From Bullifex porci (GTDB taxonomy: Bacteria > Spirochaetota > Spirochaetia > Sphaerochaetales > Sphaerochaetaceae): a stretch of 64,000 nt of DNA. Shown one piece after another: positions 1-64,000 of this stretch. The DNA lies in assembly GCF_009695635.1 (NCBI RefSeq), contig NZ_VUNN01000003.1:62001-126000 (forward strand). Direction: 5' to 3'. The translations under genes and the position numbers were made by a program. How positions within the stretch are numbered: the stretch's first letter is position 1; each line of letters starts with the position of its first letter. The notes under the pieces are model-generated. The model did no database searches. It saw only the letters and a list, made by a program, of their open reading frames with translations, and had not been told where the DNA came from.

Positions 1-2
1 AA

Positions 3-2297
3 AACACAAAATCAATAGCAAATAATATTATTGAAATAGCCGAAGAGGAGTATGACAGACTTAAAGCCTTCTTTGGGGAGGACCCTAATTTTAATATCCC
101 AATATATGTAGATGAAGAAATAAAACAGTTTAATGCTTATTTATCAACCTACCCTTCTAACCATATTTTATATTATAGTGCATATTTTTCTCCGAGCATT
201 TTCGATGGAAGCGATACAATTAGAAACATATTAAGGCATGAGCTAACTCATACATTTTGTAATACGATGAAGGGATTATCAGCAAAGATAACAACTCTAT
301 TTGGAGACTCATATAATTTTCCATTTTATCTTCATTTTTTAGATTTCATTACTGAAGGTATAGCTGTTTATACAGAATCGATGGATGGAAAGGGAAGATT
401 AAATGATCCCGTTTATAAAGCTCCTTTAATACAAGCAAGGTTAGAAAATAAAAAACTTAATTATCTAGATGCAGCTGGAAGTAGAGACTCTTATCCAGTA
501 GGTACACTCTCATATTTATTTGGAGGCGCATTTTTAGAGTGGGTTTCAGATAAATATGGAGAAGAAAAGCTTTCAGCTTTTATCGTAGATATATCAAAAA
601 ATATTATCTCGTTCCCTCAAAATGCATATTCTAAACACTTTTCTTCACGCTTATACGATGATTGGAAAGCATTCTTAGCAGATATTGATGTACCTCAGGA
701 CATTCTTGAGCCAAGAATTAAAGATAGTAGCAAGTACTATAGTGATATGGTAGCTTCTAACGATGAAGTATTTGCAATAGATTCATATAGCTCAGAAATT
801 ATAAAGATAGATAGTAATAAAGCTAAAAAGCTTTTTTCTTACCCATATGACTCTTATTCAAGAATAGATACTAAAGACGATAAATTTCTAATATCATATA
901 CATCCTCAGAACTTTGCTACACAGCGCTATATAATAATAAAGGTAAAGAGTTAAAGAGATTTAATGGATACTATGAAGGACACTTTATTAATGATGATAT
1001 AGCGTTAATTAAATATGATGATGGTTACACATATTTAGACATAGTTGGAAAGGATACTATTAATCTTGGATACTCTATACTTGTAAATAATCTATTCTCC
1101 TATAATGATAAATTAGGATTTCTCTTTGAGGACCAGGAGGGACAAGCAATAGCTATTATTGATAATGATATTAAGCTATATAGAGTTCCTAAGCAAATAA
1201 AGATAGATACTATAAGCTCTAACAATGATATTTTATCATTTTCTTATGCAAAGGAAGGTGAGCTAGTTAAATATGGTGAGATAGATATTAATAATAAAAA
1301 GCTATATCTATCTGATACAAACATTAATGGTGGCATTTATAACCCAGTTAGAGTAAAGGATGAAATTTATTTTATCTCAAAATTCTTTTCATCCTCTGCA
1401 GTTTCCTATATAAGCATTGAGGATATTAGCTTAAAAGAGGAATATGAATTAACAGAAGAAACCTATTTAATAGCTGATAAAAAAGAAGTTTTAATAGATA
1501 AAAAAAGCTATAACCCAATATTATCAGTTCAAAAAGGGCAGATTTTACCTTTTGCAGGTACTTCCTCCAATATATTAACATACAGTGGATTTGGTATTAC
1601 TTGGATCTCTGCAGATCCTACAGAAAAGCTTAATTTTGCAATATCTTCAGGCTTTGAGCAGAATTCTAAGAGATTATTTTTAACATTAAATGCCTCTTAT
1701 AATAATATTAAGGCTTCCTTTTTTATTAATGAAAATAGAAGCTTATCAGAGTTAACATATACAAAGGAGTTCTTCTTTAAGAGCTCGTTAAATAAGCTAA
1801 AATTACAAAATACACTATATTTTATGACTCCAAGCAATAAGCTTAGTAATAATTTTTATATTTCATATAAGGATTTACATTTCAAAGGAAGGTCAAGATA
1901 TGATTATTCTGGATACAACATATACCTAAATTTATATAATCTTTCACCAATTGTTGGAACTATTGTTTATATTCCTGGTATTTTTCCAACTGAAGTAAGC
2001 CTTTCTTATTCGGTTAAATCTAAATATGTTAGTCTAACTACTACCACTCATCTATTAACTTTTGAAGTACAAAAATCACTCTACCCTTTACCGCTCTATA
2101 TTACTGTTATCGATTTAAAGGGAGGTGTGTCATCATATATTTATAAAAGTAATATAATTAATAGCTATTCCCTTAATCTATCATTAACGTTAGCTCCAAC
2201 AATAGGAAGAATTACAAAAGCCTATTCTAAGCTAGAGTTTATAGCTACATATGGTACAAAATGGAATTTCTCTTTTAATTTTTCATATTACTATTAA
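3..2297 (+). CDS. Peptidase MA-like zinc metalloprotease with C-terminal barrel-like region (5' end outside window)
   Basis: The reading frame is already open at the left edge, so the N-terminus is missing; the first internal ATG (267) is not the start. Bases 237-251 encode HELTH, the HExxH zinc-binding motif, and about 35 residues later FITEGIA supplies the likely third zinc ligand (E), the arrangement of gluzincin 'peptidase MA' proteins. The middle holds repeated short beta-strand segments resembling a propeller or exported beta domain. The last 200 residues alternate aromatic and polar residues and end in FSYYY, as outer-membrane barrels do. I infer a surface-exposed or periplasmic protease anchored in the outer membrane; the substrate is unknown. 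A strong hairpin terminator follows the stop. Confidence 0.7.
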   Translation, partial: NTKSIANNIIEIAEEEYDRLKAFFGEDPNFNIPIYVDEEIKQFNAYLSTYPSNHILYYSAYFSPSIFDGSDTIRNILRHELTHTFCNTMKGLSAKITTLFGDSYNFPFYLHFLDFITEGIAVYTESMDGKGRLNDPVYKAPLIQARLENKKLNYLDAAGSRDSYPVGTLSYLFGGAFLEWVSDKYGEEKLSAFIVDISKNIISFPQNAYSKHFSSRLYDDWKAFLADIDVPQDILEPRIKDSSKYYSDMVASNDEVFAIDSYSSEIIKIDSNKAKKLFSYPYDSYSRIDTKDDKFLISYTSSELCYTALYNNKGKELKRFNGYYEGHFINDDIALIKYDDGYTYLDIVGKDTINLGYSILVNNLFSYNDKLGFLFEDQEGQAIAIIDNDIKLYRVPKQIKIDTISSNNDILSFSYAKEGELVKYGEIDINNKKLYLSDTNINGGIYNPVRVKDEIYFISKFFSSSAVSYISIEDISLKEEYELTEETYLIADKKEVLIDKKSYNPILSVQKGQILPFAGTSSNILTYSGFGITWISADPTEKLNFAISSGFEQNSKRLFLTLNASYNNIKASFFINENRSLSELTYTKEFFFKSSLNKLKLQNTLYFMTPSNKLSNNFYISYKDLHFKGRSRYDYSGYNIYLNLYNLSPIVGTIVYIPGIFPTEVSLSYSVKSKYVSLTTTTHLLTFEVQKSLYPLPLYITVIDLKGGVSSYIYKSNIINSYSLNLSLTLAPTIGRITKAYSKLEFIATYGTKWNFSFNFSYYY

Positions 2298-2320
2298 AGG
2301 ATAATTAATTTAGATTAAAA

Positions 2321-2350
2321 AAAATGAGGCATCGGCCTCATTTTTTCTTT
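2321..2350. terminator. Bidirectional intrinsic terminator
   Basis: A 10-bp stem (2321-2330 with 2335-2344, loop ATCG) is flanked by an A-run on the left and a T-run on the right, so it can end transcription of both converging genes. Its right arm overlaps the stop codon of the minus-strand transporter. Confidence 0.85.
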
Positions 2351-3249
2351 CCTGTATTTACTATCACTATACCAGTAACTACCAGTATTAATGAAAGAAT
2401 GTATTTAATCTGAAGTACATTTTCTCCAAGTAGCAGAGAGGCTGCTAGGGCTCCTGAAAGAGGATTAACACACTGAAAAACAGATATTCTACCTACTCCA
2501 TTAGCACTAACTAGACTTGTCCAGAGCATCAAGCAAATTGAAGAAGCTAAAGCTAAGAATAGTAAGCAGGAGAAGCCAAAGATTCCACCATTTGAGAGGC
2601 GACCTCCCATAAATAAAGCAATAATAAAGAGCTCTAGTCCACCAATTAGGAGGTTATATCCACTAGCCTTAATTGGATCTATTCCCTTAGTTACCTTTCT
2701 AGATACGTTAGTTCCAAATGCAAAGGATATAATAGAAAGCAGCATTACTCCCTCACCCTTTAAGGAGAAGGATTCAAAGGAGCCACCCCATAAGAAGCAT
2801 ACTAGGATACCTGTAAAACCAAATATAGAGCCTAATACCTTTCTTGTATTTATCTTATCATCCTTAAACATAAAGTGAGCAAAGATAGTCATAAAAATAA
2901 AGCTTGTACCATTTAATATAGAGCAATTGATAGATGCAGCACTAATCATACCAGCAAACTGAAGTCCATAAGTAAAGCCTGTTTGTATTGAGCCTAGAGT
3001 TAAAAGTGGAACTATCTCATTCTTTTCCATAAATGGAAATTTCTTATCTCTAATAGTGCAAACGATAAGTAAAATAATACCAGCTGTAATAAATCTGATT
3101 CCAGCAAATAAAAATGTGGAACCAGTATCATTAATATTAAATAGTAAGTAGCTCTTCTTTATAACAGGGAATACAACACCCCAAAGAATTTGACAAAATA
3201 CTGCTAGCAGAGCTGCATATGCAGGAATCTTTAAATAATTCTTTTTCAT
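2338..3249 (-). CDS. EamA/DMT-family transporter (10 TM)
   Basis: About 303 residues with ten hydrophobic segments in two five-helix halves, the layout of EamA (drug/metabolite transporter) permeases. The second half contains GxxLLGE-type residues (SLLLGENVL) typical of this family. These proteins move amino acids, nucleosides or other small metabolites across the inner membrane; the substrate cannot be read from the sequence. I place the start at the ATG giving MKKNYLK because GGAAGG lies just upstream of it. An in-frame ATG 27 bases further out (3276) also has an AGGGAG-like stretch only after it, so it is less likely. It stands alone and shares a terminator with the converging upstream gene. 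Confidence 0.8.
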   Translation of the reverse strand: MKKNYLKIPAYAALLAVFCQILWGVVFPVIKKSYLLFNINDTGSTFLFAGIRFITAGIILLIVCTIRDKKFPFMEKNEIVPLLTLGSIQTGFTYGLQFAGMISAASINCSILNGTSFIFMTIFAHFMFKDDKINTRKVLGSIFGFTGILVCFLWGGSFESFSLKGEGVMLLSIISFAFGTNVSRKVTKGIDPIKASGYNLLIGGLELFIIALFMGGRLSNGGIFGFSCLLFLALASSICLMLWTSLVSANGVGRISVFQCVNPLSGALAASLLLGENVLQIKYILSLILVVTGIVIVNTGKKK

Positions 3250-3402
3250 ATACCTTCCAATCTCCCTGTAGACCATAGTACTTTATTGATTATTAATCTA
3301 GCATTCTTGATATTAAAACTAATTAATTAAGCAATACTTTTTTCTGAAAAATGTAAAAAATCTCTGTAATAATTGAGGGAAATGTACGATTTTTGTTGTT
3401 TT

Positions 3403-3431
3403 TTGTTGCGTTATCGATTATTCGATTGTAA
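3403..3431 (+). promoter_or_regulatory. Putative promoter with palindrome in the spacer
   Basis: TTGTTG (3403-3408) is followed at 17-bp spacing by a weak TATA-like TTGTAA (3426-3431). Between them is a perfect 5-bp inverted repeat, ATCGA-TTAT-TCGAT (3413-3426), a plausible operator for the BMP-type ABC operon. Only position and symmetry support this. Confidence 0.3.
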
Positions 3432-3484
3432 CATATAAAAGTAGTGTGCTACATTCTTTACATAATACCGGTTGGGGGTTAGAT

Positions 3485-5017
3485 ATGCAAAATAGCAGTG
3501 CAATCGAGCTTAAAGGTATCACTAAACGGTTTGGAAAGGTCGTTGCTAATGATAGCATTAACCTTGAAATTCGAAGAGGTGAGATACTTTCCCTTTTAGG
3601 GGAAAATGGAAGTGGAAAAACCACTCTAATGAACATGCTCTCAGGTATTTATCAGCCTGACGAAGGTCAAATTTATGCTGATGGCAAACAAATTTCAATT
3701 ACATCTCCAAAGGATGCATTCTCCTATGGTATAGGAATGATTCACCAGCACTATCACCTTGTTGATGTATTTACTGCAGCTCAAAATATTATATTGGGCT
3801 TATCAGAAGAGAAGCTTGATATTAAAAATACAAATGAGAAAGTAAAAGAGATTTGTAGTAAATATGGTTTTGACATCAATCCAACAATGAAGGTATACGA
3901 TATGTCTGTTTCTCAAAAGCAGACAGTCGAAATTGTAAAGGTCCTCTATCGTGGTGCTGATATCCTAATCCTTGATGAACCAACTGCTGTATTAACTCCT
4001 CAAGAAACAGAAAAGCTATTTGATGTCCTTAGAAATATGAAAAAGGATGGTAAAGCTATCGTAATCATCACTCATAAGCTTGCAGAGGTAATGGCAATTA
4101 GTGATAAAGTAGCTGTTTTAAGAAAGGGTAAATATATTGGTACTGTAAACACAGCTGAAACTAACCCTCAAAAGCTAACAGATATGATGGTTGGTCACTC
4201 TGTAACACTTAATATCGACAGACCAAAATATGACAATGTAAAGGAAAGAATTGTAATTAATGGACTAACATGTCTAGACCAAGAGGGTATTACAAAGCTT
4301 AATAATGTTAGCTTTACAGCATATGGCGGTGAAATTCTAGGTGTTGCTGGTATTGCAGGCTCAGGACAGAAGGAGCTTCTTGAATGTATGACAGGACTCT
4401 ACCCTATTAAGAGTGGTTCAATTAAATACATTCCACCTGAGGAAGATAAGGAAATAGAGCTAGTAGGTCTTACTCCAAAGAAAATTAGATCACTCGGTGT
4501 TGGTATGGCATTTGTACCAGAGGATCGTTTAGGAATGGGACTTGTTGGATCTATGGGTATGACTAACAATATGATGCTCCGTTCTTGGAAAAGCGGTAAA
4601 ACACCTTTTGTAAATAAAAAGGCTCCAGAAGCATTAGCAAAGAAAATTTGGGATGACCTCGAGGTAGTAACTCCATCAACCTCATTCCCTGTAAGAAGAA
4701 TGAGTGGAGGAAACATTCAAAAGGTTCTTGTAGGTCGTGAAATTGCAGCAATGCCAAATGTACTTTTAACTGCATACGCTGTAAGAGGTCTCGATATTAA
4801 TACATCCTACACAATTTATAATTTGTTAACAGAGCAAAAGATGAAGGGTGTTGCTGTAGTATATATCGGAGAGGAATTAGATGTTCTGCTCGAGCTATGT
4901 GATAGAATCCTAGTTCTCTGTGGTGGTGAAGTTAGTGGTATCGTTGATGCAAGAAATACAACTAAAGAAGAAATAGGTCTTATGATGACAAGCATTGGAT
5001 CAAAGGAGGCTAAATAA
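3485..5017 (+). CDS. BMP-type (nucleoside/simple-sugar) ABC importer, double ATP-binding protein
   Basis: A 510-residue protein with two fused nucleotide-binding domains, as in RbsA and in the NBD of BmpA/PnrA-associated transporters. The first domain has Walker A GENGSGKT, signature VSQKQ and Walker B LILDEPTAVLTPQE. The second has MSGGNIQK but a degenerate Walker B (LLTAYAVRGLD), normal for the second half of this family. The start with a GGGGG sequence eight bases upstream is preferred over an ATG 39 bases earlier. It overlaps the first permease gene by one base, and two permeases and a substrate-binding protein follow, so this is the energising subunit of a nucleoside-like importer. Confidence 0.9.
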   Translation: MQNSSAIELKGITKRFGKVVANDSINLEIRRGEILSLLGENGSGKTTLMNMLSGIYQPDEGQIYADGKQISITSPKDAFSYGIGMIHQHYHLVDVFTAAQNIILGLSEEKLDIKNTNEKVKEICSKYGFDINPTMKVYDMSVSQKQTVEIVKVLYRGADILILDEPTAVLTPQETEKLFDVLRNMKKDGKAIVIITHKLAEVMAISDKVAVLRKGKYIGTVNTAETNPQKLTDMMVGHSVTLNIDRPKYDNVKERIVINGLTCLDQEGITKLNNVSFTAYGGEILGVAGIAGSGQKELLECMTGLYPIKSGSIKYIPPEEDKEIELVGLTPKKIRSLGVGMAFVPEDRLGMGLVGSMGMTNNMMLRSWKSGKTPFVNKKAPEALAKKIWDDLEVVTPSTSFPVRRMSGGNIQKVLVGREIAAMPNVLLTAYAVRGLDINTSYTIYNLLTEQKMKGVAVVYIGEELDVLLELCDRILVLCGGEVSGIVDARNTTKEEIGLMMTSIGSKEAK

Positions 5018-6105
5018 TGAGTGCAGAAGTAAAAAAAGCTCCTCTAATTAGACTTGCAAAGAAAGATGCAATGGATCCAAAGAAGGCTTGGGCTATCAGA
5101 GTAGGATCAATATTATTTGCTCTTATTTTAGGATGTATTCCAATTTTAATTACTGGTAACAATCCTATTACTGCTTATATAGTTATTCTTCAAGGCTCAC
5201 TTGGAAAAACCTTTTACTTTAAGCAAACTATTAAGCTTGCTATCCCACTTTTAGGAACTGCGCTTGCAATTGCACCTTGTTTTAAGATGAGATTCTGGAA
5301 TATTGGTGCTGAAGGACAGATTACAGCTGGAGCTATTGGAGCCTCATTCTTTGCAATCTACTTTGCAAAGAGTATGCCACATGTACTTCTTTTAATCGTA
5401 ATGATGGCAGCAGCTGCCTTAATTGGTGGTATTTGGGCTATGATTCCAGGCTACTTCAAGGCAAAATACAATACTAATGAAACTCTATTTACCTTGATGA
5501 TGAACTACATCGCAATTGGTATTGTTGCATGGCTACAGGGTGGTCCTTGGGAAGGAAGAAAGGGAACTCAGCAAATCCCTCTATTTGATAAAAATGCATA
5601 TCTACCTACAGTATTCGGTATCCATATTGGTTGGATTATCGTATTAGTATTAGTAATTTTAGTTCATATTTACATGAACTATACTAAGCAGGGCTATGAG
5701 GTAGCAGTTATTGGTGATAGTGTTAACACAGCTAGATACGCAGGAATGAACGTTGGCTGGATTATGGTAAGAACAATGTTAGTTTCTGGTGCAATTTGTG
5801 GTATCGTAGGCTTTATCCTTGTATCTGGTCAGAATAAAACTATTACAAGTAACGTAGCAGATGGTGTTGGCTTTACAGCTATTACGGTTGCTTGGTTAGG
5901 ACACTTAAATGCCTTTGCTATGATAGCAATATCGTTAATACTTGCTATTTTGGAAATGGGTTCAAGCTACCTACAGCAGGTATTAGGAGTTCCTTCTGCA
6001 ATTAGTGAAATTGTATCTGGTATCCTACTCTTCTGTATGCTTGGTTGTGAATTCTTTATTAACTATCAGATGATATTCAGATCTAAGAAGGAGGTTAAAG
6101 CATGA
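5017..6105 (+). CDS. BMP-type ABC importer, permease subunit 1
   Basis: A 362-residue polytopic membrane protein of the BPD_transp_2 (RbsC/YufP) type. It has about nine hydrophobic segments and the conserved stretch FWNIGAEGQITAGAIGA, the family signature seen in nucleoside permeases such as YufP/NupP. A long basic, hydrophilic N-terminus precedes the first membrane span. Its ATG overlaps the TAA of the ATPase gene and its own end overlaps the next permease, so translation is coupled. It would form half of the inner-membrane channel. Confidence 0.9.
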   Translation: MSAEVKKAPLIRLAKKDAMDPKKAWAIRVGSILFALILGCIPILITGNNPITAYIVILQGSLGKTFYFKQTIKLAIPLLGTALAIAPCFKMRFWNIGAEGQITAGAIGASFFAIYFAKSMPHVLLLIVMMAAAALIGGIWAMIPGYFKAKYNTNETLFTLMMNYIAIGIVAWLQGGPWEGRKGTQQIPLFDKNAYLPTVFGIHIGWIIVLVLVILVHIYMNYTKQGYEVAVIGDSVNTARYAGMNVGWIMVRTMLVSGAICGIVGFILVSGQNKTITSNVADGVGFTAITVAWLGHLNAFAMIAISLILAILEMGSSYLQQVLGVPSAISEIVSGILLFCMLGCEFFINYQMIFRSKKEVKA

Positions 6106-7088
6106 ACACACTAGTAACCTTAATCGCTGCTGCTGGTACATTTGGTACAGTACTCATGTTTGGTACTCTTGGTGAAATTCTCACAGAGAAATCTGGTAAC
6201 CTCAATCTTGGTGTAGAAGGTATCGTATTCATGGGTGGTGCCTTTGGCCTTGCTGGAGCATATTCATATGAAGCACTTGTAGGAGTTGGCTCCTCAAATG
6301 GCTTAATAGCAATTATTGTTGCAGCAATATCAGCATTCCTTGCTGGTGCAGTTGCATCTGCCCTATTTAGCTTCTTAACAATTACTTTAAGAGCTAACCA
6401 AAACGTTACAGGTCTTGCATTAACAATTCTAGGTACAGGTGTTGCAAAGTTTACAGGTGAATATATGCGTCATAAGGTTGGCGGCTTCGTTACACTTTCA
6501 AACCCATTAAAGGAAGCCTTTACCTTTGTTCCAATGCCAAACTTCCTGCAAAACATTCCTATTATTGGAAAGATACTTTTTTCACAATCTATCTTCTTCT
6601 ACATTGCAATAATTTTAGCTGTAGCTATGCATCTATTCTTCCAGAAGACTAAAACAGGTCTCTATTTAAGAAGTGTTGGTGAGTCTCCTGTTACAGCAGA
6701 TGCAGCAGGTATTAACATGGTAAAATACAGATACCTAGCAACAATTATTGGTGGTGGAATTTCCGCTATTGGTGGTATGGTTTATGTAATGACCACTGGT
6801 GGCTGTACTTGGAATGAACACTCATTAGCAGGTATTGGTTGGCTTGCAGTAGCATTAGTAATCTTCTGTATGTGGAAGCCACTCAATGTACTTTGGGGTG
6901 CTATCCTGTTTGGTGCACTAAAAATTATGTATATGAGAGTTGTACTCCCATTCTTCCCTACCGAGCTATATAAAATACTCCCTTATGTAGTAACTGTAAT
7001 AGTACTTATCATAACTAGTATGCGAAATAGCCGCGATAAGCAGCCACCTGCTTCCTTAGGTCTTAACTACTTCAGAGAAGACCGCTAA
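6102..7088 (+). CDS. BMP-type ABC importer, permease subunit 2
   Basis: A 328-residue membrane protein of the same permease superfamily, matching the second subunit (YufQ/NupQ-like): GTLGEILTEKSGNLNLGVEG near the N-terminus is the characteristic motif. AAGGAGGT sits at the end of the preceding gene, upstream of this ATG, which overlaps it by four bases. It pairs with the previous permease as the heterodimeric translocation pore. Confidence 0.9.
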   Translation: MNTLVTLIAAAGTFGTVLMFGTLGEILTEKSGNLNLGVEGIVFMGGAFGLAGAYSYEALVGVGSSNGLIAIIVAAISAFLAGAVASALFSFLTITLRANQNVTGLALTILGTGVAKFTGEYMRHKVGGFVTLSNPLKEAFTFVPMPNFLQNIPIIGKILFSQSIFFYIAIILAVAMHLFFQKTKTGLYLRSVGESPVTADAAGINMVKYRYLATIIGGGISAIGGMVYVMTTGGCTWNEHSLAGIGWLAVALVIFCMWKPLNVLWGAILFGALKIMYMRVVLPFFPTELYKILPYVVTVIVLIITSMRNSRDKQPPASLGLNYFREDR

Positions 7089-7148
7089 AATGGTGGATAT
7101 AAAACTTAATCCCATAGTCGTATGACTAAATATATTCGGAGGATACAT

Positions 7149-8351
7149 ATGAAAAAAACATTGGCTCTCGTACTCGCTCTTCTCATGTGTTTAACAAGCG
7201 TATTTGCACAGGGTGCAAGTGATGCAGACACAAGTAAGACAACTAAAATTGGTTTTGTTGTTATTGGCGATGAAAACGACCAGGGTTACACCTACAACTT
7301 CATGAACGGCATGAATGCAGCAATTTCTCAGCTCAAGAGTGAAGGATATGATGTTGAACTTTCTGTTAAGAGAAATATCGCAGAAGACGCAGGTTGTGTA
7401 GATGCAAACCTCGCACTCGCTGCTGAAGGATGTTCAATCATCTTCAACAACTCATATGGTTTTGAGCAGTATATGCAGCAGGCAGCTGATGAATTCCCAC
7501 AGGTTAAGTTCATCTCATTAACAAACTGTGGTTCTCAGGTTGATGGTAGAGATAACACCTACAACGCTTTTGCTAGAATTTACGAAGGTAGATATATCGC
7601 AGGTGTTGCAGCAGGTATGAAACTCCAGCAGCTCATCGACAATGGTACAATTAAGGCTGACCAGGCAGTAATTGGTTATGTTGGTGCTTTCTCATTTGCT
7701 GAAGTTATTTCAGGTATGACATCTTACTACCTCGGCGCAAGAAGTGTTTGTCCTTCTGCTACAATGATCGTACAGTTCGTAGGTTCATGGGGCGACCCAA
7801 CCTTAGAGGCTGAAGCAGCTCAGGCTCTCATCGACCAGGGTGCAGTAATGATCAGCCAGCACTCAGATAACACAACTCCTGCAACAACAGCTCAGAAGAA
7901 TGGTGTATTCCACACAGGTTACAATAATGACATGACAGCAGTTGCTCCAAAGGCTTCTCTCCTCTCATGTAAGATTGACTGGACAAAGTACTTCCACGAC
8001 TTCATTAAGAACGAGCTTGATGGGAAGGGTAACCCATCTGACTACTGTGGTACATATGCTAACGGTGAAATCGTTGTTACAGAGCTTAACGAAGCAATTG
8101 CAGCTCCTGGAACTAAGGAAGCTATGGCTAAGGCTGAAAAGGCTATCGCTGATGGTTCTCTCCAGGTATTCGATCTCTCAACATTCACAATTGGTGGCAA
8201 GACAGCTACTAATGCTGATATGTATGACGGCTTCGCAGCAGTTAAGGGCGACGCAGTTAAGAACGGTGCTTTCCTGGAATCAACACTCCAGTCAGCTCCT
8301 TACTTCGTTGGCCAGATCGACGGTATCAAGTGGCTCAACGCAGCTTATTGA
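7149..8351 (+). CDS. BMP-family substrate-binding protein
   Basis: A 400-residue periplasmic binding protein of the BMP/Med/PnrA family: KIGFVVIGDENDQGYTYNFM is the usual start of the mature fold, and GVAAGMKLQ and IGYVGAF follow. The signal peptide MKKTLALVLALLMCLTSVFA fits cleavage after VFA; LLMC is a poor lipobox, so lipidation is uncertain. I chose the ATG nine codons inside the longest frame because GGAGG lies seven bases before it. Codon choice is visibly richer in C-ending codons than in neighbours, as in highly expressed binding proteins. It is the last gene of the importer operon and is followed by a strong terminator. The likely ligand is a nucleoside or related compound. Confidence 0.9.
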   Translation: MKKTLALVLALLMCLTSVFAQGASDADTSKTTKIGFVVIGDENDQGYTYNFMNGMNAAISQLKSEGYDVELSVKRNIAEDAGCVDANLALAAEGCSIIFNNSYGFEQYMQQAADEFPQVKFISLTNCGSQVDGRDNTYNAFARIYEGRYIAGVAAGMKLQQLIDNGTIKADQAVIGYVGAFSFAEVISGMTSYYLGARSVCPSATMIVQFVGSWGDPTLEAEAAQALIDQGAVMISQHSDNTTPATTAQKNGVFHTGYNNDMTAVAPKASLLSCKIDWTKYFHDFIKNELDGKGNPSDYCGTYANGEIVVTELNEAIAAPGTKEAMAKAEKAIADGSLQVFDLSTFTIGGKTATNADMYDGFAAVKGDAVKNGAFLESTLQSAPYFVGQIDGIKWLNAAY

Positions 8352-8371
8352 TTTATTCTTTAATAAAAAAG

Positions 8372-8400
8372 ACGGCAGGCACTTTGTCTGCCGTTTTTTT
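8372..8400 (+). terminator. Intrinsic terminator of the BMP operon
   Basis: A 7-bp G+C-rich stem (8372-8378 with 8388-8394) followed by seven T residues, 20 bases after the stop codon. Confidence 0.9.
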
Positions 8401-8404
8401 ATGC

Positions 8405-8410
8405 TATCAT
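8405..8410 (+). promoter_or_regulatory. -10 box (TATCAT) of a probable leaderless gene
   Basis: TATCAT ends six bases before the ATG at 8417, which has no Shine-Dalgarno sequence because the preceding terminator leaves no room. A -35 candidate (TTGTCT, 8384-8389) has a short 15-bp spacer and lies in the terminator stem, so this is the weakest of the leaderless promoters in the window. Confidence 0.45.
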
Positions 8411-8416
8411 AGAAAT

Positions 8417-8920
8417 ATGAAAAAGATTTGTTTATTACTACTTACTCTATTATTAACTCTCACTTTATTTGCTAACGGAAATTCAGAAGAAGATACAGCT
8501 TCTGTAATCTCATTTGAAAGTGTTGATATCTTTGGAAATAGTGTTTCATCACAGGAGCTTTTCTCTTCATCAAAGATAACAATGATTAACTTCTGGGCAA
8601 CCTATTGTAACCCTTGTATTGGAGAGCTTCCATTTTTAGCTAAAATTCCAGCTAATTATGATCCAAGTGAACTACAAATAATTGGTATTATTACCGATGC
8701 AACTAATCAAAATGCATATGATAAAGCAATCTCTCTTATAAAAGAAAAGGGAGCAGATAGCTATATCCACCTACTCCCATCTAGCTCTATGAACGATGTC
8801 TTAAGCAATATTTCAGTTGTACCAACTACCCTCTTTGTTAATAATAAAGGAGAAATTATTAAGAGTGTTCTTGGTAGTAACACATTCAAGAGGTGGCAAG
8901 AAATCATTTCAGAGCTTTAA
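8417..8920 (+). CDS. TlpA/ResA-like periplasmic thiol-disulfide protein
   Basis: A 167-residue exported thioredoxin-fold protein. The signal peptide MKKICLLLLTLLLTLTLFAN is followed by an acidic linker and a TlpA-like domain with WATYCNPCIGELP, so the redox-active CxxC is CNPC. A cis-proline segment (VVPTTLFVNNKGEI) completes the fold. TlpA/ResA proteins reduce disulfides in exported substrates such as cytochromes. The start is set by the signal peptide and a -10 box six bases upstream; there is no ribosome-binding site. Its stop codon overlaps by four bases the stop of the converging bile salt hydrolase gene. Confidence 0.85.
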   Translation: MKKICLLLLTLLLTLTLFANGNSEEDTASVISFESVDIFGNSVSSQELFSSSKITMINFWATYCNPCIGELPFLAKIPANYDPSELQIIGIITDATNQNAYDKAISLIKEKGADSYIHLLPSSSMNDVLSNISVVPTTLFVNNKGEIIKSVLGSNTFKRWQEIISEL

Positions 8921-9891
8921 TTTTGATAATTAATTTTTTCATCCCTCACTAATTGATAAACCACTAATTCATCGCTATCTAGATTCTCATGGTGCATATC
9001 TACGCTACTAATTTGGTGGTTATCATAGGTTGTATAATACATTATACCACGATTTGTATTATAGCATGATGTATAAAGTGTAATTTCAAATTCTCCCTCC
9101 TTAACCTCACAGCACCCTCTTTGCTGGTCTACTGAATTTAAAATATGGAAAAATTGGCTTACACTTGATTTCTCATCATCCTTTGAAAGAGAATTAAGCT
9201 TTACAAAAGCAACTCTTACAAATCGTGACTGTGAGGATAAATCTCCTGGAAGTCCCATAGCACCCATACCTCTTGAGTATTGCTCAAGCTCTACTTCTCC
9301 AAAAGTATTTGGAATATCCTTATGAGTTAATCGTCTGTAGTTATTTAGGTTAAATAACTGCTTATCAAAAGGCGGGTTGTTAGTTAAGACACCTACAGGA
9401 TTTTCATAAATCCTTGTACCATCCTTTACAAATTCAACTGTTATCGCTCTATTACTATCTGCAATAAGATAGTGAAGCTCAGCACATGGAAGCTTACTGC
9501 TAAAAGGAGTATCCATAATATTTAAATTATCTATAAGCTCTATAGCTTCCTCTACATTTTTAGCCTTAGATAGAATGTATGGAATAAACTCAAATTGAGC
9601 GATATTTGTTTTACTACTACTCTTTTCATGGTTGTAATGGGCATTGTGAACAAAGTTTAAGCCCGCAACACCAAGTCCTTTATCATTAATTCCTTCAAAG
9701 TAAAGAGGAAAGCCATCAATAACTGTAGCCATACCAATGATTGCATAGTGGCTTTTTATTGCTTCACTATAGCGAAGGGGAATTAAAAAGCTTCTAGGAG
9801 TAATTACAACACTCTCACCATATGAAAAATCATAGTCGAGAGTTCTGCCAAAGTAAAAGTCTTTTGTTTTATAAGTAGTTGCTGTACACAT
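8917..9891 (-). CDS. bsh: Bile salt hydrolase (choloylglycine hydrolase family)
   Basis: A 324-residue Ntn-hydrolase that starts MCTATTYKTKDFYFGRTLDY: after Met removal Cys2 is the nucleophile, with Arg16 and Asp19 in the expected places. Asn79 (GLNF), Asn171 (GVLTNNP) and Arg223 (SRFVRVAF) complete the active-site set known for bile salt hydrolases. YSRGMGAMGLPGDLSS and SQFFHILNSV match the Gram-positive gut BSH subgroup closely. No signal peptide is present, so it is cytoplasmic. It would release glycine or taurine from conjugated bile acids. Penicillin V acylase is the alternative, but the Asn79 position and overall match favour BSH. It has its own leaderless-type promoter. Confidence 0.85.
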   Translation of the reverse strand: MCTATTYKTKDFYFGRTLDYDFSYGESVVITPRSFLIPLRYSEAIKSHYAIIGMATVIDGFPLYFEGINDKGLGVAGLNFVHNAHYNHEKSSSKTNIAQFEFIPYILSKAKNVEEAIELIDNLNIMDTPFSSKLPCAELHYLIADSNRAITVEFVKDGTRIYENPVGVLTNNPPFDKQLFNLNNYRRLTHKDIPNTFGEVELEQYSRGMGAMGLPGDLSSQSRFVRVAFVKLNSLSKDDEKSSVSQFFHILNSVDQQRGCCEVKEGEFEITLYTSCYNTNRGIMYYTTYDNHQISSVDMHHENLDSDELVVYQLVRDEKINYQN

Positions 9892-9897
9892 ATAAGT

Positions 9898-9926
9898 AAT
9901 ATAATACCTCTATCACTATGCGACAA
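9898..9926 (-). promoter_or_regulatory. Leaderless promoter of the bile salt hydrolase gene
   Basis: On the minus strand TTGTCG (9926-9921), a 17-bp spacer, TATATT (9903-9898) and then six bases to the ATG. No Shine-Dalgarno sequence is present. The -35 box overlaps the end of the TSUP gene. Confidence 0.65.
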
Positions 9927-10695
9927 TAATATTAAAGCCAATTACTACTATACCTAAGATTAATAGAACTACACCTGTTAATCGATTTAATAGCTTTGCG
10001 TCGACCTTATTTGCAATTACAGCAGCAATTCTAGCAAATAAGAGAGTAAATATAATACAGAGTGATAGCACATATAAATTAGGTATGCTTGATAGTGCAA
10101 AGTGACTAATTGAGCCAGTTAAGGCTGTAAAGGTCATAATAAATACACTTGTACCAACTGCAGTCTTTAACTCATATCCAAGTACAGAGGTTAATATTAA
10201 AAGCATCATCATGCCACCACCTGCACCGACAAAGCCACAGATAAAGCCAATTATTATTCCACTAATAATACTTTGTATAATTCTCTTACTTTGTGGTACC
10301 TCACCCATTTTTTCTTTGGTAGTCATTACAGGCTTAATGATAAACTTTATACCAAGAAGCATTGTCATAAAAACAGAGAAGTTACCCATAGTATTGCTCT
10401 CTACCTTAGAGGATACGTAGCTACCTACTAAAGTAAATAGTAGTACAAAGAGCATCATTAATACTCCGTTTTTGATATCAATATTTTTATTTTTATAATA
10501 TGTAAAAGCACTTACAGCTGATGCTAAGACATCAGATGCAAGTGCTATTCCTACTGCTTGATATGGATCGAGCTTTAAAAAGGTTACTAGCATTGGAGTA
10601 ATTACAGCTGCCGCACTCATGCCAGCAAAGCCTGTTCCAAGGCCAGCGCCTATACCTGCTAAAAATGTTACTAATATCATGCCTATTGTATTCAT
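9916..10695 (-). CDS. TSUP (TauE/SafE) family membrane exporter
   Basis: A 259-residue, roughly eight-helix membrane protein. It carries the two family hallmarks: GAGLGTGFAGMSAAAVITPM near the N-terminus and GFICGFVGAGGGMMMLLILT in the middle. TSUP proteins export sulfite, sulfoacetate or other sulfur anions, or import them in some cases. The next gene downstream is a bile salt hydrolase that can release taurine; a link to taurine-derived sulfur is possible but is my inference. It lies 40 bases after copA, yet has its own promoter and no ribosome-binding site. Confidence 0.85.
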   Translation of the reverse strand: MNTIGMILVTFLAGIGAGLGTGFAGMSAAAVITPMLVTFLKLDPYQAVGIALASDVLASAVSAFTYYKNKNIDIKNGVLMMLFVLLFTLVGSYVSSKVESNTMGNFSVFMTMLLGIKFIIKPVMTTKEKMGEVPQSKRIIQSIISGIIIGFICGFVGAGGGMMMLLILTSVLGYELKTAVGTSVFIMTFTALTGSISHFALSSIPNLYVLSLCIIFTLLFARIAAVIANKVDAKLLNRLTGVVLLILGIVVIGFNIIVA

Positions 10696-10703
10696 AAATC
10701 AAT

Positions 10704-10732
10704 AAAATAAGCATCGAAAATAATATCGTCAA
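10704..10732 (-). promoter_or_regulatory. Leaderless promoter of the TSUP gene
   Basis: TTGACG (10732-10727), 17-bp spacer, TATTTT (10709-10704), then eight bases to the ATG at 10695. No Shine-Dalgarno sequence is seen between. Confidence 0.6.
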
Positions 10733-10735
10733 CTT

Positions 10736-10945
10736 TTAGTCAATCTTTGTAACTGAGTAATCCTGGTCCTCAACAGCCTTCTTTAAGGTCTCATTACTAA
10801 CCTCTTTGTTTAATGTTACAACAGCAGTACCAGCTGTGTGGCTAACATTAGCTACAGCTACACCATCAACATTTTCAAGAGCCTTTTTAACTCTTTTTTC
10901 GCAGTGACCACACATCATACCTTCAATATGTAATATTTTTTCCAT
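10736..10945 (-). CDS. copZ: Possible internally initiated CopZ copper chaperone (within copA)
   Basis: In-frame ATG at 10945 begins a 69-residue metallochaperone (MEKILHIEGMMCGHCEKRV...) that is the C-terminal domain of the CopA fusion. A perfect AAGGAG lies at 10957-10952, six bases before this ATG, which is an optimal initiation signal. Free CopZ is normally 68-70 residues, so the cell may make both a fused and a free form, or the fusion may be a recent loss of the copA stop codon. The free product is inference. Confidence 0.5.
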   Translation of the reverse strand: MEKILHIEGMMCGHCEKRVKKALENVDGVAVANVSHTAGTAVVTLNKEVSNETLKKAVEDQDYSVTKID

Positions 10946-13177
10946 CTTCTTCTCCTTACTAAATTTATATTTTTTATCTTTTCTTGAGTCCTTTAAATTA
11001 AACATATTAATTCTTAGGGCATTAGTTACTACACAAAATGATGAGAGACTCATCGCAAGTGATGCAAACATCGGATTTAAGGACCATCCAAAAATTGGTG
11101 TAAAAATACCTGCAGCTAGAGGAATTCCAATTAGGTTATAGATAAATGCCCAGAATAGGTTTTCCTTTATTACCTTTAAGGTGCTACGTGATAGTCTTAT
11201 TGCCGATACCGCAGTTGATACTGTATCACCCATAAGGACTATAGATGCAGATCCAATAGCAGCATCGGTACCACCTGATACAGCCATTCCAATATCAGCT
11301 CTCATAAGGGCTGGAGAGTCATTAATTCCATCACCAACCATTATTACCTTGCCATCTCTTTGGAAGGACCTAATATAAGCTTCCTTTTCATCTGGCAGTA
11401 CACCACTAATTACTTCATCAAATTTTACAATTCTATTAATTGCATTAGCTGTTTTCTCATTGTCCCCTGTTAATAAAACAGTTCTAAGCCCCATATTCTT
11501 TAGCTCTGCAATTGCACTCTTACTATCATCTCGAATTGTATCTGAGATAGCTATAATACCTAAAAGCTTATTAGCCTTGATAAATAATAAAGGTGTCTTA
11601 CCCTCCTCTGATAGTTTGTCGCACTGAGCTAAAACTCCGCTCTCAAGCTCTAGCTTTGTTGAGATAAACTTAACAGAGCCACCATATACTGTGGAGCCAT
11701 CTATTGTTGCTTCAACACCATTTCCAAGCAATGCCTTAAAGCCTTCAGCATTAAGTAGTGCTGTATTCTTTTCAATTGCATAATTGCATACAGCCTTTGC
11801 TAAAGGGTGCTCACTCTTACTTTCAAGTGTATAAGCATAGCTTAGGAAGCTATCATCAAAGGATATTTCATCAACTACCTTCATCTTACCAGTTGTAACT
11901 GTACCTGTTTTATCAAAGACAATAGTACCTGCTCTACTAGTATTCTCAATTACTGCAGCGTCCTTAAATAAAATACCATTCTTAGCGCCCTTTCCCGATG
12001 CAACCATTATAGCAACAGGTGTTGCAAGACCAAGTGCACATGGGCAACTAATTACTAATACAGCAACAGCTCTTGATAGCGCATATGAAAGCTCTGCATT
12101 AAGAAGTAAATGAGTGATAAATGTAATTAGTGCTATTACAATTACACTTGGGACAAAGATACTTGAGACCTTGTCTGCAACTCTACTGATTGGAGCCTTT
12201 GAGGAGGCGGCTTCATTTACAAGCTTTATTATCTTACTTAATGTAGTATCCTCTCCAACTCTAGTTGCTCTAGCCTTAATATTTGACTCAACATTGATAC
12301 AGCCAGCAATAACATTTTGACCTACACTCTTATCAACTGGGACACTTTCACCTGTGATCGATGATTCATCAAAGCTACCTGAACCAGAGATAATAACTCC
12401 ATCAACTGGTACATGTGAGCCTGGGTAGAGGATAAAGATATCATCAACTCTAATATCCTTTACATCTACAGTTACTTCCTTACCATCTCTTTCTACTACA
12501 GCCTTCTCTGGAGCTAGCTTTAAGAGCGCATCAATAGCATCTGTAGTCTTTCTCTTACTCCTTTCCTCTAAGGTCTTTCCAACTGTAATAAGAGTTAAAA
12601 TTGTTGATACAGCTTCATAATACAATTCATGGTAATACTTATGTGCATGCTCTGGATAAAGGAACATAAGTGACATAGCAACATAGCTATAAATAAATGC
12701 TGCAGATGCTCCCAAAGAAACTAATGTATCCATATTAGGAGACTTCCTTAAAAGTGCTTTTGTGCCAGAAATAAAGAATTTCCTATTAAGCATCATTATT
12801 AGCATCGATAATGTAAGCTGAACAGTAGCATTTAAGCTATGGTTTGAGAAAATTCCAACAGGTAGACCTACCATTGCACCCATAGATATATACAGGTGTA
12901 TTACAAGCAATATTACAGAGATAATAAGTCTCTTTTGAACATTTTCTCCATTAGCTTGCTTTTCTTCTACCTTCGCGCCCTTTACCTGAGCACTATATCC
13001 AGCTTTTTCAACTGCTTTAATAATATCCTCATCGCTTGCACTACCCTCTAAGCTCATAGAGTTAGTAAGAAGGCTAACACTAACATTTTCACAGCCCTTA
13101 ACATTCTTAACTGCCTTCTCAACACTAGCTGAGCAGGCAGCACAGCTCATACCGAAAACATCAAATTCTCTTTTCAT
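10736..13177 (-). CDS. copA: Copper-exporting P1B-type ATPase CopA fused to a C-terminal CopZ domain
   Basis: An 813-residue P1B ATPase. An N-terminal heavy-metal-associated domain has GMSCAAC (residues 9-15). The metal-transport CPC motif is at 378-380 and the phosphorylated aspartate is in DKTGT at 422-426. TGES and GDGIND are also present. After the last membrane helix pair a basic linker leads into a complete second metal-binding domain, residues 745-813, with GMMCGHC. That segment is exactly the length of a free CopZ chaperone (69 residues) and keeps its own start signal. The gene overlaps csoR by four bases and so belongs to a copper-responsive operon. It pumps Cu(I) out of the cytoplasm. 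Confidence 0.93.
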   Translation of the reverse strand: MKREFDVFGMSCAACSASVEKAVKNVKGCENVSVSLLTNSMSLEGSASDEDIIKAVEKAGYSAQVKGAKVEEKQANGENVQKRLIISVILLVIHLYISMGAMVGLPVGIFSNHSLNATVQLTLSMLIMMLNRKFFISGTKALLRKSPNMDTLVSLGASAAFIYSYVAMSLMFLYPEHAHKYYHELYYEAVSTILTLITVGKTLEERSKRKTTDAIDALLKLAPEKAVVERDGKEVTVDVKDIRVDDIFILYPGSHVPVDGVIISGSGSFDESSITGESVPVDKSVGQNVIAGCINVESNIKARATRVGEDTTLSKIIKLVNEAASSKAPISRVADKVSSIFVPSVIVIALITFITHLLLNAELSYALSRAVAVLVISCPCALGLATPVAIMVASGKGAKNGILFKDAAVIENTSRAGTIVFDKTGTVTTGKMKVVDEISFDDSFLSYAYTLESKSEHPLAKAVCNYAIEKNTALLNAEGFKALLGNGVEATIDGSTVYGGSVKFISTKLELESGVLAQCDKLSEEGKTPLLFIKANKLLGIIAISDTIRDDSKSAIAELKNMGLRTVLLTGDNEKTANAINRIVKFDEVISGVLPDEKEAYIRSFQRDGKVIMVGDGINDSPALMRADIGMAVSGGTDAAIGSASIVLMGDTVSTAVSAIRLSRSTLKVIKENLFWAFIYNLIGIPLAAGIFTPIFGWSLNPMFASLAMSLSSFCVVTNALRINMFNLKDSRKDKKYKFSKEKKMEKILHIEGMMCGHCEKRVKKALENVDGVAVANVSHTAGTAVVTLNKEVSNETLKKAVEDQDYSVTKID

Positions 13178-13470
13178 TTCATCATCTTCTCTAAGGTTTT
13201 TACTAGCTCAGCTATAACCTCATCATTACCCTTTTCGAGCTCCTCCTTAACACAGGAGGATAGATGCTGCTTTAATAATTCTCTATTAAAGGCATTTAAA
13301 GCAGCAGTAGCTGCACTTGTTTGGATTAAAATATCATTACAATAGATATTTTCCTCAACCATCTTCTTTATTCCTCTAATCTGACCTTCAACTCTATTTA
13401 ACCGAGTAATAAGATCTTTCTTTTCACTTTCACTTCTCTCAATATTTTTATGCTTACAACAACACTGCAC
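13174..13470 (-). CDS. csoR: CsoR-type copper-sensing repressor
   Basis: A 98-residue helical repressor of the CsoR/RcnR family (RLNRVEGQIRGIKKM). The Cu(I) ligands of CsoR are conserved: Cys in NIYCNDIL, then His and Cys in KQHLSSC. The N-terminus adds a metal-binding-looking CCCKH. Translation starts at GTG with AGGAGG seven bases upstream. A palindromic operator covers that region, so it should repress itself and copA until copper binds. Confidence 0.92.
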   Translation of the reverse strand: MQCCCKHKNIERSESEKKDLITRLNRVEGQIRGIKKMVEENIYCNDILIQTSAATAALNAFNRELLKQHLSSCVKEELEKGNDEVIAELVKTLEKMMK

Positions 13471-13493
13471 AATATACCTCCTAGGGGTATATT
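13471..13493 (-). promoter_or_regulatory. CsoR operator palindrome
   Basis: AATATACC (13471-13478) and GGTATATT (13486-13493) form an 8-bp inverted repeat around TCCTAGG, very like the A/T-flanked, G+C-centred operators of CsoR proteins. It covers the likely transcription start and contains the Shine-Dalgarno sequence of csoR. Confidence 0.75.
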
Positions 13494-13494
13494 A

Positions 13495-13523
13495 ATAATA
13501 TGTATATATTTTCTAACTGTCAA
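13495..13523 (-). promoter_or_regulatory. csoR-copA promoter
   Basis: Minus strand: perfect TTGACA (13523-13518), 17-bp spacer, TATTAT (13500-13495). The operator starts two bases downstream of the -10 box, so bound CsoR would block RNA polymerase. Confidence 0.85.
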
Positions 13524-13527
13524 CCTA

Positions 13528-13556
13528 TTGAACAAAAAAATATGTTATGCTAAATA
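13528..13556 (+). promoter_or_regulatory. tRNA-Val promoter
   Basis: TTGAAC (13528-13533), 17-bp spacer, TAAATA (13551-13556), twelve bases before the tRNA. It is back to back with the csoR promoter; the two -35 boxes are four bases apart. Confidence 0.55.
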
Positions 13557-13568
13557 TATAGAGCATTT

Positions 13569-13640
13569 GGGCGATTAACTCAGCGGGAGAGTGCCACCTT
13601 GACGTGGTGGAAGTCATAGGTTCAAACCCTATATCGCCCA
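13569..13640 (+). tRNA. tRNA-Val (anticodon GAC)
   Basis: Acceptor arms GGGCGAT/ATCGCCC pair fully, the anticodon stem CCACC/GGTGG encloses TTGACGT (anticodon GAC), and the T arm carries the standard TTCAAAC loop. Discriminator A; the CCA end is not encoded. A terminator follows within 12 bases. Confidence 0.95.
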
Positions 13641-13650
13641 CAACAAATAG

Positions 13651-13687
13651 AGCTATTTCCAACTAGGAGATAGCTTTTAATTTTTAC
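13651..13687 (+). terminator. Intrinsic terminator of tRNA-Val
   Basis: A 10-bp stem (13651-13660 with 13666-13675, loop AACTA, one G-T pair) followed by a T-rich tract. Confidence 0.8.
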
Positions 13688-13765
13688 ACTACTTCCTATA
13701 AAGAATGTATTTTTAATTAGATTTATCCTAGCTATATGATAATATTAGCTTAAAAGGGAAGGAAT

Positions 13766-14227
13766 ATGTCCACAATTGTTAATTATAAAAAGGGAGAAGT
13801 AGTTTATCTTGAAGGAAGCTTTGAGATGGCGATGTACCATATTCTTAAAGGCTCTGTCCTTGTATATGCAAATTATAAAAAGGACTCTGAGATGCTACTT
13901 AAGGAGCAAAAGGAAGGTGATTATTTTGGTCAGCTTGATTTAATTGAAGCTATACCTCGTTCTGCCTCAATAATAGCTAACGATGACGTTATATTAGAAA
14001 GAATTAGTGGCGATGAATTTGGTTCATACCTATCTGAAAGACCAGATGAATACATGATAATTCTTAACCAAATGAGCTCAAGACTAAGAGAAATTGGTGA
14101 TAGCCTACATGAGGTTTATCTAACTATTGATGAATATTTAAACGAAGAGAAAAAGAGTACTAGAGATGAATCCTTTTTGAAGCGCTTATCGAAGATTATC
14201 AACATTAGTAAATGGAGCAAGGAGTAA
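13766..14227 (+). CDS. Cyclic nucleotide-binding domain protein
   Basis: A 153-residue single Crp-type cNMP-binding domain: YKKGEVVYLEGSFEMAMYHI opens the beta-roll and GDYFGQLDLIEAIPRSASI is the phosphate-binding cassette region. No helix-turn-helix or enzymatic domain follows, only a charged helical tail. The FGQLDL...RSAS cassette resembles the FGE(M/L)xxx...RSA(S/T) consensus, but the usual Glu is Gln, so true nucleotide binding is uncertain. A paralogue follows 2 bases after the stop. AAGGGAAGGA precedes the ATG. The role is probably sensory or structural. Confidence 0.8.
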   Translation: MSTIVNYKKGEVVYLEGSFEMAMYHILKGSVLVYANYKKDSEMLLKEQKEGDYFGQLDLIEAIPRSASIIANDDVILERISGDEFGSYLSERPDEYMIILNQMSSRLREIGDSLHEVYLTIDEYLNEEKKSTRDESFLKRLSKIINISKWSKE

Positions 14228-14229
14228 AC

Positions 14230-14694
14230 ATGGTTAGAGAGGCTAAATATAAAAAGGGAAATATTATATATAGACAAGGTGAAGCTGCTAATGAAATCTT
14301 CTTTATAAAATATGGATCTGTCTATCTCTATCTTGATTACAAAAAAGAAGGTGAAAAGCTTATTAGTATTGCTAGAGAGGGAAAGGTCTTTGGAGAGCTT
14401 GGCGTTATAGAAAGTAAGCCACGCACAATGACTGCTGTAGCTGCCGATGAAACTATAGTCACAATAGTAGATAAAGAATCCTTTCCTTCATATATAAAAG
14501 AAAACCAAAATAAGATGATTATAATTATGGAGAGCTTAAGCTCGAGAATTAGAGCTCAGTCACAAAAGCTAGTAAAAGCATGTAAGGTAGTTGCTACTTA
14601 TCTAGAGGAGAAGGAAAGTAAAAAGAGTGTTGATAAGGCTTTAATTGAAAAAATGAAAACTCTAGCAGCAGAAGATAGAAGAGCTAAAGGCTAA
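14230..14694 (+). CDS. Cyclic nucleotide-binding domain protein (paralogue)
   Basis: A 154-residue second cNMP-binding domain, clearly related to the gene upstream (both begin with a YKKG...-type strand and end in a long helix). Here the cassette is FGELGVIESKPRTMT, with the conserved Glu present; the Arg is followed by T-M-T. It lacks a DNA-binding domain. AAGGAG at 14219-14224 points to the ATG at 14230; an ATG 18 bases earlier would overlap the previous gene and has no such site. Co-transcribed with its neighbour, it may form a heterodimer with it. A terminator follows. Confidence 0.8.
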   Translation: MVREAKYKKGNIIYRQGEAANEIFFIKYGSVYLYLDYKKEGEKLISIAREGKVFGELGVIESKPRTMTAVAADETIVTIVDKESFPSYIKENQNKMIIIMESLSSRIRAQSQKLVKACKVVATYLEEKESKKSVDKALIEKMKTLAAEDRRAKG

Positions 14695-14702
14695 ATATTA
14701 GA

Positions 14703-14735
14703 AAAGGCGAATACTATTAAGCATTCGCCCTTTAC
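14703..14735. terminator. Bidirectional intrinsic terminator
   Basis: GGCGAAT (14706-14712) pairs with ATTCGCC (14723-14729) between two converging genes, with T-rich tracts on each side. Confidence 0.75.
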
Positions 14736-14737
14736 TT

Positions 14738-15337
14738 TTATTTATTTAAATTGTAGGTCGTCTCAAAGACTGCACCATTTACTACCCATATATCTGATAA
14801 ATCAGGCTTTCCGTTGTCATTATTACAAACTAGGTAGTCTCCATCACCATGGTCTGTATCTGACTTATTTGTATAAAGCACATCACCCCAAGCAGTTTGA
14901 ACCTCAACTATTACATTCTTAGGAACAAAGAATGCAAAGTTAGCATCTGGAGTTGCTTTAGCTCTAACAGGAATAAAGGTACCCTTGTTATCTAATAAAT
15001 CACTCTCACTAAGAGCAATACCATCTTCCTTAGTATATGACTTTAATACCTTAGAAAGCTTAGTAACCCACTCCTCCCCAAGAGTTCCCTTTAAAACTAC
15101 AGAAACACCATCATCCTCTACATGGTAGTCAGTAAGCTCTAAGAAATTATATGTATCATATGGCTCGTTAACCATCATTGCTGAGATCACATAATCTGTC
15201 TTTCCAGTTACAAAGCCATCATCCATATGCTCTTCAAGCCATGCTGAAGAGGTTGTCTCAATAACCTTAGTACTCTGACAAGAAGAGATTAGGAAAATTG
15301 ATAACACAATTAAAAGAATAGTAATAAAACGCTTCAT
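14738..15337 (-). CDS. Hypothetical lipoprotein
   Basis: A 199-residue protein of unknown function. The signal peptide MKRFITILLIVLSIFLISSC ends in a lipobox (ISSC), so the mature form is an acylated lipoprotein starting at Cys20. The remainder is mixed alpha/beta with no domain I recognise. I start at the ATG with AGGAGG eight bases upstream; a longer frame reaching into topA has no signal. It lies 64 bases downstream of topA and may be co-transcribed. Confidence 0.7.
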   Translation of the reverse strand: MKRFITILLIVLSIFLISSCQSTKVIETTSSAWLEEHMDDGFVTGKTDYVISAMMVNEPYDTYNFLELTDYHVEDDGVSVVLKGTLGEEWVTKLSKVLKSYTKEDGIALSESDLLDNKGTFIPVRAKATPDANFAFFVPKNVIVEVQTAWGDVLYTNKSDTDHGDGDYLVCNNDNGKPDLSDIWVVNGAVFETTYNLNK

Positions 15338-15401
15338 TATCGCCTCCTGGGGTATAATGCCATAAAATATATCTTTTTTATAGGTAAAATGAGTGCCTTT
15401 A

Positions 15402-18239
15402 TCACTGCTTAGCGCGAGCAAGCTCCTTAGCCTCATCCTCACCTAATAAAGAAAGATCCTTCTTATACTTTGTTGAAAGAGCAATATTCTTGTCCCCCCA
15501 CTTTAAATAAGCACCATATCTTCCATTTAGAACTCTTAAAGGAAGTCCCTCAAAGGTACCAAAGTCCTTTAGAGGAAGATTACGCTCCTCATCTCTTTTG
15601 ATAATAGCAACAAGCTCATCAGCTGAAAGATTATCGGCTTTTTCCTGCTCCTCCTTACTCATTCTGTAGTTCTTATCACCACATTTAATGTAGTAACCAA
15701 ATCTACCCTTTAAAACCTCTATAGCCTTTCCCTCATAAAGACCACGAGAATTAACATCAGAGACCTTACTATTACGCTCTAAGTGACGCTTAATTATTTC
15801 TTCAACCTCAGCCTGAGTTAGCTCACTGCTTTTCTGCTTTTCATCCTTAGTAAGAGCAATATTTTCACTACCCCACTTTAGATATGAACCAAATCTTCCC
15901 TTCTTAATAGAAACAGCCTTACCATCATATGCTGAGTACTCAACGCCCTTAGAGGAAGCTCCATCTCTACTAACAAGAGACAATGCCTTCTCTGCTGTTA
16001 ATTCAGTTAATGGCCCAAAAACCTTATAATTGGCATTTTTATAGGTGATATACCCTCCATATGGGCCATTATTTATAACAATATCATTACCTTCCTCGTC
16101 GTGAGCAATAACCTTAGGAAGTGAGAAATAGAAATCAATTTCCTCTTCACTATAGCTTTCAGCACTCTTTTTTCCCTTTGGAACATTACAGGTTTTATCA
16201 CCACGCTGCCAATATTGACCTCTACGACTACTTTTAAGCTGAGTAGCATTTGAGTTATTGTCTTGATCAGGATAAAGAGTACTCTTAACTAAAGAAGCAA
16301 TATCATCATTATTTAATGTTCCTGGACAAAGAGTATCAGGGAGATTAATCATTATAGCCTTACCATCATCCTTCTTTTTATCAAGAAGAAGATAAGCACC
16401 ATAAGGTCCAACCTTTATCTGATAATTAATAGCTTCATCTAGCTCTACCCTTCCCGATAAATGGGGGAATTTTAAAGACTTAGCATCGTAATGGTCATTT
16501 CTTGCAGCCTGTACTAAAGAATTTAAGCCCTTTACATTTTTCTTACCATAATAAAAGTCATTAAGGTACTTAGATGCATTACCCTCTCCAGAAGCGATCT
16601 TATCGAGCTCATCCTCCATTTCAGAGGTATAGGAATAATCGACTAGATCACTAAAGGATTCATTCATAAGACCATTAACAGCAAAGCCTGTAAAGGATGG
16701 TATTAAGCTTCTATCCTTTTCAATTGCATAGCCTCTATCTAATAGAGTTGAGATAATAGTTGCATATGTACTTGGACGCCCTATTCCCTTCTCTTCAAGC
16801 TTTTTAATAAGAGATGCCTCATTATAGCGAGCAGGTGGCTGAGTAGTATGCTCCTTTTCACTGATACTAATTAGCTTCTCTTCATCTCCAGCGCTAATGC
16901 TAGGTATTGTACTTTCCTTCTCATCCTCATCCTGGTCACTTCCATAAACCTTTAAGTAACCAGCAAATACTACAGATGTACCAGAGGCAGTAAACTTAGC
17001 ATCCTCACACTTAATTTTAACTGTAGTAGTACTCTTTATTGCCTCACTCATTTGTGTTGCAAGTGTTCTTTGATAAATTAAGGTATAAAGAGCTAGCTCC
17101 TTACCCTTTAAGCCACTTTCACTTGGACGACGGAATACATCTCCAGCAGGTCTAATAGCCTCATGGGCCTCTTGAGCATTCTTACTCTTATTTTCAAATC
17201 TTCTCTCTCTACTTGAAAGATATTCACTACCGTAATCACTCTTAATTTGTTCTCGAGCAAGAGCAATACACTCATCAGATAGGTTTACACTATCTGTTCT
17301 CATGTATGTGATAAAACCATTTTCAAATAGAGCCTGAGCTATTCTCATTGTCTCCTTACTTGAAAGTCTAAGCCTTCTATTAGCAACCTGCTGCATTGTA
17401 GAGGTTGTAAATGGTGGAAGTGGAGAATACTTACTTGATTTATGAATTACATTCTCAACAATAAATGGATTATTTTGGCAAAGCTCCTTTACTTCTTCAG
17501 AAAGCTTTTTATCAAGGAGGAGTGTTTTCCCGTTAAACTCACCAGTTGTTGAATCAAAATCCTTACTGGTAGCTACCTTCTTTTCCTTATACTCCTCTAG
17601 AGTTGCTTCGAAGCTTTTTTTATCACTAGTTTCAAGGATTGCCTTTACATCAAAGTATACAGAGGGAACATATGCTAAACGCTCATTTTCTCTGTCAACT
17701 AAGAATCTTAAGCCGACAGATTGAACTCTACCAGCTGATAGCTTTTTATTTGATAACCTCTTCCATAGAACAGGAGAAACCTCATAGCCATATAGACGGT
17801 CAACAATTCTTCTATCCTCTTGAGCTCTTACTAAGGCAATATCTAAATCTCTTCCCTTGGAAAGAGCCTCAGTGACAGCCTTCTTTGTGATCTCATGGAA
17901 TACCATTCTCTTAGTTGGAACCTGAGGCTTTAATATCTCCATTAAGTGCCATGATATTGATTCCCCCTCACGGTCCTCATCGGTTGCGAGTAAAAGCTGC
18001 TCACTCTTTTCGAGCTTCTTCTTAATATCATTAACAAGATTTTCTTTTCCCTCTGTGATTACATAGTGAGGCTTAAAATCATCCTCTATATCAACACCTA
18101 AGGAGTCAGAAGGAAGGTCTCTAATGTGTCCCTTACTTGCAACAACACTATAATTCTTTGGTAAATATTTCTTAATTGTATTAGCTTTAGTTGGAGACTC
18201 TACTATCACAAGAGTCTTCTTTGCAGGATCAAATTCCAT
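15402..18239 (-). CDS. topA: DNA topoisomerase I
   Basis: A 945-residue type IA topoisomerase that relaxes negative supercoils. The TOPRIM domain starts at LVIVESPTKANTIKKYL and includes DEDREGE; the active-site Tyr is in GFITYMRTDSVNLS. The C-terminus has no zinc-finger cysteines but five repeats around GRFGSYLKWG / GRYGAYLKWG, the Toprim-C-terminal repeat type seen in spirochaete and actinobacterial enzymes. The start is the ATG with GGAGG seven bases upstream; an ATG 51 bases earlier lies on the -35 box and is rejected. Confidence 0.95.
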   Translation of the reverse strand: MEFDPAKKTLVIVESPTKANTIKKYLPKNYSVVASKGHIRDLPSDSLGVDIEDDFKPHYVITEGKENLVNDIKKKLEKSEQLLLATDEDREGESISWHLMEILKPQVPTKRMVFHEITKKAVTEALSKGRDLDIALVRAQEDRRIVDRLYGYEVSPVLWKRLSNKKLSAGRVQSVGLRFLVDRENERLAYVPSVYFDVKAILETSDKKSFEATLEEYKEKKVATSKDFDSTTGEFNGKTLLLDKKLSEEVKELCQNNPFIVENVIHKSSKYSPLPPFTTSTMQQVANRRLRLSSKETMRIAQALFENGFITYMRTDSVNLSDECIALAREQIKSDYGSEYLSSRERRFENKSKNAQEAHEAIRPAGDVFRRPSESGLKGKELALYTLIYQRTLATQMSEAIKSTTTVKIKCEDAKFTASGTSVVFAGYLKVYGSDQDEDEKESTIPSISAGDEEKLISISEKEHTTQPPARYNEASLIKKLEEKGIGRPSTYATIISTLLDRGYAIEKDRSLIPSFTGFAVNGLMNESFSDLVDYSYTSEMEDELDKIASGEGNASKYLNDFYYGKKNVKGLNSLVQAARNDHYDAKSLKFPHLSGRVELDEAINYQIKVGPYGAYLLLDKKKDDGKAIMINLPDTLCPGTLNNDDIASLVKSTLYPDQDNNSNATQLKSSRRGQYWQRGDKTCNVPKGKKSAESYSEEEIDFYFSLPKVIAHDEEGNDIVINNGPYGGYITYKNANYKVFGPLTELTAEKALSLVSRDGASSKGVEYSAYDGKAVSIKKGRFGSYLKWGSENIALTKDEKQKSSELTQAEVEEIIKRHLERNSKVSDVNSRGLYEGKAIEVLKGRFGYYIKCGDKNYRMSKEEQEKADNLSADELVAIIKRDEERNLPLKDFGTFEGLPLRVLNGRYGAYLKWGDKNIALSTKYKKDLSLLGEDEAKELARAKQ

Positions 18240-18260
18240 AAAAGCCTCCGCTAAACATAG

Positions 18261-18290
18261 AAAATAATCCCGCAATTTTTGATTTGTCAA
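18261..18290 (-). promoter_or_regulatory. topA promoter
   Basis: Minus strand: TTGACA (18290-18285), 18-bp spacer, TATTTT (18266-18261). A conventional leader with a Shine-Dalgarno site follows. Confidence 0.65.
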
Positions 18291-18338
18291 GCAAAAATAT
18301 TTCTATAATATATGTTATTACATAGTAATAAAAATTTT

Positions 18339-19133
18339 TTAATTCACTTTTTCAAGCCTAAAAGCATATGGGTCAGAGGAGCTTTTATTCTTATAAAGTG
18401 CTTTTTTAGCTAAATCAGAACCATCTGTCTTAAAAATAAGATATGTACCTGTTTCATCTGATTTAAATAAAAGCTCGGTTTTTGTACTTACCTTTATACC
18501 AAAGGCCTTTGATGTGATATCTAGGATTACTGTATCTGTAGTAAAGCTTACATTATCAGGTCGAAACTCTGAAGGAGTAATATCGAGTACATTAATCTTT
18601 CTGCAAATATCCTTATAAACCTTAGCGATATCCAAATTAGATTTAAACTTTATCCAATTCCAAGGGCCGTTAAAGGGCTCAAATGGGAAGAATTGAAGAT
18701 ATTTGCCATCTATAGGATAGCTAATACTCATATACTGTCCTCTTTCATCCTCTATTAAGCTAGCTTTGAACTCTAAGCTATCTAGCTTACCATCATTATC
18801 ATCTTCACTACTATTTTCAAATCGATAAATGCCAGAATAATCAAGTGTAGTAAAGGAGACCTTAGCAGCATAGAGTGTATTATTATTTTCATCTCTAGCA
18901 CCCATAGTAATTGTATAATCACTATTTTGATCTAAATTCTTTACTGTGTAGGTAAGCTCTCCCTTTGTAAGTCTTACTAGAGGCTTTGTTCCAACATATA
19001 TATCATAGTAAACAGCATTATCAACCTTATCCCAACTAAGCTTTACATTGTTTGTGTATAGCTCATAGGAAAGGCCTGCAAATAGACTAAATGAGATGAA
19101 TGTAAAAAATATTAATAATAGAATCTTTTTCAT
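18339..19133 (-). CDS. Exported protein with fibronectin type III-like domain
   Basis: A 264-residue exported protein. The signal peptide MKKILLLIFFTFISFSLFAG is followed at residues 25-95 by a fibronectin type III-like fold (VKLSWDKVDNAVYYDIYVG... and YTVKNLDQNSDYTITMGARD). The remaining 160 residues resemble a lipocalin-like or beta-rich domain that I cannot name. AAGGGA precedes the ATG. Its function is not known; FN3 domains usually mediate binding to proteins or carbohydrates. Confidence 0.65.
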   Translation of the reverse strand: MKKILLLIFFTFISFSLFAGLSYELYTNNVKLSWDKVDNAVYYDIYVGTKPLVRLTKGELTYTVKNLDQNSDYTITMGARDENNNTLYAAKVSFTTLDYSGIYRFENSSEDDNDGKLDSLEFKASLIEDERGQYMSISYPIDGKYLQFFPFEPFNGPWNWIKFKSNLDIAKVYKDICRKINVLDITPSEFRPDNVSFTTDTVILDITSKAFGIKVSTKTELLFKSDETGTYLIFKTDGSDLAKKALYKNKSSSDPYAFRLEKVN

Positions 19134-19209
19134 TTATTATTCCCTTCTTTAGGCAAAAAATATAAAACCTTACTTGCTCTTTCAAAGTACAACAGTTAAG
19201 CTTTATCTT

Positions 19210-19914
19210 ATGAAAAAAGTTATTTTTGTACTAGCATGTTCCTTAGCCCTACTCATGAGCTGTACTGTAACAGAGGTCTCTACTATAAGTAGAGAAACAA
19301 GTGGTACTTCCCTTACAGATATTCACGTAGAAGATTATTTCATTGATGTTTTAACAGATTTTGCAGAGTTCCTGCCTGAAAAAGATGAATCAATAATGGA
19401 TAACGCAATTTCTACCTTTTCAAGCCAATTAGCATCATCAAATAGTGCATCAGGTGTACAGGCTGTTAAGACATCAAATAATGATTATACACTCTATTTT
19501 GATTACTCATCATTTCAGAATCTTGCAGCTGAGCTTTCAGGAAACTCAAATCAGTCAATTATTAAGCAGGAAAAGGGAAAGCTATCCTTCTATGTTGATA
19601 TCAACAACTATACAGAGCTTGAGGCAGTTGTTCCTTTCCTAGCAGACCCTAATATTGAGGTCTTCCTAGCAAAATATAATATTGGCTACAGCGAAGAGGA
19701 TTACTTAGACATGATAGTATTCTCACTTGGTGAGGAGGCTCCTGAATCACTTCAAAATAGCTACATCACTATAGACTTAAAGCTTCCAGGCAATGTATTA
19801 ACAGTTAATGGTGCTCAAAAGACATCAAGTAATTCAATTAGATATTCCTTTAGACTAATTGATTTCTTACTTCTAAGCTCTCCATTAAAGTTTGATGTAA
19901 GCTGGAAAGTCTAA
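19210..19914 (+). CDS. Hypothetical lipoprotein
   Basis: A 234-residue predicted lipoprotein: MKKVIFVLACSLALLMSC gives a lipobox LMSC with Cys18 as the acylated residue. The rest is acidic and Ser/Thr-rich, with no domain I recognise. The start is chosen from the signal peptide. No ribosome-binding site is visible; TTGCTC (19174-19179) and TAAGCT (19197-19202) seven bases before the ATG could be a weak leaderless promoter. It precedes the SurA-like gene but that gene has its own promoter. Confidence 0.7.
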   Translation: MKKVIFVLACSLALLMSCTVTEVSTISRETSGTSLTDIHVEDYFIDVLTDFAEFLPEKDESIMDNAISTFSSQLASSNSASGVQAVKTSNNDYTLYFDYSSFQNLAAELSGNSNQSIIKQEKGKLSFYVDINNYTELEAVVPFLADPNIEVFLAKYNIGYSEEDYLDMIVFSLGEEAPESLQNSYITIDLKLPGNVLTVNGAQKTSSNSIRYSFRLIDFLLLSSPLKFDVSWKV

Positions 19915-19922
19915 TTATTTCG

Positions 19923-19950
19923 TTGACACCTATACAACAAAAATGATAAT
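19923..19950 (+). promoter_or_regulatory. Promoter of the SurA/PpiD-like gene
   Basis: TTGACA (19923-19928), 16-bp spacer, GATAAT (19945-19950). A 7-bp hairpin (19963-19969 with 19976-19982) lies in the resulting leader upstream of the start codon. Confidence 0.55.
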
Positions 19951-20010
19951 TTCAATAATGGTATCTCTGACAACACAGAGGTGTCACTATTAACTAAAAG
20001 GAAAAAGAAA

Positions 20011-21513
20011 ATGGCTGACACAGAAGAAAAGAATCTTGACTTCAAAAAAGGTGCGAAGAGCACAGGAGACAAAGTCGCAGCAAAAAAATCAAAGAAGAGC
20101 CTTGCATGGTGGGCTGGTGTGGTTATCCTTATTTTAATCTCAATCACATTCGTACTTCCTGCAACTGGTATTGGCGCTATTTTTACAGAAGATAGTATTG
20201 TATTTGGTAAATACAATGGTGAAAAAATTGAATATAAACCTGGTAACTACTTTGGCAACCAAGTAAGCTCTATTGCATCACAATATGAAACACTTGATAT
20301 GTCAAATATCTATTCAGTTTGGTATCAAGCATATCAGAGCACAGTATTACAGACAGCTTTAAATCAGGAAGCTAAAAAGGCTGGTATTCAGGCAACTGAG
20401 TATGCAGCAAATCAGTATCTTTTAGATTCTGGTATTTACAGCAATGATGAGGGTGCTTTCGATAAAGAAAAGTATGATAGCTATACTCAGGCTCAGAGAG
20501 ATTCCATCTACAACAATGTATACGCTTCAATTCCTAGCATGACAGTAGCTAATGACTACAGCACAGTTCGTTCCTCAGATAAGGAAAAGGATTTTGTTGC
20601 AACTATCGCAGCTACAGGTAGAACCTTTGAATATGTTGCTTTTGGTTCAGAGTACTATCCAGATGAAGAAGCTATTGCATACTTAAATGCAAATCCACAG
20701 CCTTTTGCAAAGATTGGTCTTTCAATGATTACTCTTTCAACAGAGGATGCAGCTAAGGCACTTATGGATGAGATTAATGCTGGAACAAAGACTTTTGCTG
20801 ATGCAGCTAATGAATCTATCGACTCCTTCAAGACTCAATCTGGTAAGGTTGGTGATGTTTTCTTCTATAACCTTTCAAGCACACTAGCTAGTGAGGAAAA
20901 TGCTAATGCAATTTTCGCAACAGCAGTAGATAGCTTAGCAGGTCCATATTACACATCCTATGGCTACTCATTCTTCAAGGTTGATTCAGCTCCTGTAATG
21001 GCAGATGCTACCGACTCAACTACACTCGCTTTTGTAAAGAACTACATTGGTAATGAAAATCCTGATTTAGTTACTCCATATGCAGAAGCAGCTGCTAATG
21101 AGTTCTATGCAAACCCAGATTTCATCTACACAGACTTAGATGTATATGAGGTTTCTTCTACACCAGTTAACCCTAACTCAAGCTCCTTCATGAGCTCCTT
21201 CGCATATACAGATGCTGCAGGACTTCTTTCAAGTGCATCAAGTGATACAGCATATGTAAAGAGCTTATACACAGGTAACACAGGTGATGTATTACCACCT
21301 CAGAAGGTTGGTTCATATTATATCATTACAAAGATTGGTGATGAGAGTGTTTCATCCTCAACTAAGAGCTCTGTTCCTACCTTCTATGATTACATTGGTT
21401 CTCTTTCAATGCAGCAGGATCTTCAGACAGCAATCTTTAACAATACAGCCTTTGAAGATGACTTTGTAAATACACTCTTTAGTAAGGTTCTTAACCTTGG
21501 TGGAACAAACTAA
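20011..21513 (+). CDS. SurA/PpiD-like membrane-anchored peptidyl-prolyl isomerase
   Basis: A 500-residue protein with a basic cytoplasmic N-terminus, a single membrane span (AWWAGVVILILISITFVLPA) and a large periplasmic part. The segment after the span resembles the SurA N-terminal chaperone domain. Around residues 215-325 is a parvulin (PpiC)-like domain (AKIGLSMITLSTEDAAKALM, then GDVFFYNL and YGYSFFKVD). Such proteins fold outer-membrane proteins, which suits the many barrel proteins here. The ATG at 20011 follows an AAGG sequence; an upstream GTG has no good site. A strong terminator follows. Confidence 0.75.
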   Translation: MADTEEKNLDFKKGAKSTGDKVAAKKSKKSLAWWAGVVILILISITFVLPATGIGAIFTEDSIVFGKYNGEKIEYKPGNYFGNQVSSIASQYETLDMSNIYSVWYQAYQSTVLQTALNQEAKKAGIQATEYAANQYLLDSGIYSNDEGAFDKEKYDSYTQAQRDSIYNNVYASIPSMTVANDYSTVRSSDKEKDFVATIAATGRTFEYVAFGSEYYPDEEAIAYLNANPQPFAKIGLSMITLSTEDAAKALMDEINAGTKTFADAANESIDSFKTQSGKVGDVFFYNLSSTLASEENANAIFATAVDSLAGPYYTSYGYSFFKVDSAPVMADATDSTTLAFVKNYIGNENPDLVTPYAEAAANEFYANPDFIYTDLDVYEVSSTPVNPNSSSFMSSFAYTDAAGLLSSASSDTAYVKSLYTGNTGDVLPPQKVGSYYIITKIGDESVSSSTKSSVPTFYDYIGSLSMQQDLQTAIFNNTAFEDDFVNTLFSKVLNLGGTN

Positions 21514-21530
21514 GTAATTAACAAAGATAT

Positions 21531-21561
21531 AAAATGCGGGATTTCGGTCCCGCATTTTTTT
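21531..21561 (+). terminator. Intrinsic terminator
   Basis: An 11-bp stem (21531-21541 with 21548-21558, loop TTTCGG) ending in T residues. The IS element begins right after its T-tract. Confidence 0.9.
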
Positions 21562-21569
21562 ACAAATTA

Positions 21570-21615
21570 ACCGCCGAGAAAACTCACGCGCCTTGGCCGT
21601 GAGATGAAAGGCGGT
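21570..21615 (+). repeat. Left-end hairpin of the IS element
   Basis: ACCGCC (21570-21575) pairs with GGCGGT (21610-21615), enclosing a second stem CTCACG/CGTGAG (21583-21588 with 21598-21603). Subterminal imperfect hairpins of this kind are what TnpA recognises in IS200/IS605 elements. Confidence 0.7.
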
Positions 21616-21636
21616 AATGCGTAATGCCATAAAATG

Positions 21637-21645
21637 TGCTATAAT
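21637..21645 (+). promoter_or_regulatory. Extended -10 promoter of tnpB (leaderless)
   Basis: TGC-TATAAT forms an extended -10 (TATAAT at 21640-21645). Six bases later is the ATG at 21652, with no Shine-Dalgarno sequence, so transcription should start at or next to the start codon. Confidence 0.6.
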
Positions 21646-21651
21646 GATGTC

Positions 21652-22785
21652 ATGCGGACACTGACAGTAAAACTGTACAATAGCGATGACTTCGGATACC
21701 TTAGTGATATGATAAATATCGCCGGGATCATATACAACACGGCCCTGACAATCATACAGGACCACTATACCGAAACAGGGAAGCTTTTGGATAAATATGA
21801 ACTCCAGAAACAGCTCCGTGGTCTTCGCAACGCGGATGAAAACCACCACTGGCGTTATGTGGGAAGTCAGGCGGTACAGGAGATAACCGACAGGATATAC
21901 AGGGCGTACCGGCTGTTTTTCACTAACAGGGAAAAGGGAGTCAAATGTTCGCCACCCCGTCGTCGCAAGGTCAAAAAGTACAAAAGCGTCACCTACAAAC
22001 AGGCGGGATACAGATTTATTACTGGCGGACGTATCAGCATAAACGGACACATCTACAGATACTGGGACTCCTATGACGGACTCCTGGAACGGATCAAAAT
22101 CAAGACCGTAACGGTAAAGCGCAACATACTCGGAGAGTTCTTCGTCTACGTCACCACCGACAGCCCCGCCACCATGATTGAAACCAGGGACGGGCGCGGT
22201 GAGGTCGGCATGGACTTCGGACTCAAGATGTTCCTTTCGCTGTCTGACGGCAGTGTGATCAGATCCCCGGAGTTTTTCAGACAAGGCGTTGCAGGCATCC
22301 GCAAGGCTAGCCGTGCCCTGAGCCGTAAGGTGCTGGGGAGCAACGGATACGAGCGTGCACTGAAGGCACTGTACCGCAGGCACCAGGACATCGCCAACAA
22401 GAGAAGGGACTGGTTCTGGAAGCTAAGCCACGAACTCTGTTCAAGGTACGGCGTCATAGCCATAGAAGACCTTAATATCAAGGGTATGGCGAGGCTCTGG
22501 GGACGCAAGGTACACGACTATGCGTTTTCGGAGTTTGTGGAAATCCTGGAGTGGTGTGCCCGAAAGTACGGGACCAGGGTCATCAGGATTGGACGGTACT
22601 ACCCGTCGTCCCAAACCTGCTCCGCATGCGGACATGTGTGGCAAGGTACCAAGGACTTCAGTGTCCGTGAGTGGACCTGCCCAGAATGTGGGGTGTATCA
22701 CGACAGGGACATGAATGCTGCGGTGAACATACTCGCTGAGGCAAAGCGTATCATGAATCAAATGGAACAGGCGAAGGACGCCTAG
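21652..22785 (+). CDS. tnpB: TnpB RNA-guided nuclease (IS200/IS605 OrfB)
   Basis: A 377-residue TnpB, the ancestor type of Cas12. The N-terminal half is the helical/WED-like region. The split RuvC nuclease has Asp188 (GMDFGL), Glu272 (IEDLNIKGM) and Asp353 (DRDMNAAVNI), so all catalytic residues are intact. A zinc ribbon is formed by Cys323, 326, 343 and 346. TnpB cuts DNA at a TAM next to sequences matching the element's right-end RNA, which favours retention of the element. I prefer the ATG at 21652 (MRTLTVKLYN) over an ATG 18 bases earlier, since the -10 box lies between. Base composition marks it as recently acquired. Confidence 0.92.
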   Translation: MRTLTVKLYNSDDFGYLSDMINIAGIIYNTALTIIQDHYTETGKLLDKYELQKQLRGLRNADENHHWRYVGSQAVQEITDRIYRAYRLFFTNREKGVKCSPPRRRKVKKYKSVTYKQAGYRFITGGRISINGHIYRYWDSYDGLLERIKIKTVTVKRNILGEFFVYVTTDSPATMIETRDGRGEVGMDFGLKMFLSLSDGSVIRSPEFFRQGVAGIRKASRALSRKVLGSNGYERALKALYRRHQDIANKRRDWFWKLSHELCSRYGVIAIEDLNIKGMARLWGRKVHDYAFSEFVEILEWCARKYGTRVIRIGRYYPSSQTCSACGHVWQGTKDFSVREWTCPECGVYHDRDMNAAVNILAEAKRIMNQMEQAKDA

Positions 22786-22919
22786 ACCATAAGGCGAGGC
22801 CGGACGGGTCTCGCGGGCCAGAGACGGTGTAAGACGTCCTTCGGGGTGCAGCCGTCGTTACCATGGCCAGATTCCCATGGGCTTGTCCGTGGGAGTACGT
22901 CAACCTTTCTGTAAAAACG
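22786..22919 (+). ncRNA. Predicted omega (re)RNA scaffold and guide of TnpB
   Basis: Non-coding 118 bases between the tnpB stop and the right end are rich in stems: GACGG/CCGTC encloses a CC-TTCG-GG tetraloop, and CCCATGG (22874-22880) pairs with CCGTGGG (22887-22893). In this family the scaffold RNA overlaps the 3' end of tnpB and continues into flanking DNA, which is the guide; here the guide would be the 16 bases from 22904. The 5' end of the RNA may lie inside tnpB. Confidence 0.6.
22874..22893 (+). repeat. Right-end hairpin of the IS element
   Basis: CCCATGG and CCGTGGG form a 7-bp stem (one T-G pair) with loop GCTTGT, ten bases before the TCAA end. Confidence 0.7.
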
Positions 22920-22922
22920 AAA

Positions 22923-22928
22923 TATAAT
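22923..22928 (+). promoter_or_regulatory. -10 box (TATAAT) of the DUF2804 gene, probable leaderless start
   Basis: A consensus TATAAT ends six bases before the ATG at 22935; no Shine-Dalgarno sequence is present. The -35 region coincides with the right end of the IS element (22899-22905), where no good -35 hexamer is left. Confidence 0.55.
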
Positions 22929-22934
22929 GAAGTC

Positions 22935-23951
22935 ATGGTAGAACATGAAATTAAAAATAAAGTAGAGCTCTTAAACTCCGATGGAACGTTAAAGGAAGAG
23001 GGATTTGCAAGAAAGCCTTACTTTCTATATGACCGCTCAAAGATTAAAGCGTCAAAATTGCGCATTAAAGAATGGGATTACTATGCTATTCTTGATCCCG
23101 TTGAAGAAAATGTAATTTGTATGACCTTTTCAGATTTAGGCTTTGCAGGTTTATTTGCATTAGCACTAATCGATTATAAAAATAAAAGAGCAATACAAAA
23201 GGATCAAATAAAATTCTTTACTATGCATAAAACTGGTCTCATAGGCTCTCCGTGGGATGATAACACAATAGCCTTTTCAGATAAGAAGTTTTCCTTCTCC
23301 TTTACAAAGGAAGGTGAGACAAGGCATATAGTAGTTAAATCAGAGGATATAAATATTGATTCATGCTTTTTCCAAGGAGAGAGTAAAGAAACTATTAATA
23401 TCGCTACTAGCTGGAAGGAAAACAGAAGAGCCTTCTACTTAAATGAAAAGGCAGTAGCAATGACACCAATATCTGGATATGTTCAAATTAAAGGTAATAG
23501 ATATGATGTAAAGAGTAATAAAATGACTCTAATCCTCGATTGGGGACGTGGTCGTTGGACTCGTGAGAACACATGGTATTGGGCAGCTGCATCAGGCTTC
23601 GATGAATTAAATAACGCTATCGGCTTTAACCTAGGCTATGGCTTTTCAGATAGAACTCCTGCAAGCGAAAATGCTTTCTTTTTAGCAGATAAGCTTCATA
23701 AGATAAAAAATGTTACCTTTAATTTTGAATCACACATGAAGGAATGGATAATGAAGGATGATGAAGGAAAGCTTAATCTTACATTTACTCCTGTAGTACC
23801 TAGAATGTCTAAAACAGATTTAAAAATAATAGTCTCTGATCAAAAGCAAATATTTGGCTACTTCGATGGCTTTGTAATTCTTGAGGATGGGACAAAGAAA
23901 GAAATACATCATCTCATGGGTTTTGCAGAAGAAGTATATAATAAATGGTAA
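22935..23951 (+). CDS. DUF2804 family protein
   Basis: A 338-residue cytoplasmic protein that I assign to DUF2804 from its length and conserved segments (N-terminal NSDGTLKEEGFARKP, central LILDWGRGRWTRENTWYWAA, C-terminal beta strands ending near GFAEEV). The family has a lipocalin/CrtC-like predicted fold and no established function. I start at ATG 22935 because the 24 codons upstream lie partly in the IS right end and across the promoter. The gene is stand-alone. The upstream IS insertion may have changed its expression, either by removing the -35 box or by read-through from tnpB. Confidence 0.7.
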   Translation: MVEHEIKNKVELLNSDGTLKEEGFARKPYFLYDRSKIKASKLRIKEWDYYAILDPVEENVICMTFSDLGFAGLFALALIDYKNKRAIQKDQIKFFTMHKTGLIGSPWDDNTIAFSDKKFSFSFTKEGETRHIVVKSEDINIDSCFFQGESKETINIATSWKENRRAFYLNEKAVAMTPISGYVQIKGNRYDVKSNKMTLILDWGRGRWTRENTWYWAAASGFDELNNAIGFNLGYGFSDRTPASENAFFLADKLHKIKNVTFNFESHMKEWIMKDDEGKLNLTFTPVVPRMSKTDLKIIVSDQKQIFGYFDGFVILEDGTKKEIHHLMGFAEEVYNKW

Positions 23952-24017
23952 GTCACTTGCATAAGGTATAGTTTTTATATATATTTCTTTTTGCTTAAAT
24001 TAATATAAGGACTATAA

Positions 24018-25844
24018 ATGTTTGAAGAATTAGAAAGCTTTAGGGTCTTAGGGTTATCAGATAAGACTCTTGAAGCACTTAGTGAAAAAGGCTTTAGTGA
24101 GCCTACAGATATCCAAAGAGAGTGTATCCCTCTTTTACTTGAAAACAAATTAGATGTAATAGGTCAGGCTAGAACAGGCACAGGTAAAACTGCTGCATTT
24201 GCGCTCCCTATTCTAGAGACTATTGATGAAAAGGATAAATCAACACAGGCATTAATATTAGCTCCAACAAGAGAGCTAGCAATGCAGGTCGCCTCTGAAA
24301 TTGATTCCTTAAAGGGAAAGAGAGAGATTAGTGTTGATGCTATCTATGGTGGTACATCCTATGAAAACCAATTTAAAAAGCTAAAAAAGGGATTACAAAT
24401 TGTTGTAGGAACTCCAGGAAGAATCCAAGACCACCTCGATAGAGGTACTCTCGATATATCTAAGATTTCTTTTGCTGTATTAGATGAAGCAGATGAAATG
24501 CTTGATATGGGCTTTGTTGAGGACATTGAAAAGATTTTAGCAAACAGCCCTAAGGATAAGAGGATGCTCTTATTCTCTGCTACTATGCCAGACCCTATTC
24601 TACGCTTAGCAGAGAACTTCATGAGGGATTACACAGTTGTTAGAATTAAAAAACAGGAATCAGAAGAGGTCTTAACAGAGCAATATTACTATGACTTAAG
24701 AGAGAGCGATAAGATGGAAGCCCTCTGTCGTATCATAGATTATAGTGATGATTTCTATGGAATCGTATTTTGTAAGACTAAGGTTCAATGCGAAGAAATT
24801 GGTAGAAAGCTCTCAGAGAGAGGATATAACGCAGAGGCTCTTCATGGTGATCTTTCTCAAAAGCAAAGAGAGATAATACTACAAAACCTAAGAGACCATA
24901 AGATTAAAATTCTAGTTGCTACAGATGTTGCTGCTAGAGGTATCGATGTTCAAGAGCTTACTCATGTAATTAACTTTACAATACCTCAGGATCCTGAGGT
25001 ATATATCCACAGAATAGGAAGAACAGGTAGAGCTGGTAAAAAAGGAACTGCTATTACCTTTGTAACTCCATCTGAAGCAAGAAAGTTTGGCTTTATCAAA
25101 AGAATTAGTAGGATGAGTATTGAAAAAGGTACATTACCTTCAAGCAATGATATCATCTTAAAGAAGAAGGAAAGAATCCTTGATAAGGTTAGAGCTTCCT
25201 TTAAGGAGCAAGCAATAGAGTATGAGGAAATTGCTGCAAATCTATTAGAAGAAGAGGATAGCTTTGTAATCGTAAAATCCCTTTTAAAGCTCCTTTATAA
25301 AAATGAACTCGATAAGAGCCAGTACCATACAATTAGAAGCTTAGAGAAGCCTCAGGATAAAAAGAAGAAGGCTAAGGATGATAAGGCTATCGATGATTGC
25401 GGTACAACAAGACTCTTTATCGCTATGGGTAGAAAGGATGGTTTAACTAAACGTCTACTTGCTAACATGCTTATTGAACGTTGTAGAGTTAGAGATGAAG
25501 ATATCCAAAATATCGAAGTAATGGATGAATTCAGCTTTATCAACGTTCCTAGTATGTATGCAGATTTAATAATAAATGCTTTCAAAACACGTGGTGAAAA
25601 AGGAAAGCCACTTATTGTTAAAGCTAAGGCTGAAAAGGAAAGTAAAAAGCCAATAAAGGTTTCTAAGAAATCAAATACACAGACCTCTATCAGACGAAGT
25701 AGAAGAAAGTGGGAGGATGATATCCAGCCTTATGGCAGAGATAGTAGAGATGACGATGATGATTTTGATATCAAGAGAAATCATCCTCCTAAGAAGAAGC
25801 CACATGGCAAATATAATATCAATAAGAAAGCTAAGAAGCATTAA
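24018..25844 (+). CDS. deaD: DEAD-box RNA helicase (DeaD/CsdA-like)
   Basis: A 608-residue ATP-dependent RNA helicase. Motifs in order: Q motif near GFSEPTDIQ, Walker A ARTGTGKT, PTRELA, DEAD within VLDEADEMLDMGF, SAT, and HRIGRTGRAG. After the two RecA domains a DbpA-type RNA-binding domain follows (TRLFIAMGRKDGLTKRLLANM, about residues 460-530). The tail is very basic and Arg/Lys-rich, which would add non-specific RNA binding. It acts in ribosome assembly and cold-stress RNA remodelling. AAGGA lies upstream of the ATG; a terminator follows. Confidence 0.93.
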   Translation: MFEELESFRVLGLSDKTLEALSEKGFSEPTDIQRECIPLLLENKLDVIGQARTGTGKTAAFALPILETIDEKDKSTQALILAPTRELAMQVASEIDSLKGKREISVDAIYGGTSYENQFKKLKKGLQIVVGTPGRIQDHLDRGTLDISKISFAVLDEADEMLDMGFVEDIEKILANSPKDKRMLLFSATMPDPILRLAENFMRDYTVVRIKKQESEEVLTEQYYYDLRESDKMEALCRIIDYSDDFYGIVFCKTKVQCEEIGRKLSERGYNAEALHGDLSQKQREIILQNLRDHKIKILVATDVAARGIDVQELTHVINFTIPQDPEVYIHRIGRTGRAGKKGTAITFVTPSEARKFGFIKRISRMSIEKGTLPSSNDIILKKKERILDKVRASFKEQAIEYEEIAANLLEEEDSFVIVKSLLKLLYKNELDKSQYHTIRSLEKPQDKKKKAKDDKAIDDCGTTRLFIAMGRKDGLTKRLLANMLIERCRVRDEDIQNIEVMDEFSFINVPSMYADLIINAFKTRGEKGKPLIVKAKAEKESKKPIKVSKKSNTQTSIRRSRRKWEDDIQPYGRDSRDDDDDFDIKRNHPPKKKPHGKYNINKKAKKH

Positions 25845-25848
25845 AGTA

Positions 25849-25876
25849 AGAGCCCTGAAACCAGGGCTCTAATATT
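25849..25876. terminator. Bidirectional intrinsic terminator
   Basis: A perfect 9-bp stem (25849-25857 with 25862-25870, loop AAAC) between deaD and the converging patatin gene. Confidence 0.85.
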
Positions 25877-27898
25877 TTATTTAGTAATTGCAAACCTTAT
25901 AGAGAAGATGTAATCCTGCATTAATGAATCATATCCAACTCTCAAGGTTAGAGGGAATTTCTGTAATCCTATTAATGAAAGCAGGAATTGAAGCTCTACA
26001 CCAGCATTAATACCAGGTGTCTTACCATTATAGAATAAGAAGTCACAGTAGGCACTAAGCTCAAGGTACTCAGCCATCAACAGCTCTCCAAAGGTAGGAC
26101 TCTTAGTAAAGGCATATCCAATTGATAGTGGTACTACAATCATATACTTTTGGTTAATACCCTTCTCTACCTCATCATCATAGCGTGAGGTCTCCATTAT
26201 ATCGGTATTATTAGTCAAGAACCCATCTACAGCATAGATTTGAACGCCATTTCTACCATCTAAAGCAAATCGAGTAAGTGTGCCAATATCTAAGTAGAAG
26301 TTTTGATTTGGAATAAAATAGATTCTAGTAGAGGCACCCACCTGTCCATAGTGTCTTTGGAAGGAATCTAGCTTATACATCGAAACAAGATAACCTAGAT
26401 GAAGATTAATATTACAAATATTTGTATAGATAGTGCTTTGGAGCCTACAGGATAGTAGATTCTGATCCTTATTACTACCCTTATCTACTTCATTATACAT
26501 TTCAAAGGCCTGGTTAAACTGTAAAGAAATAATATCATTTGAATAGAACTTCCAGTCAAAGCCCTCTCTTAAATATAAAGAAGGGATATACCACTGCTTT
26601 GGGTTATCAAAGGTAAAGGCACCATATAGTGATAATCTTAAGCTATTAATTGGATAGATATTTGCTCCAATACTCAATAAAGGAGATGAGCTCTGATGCT
26701 TATTAGCAGTTACATTGAATGCTCCTCCTAATAGTGCAGAAAGCTCTATAAACTTATATTTCCAAGAATACTCAAGACCAACATCAAAGTAATCCCTTAA
26801 ATAGTATGGATAATCATTTCCTTGGAAGCTATAAACACCTAAGGAAAGAGTTTGTGTTGGTTCACTTTGTTCAATTCGAGAGAAATAATATTGGTTCTTT
26901 ATGATCTTATTGATTCTCTCATCAAATACTCCCCTATTATAGAGAATTTCATCACTAAGACCATTATGATATAGAGCTTTTATTTCCTCCTCATGCTCTT
27001 TAGCACTCTCATATCCAATTTCAGCCATTTCAGCAGCTGCAGAGAACTCCATAAAGCTAAATTGCTCAACACCACAACGAATCCAAATCATCTTATCGCC
27101 ATACTCTCTAATATCAATAGCGGCATTTCTTCTCTTACCAATATCAAAGGCACCATTAATAATAGTGAGCATATTTTTAAGATTTAAATCTTCATTATCA
27201 TAGAAGGTAGTAGAAGCAATTACTGTATCAGAGAACTCATATGCAACAGAAATTGGTGCAAGAGTAATAATTCCTCCATCAATTAAAAGATGACCCTTAT
27301 ATTCTTGAGGTGGGAAATAAGCTGGAAGAGCAAATGATGATACTAAAATATCTGCAAAGTTTCCCTCACAGATTCTTATCTCACGCTTTGTTACTAAATC
27401 CTGGCAAATAACCATTACAGGAATTGCTAAATCCTCAATATTAAAATCTGTCCCTACTACAGATTGAATAAGTCCCTTAAAGCCTGTTGGATCCAAGATA
27501 CCACCATTAAGTGGAGCTGTCATCTTAAAGAAGGTAGATAACTCACCTGAAGTAATAACAGATAATATTTGGTCAGAGGATAAGCCAGCAGCATATAGCA
27601 TACCAATTATAGAGCCCATCGAATTCGATACTATATAATCAGGCTCGACGCCCTCCTCTTCTAGATATTTTAAAACACCTAAGTGAGCAAATGCTCTTGC
27701 AGACCCTCCAGTTAATACTAATCCTATTGGATCTCTTTCCCCATTTGTACGTTCCAATATTCTTTCTCTAAACTGAGCTTCTCCATAGCTTATTGGGATA
27801 TCAGAGTAAACGATATCTCCAATTGTTGATTGTTCTTCAGCAAATATGGAAAAGCTTAGAAATAGAGCTAATAGTAAAATAACAACACCTTTTCGCAT
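25877..27898 (-). CDS. Patatin-like phospholipase with C-terminal barrel domain
   Basis: A 673-residue exported protein: signal peptide (first 20 residues, ending IFA), then a patatin-like hydrolase at about residues 55-300. The oxyanion segment is GGSARAFAHLG (64-74), the nucleophile Ser93 is in SNSMG, and the catalytic Asp207 is in DGG. The nucleophile elbow has Ser in place of the first Gly of GxSxG. Residues from about 340 to the end are alternating beta strands resembling an Omp85-type barrel, the architecture of PlpD-like type Vd secreted lipases. It is probably outer-membrane anchored. GGAG precedes the start. Confidence 0.8.
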   Translation of the reverse strand: MRKGVVILLLALFLSFSIFAEEQSTIGDIVYSDIPISYGEAQFRERILERTNGERDPIGLVLTGGSARAFAHLGVLKYLEEEGVEPDYIVSNSMGSIIGMLYAAGLSSDQILSVITSGELSTFFKMTAPLNGGILDPTGFKGLIQSVVGTDFNIEDLAIPVMVICQDLVTKREIRICEGNFADILVSSFALPAYFPPQEYKGHLLIDGGIITLAPISVAYEFSDTVIASTTFYDNEDLNLKNMLTIINGAFDIGKRRNAAIDIREYGDKMIWIRCGVEQFSFMEFSAAAEMAEIGYESAKEHEEEIKALYHNGLSDEILYNRGVFDERINKIIKNQYYFSRIEQSEPTQTLSLGVYSFQGNDYPYYLRDYFDVGLEYSWKYKFIELSALLGGAFNVTANKHQSSSPLLSIGANIYPINSLRLSLYGAFTFDNPKQWYIPSLYLREGFDWKFYSNDIISLQFNQAFEMYNEVDKGSNKDQNLLSCRLQSTIYTNICNINLHLGYLVSMYKLDSFQRHYGQVGASTRIYFIPNQNFYLDIGTLTRFALDGRNGVQIYAVDGFLTNNTDIMETSRYDDEVEKGINQKYMIVVPLSIGYAFTKSPTFGELLMAEYLELSAYCDFLFYNGKTPGINAGVELQFLLSLIGLQKFPLTLRVGYDSLMQDYIFSIRFAITK

Positions 27899-28024
27899 AC
27901 CATAAACCTTACTCCAAAGCTATAAAATATGCAATTAAATACCCACTTAATAAAAAAATAAAATATTACAATTAAAAAGAATATCCGAATTAGGTAAGAA
28001 TAGTGATAAAAAAATATCTCCTAC

Positions 28025-28054
28025 TTGATTATTAAGCTTTTTTCATTGTATTCT
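28025..28054 (+). promoter_or_regulatory. tRNA-Leu promoter
   Basis: TTGATT (28025-28030), 18-bp spacer, TATTCT (28049-28054), eleven bases before the tRNA. Confidence 0.6.
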
Positions 28055-28065
28055 TTTCAAGAAAT

Positions 28066-28149
28066 GCCGGCATGGCGAAATAGGTAGACGCAGTAGACTC
28101 AAAATCTGCCGGTAGCAATACCATATCGGTTCAATTCCGATTGCCGGTA
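28066..28149 (+). tRNA. tRNA-Leu (anticodon CAA)
   Basis: Class II tRNA of 84 bases. The acceptor GCCGGCA pairs with TGCCGGT, the anticodon stem GTAGA/TCTGC encloses CTCAAAA (anticodon CAA), a long variable arm GGTA-GCAA-TACC follows, and the T arm is ATCGG-TTCAATT-CCGAT. Discriminator A; no encoded CCA. Confidence 0.95.
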
Positions 28150-28157
28150 CTTTAATT

Positions 28158-28193
28158 AAGTCAGAATTTGTTAAATCAAGTTCTGACTTTTTT
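28158..28193 (+). terminator. Intrinsic terminator of tRNA-Leu
   Basis: A 13-bp stem (28158-28170 with 28177-28189, loop TTAAAT) followed by T residues. Confidence 0.9.
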
Positions 28194-28273
28194 ATAGATC
28201 AATCCCATTTTTTGTAGAGTAATCGAATATCCTCAAACTAATATTTATAGGAAAAAATTAAAAAAAGTACGGA

Positions 28274-28741
28274 TTAGATACACCTCTCTAGGTATCTGCG
28301 GTATGTCTTGAAGCCGGACTTTTCATAGAATGAGAGTGCCTCCTCGTTAAATTCCCACATATTGAGCACTATTCTCTCAATACCTATTTTCTTTGCGTAA
28401 TTTTCAATGTATTTCATTATCGAACTTGCTACGCCCTGCCTTCTATGGTCCTTGTCTACGCATATCTCGTCGATATCAAGATAATCCCTTCCGCGCATGA
28501 AAAGCGTCTCTTTCTTATGGGCAACTGAAAAGATGCTATAGCCTACTATCCTGCTAGAATCTACGGCTACGACTATTTTACACTTTTCATTGTTCCAAAT
28601 ATCAACTAAGAAGTCTTGAAGCTCCTTGCTGAAGCCTTCCTTGAAGAACTCTGGCTTTCCCTTTGTGTGGAGGTCGTTGACTTGCTTTCTCAGAACGTTG
28701 ATTTCATCTAGCTCAGTATATTCTGCAAGTCTTATTTCCAT
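28274..28741 (-). CDS. GNAT family N-acetyltransferase
   Basis: A 155-residue GNAT enzyme: the acetyl-CoA pyrophosphate loop is DKDHRRQGVASSIMKY, followed by the C-terminal VLNMWEFNEEALSFYEKSGF typical of the fold. It transfers an acetyl group to an unknown amine. AAGGAAAG lies upstream of the ATG. Codon use looks somewhat more G/C-rich than flanking genes, and it sits next to a tRNA-Leu gene, a common integration point, so transfer is possible. Confidence 0.85.
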   Translation of the reverse strand: MEIRLAEYTELDEINVLRKQVNDLHTKGKPEFFKEGFSKELQDFLVDIWNNEKCKIVVAVDSSRIVGYSIFSVAHKKETLFMRGRDYLDIDEICVDKDHRRQGVASSIMKYIENYAKKIGIERIVLNMWEFNEEALSFYEKSGFKTYRRYLERCI

Positions 28742-29001
28742 TTTACTTTCCTTGCTTCATTCTTACATAGAATTGAACCATCTGTCCACAACCAGGCTAT
28801 GACAGTTAGAGAGCATAAGAAAAGGAGACATTGAATAATATTAATAATTAACGACAGCCCTTTTTGTTGCATGCTTTTTGAAAAAACAGAAAGAATTAAA
28901 TTGTTCTCTTCTGCTACTTCCTCTACAGTAGTTGTACATGAAATAAAGCAAAAACTATCAAATAAATTAATCTTCTCATCAACAAACCTTTCTAAAGCAT
29001 A
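28742..29001. other. Gene-poor gap, possible gene remnant
   Basis: No complete gene is seen. On the minus strand one frame stays open for roughly 80 codons up to the GNAT start region and contains a hydrophobic segment, but it has no ATG, GTG or TTG start near its 5' end. It may be the decayed 3' part of a membrane-protein gene. Confidence 0.25.
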
Positions 29002-29802
29002 TTAAGAATTAGGACCTTTAGAGTTTGTATGGATAGTGCACCCTTTCTTTGGATATTGAGTATTATTTAAAACATCTGCATTAGCTTGATTAATATAAAT
29101 ATCCTTTAATTTATTGCATAGGCCAAAAGAATACTCACCAATAGAAGTTACAGTTGAAGGAATTACTACATATGCTAACGAACCACAATCATAGAAGCAA
29201 TCCTCACCTATTGTTTTTACCCCCTCTGGAATTTTAATATATTGTAAGCTCTTACAATTTAGAAAAGTATTATCATCAATGGTTCTTACACTATTTGGGA
29301 TATTAATAGTTTTTAAGCTTGTACATGAAGAAAATGCACTATCATTAATACTTGTAACATTATTATGAATATTAACCTCAGTTAAGCTTTCACACTCATC
29401 AAAAAGATAGCGATTTATTTCAGTTACTTTATTTGGAATAGTAATACTCTCAAGACCACTACACTTCATAAAAGCACCAACGCCTATAGTTTTTATGCTT
29501 TCAGGAAGATCTATAGTTTTAATTTTATTACAATACATACAGGCGTAATCACAAATTGTTTCAACACTATTTGGAATTGTAATTTTAGTAAGTCTTGTGC
29601 AGTCATAAAATGCTTTTTCTCCAATTGTTTTAATACCATCAGGGATAACTATTTCAGTAGCTCTTCTTCCTGCATCGGTTACTCCCTCAACGCAATCACC
29701 GTTAATAATTAATTGCTGTGTAGCTGATACCATTAATTGATCATTACATCCAACTAATAAGAGTGAAACAATAATTAGGATAAAAATAAGACCTCTTTTC
29801 AT
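29002..29802 (-). CDS. BspA-like leucine-rich-repeat lipoprotein
   Basis: A 266-residue surface-type lipoprotein. The signal peptide ends in the lipobox LLVGC (Cys19). The rest is about eight tandem 23-residue LRR_5 (TpLRR/BspA) repeats of the pattern LxxITIPxSVxxIGxxAFxxC. Such proteins in Treponema and Tannerella bind host proteins or other cells. AGGAG precedes the ATG. The repeats are regular and the frame is intact, so it looks functional. Confidence 0.9.
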   Translation of the reverse strand: MKRGLIFILIIVSLLLVGCNDQLMVSATQQLIINGDCVEGVTDAGRRATEIVIPDGIKTIGEKAFYDCTRLTKITIPNSVETICDYACMYCNKIKTIDLPESIKTIGVGAFMKCSGLESITIPNKVTEINRYLFDECESLTEVNIHNNVTSINDSAFSSCTSLKTINIPNSVRTIDDNTFLNCKSLQYIKIPEGVKTIGEDCFYDCGSLAYVVIPSTVTSIGEYSFGLCNKLKDIYINQANADVLNNTQYPKKGCTIHTNSKGPNS

Positions 29803-29904
29803 AAAGCTCTCCTATAGCTAATTACATACAATAATTTACTATATTTTAAAACCAAAATATACTTTTTTAACTTTTATATATCTTTAAGAGCTTTAGAATT
29901 GGGG

Positions 29905-29940
29905 TTAAAAAATTTACCCACAGGCAAAAGCCTATGGGTA
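29905..29940 (-). terminator. Intrinsic terminator downstream of gldA
   Basis: ACCCACAGGC (29916-29925) pairs with GCCTATGGGT (29930-29939) with one mismatch, loop AAAA, followed on the minus strand by a run of T residues. Confidence 0.75.
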
Positions 29941-29947
29941 TAAGTAG

Positions 29948-31045
29948 TTATTTTGCTAATGCAAGCTTTCCAAGAGCATCAGCCTGCTTAATTGCATCGT
30001 AAAGCTCTATTGGCTCAACATCACCAGCAAGGTTATGAATTGTTTCACCTGGAGCACATGCATTCTTTGCAATAGTCATGATTTGCTCATCTGTTATCTC
30101 ACCAATCTCAGCTAATGTAACTGGTAGTCCAACCTCTAAGCAGAAGCTTTGAACATCATCAAACTCTTCCTTAGTAGCACCCTCTAAAACTAGCTGAACA
30201 AGAGTTCCGAAGGCTACACAGCAGCCATGGTCAGCATGCTTAATACCAAGTGAAGTTACACCATTATAAAATGAGTGAGCAGCTGCACAGTTTACGTTAT
30301 CAGCACCTACACCAGAAAGATAAACATTTGCTTCAACAATATTTTCTAAAGCTGGAGTTACTGCATGTACCTTACAAGCCTCTATAGCCTGCTTACCATA
30401 TGCGCGGAGTGTATCGTAGCAAAGTCTAGCAAGTGCCTGTCCTGCTCTAGTAATACCTGTTCCCTCCAAGCTTGAGGACTCAGTTCTAATAGAAGCTCTA
30501 CCCTCAAAGTAGGTTCCAAGAGCATCACCCATACCAGCAATTAAGAACTTTACTGGCGCATTTGCAATAATTGTTGTATCAACCATTACTGCATCAGGGT
30601 TTGTTGGATAGAACAAATAGCGATCAAAGCTATGGTCATCATTATAAATAACAGATAAGCCTGTGCAAGGTGCATCTGTTGCTGCAACTGTTGGAAGAAT
30701 TACAATGTGCTTTCCAGTGTAATAAGCTGTAGCCTTTGCTGTATCAACGGCACTACCACCACCTACAGCAACTACTGTATCTATCTTATCCTCTTCAACG
30801 ATAGCCATCATCTTCTTGATTTCACCATTACTTGAAATACCACCAAAGATTTCATAACGGCGATAGTCATCAGAGGTACCAAAGCTCTTCTCAAGCTTTT
30901 CATGACAAGCCTTATAGCCACTATTTGAACAAACAAATAGCCAACGCTTGCCCATGTATTCCATCTCTTTGTGGAACTGCAAAAGGGCATCTCTACCCTG
31001 TACATACTTTAGAGGCTCTCTCATAGCCCTAAGCATCTTCATCAT
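29948..31045 (-). CDS. gldA: Glycerol dehydrogenase-like iron/zinc alcohol dehydrogenase
   Basis: A 365-residue NAD-dependent dehydrogenase of the GldA branch. The NAD-binding site is VVAVGGGSAVDTAKA, and ILPTVAATDAPCTGLSVIY is the family signature. Metal ligands are Asp in GMGDALGTY, His in AAAHSFYNG and His in KHADHGCCVAFG. GldA oxidises glycerol to dihydroxyacetone, but relatives act on other polyols, so the substrate is not certain. GGAGG lies eight bases upstream of the first ATG. It is divergent from the hexuronate operon. Confidence 0.85.
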   Translation of the reverse strand: MMKMLRAMREPLKYVQGRDALLQFHKEMEYMGKRWLFVCSNSGYKACHEKLEKSFGTSDDYRRYEIFGGISSNGEIKKMMAIVEEDKIDTVVAVGGGSAVDTAKATAYYTGKHIVILPTVAATDAPCTGLSVIYNDDHSFDRYLFYPTNPDAVMVDTTIIANAPVKFLIAGMGDALGTYFEGRASIRTESSSLEGTGITRAGQALARLCYDTLRAYGKQAIEACKVHAVTPALENIVEANVYLSGVGADNVNCAAAHSFYNGVTSLGIKHADHGCCVAFGTLVQLVLEGATKEEFDDVQSFCLEVGLPVTLAEIGEITDEQIMTIAKNACAPGETIHNLAGDVEPIELYDAIKQADALGKLALAK

Positions 31046-31293
31046 AGCATTATCCTCCTAGAGAAAAATCTATATATTTTTATCGATAAGAAAATATATC
31101 TATTTAACAGATGTGTAAACTATAAAACAAAAAATTTTCATAAAAATTTAAAATTTTTATACAAACTTAATTTTAAAACACATTTAAAAGCGTTGTATTC
31201 ACTATAAAATATATTAAAATACTAAAATATCAGTTGACAATATACTTATATAATATGAAAATAGACGTATAAACAACGGAGGATTTTCCCATT
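31046..31293. other. Divergent regulatory region gldA/uxuA
   Basis: 248 bases of very A+T-rich DNA without a gene. A perfect TTGACA lies at 31234-31239, but the nearby TATAAT (31249-31254) is only nine bases away, so they are not a standard pair. TTGTAT with a downstream TAAAAT (16-bp spacing) is an alternative. Operators for the GntR regulator are likely here but I could not define one. Confidence 0.4.
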
Positions 31294-32370
31294 ATGAGAA
31301 TGACATTAAGATGGTATGGCCCAGGATTCGATTCAGTAACACTCGAACAGATTAAGCAAATTCCAGGTGTTACAGGTGTAATCACAACTCTTTACGATGT
31401 TCCAGCAGGTGATGAATGGACATATGACAGAGTAAAAGGCTTAAAGGATATCGTAGAAGCTGCAGGCTTAAAGATTGAGGGTATTGAAAGTATTAATATC
31501 CATGACTCAATTAAGATTGGTACTCCTGATAGAGATAAATACATTGATAACTATATTAAATCACTTGAAGCTGTAGGTAAGAATGATATTCACATGGTTT
31601 GCTACAACTTCATGCCTGTATTTGACTGGACACGTACAGATCTTGCAAAGATGCGACCAGATGGATCAACAGTACTTGCATATGACCAAAAGGTTGTTGA
31701 CACAATTGATCCTCAGACCTTTTTCAATCAAACAACAGATAATTCAAATGGCTTCGTAATGCCAGGATGGGAACCAGAAAGACTTGCACATGTTCATAAG
31801 CTCTTTGATGCATATAAGGATGTAACATCAGATAAGCTCTTTGATAACCTTGTATATTTCTTAAATGCTATCGGACCTGTTTGTGAGAAATACGACATCA
31901 AGATGGCTATCCATCCAGATGATCCAGCATGGCCAGTATTTAATCTTCCTAGAATCATTACAGGTAAGGAAGCTATTTTAAAGATGCTCAAGGCTGTTGA
32001 TAAGCCATATAACGGAATTACACTTTGTATGGGAAGCCTTGGAACTAATTTAAATAATGACCTTCCAGATATCATTCGCTCATGTAAGGGAAGAGTTCAT
32101 TTTGCTCACATTAGAAACCTACACCACTTTGCTCCAGGTGTATTTGAGGAAGCAGCTCACCTCTCTTCAGATGGTTCATTTGATATGTATGAAGCAGTTA
32201 AGGCTCTACATGATATCGGTTTTGATGGTCCAGCTCGTCCTGACCATGGAAGAACTATTTGGGGCGAAAAGTGTATGCCAGGCTATGGCTTATACGATAG
32301 AGCACTTGGTGCTATGTACATTCAGGGCCTTTGGGAAGCAATTGATAAAGCAGAAAAGCGTGGCGTATGA
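31294..32370 (+). CDS. uxuA: Mannonate dehydratase
   Basis: A 358-residue TIM-barrel enzyme that dehydrates D-mannonate to 2-keto-3-deoxygluconate in hexuronate breakdown. The start MRMTLRWYGPGFDSVTLEQI and PGVTGVITTLYDVPAGDEW are characteristic, as are KMAIHPDDPAWPVFNLPRI and RPDHGRTIWGE near the end, which hold the metal and substrate ligands. CGGAGG lies upstream of the ATG. First gene of a uxuA-gntR-uxuB operon; its end overlaps the regulator gene by four bases. Confidence 0.95.
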   Translation: MRMTLRWYGPGFDSVTLEQIKQIPGVTGVITTLYDVPAGDEWTYDRVKGLKDIVEAAGLKIEGIESINIHDSIKIGTPDRDKYIDNYIKSLEAVGKNDIHMVCYNFMPVFDWTRTDLAKMRPDGSTVLAYDQKVVDTIDPQTFFNQTTDNSNGFVMPGWEPERLAHVHKLFDAYKDVTSDKLFDNLVYFLNAIGPVCEKYDIKMAIHPDDPAWPVFNLPRIITGKEAILKMLKAVDKPYNGITLCMGSLGTNLNNDLPDIIRSCKGRVHFAHIRNLHHFAPGVFEEAAHLSSDGSFDMYEAVKALHDIGFDGPARPDHGRTIWGEKCMPGYGLYDRALGAMYIQGLWEAIDKAEKRGV

Positions 32371-33050
32371 AAAAGGATGATAGCAGAGCAAATATCTGGG
32401 TTTATAACCAGCTCAGAGAAAAAATAGAAACCCTGGAGCTAAAACCAGGGACAGAGCTTAATCTTACCGAGCTCTCTGATTCACTGGGGGTCTCACGATC
32501 CCCACTTAGAGATGCTCTGCTTCGTCTTGAACGTGATAGCCTTGTAGATATCTTTCCTCAAAAGGGAACACGAGTTAGTTTTCTTGATATTGCTGACATT
32601 AGACAAGAGAGATTCATGAGAACTAATCTTGAGCTTGGTGCTGTGTCTCGCTTTATGGATTTAAAGCTAAGTGACATAGAAAGGGAAGCTTATATCACAA
32701 GGCTTAAAGCAATTTTGCTTAAGCAGCACGCAGCCTTAATTAAAGGCTCCTTTATCGAATTTTTAAAAGCAGATGATGAGCTTCATTCAACATTTTATAG
32801 CGAGCTCGGATATGAAAGAGTCTATTCTGTTCTATATTCCCACACAGGAAATGAAAGAAGAATAAGACTTTTATCTAGTCTTGCAGGCACAATTGCAAAT
32901 GATGTTGAAGCTCAGCATGAGGAAATAATTGCTGCTATTGCAAGAAATGATAAGGAAGCTGTTTTAAAACTAGATAAAGAGCATCTTGATAAGATTGAAG
33001 ACGAATATCCAATGTTAATAGAAATGTTTGGAGAGTATTTCATAAAGTAA
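32367..33050 (+). CDS. GntR/FadR-family regulator of the hexuronate operon
   Basis: A 227-residue transcription factor with an N-terminal winged helix (NLTELSDSLGVSRSPLRDAL, residues about 32-51) and a C-terminal all-helical FCD ligand domain, as in UxuR/ExuR. Its place between uxuA and uxuB, overlapping the former by four bases, suggests it senses a hexuronate intermediate and represses this operon. Ligand and operator are inferred, not seen. Confidence 0.88.
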   Translation: MKKDDSRANIWVYNQLREKIETLELKPGTELNLTELSDSLGVSRSPLRDALLRLERDSLVDIFPQKGTRVSFLDIADIRQERFMRTNLELGAVSRFMDLKLSDIEREAYITRLKAILLKQHAALIKGSFIEFLKADDELHSTFYSELGYERVYSVLYSHTGNERRIRLLSSLAGTIANDVEAQHEEIIAAIARNDKEAVLKLDKEHLDKIEDEYPMLIEMFGEYFIK

Positions 33051-33060
33051 GGAGATAAAA

Positions 33061-34668
33061 ATGAAACTCAATTTAACTTCTTTAGAAGATAAGAAGGCTT
33101 GGGAAGGGTATAAATTATTTAACTATAACCACAAGAAAATTGAAGAAAACACAAAAGCAAGACCACAGTGGATTCACTTTGGTGCAGGTAATATATTTAG
33201 AATCTTCCCTGCAGGACTTTGTCAGAAGCTATTAAATGAAGGCTTAATGGATACAGGTATAGTTGTCGGTGAAGGCTTCGATGGTGAAATCATCGATAAA
33301 ATCTATGCTCCACACGATAATCTAACTCTTGGTGTTACATTAAAGGCTAATGGTACAATCGAAAAAGAGGTAATAGGCTCTGTAATGGAAGCTGTTAAGT
33401 GTGATCCTAATAGCCAAAATGAATGGAGTGTACTTGAAAGTGCATTTACAAACCCTTCCCTTCAAATGGTTTCATTCACAATTACAGAAAAGGGCTATGC
33501 ACTCTATCAGCCAGATGGAAACCTATTTAAATTCTATGTAAGTGATTTTGAAAAGCCATTAAAGGATGCATCAATGTTCCTCTGTCGCTTAACAAGACTT
33601 TTAAACGATAGATTTAACTCATGTAAATCCCCTATTGCTCTTGTATCAATGGACAACTGCTCTCACAATGGTGAAAAGCTTAGAAATGCTATTACAACAA
33701 TTGCAAAGACATACCAAGAAAAGGGTGAGCTTACTAAAGAGTTTGTAGAGTGGGTTTCTAATGAAGATTGTGTATCATTCCCATGGTCAATGATCGATAA
33801 AATCACGCCAAGACCAGACCAAAGTGTTGCTAACATGCTAAAGGAAACTGGCTTTGAGGATACAGAAGCAATTATTACATCTAAGAATACATACATCGCT
33901 CCATTTGTAAATGCAGAGGAGCCACAATACCTTGTTATCGAGGACCGCTTCCCTAATGGAAGACCAGCTCTTGAAAAGAGTGGTGTTTACTTAACAGATA
34001 GAGATACAGTTAATAAGGTTGAGAAGATGAAGGTTTGTACCTGCTTAAACCCTCTTCATACAGCACTTGCACTCTCTGGCTGCTTACTTGGCTACACACT
34101 CATTGCAGATGAAATGAAGGATGAGGATCTTAAGAAGATGGTAATGAGACTTGGCTACGTTGAAGGACTTCCTGTAGTAGTAAATCCTCAAATCATCGAT
34201 CCAAAGGCATTCATTGATGAAGTATTAAATGTTAGAATCCCTAACCCATTTATGCCAGATACTCCTCAGAGAATTGCAACAGATACATCTCAAAAGCTCT
34301 CTATTAGATTTGGAGAGACCGTTAAGGCTTACATCGCTGAGAATAAGGACTTAAACGAGCTTAAGGTTCTTCCTCTTGTTTATGCACTTTATCTTAGATA
34401 TCTACTAGCTTTAGATGATGAAGGAAAGCCATTTACTCTCTCTCCTGATCCAATGACAACTACCTTCCAGCCAATGCTTGATGGAATTACTCTTGGTTCA
34501 ACTGGAGATTTTGAAAAGCAGCTTCAGCCAATCTTAGCAAATGAAAAGCTATTTGGCTTAGATTTAAATGGTACAGTAGTTGGTTCTAAGGTTGTTGCAT
34601 ACTTCACAAAGCTAGTTAGTGGTAAGGGTGCAATTAGAAGCACTATTCACGAAGTAGTAACAAAGTAA
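33061..34668 (+). CDS. uxuB: Fructuronate reductase (D-mannonate oxidoreductase)
   Basis: A 535-residue member of the long-chain mannitol dehydrogenase family. RPQWIHFGAGNIFRIF is the NAD-binding start, SMDNCSHNGEKLRNAI is the conserved SxDNxxxNG motif, and FPWSMIDKITPRPD follows. It reduces fructuronate to mannonate, feeding UxuA. AAGGAG is seven bases upstream. The context makes uxuB far more likely than mannitol or altronate dehydrogenase. Confidence 0.92.
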   Translation: MKLNLTSLEDKKAWEGYKLFNYNHKKIEENTKARPQWIHFGAGNIFRIFPAGLCQKLLNEGLMDTGIVVGEGFDGEIIDKIYAPHDNLTLGVTLKANGTIEKEVIGSVMEAVKCDPNSQNEWSVLESAFTNPSLQMVSFTITEKGYALYQPDGNLFKFYVSDFEKPLKDASMFLCRLTRLLNDRFNSCKSPIALVSMDNCSHNGEKLRNAITTIAKTYQEKGELTKEFVEWVSNEDCVSFPWSMIDKITPRPDQSVANMLKETGFEDTEAIITSKNTYIAPFVNAEEPQYLVIEDRFPNGRPALEKSGVYLTDRDTVNKVEKMKVCTCLNPLHTALALSGCLLGYTLIADEMKDEDLKKMVMRLGYVEGLPVVVNPQIIDPKAFIDEVLNVRIPNPFMPDTPQRIATDTSQKLSIRFGETVKAYIAENKDLNELKVLPLVYALYLRYLLALDDEGKPFTLSPDPMTTTFQPMLDGITLGSTGDFEKQLQPILANEKLFGLDLNGTVVGSKVVAYFTKLVSGKGAIRSTIHEVVTK

Positions 34669-34677
34669 AAAAAGTAA

Positions 34678-34707
34678 GAGCTGTCCATTTGGACAGCTCC
34701 TATTGTC
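34678..34707. terminator. Intrinsic terminator between uxuB and rubredoxin
   Basis: A perfect 9-bp stem (34678-34686 with 34691-34699, loop ATTT) between converging genes. Confidence 0.85.
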
Positions 34708-34827
34708 TTATTCCTCGACTTCCTCGAAATCTTCAATGCCAGCACCACAGATTGGGCAAACATAATCTTCAGGAAGAGATTCCATCTCAACTTCGAATCC
34801 GCATAATACACAGCGATATTTTTTCAT
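34708..34827 (-). CDS. Minimal rubredoxin-like protein (39 aa)
   Basis: A complete 39-residue gene with ATG, TAA and AGGAG ten bases upstream. It has two rubredoxin knuckles, CVLCGF (Cys6, Cys9) and YVCPICGAGIEDFE (Cys24, Cys27), so it should bind one Fe(SCys)4 centre. Ordinary rubredoxins are about 52 residues with the second pair near Cys39/Cys42; here the intervening loop is about 15 residues shorter. The tail is very acidic. It would carry single electrons in the cytoplasm, for example to rubrerythrin-type oxygen defence enzymes. It lies next to the uxu operon terminator and has no obvious partner nearby. Confidence 0.85.
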   Translation of the reverse strand: MKKYRCVLCGFEVEMESLPEDYVCPICGAGIEDFEEVEE

Positions 34828-34882
34828 TTTATAAGTCTCCTATAGATTAAAGAATACACATCCAATGATTAAAAGGCAAGAA

Positions 34883-35176
34883 TTAACGGTGTAAATGATC
34901 ATCATAGTGATTTGAAAGATAGCTTTTTACATAGCCGTCCTTCTTCTTAAGCATCTTTGACCCTCTAGTTATCCTACATAGACTGATATGAAGGTTTGAT
35001 GCAATTTCCCTTTGAGGAACATGATTATATAAATCATTCATCAATTTCCATCTAATTTCTAAGTCTTTAATCTCTGCATCTGTAAACATATCCTCAAATA
35101 ATAGTCTCATCGACTCTCTATCATTTGTTGATGCAAAAAGGTCTAATAGATCCTCATATTTATCTATATTTGTCAT
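34883..35176 (-). CDS. trpR: TrpR/YerC-family regulator
   Basis: A 97-residue all-helical DNA-binding protein of the Trp-repressor family. DAEIKDLEIRWKLMNDLY and VPQREIASNLHISLCRITRG match the TrpR helix-turn-helix almost position by position. GAGGTGAG precedes the ATG. No tryptophan gene is near, so whether it senses tryptophan is open. The direct repeat GTTTTACAT occurs twice upstream (35184-35207) and could be a binding or promoter element. Confidence 0.85.
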   Translation of the reverse strand: MTNIDKYEDLLDLFASTNDRESMRLLFEDMFTDAEIKDLEIRWKLMNDLYNHVPQREIASNLHISLCRITRGSKMLKKKDGYVKSYLSNHYDDHLHR

Positions 35177-35246
35177 ATCTCACCTCAATGTAAAACTTTA
35201 ACATGTAAAACACCACCTGTCACCAAGCAATCTTTAATATTTTACT

Positions 35247-35774
35247 TTAACTATTTTTCGAAAACTCACAGCCACAATATTGCTGTCTATATAAGCCAAG
35301 CTCATTTGCAAGCTTACAGGAAATAGCAAAGCCATCCTTCTTTTTAAAGTCTATCTTCTCAAAACCAGGCAAATCCTCGCCCTGACTAAATATTACAAAG
35401 CTATTTTTGAACCTAGAAACAGTTAAGGTTGTACAAAAGTGTTTAATGCCTAAGCTCTCTGCCATTTTAGATGCCTCTAGAAGGTTATAGCGGAAGCACT
35501 TTACACACCTCTTTCCATGCTCCTTTTCCTGCTCTAGCCCCTTTACAAACTCTCTCCAGGAGCTATGGTCATAGCTCTTTTTTATTACTCTTAAATTATA
35601 TTTTTCTGCAACAATTATTAAATTCTCATAACGCTTCTCAAACTCCTCTTCAGAGTCGATATTATCATTAGAGAAATATAAAACAGGCTTCCACCCCTCT
35701 TGTAATAGACGCTCTATGCTTGCTGTAGAGCAAGGACCACAGCAGCAATGTACTAGAATACTTTCATCAATCAT
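35247..35774 (-). CDS. queH: Epoxyqueuosine reductase QueH
   Basis: A 175-residue QueH (formerly DUF208) protein, which makes queuosine from epoxyqueuosine in tRNA. The Fe-S and metal-binding cysteines are in HCCCGPC at the N-terminus, with further conserved GKRCVKCFRYNLLEAS and the C-terminal QQYCGCEFS. The start at MIDESILVHC is preferred. It has no Shine-Dalgarno sequence; TATAAT (35789-35784) lies nine bases upstream, so the leader would be a few bases at most. It is divergent from the TPR-like gene. Confidence 0.9.
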   Translation of the reverse strand: MIDESILVHCCCGPCSTASIERLLQEGWKPVLYFSNDNIDSEEEFEKRYENLIIVAEKYNLRVIKKSYDHSSWREFVKGLEQEKEHGKRCVKCFRYNLLEASKMAESLGIKHFCTTLTVSRFKNSFVIFSQGEDLPGFEKIDFKKKDGFAISCKLANELGLYRQQYCGCEFSKNS

Positions 35775-35807
35775 TATATATTGATTATATAATAAAAGGA
35801 GCATACC

Positions 35808-36851
35808 TTGAATAAGAATAGTGTAATATTGGTAGTTTCATTAGCTATCTTTTTGATCATCGCAATTTCACCTGTAAATAATTTAGTTAAATTAGCTGTA
35901 ATGGCTCTAGCCCTAATTGTTATTATTTGGTCTAGAAGAGCAACCTTTTACTTTGTTACTGCTAATAAAAATTACACCTCAAAGGATCCAGAGAAGAGAA
36001 AAAAATCTATTGATGGATTTAAAAAGGCACTTCAGCTAGGAGGACTTCCAGATAACTACACTATAAGTGCAGCTTCCCTACTTATCCAAAATGGAGAAGC
36101 TGAGGTAGGTAAAGCTGCTCTAGATAAGCTTGCAAGTAAAAGCGGTAAGAGCCTACAGGTAGTTTCTAATGCTAAGATTTCAGCCTCAATGGCTTGCTGG
36201 ATCGAAAGAGATTTAGATGGCGCAATAAAGTATATTGAAGAGGTTAAAAAGACAGCATATAGAGATAAAAACCTCTACATCAATGGAGCAACCTATTACC
36301 TTGAAAAGGGTGATATCACAGCATTTAATAAATTATGTGATGAGTGGAAGGAAAAGAATGTTCAATCACCAGCACTTAAGGATTTAGAGGTTGTACGTGA
36401 AATGCTCAGAGGTAACTGGAGAAAGGCTGGTAATATGATAAATGATATTCTTTCTCTCAAGAGCTACTCCTTTGCAGACCCATATGTACATAAGGCTCAA
36501 ATAAGACTTCATTACCACGATGTAAATGGCGCAGTAGAGGCATTAAAGGAAGCATTAGAAAATACTAAGTTTAATGCTTGCTCTGTTATTACAAAGGATG
36601 TTATCGAAAAAGCTATTAATATCCTTGAGGATAAGGAAAGTGCAAGAAAGCTTATCAACGGTAATGAGGAGGACCCTCTAAGTCTTGTAAATGGTAGGCT
36701 TCCAGCCTTCTCAGATAAGGATTTTGTTGTAAATGAAGAGAAGGAAGAGAAAACAGAACAAAAGGTAAGCAGAAAGGAAGAGGAAAGCAGCGCTAATACA
36801 GATTTAACAGACGATGATGAAGAGTGGCTAAAGGCTCATGGGCTTTCATGA
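35808..36851 (+). CDS. Membrane-anchored TPR-like protein
   Basis: A 347-residue protein starting at TTG, with AAAGGAG ten bases upstream. Two adjacent membrane spans (VILVVSLAIFLIIAISP and LAVMALALIVIIWSR) are followed by helical repeats of TPR type (about residues 60-280) and a Glu/Lys-rich acidic tail. I infer a cytoplasmic or periplasmic scaffold on the inner membrane; the partner is unknown. Its last 16 bases overlap the 3' end of the converging RNase Z gene, without room for a separate terminator. Confidence 0.65.
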   Translation: MNKNSVILVVSLAIFLIIAISPVNNLVKLAVMALALIVIIWSRRATFYFVTANKNYTSKDPEKRKKSIDGFKKALQLGGLPDNYTISAASLLIQNGEAEVGKAALDKLASKSGKSLQVVSNAKISASMACWIERDLDGAIKYIEEVKKTAYRDKNLYINGATYYLEKGDITAFNKLCDEWKEKNVQSPALKDLEVVREMLRGNWRKAGNMINDILSLKSYSFADPYVHKAQIRLHYHDVNGAVEALKEALENTKFNACSVITKDVIEKAINILEDKESARKLINGNEEDPLSLVNGRLPAFSDKDFVVNEEKEEKTEQKVSRKEEESSANTDLTDDDEEWLKAHGLS

Positions 36852-37765
36852 TTAGCCACCTCGAAGGTCATTCTATCGCGAGTTAAAATAGTATTTTCAA
36901 AAATAGTTTTTGCTTCCTCAAGCAAAAGCTTAAGATCCTTATCACTATAGCGAGGGGAATAGTGCTGTAGGCATAGCATATCGACCTCCCCATCCTTAGC
37001 AATTGTGGCCGCTTGCATAGCGGTCATATGTTTTTTATTAAGAGCATCCTCCTTTAAATCCTCTGTGAACATAGCCTCACAAAGAAGGATATCAGAGGCT
37101 CTAACGTAATCAGAGATTTCAGGGAAATACATTGTATCGGTTACATAGGAAAATTTTCTACCCTTCCTTTTTTCACCTAATACATCACTAGGATGTACAA
37201 CCTCTCCATCTAGATTTATTACATCCTCACCCTTTTGTAGCTTTCCCCACAGTGGACCTCTTGGAACCTTATGAGAGAGCGCATTTTCTACAGAAAACTC
37301 TCCGGGACGTTCCTTTTCAACTAAGGAATATCCAAAGCATTGCTTTGTATGCTTAAGAGGAAAACAATTTACATAGTACTCTTCCTCTTCCAATATGACA
37401 CCTGGCTGTACCGGGATAACATATATTGGATAGTTAATGTACATATCTAATATTTTTCTATTTGCCTCTATGTAATCAGCAAGCTTTGCAGGACCATAGA
37501 TATATAATGGCTCAACTCTATCAACCTGGCTTGAGAGCATCAAAAGGCCTGGAAGACCAGTTACATGGTCTGCGTGCATATGTGAGATAAATATTGAATT
37601 TATCTGCTTCCATCTTAAATTTAAGAGCTTTAAAGAAACCTGAGTACCCTCTCCACAGTCAAAAAGAAAACACTTCCCTTCTCTACGTAGTAGTGCACTA
37701 GTTAAAAAACGACCTGGAAGTGGCATCATACCACTTGTTCCTAAAGAAAAAACCTCAAAGCTCAT
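36836..37765 (-). CDS. rnz: Ribonuclease Z
   Basis: A 309-residue metallo-beta-lactamase-fold endonuclease that trims tRNA 3' trailers. The zinc site starts at SHMHADHVTGLPGLL; other ligands are in LKHTKQCFGY, VTDTMY and the C-terminal LQHYSPRYSD. Lack of encoded CCA in all three tRNA genes here fits the need for RNase Z. The start MSFEVFSLGTSG is the canonical one and lies seven bases after a TAATAT -10 box, with no ribosome-binding site; the 21 codons upstream are rejected. Confidence 0.93.
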   Translation of the reverse strand: MSFEVFSLGTSGMMPLPGRFLTSALLRREGKCFLFDCGEGTQVSLKLLNLRWKQINSIFISHMHADHVTGLPGLLMLSSQVDRVEPLYIYGPAKLADYIEANRKILDMYINYPIYVIPVQPGVILEEEEYYVNCFPLKHTKQCFGYSLVEKERPGEFSVENALSHKVPRGPLWGKLQKGEDVINLDGEVVHPSDVLGEKRKGRKFSYVTDTMYFPEISDYVRASDILLCEAMFTEDLKEDALNKKHMTAMQAATIAKDGEVDMLCLQHYSPRYSDKDLKLLLEEAKTIFENTILTRDRMTFEVANHESP

Positions 37766-37772
37766 ATTGATG

Positions 37773-37802
37773 ATATTAATGTGAAAAACACTACCTTTAC
37801 AA
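37773..37802 (-). promoter_or_regulatory. Leaderless promoter of rnz
   Basis: Minus strand: TTGTAA (37802-37797), 18-bp spacer, TAATAT (37778-37773), then seven bases to the ATG. It lies immediately before the end of the upstream permease gene. Confidence 0.6.
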
Positions 37803-37805
37803 GGC

Positions 37806-38936
37806 TTAAATTGCTGCTTTGATATCACTAAAGATCATCTTTTTTAAAGAAAGCTTTAGCGAAGCTAGAGATGAAAGAACTAAAGCAATACAAAGTAATA
37901 ATATAGTTTTAATTGGAACAACTACATCAAAGGATATAACGTAGTTAAGTAAGAATGGATATTTACTTGTATCTAAATTAGAGATAAATGGCATAATAAG
38001 GTATGAGCTAAGAATTCCTAAAACACAGCCCAATATTAAAGCAACTATAACAACCTTTATTGTTATCGACTTATAAGCCTTTACAACATCATCTCTCTTA
38101 ATACCAAGTAGTAATATTCCTGCTATATCTCTTCTATCACGCTCGATATACTCACTCGAAATTGAAATTGCAAAAAAGCCCGCAAGAATCCCAACTAAAA
38201 CTACTATCATATCTAAAAGAGAAACTGATCGAATAATATTTTCATATATTGCTGCATATACCTCTTTATAGGAAGAGACTGTAATTCCATTTTGCTCTAA
38301 GATACCTCTTAGCTCATCACTTCTAGGTGTGTAGAGCTCATATGTAATTACTCCATCAACCATATCAAATGGTGCAAAGATAAGGTGTGAGTCAAACTCT
38401 CCATAGCCTGAATGATATAAGCCCCCTACAAAGCAAAAAACAGGACGAGCTCTCTCCTCCTCTTCATCAAATATCAAAACAGATACTCTATCACCTAAAG
38501 TAACATTCAAAGAAGAAGCAATAGTCTTTGAAAGATATACACTATTTAGAGTTGTAGTATTATCAACTGTAGTAAGGTTTAATACTTCAACCTTTTTATC
38601 AAAATAATAATCCTCTGTAACACCCTTTACTTGAACTAGGGCGGTAGAATCCTGGCTTGCTATTATCGCTGAAGCATTAGTAACACTAAAAGCTCTTTCA
38701 TCACTATTAAGAGAGCTACTATCTATATAGCTATTTGATAATAAATTACCACACCCAAGATAAACTAAAGTATCCTCTATCGCTTTTGACATTGAAGAGA
38801 CAAATATTAATGCAAAAACTAGTACGACCATTATAAATACTATCAAGAGTGATGGTAAGTATGATTTAATTATCCAAGCTGGTCTCTGTCCCTGCCCTAC
38901 CTTTCTTTTAACATATCGTTTTAAAGCATCATTCAT
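37806..38936 (-). CDS. FtsX/LolE-like ABC permease
   Basis: A 376-residue permease with one N-terminal membrane span, a periplasmic domain of about 200 residues and three C-terminal spans, the MacB/FtsX/LolE topology. It overlaps the upstream ATPase gene by four bases. Together with the ATPase and a second permease it forms a LolCDE-like complex that probably extracts lipoproteins from the inner membrane; the window encodes several lipoproteins. A MacB-type export role is the alternative. Confidence 0.78.
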   Translation of the reverse strand: MNDALKRYVKRKVGQGQRPAWIIKSYLPSLLIVFIMVVLVFALIFVSSMSKAIEDTLVYLGCGNLLSNSYIDSSSLNSDERAFSVTNASAIIASQDSTALVQVKGVTEDYYFDKKVEVLNLTTVDNTTTLNSVYLSKTIASSLNVTLGDRVSVLIFDEEEERARPVFCFVGGLYHSGYGEFDSHLIFAPFDMVDGVITYELYTPRSDELRGILEQNGITVSSYKEVYAAIYENIIRSVSLLDMIVVLVGILAGFFAISISSEYIERDRRDIAGILLLGIKRDDVVKAYKSITIKVVIVALILGCVLGILSSYLIMPFISNLDTSKYPFLLNYVISFDVVVPIKTILLLCIALVLSSLASLKLSLKKMIFSDIKAAI

Positions 38937-39613
38937 AGTAGATACAAGCCCTTATGCTCAAGCACATATTTAGCTTCACAATGAGAAGCAAATTCAGGAT
39001 TATGAGTTACCAAAACTAAAGCTGTACCACTTTCAACTGTTGTTTTAAGGAGGAGCTCTTCTATCATATTTGCACTCTCCTCATCTAATGCTCCAGTTGG
39101 CTCATCTGCAAATATTACATCTGGCTTTGTAACTAAAGCTCTTGCAATCGCAGTGCGTTGCTTTTCTCCTCCACTTAATGCCTTTGGGCGGTGGTTAAAT
39201 CTCTTCTCAAGTCCAAGAGAAGATAATATATCCTTTGCTCTCTCTTCAGCTTCCTTCTTATTAGTTCCGATATTTAAAAGAGGAAACATTACATTTTCTA
39301 AAGCAGAGAAATCCTCTAATAAGAGACTATTTTGAAACACAAAGCCCATAGAGGAGGCTCTAAGCTTACTTAGCTCACTATCCTTAAGTGATACACAATC
39401 TCTAGATTTATAATATACACTTCCACTACTTGGTTTATCGATAAGAGCCGCAATAGATAGTAATGTACTCTTGCCAGAACCACTTCTACCCACTATAGAA
39501 ACGCTTTGAGATGAGTAAACGCTAAGATTAATATCCTTTAGGATCTCAAGCTTTCCATCTGCTGTATCAAAATTCTTTGTGATATTTTCAAGCTTTAATA
39601 CCTCTTTCATCAT
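38933..39613 (-). CDS. LolD-like ABC ATP-binding protein
   Basis: A 226-residue single ATPase domain of the LolD/MacB class: Walker A GRSGSGKST, signature LSGGEKQRTAIARAL, Walker B DVIFADEPTGALDEES and H-loop VTHN. The spacing and the sequence ADEPTGALD are typical of ATPases that partner FtsX-type permeases. It is sandwiched between two such permease genes with four-base overlaps on both sides. Confidence 0.9.
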   Translation of the reverse strand: MMKEVLKLENITKNFDTADGKLEILKDINLSVYSSQSVSIVGRSGSGKSTLLSIAALIDKPSSGSVYYKSRDCVSLKDSELSKLRASSMGFVFQNSLLLEDFSALENVMFPLLNIGTNKKEAEERAKDILSSLGLEKRFNHRPKALSGGEKQRTAIARALVTKPDVIFADEPTGALDEESANMIEELLLKTTVESGTALVLVTHNPEFASHCEAKYVLEHKGLYLL

Positions 39614-40716
39614 ATCGCGTTTACAACCTCTCTGAGTAAATCTTGCTTAAGCATACGTAAAAATGAGTAAACATATACGAATATACTATATGTAGTAAAT
39701 ATTATAAAAACTAATGGAATAATAGAAAGGTCAATTTTAATAGCTTCATTTCCGAGAGCAGGAACACCATATCTAACAAAGTATAAAAATAGCTTAGCGC
39801 ATAGGCTTCCTATTACAAAGGAAATAAAGCTCATCAAAAATGATACTCCGCTAGCAATTAATGCGATATCAAGCTTTGTGTATCCAATAAAATATAAGGT
39901 TGCAAGCTCATTTTTCTTTACAAGAGAAAAGGCACTAGCATTTTGAAATACTTGAACTGCTATAATAACAAATAGACTCATCAATAAAATGCTCATTACA
40001 TTCTTCTCTAGAAGCATTGCACCATAAAGTGAGCTCTCACTCTCCTGCCAAGTAATAACTCTTCCAAGATTCAATTCACTTGCCTTATTTATCAGCTCCT
40101 CTTCGCTAATAGAAAATGGAATAAAAGCAATATATGTAGGAGCATCAATTGGAGCATCCTCTAAAGGTAAGAAGATTGTAGAATTATCAAACTCACTTCC
40201 TAATGAGGTTTGGAATAGCCCAAAGCTTGAATAGGTTTTGTTTTTAGGAGCTATTCTTGCAACCTTTCCCTTTTCAATAGTAGTTATAGTTACTTGGTTA
40301 CTTCTATTAGCTAAAAATACTCTATAAGGGATTAATAATTCCTTTCCCTTATCACCCTTTAATACAAGACCACCCTCATAGCTTGAGTCAATGTATCTAA
40401 TAGAAACAGCGTACTCACCACTTCCAATTTTTAAAAGTCCTTCTCCAGTTTTATATTGAAAAACTATTGCTTCATCATAAAACCTATTTGAAAGCTCAGC
40501 TATATCAAATTCCTTCTCTGCCTTTATTACAACAGGAAAGGATCTAATCTTCTTTATATAGGAAAAGCGTCCATTTTGTAGATGGTCCATTATTGATAAA
40601 ACACAAACCAGGACCATAGTAGAAAAGATTAAGCCCAAGATAATTCTAATTGTCCTAGCTCTCTCCTTTTTACTTGCTGTGAAAAGATAGCGCTTTATTA
40701 TCATACTTCTTTTCAT
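39610..40716 (-). CDS. FtsX/LolC-like ABC permease
   Basis: A 368-residue permease with the same one-plus-three membrane-span plan as the other permease of the cluster and a basic cytoplasmic N-terminus (MKRSMIIKRYLFTASKKERARTIR region). It would be the second half of the heterodimeric channel. The four-base overlaps on both sides indicate translational coupling. Confidence 0.78.
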   Translation of the reverse strand: MKRSMIIKRYLFTASKKERARTIRIILGLIFSTMVLVCVLSIMDHLQNGRFSYIKKIRSFPVVIKAEKEFDIAELSNRFYDEAIVFQYKTGEGLLKIGSGEYAVSIRYIDSSYEGGLVLKGDKGKELLIPYRVFLANRSNQVTITTIEKGKVARIAPKNKTYSSFGLFQTSLGSEFDNSTIFLPLEDAPIDAPTYIAFIPFSISEEELINKASELNLGRVITWQESESSLYGAMLLEKNVMSILLMSLFVIIAVQVFQNASAFSLVKKNELATLYFIGYTKLDIALIASGVSFLMSFISFVIGSLCAKLFLYFVRYGVPALGNEAIKIDLSIIPLVFIIFTTYSIFVYVYSFLRMLKQDLLREVVNAI

Positions 40717-41621
40717 AGCACCTTAACCTCCAATGCACGTTTTCCATCTGAATCATAACGAACTAAAGCATATTCCTTTCCATTACGATAAACAGTTTCA
40801 AATATACCAGCATCTGATATTACTCTTCTAGCTTTTATATTATCAGAGTCATATGTAGTAATTACTGTTTCTCTATCGCTATACTCAGATATTTTCTTTG
40901 TATTACCAGATATATTAATCTCTTTAGCTAATGAGCCTGATGAATAAAAATACTCATTTGATGAGGAGATATTATCACCATCATAGATAACTCTTTTTAG
41001 CACATCTCCATTAAGAGCATATGTTATTTCTTCATTTCCATCTCGAATAATAATATTATCACCATTTTGGTTAGCAACTACTCCATCTCTTTTTTTAACC
41101 ATTACATTTGATATCATCGAGATGTTAGTACTCTCATCTCCATCGAGGAAGGTATAGGAATTAGCTGACGCATAATATGGATTTTGATAATCATTAACCC
41201 AAAAAGCAGTTAATCCAGAGGAGGGAGAGTAATCATAGGAGGTAATTGAGACAACCTCTCCATTTACTAAATTTATTCTTCTCTTTAATACTCCCTCATT
41301 AGAGTATTCAAAGCGCTCCTCTTGAGTTAACTCTCCATCCTCAACTACTATTTTCTCAGGACGCTTTGGGTTATAGATAGTTGTAGTTACATTATTTTCT
41401 CTAGTAACTTCAACATTATCACTTATTACTCTTTGTTTAACTTCCTCATTATTTAAAAGGAGTATTTCTTTATTATCTAAAACCTGTAATTCATAGCCTG
41501 TAAAGGTTAACTCATCTATCTCTTCCAGCCTTTGCATAAGAGCATTACTCTTATAGTAAGAGGCTGAAAAAAGAGAAGCTGAGCTAAGCAGCAAAAGCGC
41601 TATGAATACAAAATACCTCAT
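40713..41621 (-). CDS. Exported protein of unknown function in the Lol-like cluster
   Basis: A 302-residue protein with a signal peptide (MRYFVFIALLLLSSASLFSA). The mature part is made of short beta-strand repeats with Y-D/S-x-x-G turns (FEYSNEGVLKRRI, YFYSSGSLAKEI, TTYDSDNIKARRV), recalling antitoxin-like or YD-type repeats. I do not recognise the family. Its place between ftsY and a LolCDE-like transporter, with a four-base overlap to the latter, suggests a periplasmic role in envelope assembly; this is inference only. Confidence 0.6.
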   Translation of the reverse strand: MRYFVFIALLLLSSASLFSASYYKSNALMQRLEEIDELTFTGYELQVLDNKEILLLNNEEVKQRVISDNVEVTRENNVTTTIYNPKRPEKIVVEDGELTQEERFEYSNEGVLKRRINLVNGEVVSITSYDYSPSSGLTAFWVNDYQNPYYASANSYTFLDGDESTNISMISNVMVKKRDGVVANQNGDNIIIRDGNEEITYALNGDVLKRVIYDGDNISSSNEYFYSSGSLAKEINISGNTKKISEYSDRETVITTYDSDNIKARRVISDAGIFETVYRNGKEYALVRYDSDGKRALEVKVL

Positions 41622-41624
41622 ATC

Positions 41625-42500
41625 CTACTTATCAATTCCAACAAGAGAATCTAAGAACTCATCCTTATCAAATTTATGTATATCCTTATAGGATTCACCA
41701 GTTCCAACAAAGGCAACAGGTAGTGATAGCTGTTGACCAATTTGAACAAGAGCTCCACCCTTAGATAGTGAGTCATACTTTGAGAGGATAACTCCATCAA
41801 CCTTAACAGCTTCATTAAATAGAAGTGTTTGAGAAAGCCCATTTTGACCAGTTGTAGAGTCAATAACAATAAACTTTTTGTAGTTTTCCTCTTTAACACC
41901 CCTATTTGCAATAATCTTATTAATCTTTTGAAGCTCTCTCATTAGATTTTCTTTATTATGCATTCTTCCTGCAGTATCTACTAGGATAATATCTTCACCC
42001 TGACTTTGAGCCGAGGTAATTGCATCATATACAACAGCACCTGGGTCTGAGCCAGTTTTTTGCTTTACAATTCTTATTCCAAGGCGCTCTGCATGGATAT
42101 CTAGCTGGTCAACAGCAGCTGCGCGGAAGGTATCTGCAGCAGCAAGCATTACCTTATAGCCTCTATCCTTATAGTATTGTGCGATCTTAGCAATAGAGGT
42201 TGTCTTACCTACACCATTAACACCTAAGATTAAGAATACAGTAAGCTCGCCCTTCTTAGGCTCAAATTCAAAGGGATTAACATAGCAGGATAGAATATCC
42301 TTCATTATTCTCTGCAAATCCTCAACACTCTTTGCTCTCTCTTCCTTAGCAGCCTTTCTAAGTGTCTCAATAACCTCATCGGTGAGTCTTGCACCTAAAT
42401 CACCTTCTATTAATGTATCCTCTAGCTCCTCAAAAAAAGCTTCATCTATCTTTCTTGAAGTAAATAAACTCTTTAATTTTTCTTTAAACTTATTAAACAT
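41625..42500 (-). CDS. ftsY: Signal recognition particle receptor FtsY
   Basis: A 291-residue SRP GTPase, N and G domains only, without the acidic A domain of enteric FtsY. G1 is [10 protein letters not shown]2 DTFRAAA, G3 DTAGR, with the C-terminal VGTGES closing the GTP site. The G4 motif is SKYD instead of the usual TKLD, followed by SLSKGG in place of GTAKGG. It docks ribosome-SRP complexes at the membrane. It sits in a dense operon with prfB upstream and the Lol-like genes downstream. Confidence 0.95.
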
Positions 42501-43615
42501 TATAGGTATGTCTCCTTAGCTCTATTGTAATATACACCACAGCTCTTAATAAGATTGATCAAGCTTACAATACTAATACCTGCTGTAGCACTCTTTATGA
42601 TATCGCCCCAAGGAGCAATATCACTATTTATATTATTTATTGTAGATGATATAGCATATAAAGAGAAACATAAGAAGGTATTTCGAAGTGCTCGATAGAA
42701 ATCATCCTTCGCACTCTTTAGCACGCCATCCTCTTTAATCCATTTTGGAGTTAGCCTTAAGGCATGAACACTATCTTGAGAATTATCAAGCTGAAATACT
42801 CTTCCCTCGAAGCCATCCTTATTTAAGGATACTATTAAATCATCCTCACTTGAGTTAATCCAAATTGGAAGAGCACTGCTATCAATTGCAAAAACAGAAA
42901 GCTTTGCATCATAGGGTATAGAAAATAATAGCTGTGAGTGCTCTACAATCTCTACTTCTTCCGCCTCTATTTCTGTTATCTCACCAGGCTTTAACTCATA
43001 TTCACTAAGCTCTGCATTAACAGGCTTTAAATTTCCATTTTCTCTTACAAAAGCAACCTCTGGATAGTAGATTTTCCCAAGCTCTAATAATATATTCTCA
43101 TAAAATGAAGGCTCCTCATGAGTTAAGAACACACTATCTAAAACACCATTAACAGTGCCATCAAAGACAAATAACTCAATAAAGCTTAGTGGACCATCGA
43201 TATCAACAGAGTAAATAAAAATTAAATCAAGCTCGTTATAGCTCTTTAAATAATTTAAGGCATCAATATTTTTACTTAATATTGCATCATTTAAGCTATT
43301 TTCACTTAGCTCTATACACTCAATAATATCAAACTCCTTATATTCAAAGGTACTTCGTTCTGCAGGAGTTTTTTCTTCAATCAATGCTTTATGAATTTTT
43401 AAATCCTCTTCCTTTTCAAATGCACCATTAAGCCTATTATAGCAGAGCTCATCTAGCTTACTTGATCTAAAATTATTAGAAAGAAAGAGCTCCAAAGCAC
43501 TTGATAGCTCATTTGAAAGCTCTTTTGGGACATTATAAAGCCCAACTCTCAGCGAGCTTGCTGAGAGAGGGATTAAAGCAATAATTAAAATAAAGAGCGT
43601 AAGTAGCTTTCTCAA
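42500..43615 (-). CDS. Exported protein of unknown function
   Basis: A 371-residue protein with signal peptide MRKLLTLFILIIALIPLSAS. The mature part is acidic; a beta-rich region (about 240-310) resembles a carbohydrate-binding or PEGA-like sandwich, and the end has two weak hydrophobic segments. I do not recognise a named family. It overlaps prfB by four bases and touches ftsY by one base, so it is translated with them. Confidence 0.55.
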   Translation of the reverse strand: MRKLLTLFILIIALIPLSASSLRVGLYNVPKELSNELSSALELFLSNNFRSSKLDELCYNRLNGAFEKEEDLKIHKALIEEKTPAERSTFEYKEFDIIECIELSENSLNDAILSKNIDALNYLKSYNELDLIFIYSVDIDGPLSFIELFVFDGTVNGVLDSVFLTHEEPSFYENILLELGKIYYPEVAFVRENGNLKPVNAELSEYELKPGEITEIEAEEVEIVEHSQLLFSIPYDAKLSVFAIDSSALPIWINSSEDDLIVSLNKDGFEGRVFQLDNSQDSVHALRLTPKWIKEDGVLKSAKDDFYRALRNTFLCFSLYAISSTINNINSDIAPWGDIIKSATAGISIVSLINLIKSCGVYYNRAKETYL

Positions 43616-44716
43616 CCGTTTTGTTCCTTATTCCAGTTAAGATATGACTCGATAAAATCGTCTAAATCTCCATCCATTACGGCATTAATATTACCAACCT
43701 GGACACCTGTTCTATGATCCTTAACCATTGTATATGGCTGGAATACATATGATCTAATTTGAGAGCCCCACGCTATATCCTTCTTAGCGATAGCATCCTT
43801 TTGATGCTCCTCCTCTCTCTGCTTCTGATAGTACTCATACAGTCTTGAACGAAGCATCTTGAACGCAACATCCTTGTTCATAAATTGGCTTCTTTCATTT
43901 TGACACTGTACTACAATACCAGTTGCATAGTGAGTAATTCTAACAGCAGAGTCTGTCTTATTTACGTGCTGACCACCTGCACCACCAGCTCTATAGGTAT
44001 CAAGACGATAATCCTCAGGCTTAAGCTCGATTTCAATATCATCATCAATTACAGGAGATGCATATACACTAGTAAATGAGGTATGTCTTCTCTTTTGAGC
44101 ATCAAATGGTGAAATTCTAACTAAGCGATGTACGCCAGCCTCTCCCTTGAGATATCCAAAGGCATAAGCTCCACTTACTCTAACTGTAGCACTCTTAATA
44201 CCACCTTCATCCTCAAGAATGTCTAATACCTCACTCTTAAAGCCATGGCGCTCACACCATCTAAGGTACATTCTTAAAAGCATATTAGCCCAGTCACACG
44301 CCTCAGTACCACCTGCACCAGCATGGATAGATAAGAACATATCATTTTTATCAAACTTTCCATCGAGTAAGGTCTTTAGCTTTAGAGGATGGAACTTCTT
44401 CTCAAGACCTTCAATTTGAGAGCAAATCTCCTCCTCAATAGCAGGATCCTCCTCAGAGGAATACATCTCAATTAGCTCTTCAGTATCCTTAATTTCAGCT
44501 ATAAGCTCCTTCCAAGGATAGTAGCTATCCTTAAGTCCATTAAGCTCTGCAAATACCTTTTCTGCATTTTGCTTATCATCCCAGAACCCTGGCTCTAGAG
44601 TTTTAGCTTCAACATTTTCTATTTTTTTCTCGATATCAGAGGCTTCAAAGACGCCTCCATACGTTATAAGCTTCTTCTTTTACTGTATCAAATACATTCT
44701 TATTGTGTAAAAACAT
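43612..44716 (-). CDS. prfB: Peptide chain release factor 2 (programmed +1 frameshift)
   Basis: RF2 releases finished proteins at UGA and UAA. The gene has two joined frames: 44716-44648 (MFLHNKNVFDTVKEEAYNVW..., 23 codons) and 44646-43612, giving 367 residues. The main frame has the RF2 marks EPGFWDD, the stop-recognition tripeptide SPF (RISPFDAQ) and the catalytic GGQ in AGGAGGQHVNKTDSAV. AAGGAG lies seven bases before the ATG. The start overlaps the end of the upstream gene by 17 bases. Confidence 0.95.
44645..44658 (-). promoter_or_regulatory. prfB programmed +1 frameshift site
   Basis: Reading on the minus strand: internal Shine-Dalgarno GGAGG (44658-44654), one codon CGT, then CTT-TGA-A. 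Spacing is identical to the classical RF2 site (SD, three bases, CUU UGA). Skipping the T at 44647 joins the two frames, so RF2 level controls its own synthesis at the in-frame UGA. Confidence 0.95.
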
Positions 44717-46541
44717 TCTTTTTCTCCTTGTTATCGATTATTCTCGTAATAATATTAAATGTATATACGCTATCCTTTTTAATGTCTAGCATAAATCTCA
44801 ATACAGCCTTTGTATAAAGATAGAACTGCTCTGAGCCAAGAGTAGTAACCTCACTCTGGAATCTATTTTCTTCCATTATAGAAAAGGTTGAGGTACTAGA
44901 AAATGAAAGAACTACATCTCTTAAGGAATCAGAAAAACGAACATTTCTAATATCCTTTAACGATTCGCCCATTAAAGGACCTCTCTTTTGGTCATAGCTA
45001 AAGGCAAAGGCACCAGGAAGAGTAAAATATACATTAGTATCAAAGTACCCCGATATATCCTCTTTTCCAGTATTATAAATACTTACAGAAAGGCACATAT
45101 TTTGCCCTGTCATCTTATAGTGCTTTGTAATTTGAAATTGCTCTTTTTCAAGAGAAAAGTTATATTCACTCTTCGTCTTACCTAAGCACTCAAAATCAAA
45201 AATCTCATCCTTAAGGTTAAAAATATTTGAATTCAAGCATAAGGTATCGACAAAGGATCTTTTCTTTTCCTGTCTCTGACTATCCTTTCTCCATGGTGAA
45301 ACTGTATCAAAGACATTTAGATGCATCTCCTTAGATGAGAATTCATGTACACTAGCACCTCGTGGTGCAAATACTGCAGAGGAGGTCTTTCCATAGCAAA
45401 AGAGCTCATCAACACCATCATCATCTAAATCAGAGGCTAAAATACGACCAGTACTATCATAGTAGGTATACTCACAATCAAGTAGAGTCTCATAGAAGTA
45501 TCTATGCTCACTAAGTCTTAGATTTGAAGCATTAGTATCACATAAAAATAGAGTTCCACTTGGGATTGTCGATAGCTTATCAGAGATACTTTTCTTAATT
45601 ACTCTATCCTTTTTACACTCACTTAATTGATCAGATAGATTATTAACTCTATTGAGATAGTATCTTAAATTTCCATCTCTAACTAAGATTTCAGGGAAGC
45701 TTCTTAAGCTGCCAGCAGAGGCATCTCTGCCATACCAGCCATATTCAAGATATCCTACATTAGAGACAGTTATATCATTTGGAAGTGCAATCTCAGCACC
45801 TCTCTTTAAGGCTTCTTCAAAAATTGAGGTAAATAGAGAATGTAAATTCTCATCATCCTCTCTATTATATGATGCTCCTTGGCACAGCTGATCAAGATTA
45901 ATCATTAAAACAAGCTCATCCTGGTCTGAGGCATCTCTTATCATCTTAACCATCTCAGATAGTAGCTTTTCAAAGGATATTTCATTTTGACCATACATAC
46001 TAACTAATCTAGAGGCACTATCTAAGGATGGTATAACATCAATTCTCTTTCCTAGCTCATTCATTCTAAATGGAGAGAATGTGTTAACTGTTTTACTTAT
46101 AGCGTTATATGAGGAAATAACTAAACGGTCTAGAGCAACAGTCTTCATTGTGCTTACAAGAGTTGGTGACCAAATCTCACCATAGCACCAAAGAGTAGTT
46201 GCTCTAACTCCATAGGTTCTTCGAATTAAGGTTGTATTTTTATCAATGATTAAAGCTCTATCCTTGACCTGCATTATCGGCAGGATTGTTTGGTTATAGG
46301 CGCTCGTGAAAAGCTCCACTCTTCCATTTTTAGCAAGAGTGGATATCAAAAGATTCATTTCAGGACTATTTTGTGCCATGTATTTTATCATGGCACTAGA
46401 TAGTGAAACGCTTATAGCAACATCCTTGTTATTATAAACATATGTAAAAACAGGCTTAATGATACACCCTATAGCCCGCTTAAATACTGCGGGCGGTAGG
46501 GCTGCTGATGTCTGAGTATACAGACCAAGAACTAGCTTCAA
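44700..46541 (-). CDS. GH57-like protein with degenerate active site
   Basis: A 613-residue protein starting at TTG, with GAGAGG upstream. The N-terminal 300 residues follow the GH57 (alpha-amylase/4-alpha-glucanotransferase) plan: KNGRVELFTSAYNQTILPIM aligns with the family's GGxYEPxLP segment and WCYGEIWSPTL with the WLTERVWEP nucleophile block. However the nucleophile Glu position is Gly and the N-terminal HNHQP is replaced by YTQTS. The C-terminal 200 residues resemble the beta-sandwich of 4-alpha-glucanotransferases. Likely a non-catalytic relative; function unknown. It is embedded between rnfB (one base) and prfB (17-base overlap). Confidence 0.65.
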   Translation of the reverse strand: MKLVLGLYTQTSAALPPAVFKRAIGCIIKPVFTYVYNNKDVAISVSLSSAMIKYMAQNSPEMNLLISTLAKNGRVELFTSAYNQTILPIMQVKDRALIIDKNTTLIRRTYGVRATTLWCYGEIWSPTLVSTMKTVALDRLVISSYNAISKTVNTFSPFRMNELGKRIDVIPSLDSASRLVSMYGQNEISFEKLLSEMVKMIRDASDQDELVLMINLDQLCQGASYNREDDENLHSLFTSIFEEALKRGAEIALPNDITVSNVGYLEYGWYGRDASAGSLRSFPEILVRDGNLRYYLNRVNNLSDQLSECKKDRVIKKSISDKLSTIPSGTLFLCDTNASNLRLSEHRYFYETLLDCEYTYYDSTGRILASDLDDDGVDELFCYGKTSSAVFAPRGASVHEFSSKEMHLNVFDTVSPWRKDSQRQEKKRSFVDTLCLNSNIFNLKDEIFDFECLGKTKSEYNFSLEKEQFQITKHYKMTGQNMCLSVSIYNTGKEDISGYFDTNVYFTLPGAFAFSYDQKRGPLMGESLKDIRNVRFSDSLRDVVLSFSSTSTFSIMEENRFQSEVTTLGSEQFYLYTKAVLRFMLDIKKDSVYTFNIITRIIDNKEKKNVFTQ

Positions 46542-46542
46542 A

Positions 46543-47337
46543 TTAACCTCTCTTTACGAAACACTTCTGTGGGCAAGCTTCACTAGCAGCTTCAAGCTCA
46601 GAAGTATCCTTTGAGTAATCTATTTTTGAAAGGAAGTTTTCAACTGTACAGCCAGATGCAGGGAACTTGTTTTGACAAATCTTACAACCGATACAACCAA
46701 CTTGGCAGTTCTTCTTAACCTTTGCTCCCATTTCATGGTTATTACAAGCAACAACCATCTTTGCTGATGCAGGTATCATCTTAATAACACCTGTAGGACA
46801 TACAGTTGTACATTTCTTACAGCCAATGCACTTTTCAGGATCTACCTTGATCATATTTTTATCATCACGATAGATAGCATCTGCTGGACAAACACTCATA
46901 CAGGAGCCAAGGTGGATACATCCCTCTTTACAGCCATTAGGTCCACCCTGAACGATAAATGCAGCGGCACAATCCTTAATGCCTCTATATTCAAAGTCCT
47001 GCTTAGTTACTTCACTATTTCCATTACAGTGTACAAAGGCTACCATTCTTTCCTTGCTCTCTACGCTTACGCCCATGATCTCACCCATCTTTGCAGCAAG
47101 GGCATTACCACCAGGAGAACAAAGTCCGATTTCAGCTTCACCAGCACATACTGCAGCAGCATATCCAGAGCAGCCTGCATATCCACATCCACCACAGTTA
47201 GCACCTGGCATAATAGCTTCCATCTTAACAAGCTTTTCATCCTTCTCAACAGCTAGCTTTTTATCAGCAATTGCAAGGCCTAAGCCAAGTAAAAGGCCGA
47301 GAATAGAAATTACTAAAATTGCAGAAATGATTCCCAT
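46543..47337 (-). CDS. rnfB: Rnf complex subunit RnfB
   Basis: A 264-residue Fe-S subunit that takes electrons from ferredoxin. An N-terminal membrane anchor (IISAILVISILGLLLGLGL) is followed by the RnfB Fe-S domain MPGANCGGCGYAGCSGYA and two 4Fe-4S clusters (CMSVCPADAI, then CIGCKKCTTVCPTG), with further cysteines near the end. The order rnfCDGEAB and the close spacing (10 bases after rnfA) mark it as the last Rnf gene. Confidence 0.95.
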   Translation of the reverse strand: MGIISAILVISILGLLLGLGLAIADKKLAVEKDEKLVKMEAIMPGANCGGCGYAGCSGYAAAVCAGEAEIGLCSPGGNALAAKMGEIMGVSVESKERMVAFVHCNGNSEVTKQDFEYRGIKDCAAAFIVQGGPNGCKEGCIHLGSCMSVCPADAIYRDDKNMIKVDPEKCIGCKKCTTVCPTGVIKMIPASAKMVVACNNHEMGAKVKKNCQVGCIGCKICQNKFPASGCTVENFLSKIDYSKDTSELEAASEACPQKCFVKRG

Positions 47338-47347
47338 ATTCCCCTCC

Positions 47348-47940
47348 TTATACTAAATGTAGGTTTGTGATAAGAGACTTATCAAAAGCCATGAAGGCAA
47401 GAGCCATGAGACCTGCAGAAATAAATGCTATAGGAATACCCTTATAGGATTTTCTAACAGGAGTAAGCTCAAGCTTCTCTCTAATGTTACTCATTAATAC
47501 AATTGCAAGAGTAAAGCCAAGTCCAGCTGCTAAACCCGCAAAGAAGCTCTCAAGTAGGTTGTAGCCATTATCGATATTTATAATAGCGATACCAAGTACA
47601 GCACAGTTAGTTGTAATTAAAGGAAGGAAGATACCAAGAGCCTTATATAAGGATGGACTCATCTTTCTAACAACCATCTCTACAAGCTGTACTAGAGCAG
47701 CGATTACAAGGATAAATGCTACAGTCTTAAGATACTCAAGTCCAAATGGAACGAGAAGAAATAGAAGACCATATAGCATACTACAGATGCAACAGCTGTA
47801 ACGAAGGTAACAGCCATACCCATACCTAATGCAGATTCACTATTCTTTGAAACTCCGATGAAAGGACAAAGACCCATGAACTGAACTAAGATAAAGTTCT
47901 GTACAAAAACATAGGTAATAATTATTCCAATATAGCTCAT
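47348..47940 (-). pseudogene. rnfA: Rnf complex subunit RnfA, frame interrupted by one base
   Basis: The two halves of RnfA are in different frames. The first (from ATG 47940 with GAGAGG upstream) reads MSYIGIIITYVFVQNFILVQ ... SVVCYMVFYFF; the second continues LVPFGLEYLKTVAFILVIA ... LITNLHLV. Restoring one base near 47755 gives a six-helix protein that aligns with known RnfA without gap, including LGLCPFIGVSK-like and LPLITTNCAVLG signatures. RnfA is an inner-membrane partner of RnfE. The break may be a sequencing error or a real mutation; the site does not look like a classical slippery sequence. Confidence 0.85.
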
Positions 47941-47941
47941 A

Positions 47942-48577
47942 TCAACCTCTCTTTGCCTTTCTATCACCCATCCAATTAAAGAGTGCTTTTAGATATCCCA
48001 TTACTAAAAGAGCACCGGCAGCAAGTGTCATAACTCTAATTGGAGAATCCTTAAGTCCTGGGATAGAAATAATTACTCTTGCACTTTCACTAAGGTTAAT
48101 TAGTGTGATCTGTCCTGCACCAAGAATCTCTCTTATTGCAGCAATTAAAATAAGTGAGAGTGTAAAACCAACACCCATTCCGATTGCATCAAGAGCAGAA
48201 TCAAGGACAGTATTCTTGTTTGCAAAGGCCTCTGCACGGCCAAGGATGATACAGTTTACTACGATGAGTGGTAGGTACACACCGAGAGCTGAGTAAACAG
48301 CTGGAACATATGCATGCATTACCATCTCAACGATAGTAACGAATGATGCAATAATTACGATATAAGAAGGTATTCTAATAGAATCAGGAATTACTTTTCT
48401 AAGCAGTGAGATGATAATATTTGAACAAAGAAGAACAAATATTACACCTGCTCCCATACCAATAGCATTAAAAACTTGAGTTGTAACACCTAAGGTAGGG
48501 CACATACCAAGCATGATGATAAATACCGGATTTTCCTTAAAGATACCTTTAGTGAGTTCTTTGGTATGTGACATCAT
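47942..48577 (-). CDS. rnfE: Rnf complex subunit RnfE
   Basis: A 211-residue six-helix inner-membrane subunit: KENPVFIIMLGMCPTLGVTT at the N-terminus and YLPLIVVNCIILGRAEAFA in the middle are the RnfE/NqrD hallmarks, mirroring RnfA in inverted topology. It starts inside the end of rnfG (four-base overlap) and ends one base before rnfA. Confidence 0.95.
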   Translation of the reverse strand: MMSHTKELTKGIFKENPVFIIMLGMCPTLGVTTQVFNAIGMGAGVIFVLLCSNIIISLLRKVIPDSIRIPSYIVIIASFVTIVEMVMHAYVPAVYSALGVYLPLIVVNCIILGRAEAFANKNTVLDSALDAIGMGVGFTLSLILIAAIREILGAGQITLINLSESARVIISIPGLKDSPIRVMTLAAGALLVMGYLKALFNWMGDRKAKRG

Positions 48578-49116
48578 TTACCTCCTAGACTCTTAACATA
48601 TTCAGAGCCATTTTTAAGTGCTCCAGACACACCGGTGAAAGTAACCGTTGCGCCAGATACCAATGAAGGATCAGCAAGATCATTTTTAGATGTAGGAATA
48701 GGAGCTGTTGCGCCAAAGCCAACAAACTGAGCCATGTACCAGCTTTCCTCACTCTTCTTTCCAAGTCCTGGTGTTTCGCTATTTGCCATCATCTTAGCAC
48801 CAATAAGCTCACCATCGGTCTTATAGGAAGCAACAAGAGTAATAGGTCCACCATAACCATTACTTGTAAGCTCGAGTACGTAACCCTTAATCTCTTTATT
48901 CTCTACAAGAGTAATAACGTAATTAACATTACCATCCCCTTCTCTCTTTTCTCCAAGATCATAGCCGCCACTAATATCCATAAGAGCAGCACTTGTTTCC
49001 TTGAGAGCATTGGCAGCAATTTGAGGAGCAGTTACAGCATTTACTACAGCAAGTAAAGCTGCAGCAACTGCACAGATAGCGAAAAGGATCAATGCGATTT
49101 TAAGATACTGTTTCAT
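48574..49116 (-). CDS. rnfG: Rnf complex subunit RnfG
   Basis: A 180-residue periplasmic subunit with an N-terminal membrane anchor and an FMN-binding domain (GYGGPITLV, then ETPGLGKK). The FMN is normally attached by a phosphoester to Thr in D-x-x-S/T-G-A-T. Here the motif is SLVSGAT (residues 151-157), so Thr157 is present but the Asp is Ser; an Asp lies two positions further out. Overlaps of four bases join it to rnfD and rnfE. Confidence 0.92.
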   Translation of the reverse strand: MKQYLKIALILFAICAVAAALLAVVNAVTAPQIAANALKETSAALMDISGGYDLGEKREGDGNVNYVITLVENKEIKGYVLELTSNGYGGPITLVASYKTDGELIGAKMMANSETPGLGKKSEESWYMAQFVGFGATAPIPTSKNDLADPSLVSGATVTFTGVSGALKNGSEYVKSLGGK

Positions 49117-52076
49117 CTTTTCTTCTCCTTTGCAGCCTTAACAAAGCCAAACTTCTTAGGCTTTATATATCTGTCGATAGTTGGAGTTACGATATTCATC
49201 AAAATTATTGCAAGGGATGTACCCTCTGGGAGTGAGCCAAAATATCTAAATAGGAAGGTAAAGAAGCCACAGCCGATTGCAAATATTACTTGACCCAATG
49301 TAGTTGTTGGAGTTGTTACCCAGTCAGTAGCCATAAAGAAGGCACCAAGCATTAAGCCACCAGTAAAGATTGGAGTTAAGATCTCACCATGGAATAAGCC
49401 ATTACCAGCAGGAATACCACCAAAGATAAATGAGAGTATAGCAAAGGAGCCGATATAAACTACTGGGATATGCCATGTAATAACTCCAGCTGAAATTAAG
49501 AAGATACCACCAACAATGAGTAATAGTGCAGATACCTCACCAATACATCCACCCTGGTTACCAAGGAATGCATCGATTGTATATGGAGAAATTCCTGTCT
49601 TAGCGCTAAAGTCTGCTGCATATTGAGTAACTGGTACATTTACTGAAGAAAGTACACTTTCCATATTACCCTTTGCACCACCAACTAGAGCTGTCTTATT
49701 AGCTGAGAGCATTGTTGCACTAGAAACTGTATCAACACTTGAGTTCTCAACGATGAATGCTGAAATCTCGCTAGAAAGAACACTATTAATTAAATCATGG
49801 AGGTTATCATTAATCTTCTCAGGAAGCTCAAATTCATAGTAGGTTGCACCAGCAAAGTGCTTTGCACCACCTAAAATATCTGGGTATTTAGCAATAACAC
49901 TATCTGCCCAAGCAGCCATCTGATCTGTTGTGATAGAGCCTGTTGGGTAATCAACTGTGATGTACTTATTTGCAATAGAGGTTGCACCAGAGAAATCTCC
50001 AGCCTTGTATTCAACACCAGTAATCTTTGTAGCACTAGATACTGCATCAACTAATACAACCTCCTTCTTCATTAGGGAGCCAAGCTCACCCTGGAAGAAT
50101 GCTACAAAGCCATCATGATATGCATCATTAAGCTTAGCTGGGAATACAAATTCAATATTCTTTTCATTAAAGAAATATGTGACACCCTTAAATAGAGCTG
50201 GGTTATTATCAATAATATTATCTGCCCATGCGCTCATCTCAGATTGACTAATTTCAGAAGTGTTGTAGTCAACTGTAATATATTTATTTGCTATTGCAAT
50301 TGAACCACCATATCCACTAGAAGCGAAGGTTTGCTTTGTTGCACTAGATACTGCATCTACAGCATTCTTCTTAATTAGCTTAGAAAGCTCCTTCTCAATG
50401 ATGCTATTAACAATTTCATGGTAGTCATTACCAAGAGTATCATAAAGCTCAAGCTTAACATAATCATTTAATATGATAGAAGAAACACCCTCAAAGAAGA
50501 TTGGATAATCTTCCTCTAAGGTAGCAACAAATTCATTAATCATATCATTTGAAAGAATCTGAGTAGGATAAGTAATTGTTATGTACTTATCTGTAATTGA
50601 GGAAGTAGCCTCGTAGCCAGATTGCTCAAATGAAAGATCTGTTGTCTTTGTAGCACTACTTGTTGCATCAACGCTTCCATTAACAAAGCTATTAAGCTGC
50701 TGCTTAATAAAGCTTCTATAGGTATCGTGAAGGTTCTGAGGTAGAGCATCATAAAGCTCAATCTCATAGTAGCCTCTACCAGCAAAGTGTGTTGCACCCT
50801 CAAAGAGCTCTGGATAGGAATCAATAAGGTTAGCTGTGAATTCCTTAAGCTCACTCTCGCCCATTCCTTCAGGATAGTCGATAGTAATATATTGATTTGT
50901 GATAGAAATCTTACCACCAAAGCCATTATCACCCTCAGAAGAAATAGTTGCAGAGGAAACTGCATCAACCTCCTCTTCTGAGCCACCACCAATTAAATTA
51001 GTAAGCTCAGCTTTTAATACAGAGCTATACATCTCATGGAGGTTATCATTTAGCTTATTAGGAAGAGCAAATTCATATCCACCACCCTTAGCAGCAAAGT
51101 GAGTTGCACCCTCAAAGAGCTCAGGGTATTTAGCTATTACACTATCTGCCCAAGCAGCCATAGCCTCTTGGTCAAACTTATCAGGATAAGTTACAGTAAT
51201 GAAACGATTTGCAATAGTGATAGAACCATCAAAGCCATCAGCTCTGAACTTAGTTCCAGAAACCTTTGTAGCAGCTGATACACTATCAACAGCAATATTA
51301 TCGATGTAATTTGCAAGCTCTGTTCTGATAATAGAAATTAAACCAACATGATAAAGATCATTTATCTTACTTGGAGCTTCAAATTCAAGAATTCCATTAC
51401 TATTAAAGAAGTAGCTGTAACCATTAAAAATAGTAGGATATTTAGCAATAACTGCATCAGCCCAGGATGAGATATCACTCTGAGTAAAGCCCTCAGGGAA
51501 ATCAACCTGGATGAATTTATTAGCAATTATAACCATTCCACCCTTTCCATTGCTTTCTGCAGTTGTTAAGGTTGCGGCAGAAACAGAATCAGCTGGAGCC
51601 TCAATAGTAGCTACCTCACGTCCTGGAAGAACATAATTTGTCTCAAGTGCATGTGGGAGAGCAAATGTACTCATCAAGGTAGTAAAGCTAAAGAATACAA
51701 AGACACGACCAGCTAATGCAGGGTTCATCCAGTTACAGCCAAGACCACCAAAGGTCCACTTTACAACAGCAATAGCAAATACACTTGCAATTATAGGAAC
51801 ATAAAATGGAACAGTTGATGGCATGTTCATACCAATTAATAAGCCAGTTACTAAGGCTGAACCATCACTAATAGTTTTCTCTTTATTAATAAGGCCCAAT
51901 AAAAACTCTGTTAAAACACATGAGATAATTGAGACTAGTAATACGAGTAAGGCTCTAAGACCAAAGGAATATACACCCCAAGCAGCAGCTGGTAATAAAG
52001 CTGCACTTACAAGTAGCATACTCTTTTGAATAGAGTTATTTGTATGAATATGAGGACTTACGGAAACGGTTTTCAC
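49113..52076 (-). CDS. rnfD: Rnf complex subunit RnfD with six inserted flavinylation-motif modules
   Basis: A 987-residue RnfD; ordinary RnfD is about 310-350. It starts at GTG overlapping the rnfC stop (TAGTG). Residues 1-145 hold the first membrane helices (SDGSALVTGLLIGMNMPSTV, NWMNPALAGRVFVFF) and residues 845-975 the last ones (GEVSALLLIVGGIFLISAG, MLGAFFMATDWVT). Between them, residues 163-788 are six tandem modules of 99-107 residues, each with a GxGG-I-x-I-A-N-K-Y-I-T-V-D-Y core and an AWADSVIAKYPELFEGATHF-like helix. Seven D-x-[VT]-S-[SA]-A-T motifs bound them, with Thr at 169, 270, 377, 476, 580, 683 and 788. The last (DTVSSATML) is where canonical RnfD carries its FMN. Confidence 0.93.
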   Translation of the reverse strand: MKTVSVSPHIHTNNSIQKSMLLVSAALLPAAAWGVYSFGLRALLVLLVSIISCVLTEFLLGLINKEKTISDGSALVTGLLIGMNMPSTVPFYVPIIASVFAIAVVKWTFGGLGCNWMNPALAGRVFVFFSFTTLMSTFALPHALETNYVLPGREVATIEAPADSVSAATLTTAESNGKGGMVIIANKFIQVDFPEGFTQSDISSWADAVIAKYPTIFNGYSYFFNSNGILEFEAPSKINDLYHVGLISIIRTELANYIDNIAVDSVSAATKVSGTKFRADGFDGSITIANRFITVTYPDKFDQEAMAAWADSVIAKYPELFEGATHFAAKGGGYEFALPNKLNDNLHEMYSSVLKAELTNLIGGGSEEEVDAVSSATISSEGDNGFGGKISITNQYITIDYPEGMGESELKEFTANLIDSYPELFEGATHFAGRGYYEIELYDALPQNLHDTYRSFIKQQLNSFVNGSVDATSSATKTTDLSFEQSGYEATSSITDKYITITYPTQILSNDMINEFVATLEEDYPIFFEGVSSIILNDYVKLELYDTLGNDYHEIVNSIIEKELSKLIKKNAVDAVSSATKQTFASSGYGGSIAIANKYITVDYNTSEISQSEMSAWADNIIDNNPALFKGVTYFFNEKNIEFVFPAKLNDAYHDGFVAFFQGELGSLMKKEVVLVDAVSSATKITGVEYKAGDFSGATSIANKYITVDYPTGSITTDQMAAWADSVIAKYPDILGGAKHFAGATYYEFELPEKINDNLHDLINSVLSSEISAFIVENSSVDTVSSATMLSANKTALVGGAKGNMESVLSSVNVPVTQYAADFSAKTGISPYTIDAFLGNQGGCIGEVSALLLIVGGIFLISAGVITWHIPVVYIGSFAILSFIFGGIPAGNGLFHGEILTPIFTGGLMLGAFFMATDWVTTPTTTLGQVIFAIGCGFFTFLFRYFGSLPEGTSLAIILMNIVTPTIDRYIKPKKFGFVKAAKEKKR
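49710..51590 (-). repeat. Six tandem ~310-bp coding repeats inside rnfD
   Basis: The repeats run from Asp163 to Thr788 of RnfD; the distances between successive motif Asp residues are 101, 107, 99, 104, 103 and 105 codons. Modules 2 and 6 are especially alike (AAWADSVIAKYP in both). The insertion lies in the extracytoplasmic loop preceding the second half of the membrane domain, and the reading frame is intact throughout. Confidence 0.9.
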
Positions 52077-53383
52077 TATTTTTTTCTCCCAAGCTTCTTA
52101 CCAAGCTTAAAGCCCTGTACTAATGGTAGATGTGCTGGACAGATATATGCACAGCAGCCACACTCCTTACAGTCCATAAGACCTAAGTCCATAGCTACCT
52201 GGTAATTCTTGAACTTGATATTTCTAAACATTTTATTTGGCATTAATCCCATTGGACAGTGCTGTACACATTTTCCACAGGAAACACAAACACCTGTATC
52301 TAGCTTAACAGGTAATAAAGCTAATAATCCGGAGGAGCCCTTAATCATAGGAGTATCCTCATCAGAGAAGGCAAAGCCCATCATAGGACCACCACTAACT
52401 AGTTCACCAATCTCTTGAGTGTTATAGCCACCACAGTAGGAAATTAAATCAGAGGCCTTAGTACCTATTGGAGCAAGAATGTTCTTTGGTGTAGTAATAG
52501 CTTCACCACTTACAGTGATAACACGCTCAATTAATGGCTTATGGAATACAGCTGCTTCATAGATTGCATATGCAGTACCTAGGTTACAAACTACAGCACC
52601 AATATCGATAGGAAGCTTTCCGGAAGGAACCTCTCTATTTATTGTTGCCTTTAAGAGCTGCTTTTCATCACCCTGAGGATATTTCATCTTTAATGGCATA
52701 ACATTAATATTATAGTTTTTGCTCTTAATTAAATCCTCAAGATGTTTTACTGCATCCATCTTATTACTTTCAATACCGATGATAATCTTCTTAGGACTTA
52801 GGATTTTATTTAAAACCATTATTCCTTCAAGGACACCTTCGGCTCTTTCCATCATTACTCTATAATCGGCAGTAAGGTATGGTTCACACTCAACGCCATT
52901 AATGACAAGAGCATCAACACTCTTACCTGTAGGGATATTAAGCTTTACATTAGTAGGGAATGTAGCACCACCCATACCAACAATACCCATAGCCTTTACT
53001 AAAGAGAGTAATTCATCCTTTTCCTGCTCCATCCAATTATACTTTTGCTGGAACATCTCTGGCTGAATCTCATTAGGCTTGATTACAACAGCATCAGCAA
53101 CAGCACCACTCGCAAGACGTACTTTTCTTACTTCTGATACAACTCCTGACACAGGAGAATGAACATCTGCAGAGATAAAAGAAGAAGCTTCACCTATCTT
53201 TTCACCCTTTTCAACTGTATCGCCTTTCTTTTTTAAACACTGTGCAGGAGCACCAAGGTGTTGAGACATCGAAACAATTAACTCAGAAGGGAGAGGAAGA
53301 ACCTCAATAGCTGAATTTTTTGCTAGTTCTTTTTTATCAGCAGGATGAACACCACCTTTTTTAAACGTGGAATAACGACCCAT
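52076..53383 (-). CDS. rnfC: Rnf complex subunit RnfC
   Basis: A 435-residue peripheral subunit with an N-terminal barrel-sandwich (GGVHPADKKELAKNSAIEVL), an NADH/FMN-binding Rossmann region (MGIVGMGGATFPTNVKL) and two 4Fe-4S motifs at the end (CVSCGKCVQHCP and CKECGCCAYICP). It passes electrons to NAD+ or takes them from NADH. It is the first gene of the rnfCDGEAB order, with AAGGAG upstream. Confidence 0.95.
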   Translation of the reverse strand: MGRYSTFKKGGVHPADKKELAKNSAIEVLPLPSELIVSMSQHLGAPAQCLKKKGDTVEKGEKIGEASSFISADVHSPVSGVVSEVRKVRLASGAVADAVVIKPNEIQPEMFQQKYNWMEQEKDELLSLVKAMGIVGMGGATFPTNVKLNIPTGKSVDALVINGVECEPYLTADYRVMMERAEGVLEGIMVLNKILSPKKIIIGIESNKMDAVKHLEDLIKSKNYNINVMPLKMKYPQGDEKQLLKATINREVPSGKLPIDIGAVVCNLGTAYAIYEAAVFHKPLIERVITVSGEAITTPKNILAPIGTKASDLISYCGGYNTQEIGELVSGGPMMGFAFSDEDTPMIKGSSGLLALLPVKLDTGVCVSCGKCVQHCPMGLMPNKMFRNIKFKNYQVAMDLGLMDCKECGCCAYICPAHLPLVQGFKLGKKLGRKK

Positions 53384-53419
53384 GCTTTATACTCCTTATT
53401 TATTATTTTCCAAAATCGT

Positions 53420-53428
53420 ATTCTAGCA
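53420..53428 (-). promoter_or_regulatory. Putative rnf operon promoter (extended -10)
   Basis: Minus strand TGC-TAGAAT (53428-53420) forms an extended -10 about 38 bases upstream of rnfC; the -35 region is weak. The divergent gene at 53560 has its own promoter in the same 176-bp gap. Confidence 0.45.
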
Positions 53429-53523
53429 TTAAATTTTAAATGCGTACACATGAATTAATTAAACAAATCGTCTCTTTTACAAACAAAATAAATCGCTGAA
53501 AGCTAATTAAAAATTATATTTAT

Positions 53524-53552
53524 TTGACTAACGGATAATTGGTTTTTATAAT
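53524..53552 (+). promoter_or_regulatory. Leaderless promoter of the P-loop/Asp23-like gene
   Basis: TTGACT (53524-53529), 17-bp spacer, TATAAT (53547-53552), then seven bases to the ATG at 53560. This is the clearest leaderless promoter in the window. Confidence 0.75.
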
Positions 53553-53559
53553 TTTCCAC

Positions 53560-54417
53560 ATGAATAGAGTCTTTAAGTTTGCATTCTCACATTTAAATGG
53601 AATAAAGGTCTTTGCCTTAGTTGGTCGTTCAGGAACAGGCAAAAGCCACCATAGCAAGCTTTTAGCTCAAAAATACCATATAGATTTAATTATTGATGAT
53701 GGCTTATTAATTAGAGGAGATAAAATCCTCGCTGGAAGATCTGCAAAAAGAGACCCTAATTTCATCACAGCAGTAAGAACAGCTGTATTTGATGAGGAGC
53801 AGCATAGAGAAGAGGTTCAAGCTGCACTACTCAAGGAAAAATATAAAAAAATATTAATAATCGGTACTAGCGAAAAGATGATTAATAAAATTATTAATCG
53901 TTTAGAGCTTCCTCCTGTTACTAGAGTATTTCATATAGAGGAAATAGCAACTCAGGAAGAGATCGAAACTGCAATGAGGATAAGATTTACAGAGGGTAAG
54001 CATGTAATTCCTGTGCCATCAATTGAGATAACAAGATCATATCCTCAAATAGTGTACGATAGTATCAAGGTATTTTTTGGTAAAAAGGTTCCTTTTAAAA
54101 AGGAAAAGGGATTTGAAAAAACAATTGTAAGGCCAGAATTTTCTCGTCCAGATAAGGATTCTTTAAATGAAGTTACCTTAAACCAAATGGTAAAGCACTG
54201 TATCGATGAATATGATAAGGTTATTAAGGTTAAAAAGGTAAGATTAAATCAAAATAAAAATATGAGCTACAACCTTAATATTACACTCCAGGTGCCACTA
54301 AGACACTATATCGGACAATCGATGAGTGAATTGCAATCCTACATTGCAGATTGTATAGAAAAATATGGTGGTATTAGAATTGAAGGTGTTTCAATAGAAA
54401 TTGAAGAATGGGGTTAA
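53560..54417 (+). CDS. P-loop protein with C-terminal Asp23-like domain
   Basis: A 285-residue protein. Residues 15-35 hold a Walker A (ALVGRSGTGKSHHS) and the next region resembles a small kinase or nucleotide-binding domain (DLIIDDGLLIRGDKILAGRS). The C-terminal 60 residues (LNITLQVPLRHYIGQSMSEL and GVSIEIEEWG) look like the Asp23/Gls24 fold. The combination is unfamiliar outside spirochaetes to my knowledge, and I cannot assign a function. The start is at MNRVFKF, set by the promoter seven bases upstream; no ribosome-binding site exists. Confidence 0.65.
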   Translation: MNRVFKFAFSHLNGIKVFALVGRSGTGKSHHSKLLAQKYHIDLIIDDGLLIRGDKILAGRSAKRDPNFITAVRTAVFDEEQHREEVQAALLKEKYKKILIIGTSEKMINKIINRLELPPVTRVFHIEEIATQEEIETAMRIRFTEGKHVIPVPSIEITRSYPQIVYDSIKVFFGKKVPFKKEKGFEKTIVRPEFSRPDKDSLNEVTLNQMVKHCIDEYDKVIKVKKVRLNQNKNMSYNLNITLQVPLRHYIGQSMSELQSYIADCIEKYGGIRIEGVSIEIEEWG

Positions 54418-54432
54418 AAACCACATTCTTCA
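54406..54432. terminator. Possible hairpin between converging genes
   Basis: A 10-bp stem with one mismatch (54406-54415 with 54419-54428, loop AAA) overlapping the end of the P-loop gene. There is no long T-run, so its strength is doubtful. Confidence 0.4.
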
Positions 54433-55611
54433 CATATCATGTGCTTCAGCAGCACTATTTGCAGCAACCTCTTGCGTCTTAGCTTGAGGTGTTACCTTTT
54501 TCTTTGGTTTCTTTGTCTGAGTTCGATTATTTTTAAGGTTCTTCTTTCTTTGAGCTGACTTCTTTCTATTCTTATGACCCAAGAACTCTAAAATTAGCTC
54601 AGCAGCCCTTTCTATCTCATAGTTTGGAGGAGTAAGAGGTGCTAACAAAACCTTTATCTGTCTAAAAACCTCTCTTCTTAGCTCATCATATGAATGATGT
54701 ACCTCTGGGAGCACTATAACAGAGCGAGATAAATAGCTAATCATCTCAGAGACTTGAATATCCTTTAAGCCAGCGTGTCTCGCCTCCTTTATTCTTTGAT
54801 CTAATTCCTTTAGGTCATTAATAAAGCTATAATACTTAATGTAAAGAGACATACAAGGAGCTATTAATGGTAATAGTTTATATTTTGCTAGCTCCAATAC
54901 TATAGAAGCAGAGTATCCAGATGATAGTATCTTCATAAACTCATCTGTTAATCTAGAGGTAGATACACCACTAATAGCACTATGGAATCTAAAGATTGCT
55001 AGCTTAACACCTAAGCTTAAGGAAAAGCCTGTAGTACACTCATACTTTATTGCTCTTACCATCCTTACAGGATCCTCCTTAAAGGAGTAGGAAAGAGGAA
55101 TAAGAGAACGAATTCTTTTTTTCTTAAAGTCCTCTAAGGAATTATTAAAATCAATTAGGTGTCCATCTTGAGGATTATAATATAAGCTATTTATAGAGTA
55201 GTCTCTTCTATGAGAATCCTGCTCCATAGTACCAAATATATTATTATTACCCTCTTCAAAGTTCTCTTCATCACTTCTAAATGTGGTAACCTCAATAATT
55301 TTATTATTAAAGAAGATGTGCACAATTTTAAAGCGTCTACCTATAATTCTAGAGTTCCAAAATAATCTTTGAATCTGCTTTGGAGAAGCACTTGTAGCAA
55401 TATCGAAATCCTTTGGAGCTTTTCCTAGCATTAAATCTCTAATAGCACCACCTACAATATATGCTTTTTCTCCATTTGCCTGGATACGTCTAATTACCCA
55501 AAGAGCATCCTTATCTATTTGGGAGTTACAAATTGGGTGTTCATTTTGTGTATATACTTTAGCTACAGGGATATTTCTTCCCTTACTATCTGTCTTATAA
55601 CGAGTAAACAT
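54430..55611 (-). CDS. pcnB: Poly(A) polymerase I / tRNA nucleotidyltransferase family protein
   Basis: A 393-residue class II nucleotidyltransferase: GGAIRDLMLGKAPKDFDIAT holds the metal-binding aspartates, and RRDYSINSLYY is the RRDxxxN motif. IIGRRFKIVHIFF matches the segment that distinguishes PcnB poly(A) polymerases from CCA-adding enzymes. The C-terminal 60 residues are strongly basic, suited to RNA binding. No encoded CCA is present on the tRNAs here, so a CCA-adding enzyme must exist; this one could be it but the motif favours polyadenylation. The start is at MFTRYKTD seven bases after a -10 box. Confidence 0.85.
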   Translation of the reverse strand: MFTRYKTDSKGRNIPVAKVYTQNEHPICNSQIDKDALWVIRRIQANGEKAYIVGGAIRDLMLGKAPKDFDIATSASPKQIQRLFWNSRIIGRRFKIVHIFFNNKIIEVTTFRSDEENFEEGNNNIFGTMEQDSHRRDYSINSLYYNPQDGHLIDFNNSLEDFKKKRIRSLIPLSYSFKEDPVRMVRAIKYECTTGFSLSLGVKLAIFRFHSAISGVSTSRLTDEFMKILSSGYSASIVLELAKYKLLPLIAPCMSLYIKYYSFINDLKELDQRIKEARHAGLKDIQVSEMISYLSRSVIVLPEVHHSYDELRREVFRQIKVLLAPLTPPNYEIERAAELILEFLGHKNRKKSAQRKKNLKNNRTQTKKPKKKVTPQAKTQEVAANSAAEAHDM

Positions 55612-55618
55612 CACGCGT

Positions 55619-55647
55619 ATTCTACAATCAGTGTAAAAAAATGACAA
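55619..55647 (-). promoter_or_regulatory. Leaderless promoter of pcnB
   Basis: Minus strand: TTGTCA (55647-55642), 17-bp spacer, TAGAAT (55624-55619), seven bases, then ATG at 55611. No Shine-Dalgarno sequence. Confidence 0.7.
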
Positions 55648-55651
55648 GAAT

Positions 55652-55677
55652 AAAAAAAGGGACCATTGATAGGTCCC
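55652..55677 (-). terminator. Intrinsic terminator of tRNA-Cys
   Basis: GGGACC/GGTCCC stem (55659-55664 with 55672-55677) followed on the minus strand by seven T residues. Confidence 0.85.
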
Positions 55678-55681
55678 GAGG

Positions 55682-55755
55682 AGGTGTCGATCGGATTCGA
55701 ACCGATGAAAGACGGTTTTGCAGACCGTTCCCTTAGGCCACTTGGGTACAACACC
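55682..55755 (-). tRNA. tRNA-Cys (anticodon GCA)
   Basis: Acceptor GGTGTTG/CGACACC pairs over seven bases, the anticodon stem ACGGT/ACCGT encloses CTGCAAA (anticodon GCA), the T arm is ATCGG-TTCGAAT-CCGAT, and the discriminator is T as expected for cysteine. CCA is not encoded. Confidence 0.95.
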
Positions 55756-55863
55756 TAACTTATGACACTACTCTACCAAAAAATTAATTTCTGTTCAAGT
55801 AGCATTTCATGCCCTTTGACATTACATACTCATTTAATTCAAAATAAAGCTGAGGGGCGGAAA

Positions 55864-56466
55864 ATGAAAAGACTTATTTTGTTAGCTTTTATCACTATCA
55901 TCACATTATTACCAATTGTAGCAGACGATAGCTTAGATAATAGAACCTATTCATATTCTAATATCACATCAGGCTATGGTGCTTTTATTACAAAGGATGG
56001 AGTCATTAATAGTATTGATTTAGGCTTTTCCTTTAATTTTGCAACTATGGATGATTCAAACAAGCTAGGTATTGGTCTTGGTACACGCTGTGATGTGCTA
56101 TTTGGTGTTGGAAATAAAAATAAATCTTATATAGGCTCAAATGTTTTATTTGGACCATTTTTTCACTACAATCTCGATAGCAATATTTCATTAAATCTTA
56201 CTGTAGGACCAATATTCAATTTCTATTTCTTAGAGGATTTAAAGAATGAGCAAATTACTATCGGCCCAGCTATAGATTGCTTTGCAACCTTTACACCATC
56301 CTCTTTTCAAAATATTTCATTTAGTGTAGGAGCTCTTGCTGCTGCAAACTTTAGCTTACAAAACCAGGCTACAGCATTTTCTATAATTCCATATGTATCA
56401 ATTAATATGAATTTTCTAAAAAGCAATTTCATGCCATACCCATATGAAATATTAGTAATTTTCTAA
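55864..56466 (+). CDS. Outer-membrane barrel-like protein (tandem pair, first)
   Basis: A 200-residue exported protein: signal peptide MKRLILLAFITIITLLPIVA, then regular amphipathic beta strands (SIDLGFSFNFATM, GIGLGTRCDVLFGVG, LNLTVGPIFNFYF) ending in an aromatic residue (VIF), as in small OmpA/OmpW-size barrels. GAGGGGCGG precedes the ATG. The next gene is a close paralogue. Function unknown; a small porin or surface protein is likely. Confidence 0.7.
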   Translation: MKRLILLAFITIITLLPIVADDSLDNRTYSYSNITSGYGAFITKDGVINSIDLGFSFNFATMDDSNKLGIGLGTRCDVLFGVGNKNKSYIGSNVLFGPFFHYNLDSNISLNLTVGPIFNFYFLEDLKNEQITIGPAIDCFATFTPSSFQNISFSVGALAAANFSLQNQATAFSIIPYVSINMNFLKSNFMPYPYEILVIF

Positions 56467-56511
56467 AAATATAGATATATTATTAAATACCTATATATTT
56501 TAGGAGGAAAA

Positions 56512-57114
56512 ATGAAAAAGATTTTAATTATTCTAATTATTTCATTAGTATTTGTACTACCTGTAATGGCAGATGATTTTGATGATGATTTTGACTTCTA
56601 CTCTTATTCAAGTGTTAATACAGGCTATGGAGCTATTATTCAAGATGGAAAACTAATTAACACTATTGATGTAGGCTTTTCATACAACTTTGCAAGTATG
56701 AATGACTTTAGGACATTAGGTATTGGCCTGGGCTCACGCTTTGACGCACTATTTGGAGTTGGAAATAAAACACCAAAGAACTATATTAATTGTAGCTTCT
56801 TGTTGGGTCCATTCTTCCATATCGTTATAAATAGAGCTATAGCATTAAATTTAACAGCTGGTCCTTTATTTGGTTTTTATAAGGATGGAAATACTAGAGA
56901 TGATGAGCACTTTACTATTGGACCTGCTATCGATGCTTCAATAACATTAACACCACAATCATTTAATAGTATCTCATTTAGCTTCGGTACTCTTGCAGCA
57001 GTAAACTTTGGTTTTGCTTCAGAACCTGTAATGTATTCTGTTGTCCCATATGTCTCATTTAATATGGTTTTCTCAAATTCATATATACCATATAACTCTT
57101 TGATAATTTATTAA
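56512..57114 (+). CDS. Outer-membrane barrel-like protein (tandem pair, second)
   Basis: A 200-residue paralogue of the preceding gene, equal in length and alignable throughout (SVNTGYGAIIQDGKLINTID against the first gene's TSGYGAFITKDGVINSID). It has signal peptide MKKILIILIISLVFVLPVMA, an acidic stretch DDFDDDFDF, then strands ending in IIY. AGGAGG is five bases upstream of the ATG. The 45-bp gap between the pair has no terminator, so they are probably co-transcribed. Confidence 0.7.
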   Translation: MKKILIILIISLVFVLPVMADDFDDDFDFYSYSSVNTGYGAIIQDGKLINTIDVGFSYNFASMNDFRTLGIGLGSRFDALFGVGNKTPKNYINCSFLLGPFFHIVINRAIALNLTAGPLFGFYKDGNTRDDEHFTIGPAIDASITLTPQSFNSISFSFGTLAAVNFGFASEPVMYSVVPYVSFNMVFSNSYIPYNSLIIY

Positions 57115-57122
57115 TTTACTAG

Positions 57123-57155
57123 AGAGGGTGCTTTAAAAGGCACCCTCTACTTTTA
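57123..57155. terminator. Intrinsic terminator
   Basis: AGAGGGTGC (57123-57131) pairs with GCACCCTCT (57140-57148), followed by a T-rich tract; lies between converging genes. Confidence 0.85.
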
Positions 57156-58349
57156 TTCATTATTATTTAGTATCCAAGAAGCAACATCTATAAGCTTTTT
57201 AAATTTGTAATCACAAGGAAGATATGCATAGCTCTTTGTTCTTTTAAATACAAGACCATGCTCCGCCTTTTCTGCAGAATAAAAGCCAAGACCAATACGT
57301 GGGTTATCAAAGCTTGAGTAGCCATTACCATATACAACTACTCTACTCTCTCCTGGAGGAATAGTATTTGTTATAGGTGATGAGAAGGCTCCATGATGAT
57401 TCATCTGGCCAAAGCCAGTAGTAAGAGAGAATACTTGAGGAGTTCCTCCCTCATAAAGAGCCCAAGGAGAATCCATTCTTCCAAGGTAGTTAAATGCAAT
57501 ATCGATTAATGGGAACTTTATATATTCCTGAGGTAAATCACTATTTAAGCTAGGGAAGAAAGAACAATATAAAAGCTGCTGACGAGGGTTTATTATTGTT
57601 ACCCATCCTAAATCACAATCCTTCTTTAGCTCCCCTATTATGTAGTCATAGGAGCTTGTTGGACCAGGTACATAGGACATATCGATATTTTGTCCTCGAA
57701 TACTTGGACAATGCTTTAAATCAGAAAAGTGAATTCCACTCTTTAATCTATTAAAAGCAACCTCTCTTAAATTAGGAGGATATGCAGTAAACTCTGCAGC
57801 AGAGGTTGAGATTAAGGAGCCAGACTCTAAGAGAGGTGGGCTAACCATAGAGTGAATTGAAAGATTATACTCTAAAGGAACCTCATCTGTATTAGTAAGC
57901 TTTAAATATGTATATAAAACAGGATCACTTGGGAGCATAAAATCAATCTTTGAAATGTGATAGCGATTATTCTCCTCTCGTGATTTCATCTCAGATAGAC
58001 GCCATACACCACCATATGTGCTCTCACTTCCATATCGTCTGAGCATCCAATAGGAATTACTAGTTAATATATGGTCCTCATCTGAGGAAGGGAATGAAAT
58101 ATAAATACCACCTGCTGTATATGTTCTCTGCTTACTCTTATACCAATCGATATTTTCATCAGATAGAACCCCTGCTCCTATACCTCTAAAGTAAGGAATA
58201 GAGAGGGCATTAACTCTTCCGCCTTGAACATTTGTACAGCTCAGCTCTATAGTAATCTCGCCTTGATCTTCTATAACTGCTCTTACTGCTTCATTACTCA
58301 TTATTGTAGCATTTCTAGAAGCCCATAGGGGCATACGGCGAATATCCAT
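57153..58349 (-). CDS. Carbohydrate-related beta-rich protein, unknown family
   Basis: A 398-residue cytoplasmic protein, mostly beta strand, with a mutarotase-like feel (GEITIELSCTNVQGGRVNAL, repeated W, H and Y-rich loops such as GFGQMNHHGAF). I cannot name the family. It is divergent from an alpha-galactosidase gene 64 bases away, so a role in sugar metabolism is plausible. GGGAG is eight bases before the ATG chosen; a TTG two codons earlier is the alternative start. Confidence 0.5.
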   Translation of the reverse strand: MDIRRMPLWASRNATIMSNEAVRAVIEDQGEITIELSCTNVQGGRVNALSIPYFRGIGAGVLSDENIDWYKSKQRTYTAGGIYISFPSSDEDHILTSNSYWMLRRYGSESTYGGVWRLSEMKSREENNRYHISKIDFMLPSDPVLYTYLKLTNTDEVPLEYNLSIHSMVSPPLLESGSLISTSAAEFTAYPPNLREVAFNRLKSGIHFSDLKHCPSIRGQNIDMSYVPGPTSSYDYIIGELKKDCDLGWVTIINPRQQLLYCSFFPSLNSDLPQEYIKFPLIDIAFNYLGRMDSPWALYEGGTPQVFSLTTGFGQMNHHGAFSSPITNTIPPGESRVVVYGNGYSSFDNPRIGLGFYSAEKAEHGLVFKRTKSYAYLPCDYKFKKLIDVASWILNNNE

Positions 58350-58412
58350 TTTCAAAACTCCCTTTTCAACTTATACTGTATTACATGGTGTATTTTTTTT
58401 AAAGGAGTTTTC

Positions 58413-60686
58413 ATGATTACTATAAAAAACAATATGTTCCATTTGGCAACAGAGAATACTAGCTACATTTTTTATATAAATGAAAGTGGTATTGCAGAGC
58501 ATCTATACTACGGAAAACGATTAAAAAATCCTGAATATGATATTGATGCCTTAAGAGAAAAGCGGTTAACACCAAGAGTAAACGAAACTTCTTTAAGCCC
58601 AACAGATACAACTCTTCAGCTAAATAACTTGATGAGTGAATTTTCTACCGAGGATAAGGGTGATTACCGTACTCCATCAATTGCTATTAGCTATGGAAAG
58701 AAGAAATTAAGAACCCTAGATTTAAGATTTAAAAGCTTTAGCCAGTTCCAAGGTATTGAAAGAATGAAATCACCACTCTTCCAAGCTATTGGAATTGATC
58801 AAAAAAGCTATGGCATCTCCCTTGAGTTTGTTGATAGTGTTGCAGGTGTAAAGGCACTATTTTATTACACTCTATTTGATGATAGTGATGTAATTGCAAG
58901 AAGAACTGTAATTGAAAATATTGGTAGCGAGACCTTAATTTTAAGGAGCATTTACTCTCTCCAGCTAGATCTTCCAGAGCATAACTACGATTTAATTACC
59001 TTAAATGGAGCTCAGCTACGTGAAAGACACCCTATTAGTAGACCTCTTGAGCAGGGAATAATTATTAATGAAACAAGGAAGGGAGCATCTTCATCTGAGA
59101 GTAATCCTGCTATCTTCCTAAAGCATCGTGGAAATGATGAATGCTACATGACTAACTTAATTTATTCTGGCTCTCATAGAGAGGTAGCAGAGGTTAATCA
59201 ATTTGGTAAAACTCATATTTTAACAGGTATAAATGATTCAACCTTTGAAGCAGAATTAGAGCCAGCATCTGCCTTTGAGTCTCCTGAAGCTATCATGCTT
59301 TATTCTCAATTTGGTTTAAATGATTTAAAGAACAAGATGCATTATTTTGTTAGAGAGCATATTCAAAGAGGGGTTTGGAAAAATCGCTTACGCCCTGTTT
59401 CCTTCAATACCTGGGAAGCTCTTCACTTTAACTTCGATGAGCATGGAATTATCAAGCAAATTAAAGAGGCTGCAGAATTAGGCTTTGAGCTATTTGTACT
59501 CGATGATGGCTGGTTCTCAGTAAGAAATGATGGAACTACCTCACTTGGAGACTGGACAGTTAATACTTTAAAAATTCCAAGTGGTATTTCACAAATTTCT
59601 AAGGAGTGCCATAGAAGAGGAATGCTCTTTGGACTATGGTTTGAGCCAGAGATGGTTAGCCTAGACACTAAGATATTAAAAGCTCATCCAGATTGGCTCC
59701 TAGGGGACCCTGCTAGAAAAACACATGCAGTACAAAGAAACCAATACTTTTTAGATATCACTAGAGAGGATGTTCAGGATTATCTATTAAATACAATTAA
59801 GCTTCTAATTCAAAATGGAAGCATAGACCACATAAAGTGGGATATGAATCGCCACCTAAGTGATATTTTCTCAGTTAATCCTGAGATAAGAAATATGGGA
59901 GAGTATCAGCATAGATATATACTTGCATTAAATAGAATGCAACGTATATTAACATCTGCATTTCCTAATCTTTCTATTGAAAACTGTGCATCAGGTGGAG
60001 CACGCTTTGATCTAGGTATGCTTACAACTGGAACTACAATTTGGACAAGTGATTCCACAGATGGAGTCGAAAGACTAAAGATAATGGAAGGAACTACAAT
60101 GGCTTACCCATTAAGTGTATGTGGAACCTGTGTTTCTCCTTCTCCAAACTATGCAACCTTTAGAGCTATCGATCTTGAAACTCGTTTTGATGTAGCATTC
60201 TTTGGAGTACTTAGCTACTCTCTAGACCTAGTAAAGCTTTCAAAGGCAGAGAAGGAAGCTATTAAAAAACAGATAGAGTTCTATAAGCAATATAGACAGG
60301 TAGTTCAATTTGGTATCTTCAGCTGTGAGGAAAAGAATGGTATCACATATTTTACTGCAGCTTCTCCAGATAGAACTACAATCCTTGTTCTTTATATGCA
60401 AACACTTTTAACCTCAAATTGCTTTGATGATATTCTTAGAGTCCCTCTTGCATCAGAGAACTATGTATATAGAGTTACTAGGCGTGATGACAATGCTCCA
60501 ATTTGGGATATCGGAGGAGATGTTAGAGGCTATAAGAAGGAAGAGGAAGCCTATGAGGTATCAGGTGACACATTAAAGTGGGCAGGAATTAAACTCTCAA
60601 CAAGATATTCAGGCTCAGGCTACCAAACAGGTATGAGAGTAATGCCTGATTTCTCATCTAGACTTTATATTATTAAAAAGCTTTAA
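58413..60686 (+). CDS. Alpha-galactosidase (GH36)
   Basis: A 757-residue GH36 enzyme: an N-terminal beta-sandwich, a TIM barrel and a short C-terminal beta domain. GFELFVLDDGWF is the conserved substrate-binding block, Asp477 in KWDMNRHL the nucleophile, and Asp547 in WTSDSTDG the acid/base; ENCASGGARFD holds further substrate contacts. It has no signal peptide, so it acts on imported raffinose-type oligosaccharides or melibiose. AAAGGAG precedes the ATG. Confidence 0.93.
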   Translation: MITIKNNMFHLATENTSYIFYINESGIAEHLYYGKRLKNPEYDIDALREKRLTPRVNETSLSPTDTTLQLNNLMSEFSTEDKGDYRTPSIAISYGKKKLRTLDLRFKSFSQFQGIERMKSPLFQAIGIDQKSYGISLEFVDSVAGVKALFYYTLFDDSDVIARRTVIENIGSETLILRSIYSLQLDLPEHNYDLITLNGAQLRERHPISRPLEQGIIINETRKGASSSESNPAIFLKHRGNDECYMTNLIYSGSHREVAEVNQFGKTHILTGINDSTFEAELEPASAFESPEAIMLYSQFGLNDLKNKMHYFVREHIQRGVWKNRLRPVSFNTWEALHFNFDEHGIIKQIKEAAELGFELFVLDDGWFSVRNDGTTSLGDWTVNTLKIPSGISQISKECHRRGMLFGLWFEPEMVSLDTKILKAHPDWLLGDPARKTHAVQRNQYFLDITREDVQDYLLNTIKLLIQNGSIDHIKWDMNRHLSDIFSVNPEIRNMGEYQHRYILALNRMQRILTSAFPNLSIENCASGGARFDLGMLTTGTTIWTSDSTDGVERLKIMEGTTMAYPLSVCGTCVSPSPNYATFRAIDLETRFDVAFFGVLSYSLDLVKLSKAEKEAIKKQIEFYKQYRQVVQFGIFSCEEKNGITYFTAASPDRTTILVLYMQTLLTSNCFDDILRVPLASENYVYRVTRRDDNAPIWDIGGDVRGYKKEEEAYEVSGDTLKWAGIKLSTRYSGSGYQTGMRVMPDFSSRLYIIKKL

Positions 60687-60697
60687 GGATTAATATA

Positions 60698-61657
60698 ATG
60701 AATAATATAGTTGTTGCAGGAGGTGGTGTTTTTGGAACAGCCATCTCTGAACGTTTAGCTTGGAACCCAAATAATAATGTTATTATCCACTCCGTTGAGG
60801 AAGATGTTGTAAAATCAATAAATGAGGAGCATAAGAACAAAAAGTACTTCCCTACTCGTTTTTTAAATCGCTCTATAAAAGCAACCTTAGATAACCAGGT
60901 CTTTGATGATGCAGATGAGATCTTTCTCGTAATCCCATCAAAGGCAATAGTACCATTTTCAAAGGAAATAAAGAAATTTATAACTAAAAAGGATCCACTT
61001 GTAATTAATCTAGCAAAGGGTATGAGCGATGATGGTGCGTTTATCACAGAGAAAATTCCATTTAAAAGAACTGCTAGTATGAAGGGACCTTCCTTCGCAA
61101 TTGAAGTATTAAATGGCTTTCCTACAGCCTTCACCTTTGGAGGCTCAGAGTCAGATTATGATTTAGTAAAGAATAATCTATTTAATAATACAGGCTTAAC
61201 ACTTGACCATACAAATGACATTAGAGCAGTAGAGCTTGCATCTATTTTAAAGAATATGTATGCAATAGCAATCGGTCTTGTTTCAGGTAGATACAACAGT
61301 CCAAATGTTGACTTCTTAGTTTATACTAAGGCTGTCAATGAGATTAGAGAATTATTAAAAATCTATAATTGTGATGAAAGCGTAATATTCAGGTACTGTG
61401 GTATTGGAGACTTAGGACTTACAGGCTTAAATGATTTGTCTAGAAATAGAACCTTTGGAATGCTAATTGGTAAGGGCTTTGGCCATGAAAATGGAGAAAG
61501 TGCAACTGTAATTGAGGGATATAGAACTATAAAGCTATTTGGTGAAATGACTCGTGATAGACACCTAGAAGATAAATTTCCTCTTGTACAGGCACTTTAT
61601 AAATTGATGTATCAAGGCTCTTCTCTAAATGAATATTTAATTACAGCACTTTCATAA
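60698..61657 (+). CDS. gpsA: Glycerol-3-phosphate dehydrogenase, NAD(P)-dependent
   Basis: A 319-residue GpsA-type enzyme making sn-glycerol-3-phosphate for phospholipids. The N-terminal Rossmann motif is VVAGGGVFGTAI; the catalytic Lys is in LASILKNMYAIAIGL, and GIGDLGLTGLNDLSRNRTFG matches the conserved GxGDL-x-T-C region with Gly for Cys. AAGGAT precedes the ATG. It follows the alpha-galactosidase after 11 bases and precedes rluA-like by one base, so the three form an operon. Confidence 0.9.
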   Translation: MNNIVVAGGGVFGTAISERLAWNPNNNVIIHSVEEDVVKSINEEHKNKKYFPTRFLNRSIKATLDNQVFDDADEIFLVIPSKAIVPFSKEIKKFITKKDPLVINLAKGMSDDGAFITEKIPFKRTASMKGPSFAIEVLNGFPTAFTFGGSESDYDLVKNNLFNNTGLTLDHTNDIRAVELASILKNMYAIAIGLVSGRYNSPNVDFLVYTKAVNEIRELLKIYNCDESVIFRYCGIGDLGLTGLNDLSRNRTFGMLIGKGFGHENGESATVIEGYRTIKLFGEMTRDRHLEDKFPLVQALYKLMYQGSSLNEYLITALS

Positions 61658-61658
61658 T

Positions 61659-62930
61659 ATGAACTTTATCCTCCCACATAAAGAAGCTGAAGAAATTCTA
61701 AGAGAAGATATAAAACAAATTAAAGAAACAGGCTTTTTTGACTTTAAGTCAAAGACGCCTGTGTACTCAACTAAAAAAGCACTAGAAGAAAAAGGTATAA
61801 TGCTTGGACTCTTAATTGCAAGAACTAAAAGTGGTGAAAGAGTAGTTTTAAGAGCATTCTCTGGCGCATTAAATTCTAGCTATTTAGTAGAAGGATATAC
61901 ACCTCCATGCTTCTCTGTAAAAGCCTTTGAGGAGGTAGTTAGTGAGTTTGACAGTAAAATACATTGCTACACAGATCGAATTGAATTAGGAGAAAGTGAT
62001 TTAATCCCAACTAGAAGACAGCTATCTAATGAGTGCTTAGAAAAAATAAAGGAGCTTTATACCTTCTATACTATAAATGGAAAGCTTAAGCTTAATGATA
62101 TTAAAGAGTTAAACTACACAACAGGAATGGGAGACTGTGCCACAATTAAGCTTCTATCCTTTTGCTTTAAGAAGGGCTTTACTCCAATATCACTTGCTGA
62201 AATTTTCTTTGGAAAGGAGAGTGAGTCAAGAAAAGCAGATCAAATATACCCACCCTGTGATGAGAAATGTAAGCCTCTAATAAAATATCTATTTAATATT
62301 AACCTGCTTTATAGTGATGAGGATATTGCAATAATTAATAAGGCTGCGGGCTTATTAAGCACTCCAGGAAGGGGGGAAGATAAATATGATAGCGCATCTG
62401 TAAGAATTAAAGCTCTATTTCCTGATGCTCCAGAGCTTCCTTCTGTACACCGACTAGATATGGATACATCGGGTATTATGGTCTTTGCAAAAACTGAAAA
62501 AGCTAAAAGAAATATCTCTATGCAATTTGAAGAGCGTAAAACTAAGAAGGTTTATGAAGCGCTTTTAAGAGGTAGCTTAATGACTCAGAAGGGTACTATA
62601 AAGCTTCCTATTAGATTAGATATTAATAATAGGCCATATCAAATTGTTGATTTTGAAAAAGGAAAGGAAGCAATTACAGATTATGAAAGAGTAAAAATAG
62701 AAATCTTAAATGGAGAAAAGGTAAGTAGAGTATTATTCTTTCCGCACACTGGCAGGACACATCAAATAAGAGTTCATGCCGCTTCTGGCTTATTGCTTCC
62801 TATCGTTGGTGATAGATTATATGGAGAGAGAAAGGAAGGTGAGAGATTATGTCTTCACGCAAAATCTCTCTCCTTTATACACCCAACGACAGGAGAAAGA
62901 GTTACCTTTGAAGAGGAACCAGATTTCTAG
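61659..62930 (+). CDS. RluA-family RNA pseudouridine synthase with N-terminal extension
   Basis: A 423-residue enzyme whose last 210 residues are an RluA-type catalytic domain: HRLDMDTSGIMVFAKT contains the catalytic Asp and HTGRTHQIRVHAASGL the closing motif. The first 200 residues (RTKSGERVVLRAFSGALNSSYLVEGYTPPCFS) match the N-terminal domain of a subset of RluA proteins of unknown specificity. It isomerises uridine in rRNA or tRNA. Its TAG stop overlaps that of the converging gene within CTAG. Confidence 0.85.
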   Translation: MNFILPHKEAEEILREDIKQIKETGFFDFKSKTPVYSTKKALEEKGIMLGLLIARTKSGERVVLRAFSGALNSSYLVEGYTPPCFSVKAFEEVVSEFDSKIHCYTDRIELGESDLIPTRRQLSNECLEKIKELYTFYTINGKLKLNDIKELNYTTGMGDCATIKLLSFCFKKGFTPISLAEIFFGKESESRKADQIYPPCDEKCKPLIKYLFNINLLYSDEDIAIINKAAGLLSTPGRGEDKYDSASVRIKALFPDAPELPSVHRLDMDTSGIMVFAKTEKAKRNISMQFEERKTKKVYEALLRGSLMTQKGTIKLPIRLDINNRPYQIVDFEKGKEAITDYERVKIEILNGEKVSRVLFFPHTGRTHQIRVHAASGLLLPIVGDRLYGERKEGERLCLHAKSLSFIHPTTGERVTFEEEPDF

Positions 62931-64000
62931 CAAATATCATCATACATACTTCTTTTTGCTACTCTTTCCTTAACAAGATAGCTTCCATTTGCAATGACAT
63001 ATCTTATATCAGAGCCATCTCTGATTACTATGTCTGCATCCATTCCTACTTCAATTTTGCCCTTACTCTTAAAGCCCATTGCTTTAGCACTATTTTCTGT
63101 TACAGCCTTAAGTGCAAGAGTTTTATCTAGACCAGATGCTAAAAGCTTATCAAGATAGTTCTTGAGCTCTGCTATAGAGCCCGCACCCATACCTATAATT
63201 GCACTCTTATCATCATTCCATTTTGGGAATGAACCATTAGAATCTGTACTTAAGGTTACTCTATCAGGATATAGCTCTAATAGAGAAGCTGCTTTCTCAT
63301 CTGCATCTGAATGGCAAGTAATATCAACGTTACCACCCTTCTCTAGCCAACGCTTAGCCATATCCATATGACCACCCATATGAGTTGGAAAGAGATGTCT
63401 AATAGGCATGTGAGTTCTATCAACTATTTCAAATAGCTGGCTGATTCCTAAATCAGAGGCTCCGACATGGAAATGTACTACTCCTGCTTTATTTGCAACT
63501 AAAGAAGCTATTCTTACTTCAGATGCAAGTCTAATAAGCTCCTCTGTTGTAGGGAATGAGCATCTATGGTCTGCTACAGCAACCTTTACTCCAATTATCT
63601 CATCGATAAAAGTAATATCATCCCCAACACTACCAGTAATTGTAATTGATGGTACCTGATATGACCCTGTTAGAGCCCATGCAGATAAGCCCCATTCCTT
63701 AAAGCCTTTAATCTTTGCAACTAATTCCTTAACACCTCTAGTGTACCCATCTGTACCTAGTAGACCTACTAGGGAGGTAACACCACTTTCAGCAATCTTT
63801 CTCTCCTGAAGTGGTGGAACACGAGAAAGCATTCCAGCCTCTCCACCTCCTCCAATTGCATGTACATGTGGATCTATTAACCCAGGATGGACCATCTCAC
63901 CTTGAGCATCGATAATATCTATATCTAAAGCTCCAACGTCTATCTTATCCTTAATTGCTTCAATCTTAGTTCCTGCGACTAAGATATCCTTTATCCCCAT
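62927..64000 (-). CDS. iadA: Isoaspartyl dipeptidase (5' end outside window)
   Basis: An amidohydrolase of at least 357 residues that removes N-terminal beta-aspartyl residues. Metal ligands are visible in GLIDPHVHAIGGGGE, in HFHVGASD, in FPTHMGGH and in LSTDSNGSFP. The apparent first residues (GIKDILVAGTKI) match an internal stretch of IadA, so the true start lies beyond 64000. Stop codon shared in a CTAG with the RluA-like gene. Confidence 0.9.
   Translation of the reverse strand: MGIKDILVAGTKIEAIKDKIDVGALDIDIIDAQGEMVHPGLIDPHVHAIGGGGEAGMLSRVPPLQERKIAESGVTSLVGLLGTDGYTRGVKELVAKIKGFKEWGLSAWALTGSYQVPSITITGSVGDDITFIDEIIGVKVAVADHRCSFPTTEELIRLASEVRIASLVANKAGVVHFHVGASDLGISQLFEIVDRTHMPIRHLFPTHMGGHMDMAKRWLEKGGNVDITCHSDADEKAASLLELYPDRVTLSTDSNGSFPKWNDDKSAIIGMGAGSIAELKNYLDKLLASGLDKTLALKAVTENSAKAMGFKSKGKIEVGMDADIVIRDGSDIRYVIANGSYLVKERVAKRSMYDDIC

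What the first reader, a model, noticed from the sequence alone, without database searches (positions are those of the whole stretch)
21564..22919. Intact lone TnpB with a readable guide and empty-site prediction
The element has TTAC at the left junction, TCAA at the right end, hairpins at both ends and an intact RuvC triad (D188, E272, D353), but no tnpA. The predicted guide starts at 22904 (CCTTTCTGTAAAAACG). Joining the flanks predicts that the uninterrupted site has TTAC directly followed by this guide sequence, which is exactly what TnpB would cut (TAM plus target) to restore the element. Base composition differs strongly from the host, so arrival was recent.
Basis: partly seen in the sequence, partly recalled or inferred. 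Interest (0 to 1): 0.6.

Follow-up and report, generated by a model that had tools for sequence, protein, structure and literature searches.

The report
Multicopy TnpB-only IS605-type jumping element
This is one of at least fifteen copies of a small jumping gene that has lost its own transposase but keeps the RNA-guided cutting enzyme TnpB; a sister genome confirms the predicted empty site, and several other copies sit next to unexpected deletions that appear to run between two target motifs.

Summary
Window 21564-22903 is a complete IS200/IS605-type element carrying only tnpB (383 or 377 aa, RuvC D/E/D intact), preceded by TTAC and ending in TCAA, with a guide from 22904. It is not lone. The same genome holds at least 15 insertion loci (14 of 15 left ends TTAC, one TGAC; all 16 right ends TCAA), about 5% diverged and under purifying selection (omega about 0.32), mutating from GC to AT. 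A congener carries a complete tnpA+tnpB relative with the same TTAC/TCAA ends, so these copies are a tnpA-less (IS1341-like) derivative that probably moves in trans. The GC contrast fits import from a GC-richer congener, not a very recent arrival. A sister species has the empty site for the window's copy, with TTAC in place. The omega-RNA fold is supported by covariation. Unexpected: of nine resolved loci, five are clean and four have lost 97, 119, about 120 and about 210 bp exactly at the element edge. At two of these, relatives carry TTAC at both ends of the missing segment. This suggests TTAC-to-TTAC deletion tied to transposition; the mechanism is inferred. The kind is known; the deletions are the lead worth testing.

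The parts
21531..21559 (+). Intrinsic terminator of the upstream gene; the element sits at the end of its T run
   Evidence: Sequence, scan (listed there on the - strand); conserved in the G010 empty site
21560..21563 (+). TTAC: target tetranucleotide / presumed TAM, in the flank
   Evidence: 14 of 15 left ends in this genome; TTAC present in the empty G010 site
21564..22903 (+). Whole element (1340 bp, GC 52.8% in a 36% GC host)
   Evidence: Boundaries set by the other copies in different flanks; GC
21571..21614 (+). Left-end structure: outer stem CCGCC/GGCGG around inner stem CTCACG/CGTGAG
   Evidence: DNA fold; compensatory changes in L039 and G005
21579..21582 (+). Position of the left guide (AAAG in IS608 and in 7 of 9 full copies; AAAA in this copy)
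   Evidence: IS608 left guide from PMC5934647
21634..22785 (+). tnpB, 383 aa (377 aa from the ATG at 21652); RuvC D at 22213-22215, E at 22465-22467, D at 22708-22710; zinc finger CSAC...CPEC
   Evidence: Pfam OrfB_IS605 and Cas12f1-like_TNB; NCBIfam guided_TnpB; aligned to TnpB structures 8h1j and 8bf8
22785..22903 (+). omega-RNA scaffold, four helices: 22794-22801/22807-22814, 22823-22828/22851-22856, 22835-22839/22844-22848, 22873-22880/22887-22894
   Evidence: 95.0% cells paired, 13 pairs with changes on both sides, 0/500 shuffles
22870..22894 (+). Right-end hairpin with the putative right guide GATT (22870-22873; GAAT in IS608 and in G005)
22900..22903 (+). TCAA, right cleavage site
   Evidence: All 16 right ends in this genome
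22904..22919 (+). Guide: first 16 bases of the right flank (CCTTTCTGTAAAAACG)
   Evidence: Follows TCAA; no perfect TTAC+guide target elsewhere in the genome

Best explanation
A non-autonomous, TnpB-only (IS1341-like) element of the IS200/IS605 family with IS608-type TTAC/TCAA sites. Shown: boundaries, intact and selected TnpB, covarying omega-RNA, many insertions in this genome, a tnpA-bearing relative in the genus, and an empty site with TTAC. Inferred from the known biology of the family: a Y1 transposase acting in trans moves it 3' of TTAC as single-stranded DNA, and TnpB loaded with the omega-RNA cuts TTAC plus the guide at any restored empty site, so that repair from an element-bearing copy puts it back. 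The element probably came from a GC-richer congener. At several loci the flank was lost between two TTACs, most simply by the transposase joining the element to a second TTAC nearby.
For: Copies and ends. Family. omega-RNA covariation. Intact ORF in 8 of 9 full copies; omega 0.32, with 73 silent, 41 replacement and 1 stop change observed against 39, 70 and 6 expected. Autonomous relative with tnpA, tnpB, TTAC and TCAA. Empty sites. Clean insertions: the window's copy, an AraC-like gene (L010+L017), a response-regulator-like gene (L013+L016), a pentapeptide-repeat gene (L004), and L008 (one base short). Family mechanism: PMC8612924, PMC5934647; mobilisation in trans proposed for tnpA-degraded IS605 copies in PMC7290912.
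Against: No cognate tnpA found in this genome (a 96.7% complete draft), so current mobility is unproven. This copy's left guide is AAAA, not AAAG, and the right guide is GATT, not GAAT. omega-RNA expression and cleavage are untested. Purifying selection could partly predate the spread.
Confidence: 0.9

Rival explanations
1. A domesticated TnpB used by the host (for example as a repressor or in defence) rather than a mobile element.
For: No tnpA in the element; purifying selection on the ORF.
Against: At least 15 loci with clean ends and different guides, catalytic residues intact, the site empty in a sister species, several copies broken by other ISs.
Confidence: 0.04
2. A dead relic whose copies spread long ago and now only decay; TnpB activity plays no part today.
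For: No cognate tnpA found here; many copies interrupted or truncated; left guide changed in this copy.
Against: 8 of 9 full copies keep the ORF at about 5% divergence and replacement changes are depleted.
Confidence: 0.2
3. The flanking deletions are ordinary decay of already broken genes or slippage between short repeats, unrelated to transposase or TnpB.
For: TTAC-to-TTAC loss also fits 4-5 base microhomology; disrupted genes are free to decay; full-length copies were picked for intact ends.
Against: Four of nine resolved loci lose sequence exactly at the element edge with the left tetranucleotide kept. At two of them relatives carry TTAC at both ends of the missing segment (L002 in G010 and G003; L012+L015 in two G010 homologues). 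Random decay should also eat into the ends.
Confidence: 0.35

Closest known systems
IS608 (ISHp608, Helicobacter pylori)
   Same: TTAC left cleavage/target site, TCAA right cleavage site, subterminal hairpins, AAAG left guide in most copies, insertion 3' of TTAC (PMC5934647)
   Different: No tnpA; right guide GATT; this copy's left guide AAAA; the base after TTAC is not mainly C; adjacent deletions at some loci
ISDra2 TnpB (Deinococcus radiodurans)
   Same: TnpB family and RuvC triad by sequence; guide taken from the right flank; target site doubles as TAM (PMC8612924)
   Different: TAM TTGAT, not TTAC; autonomous element; cleavage shown by experiment there, not here
IS1341 group (TnpB-only elements)
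   Same: Only tnpB between IS605-type ends (PMC9956272)
   Different: At least 15 loci here against averages of about 1-3 per genome in the six species surveyed there; a tnpA-bearing relative is found in the same genus
tnpA-degraded IS605 copies of Halanaerobium hydrogeniformans
   Same: Multicopy elements with intact ends thought to move by TnpA in trans; one copy broken by IS21 (PMC7290912)
   Different: One intact tnpA remains in that genome; none of the cognate type was found here

Membership tests
IS200/IS605 | TnpB with OrfB/RuvC triad and zinc finger | tested here: met
IS200/IS605 | Subterminal hairpins at both ends | tested here: met
IS200/IS605 | Insertion 3' of a fixed short motif without target duplication | tested here: met
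   TTAC at 14 of 15 left ends; clean empty sites at five loci; four other loci carry deletions
IS200/IS605 | Y1 (HUH) transposase in the element or acting in trans | tested here: inconclusive
   None in the element; three other TnpA types in the genome; cognate-type tnpA in G005
IS200/IS605 | omega-RNA at the right end running into the flank | tested here: met
   Conserved structure only; expression not testable here
IS608-like subgroup | CL TTAC, CR TCAA, GL AAAG, GR GAAT | tested here: inconclusive
   CL and CR met; GL met in 7 of 9 full copies but not in this one; GR reads GATT
IS1341 group | tnpB only, no tnpA remnant | tested here: met
   No room for a tnpA remnant between the left-end structure (to 21614) and the tnpB start (21634 or 21652); no PF01797 match in the window's contig
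TnpB RNA-guided nuclease | TAM-dependent cleavage of DNA matching the guide | not testable with these tools
   Needs a biochemical assay

The most novel reading that the evidence does not exclude
Transposition of this element often deletes the DNA between two TTAC motifs (97 to about 210 bases) beside the element: the transposase joins an element end to a second TTAC on the same single strand. If so, an IS200/IS605-type element is not always scar-free but also makes short motif-bounded deletions, and TnpB may then help to fix the deleted allele.
Probability: 0.4. Interest if true: 0.6.

Novelty: new member of a known kind. Interest (0 to 1): 0.4.

Why it matters
It gives a natural set of about 15 guide-bearing TnpB copies in one genome with checkable empty sites, evidence that tnpB is kept under selection without its own tnpA (a question the IS1341 literature leaves open, PMC9956272), and a testable claim that this type of transposition can leave motif-bounded deletions.

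Tried and rejected
Rfam: no omega-RNA family match, only weak chance hits. Viral contigs: no relative found. Replication-strand bias from local GC skew of 22 sites: no bias, about half positive. An intact TTAC+guide target elsewhere in the genome: none; only 2-mismatch matches to a 16-base pattern, 8 against 4 for the reversed control. L039, labelled Clostridiales: its right flank is identical to that of the G010 copy, so it is probably the same spirochaete and mis-binned; not used as evidence of wide spread. L006 (groES side / GNAT-like gene lacking its start) looked like a further deletion, but the GNAT-like gene has no close orthologue in relatives, so it was left unresolved. L003 and L007 stayed unresolved. 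The SUG1361 locus shows 863 extra bases in the window's genome but without TTAC at the edges; not counted. Paper searches found no report of TTAC-bounded deletions for this family, but the library lacks many subscription papers.

Full report
What is there. Window 21564-22903 is a 1340-bp element, preceded by TTAC (21560-21563) and ending in TCAA (22900-22903). It encodes one protein, TnpB, 383 aa from 21634 or 377 aa from 21652; the second start matches the G005 homologue. Pfam, NCBIfam and PDB comparisons place it in TnpB, and the RuvC residues D, E and D and the zinc finger are present. GC is 52.8% in a host of about 36%.

It is not alone. BLAST of the element against its own genome gives 23 matches. 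I reconstruct 15 loci with a left end: nine full-length, three with a left and a right half on different contigs that I paired through the interrupted host gene, and three with a left end only. Up to four more loci have a right end only. Left ends read TTAC in 14 of 15 and TGAC in one (L012); all 16 right ends read TCAA; the flanks all differ. This fixes the boundaries without relying on one copy.

Age and selection. Full copies are 94-96% identical to one another in a star-like pattern, and 8 of 9 keep the ORF open. Among 115 changes seen in a single copy, 73 are silent, 41 replacement and 1 a stop; the same mutation spectrum without selection predicts 39, 70 and 6, so omega is about 0.32. 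88 changes go from G/C to A/T and 17 the other way. The copies have therefore been mutating in an AT-rich host while TnpB stayed under selection. Sampled stretches of congeners G003, G005, G001 and G007 have GC of 47-51%, those of G000 and G010 34-36%, so import from a GC-richer congener explains the contrast better than very recent arrival. Part of the divergence may predate the spread.

Where tnpA went. The own genome has TnpA of three other kinds, with different ends where these can be read. In congener G005, contig C30, a complete relative has TTAC, a matching left-end structure, tnpA (132 aa, Y1_Tnp), tnpB (59% identical) and the same right end GTGGGAGTACGTCAA. The closest own-genome TnpA to it is only about 46% identical. 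The window's element is thus a tnpA-less derivative, IS1341-like, most likely moved in trans as proposed for Halanaerobium (PMC7290912).

Ends and omega-RNA. The left end folds as an outer stem around an inner hairpin, with compensatory changes in L039 and G005. The left guide is AAAG, as in IS608 (PMC5934647), in 7 of 9 full copies, but AAAA in the window's copy and in L009; the right guide reads GATT instead of GAAT. This copy may therefore be excised poorly; that is a prediction. An alignment of 23 right ends, including G005 and cyanobacterial relatives, supports four helices: 95.0% of cells paired, 13 pairs changed on both sides, none of 500 shuffles as good, and slid controls far lower.

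Empty sites. For the window's copy, G010 contig C84 aligns across the junction with no element: own GCATTTTTTTAC|CCTTTCTG, G010 GCATTTTTTTTAC|TCCTTTTC. TTAC is therefore older than the insertion here; the guide bases themselves have diverged. Clean closure also holds for an AraC-like gene (L010+L017), a response-regulator-like gene (L013+L016, TAAC in G010), a pentapeptide-repeat gene whose repeat runs through the junction (L004), and L008, one base short. For a G003 copy (L036), the empty site in the window's genome also shows TTAC directly before the flank. Gene names here are my reading of the translations.

Deletions. Four loci do not close up simply. L002 lacks 119 bp that G010 has and about 125 that G003 has; both relatives show TTAC at each end of that segment. 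L012+L015, in a gene whose product resembles an FMN-binding protein, lacks 97 bp; two G010 homologues (contigs C157 and C286) show TTAC at each end. L005 lacks about 119-120 bp, read as 40 residues in frame. L009 lacks about 70 residues (about 210 bp) of an RND-type transporter whose C-terminal part is present in relatives such as G006 and G004; here, as at L005, the relatives are too diverged to show the TTACs. Both flanks come from the same gene or neighbouring genes, so chimeric assembly is unlikely. A left flank that keeps its tetranucleotide, with sequence lost exactly at the element edge, points to a motif-directed event. I read this as the transposase joining an element end to a second TTAC nearby. 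Slippage between the short repeats is the main rival, and the sample is small.

How it works. Shown: anatomy, copy number, selection, RNA structure, empty sites, deletions. Inferred from the family (PMC8612924; PMC11870625): insertion 3' of TTAC as single-stranded DNA, TnpB cutting TTAC plus guide at restored sites, and repair that puts the element back. No perfect TTAC+guide target exists elsewhere in the genome, as expected for a self-targeting guide.

Verdict. The element is a new member of a known kind. The TTAC-bounded deletions are the part a specialist might not expect.

Noticed in passing
L010, L011, L014-L020, L049 (element positions about 1071-1293): Many copies are cut by other ISs or truncated, and about nine of 13 breakpoints fall in the last 270 bp of the element (end of tnpB and omega-RNA); the adjoining sequences are of several kinds, some IS21-like in appearance.
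   Followed up: partly
L018 (G000:C16:8172-8334) and L020 (G000:C24:156-277): Truncated copies keep only the omega-RNA scaffold, right end and a guide; they could supply guides to TnpB made by other copies.
   Followed up: no
L012 (G000:C22, left end): The only left end with TGAC instead of TTAC; two G010 homologues have TTAC at that place.
   Followed up: partly
Window 21531-21563, L002, L006, L007 left flanks: Four of nine full copies sit just behind what look like intrinsic terminators; could be preference or simply harmless AT-rich sites.
   Followed up: no
L039 (JAQXNU010000139.1): A contig labelled Clostridiales carries the element at the same right flank as G010; probably a mis-binned spirochaete contig.
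   Followed up: partly
G000:C27:1-2200 (L157): A different IS605-type unit with a small DNA-binding ORF, tnpA and the start of a TnpB-like ORF, and a left-end hairpin that resembles that of the window's element.
   Followed up: no
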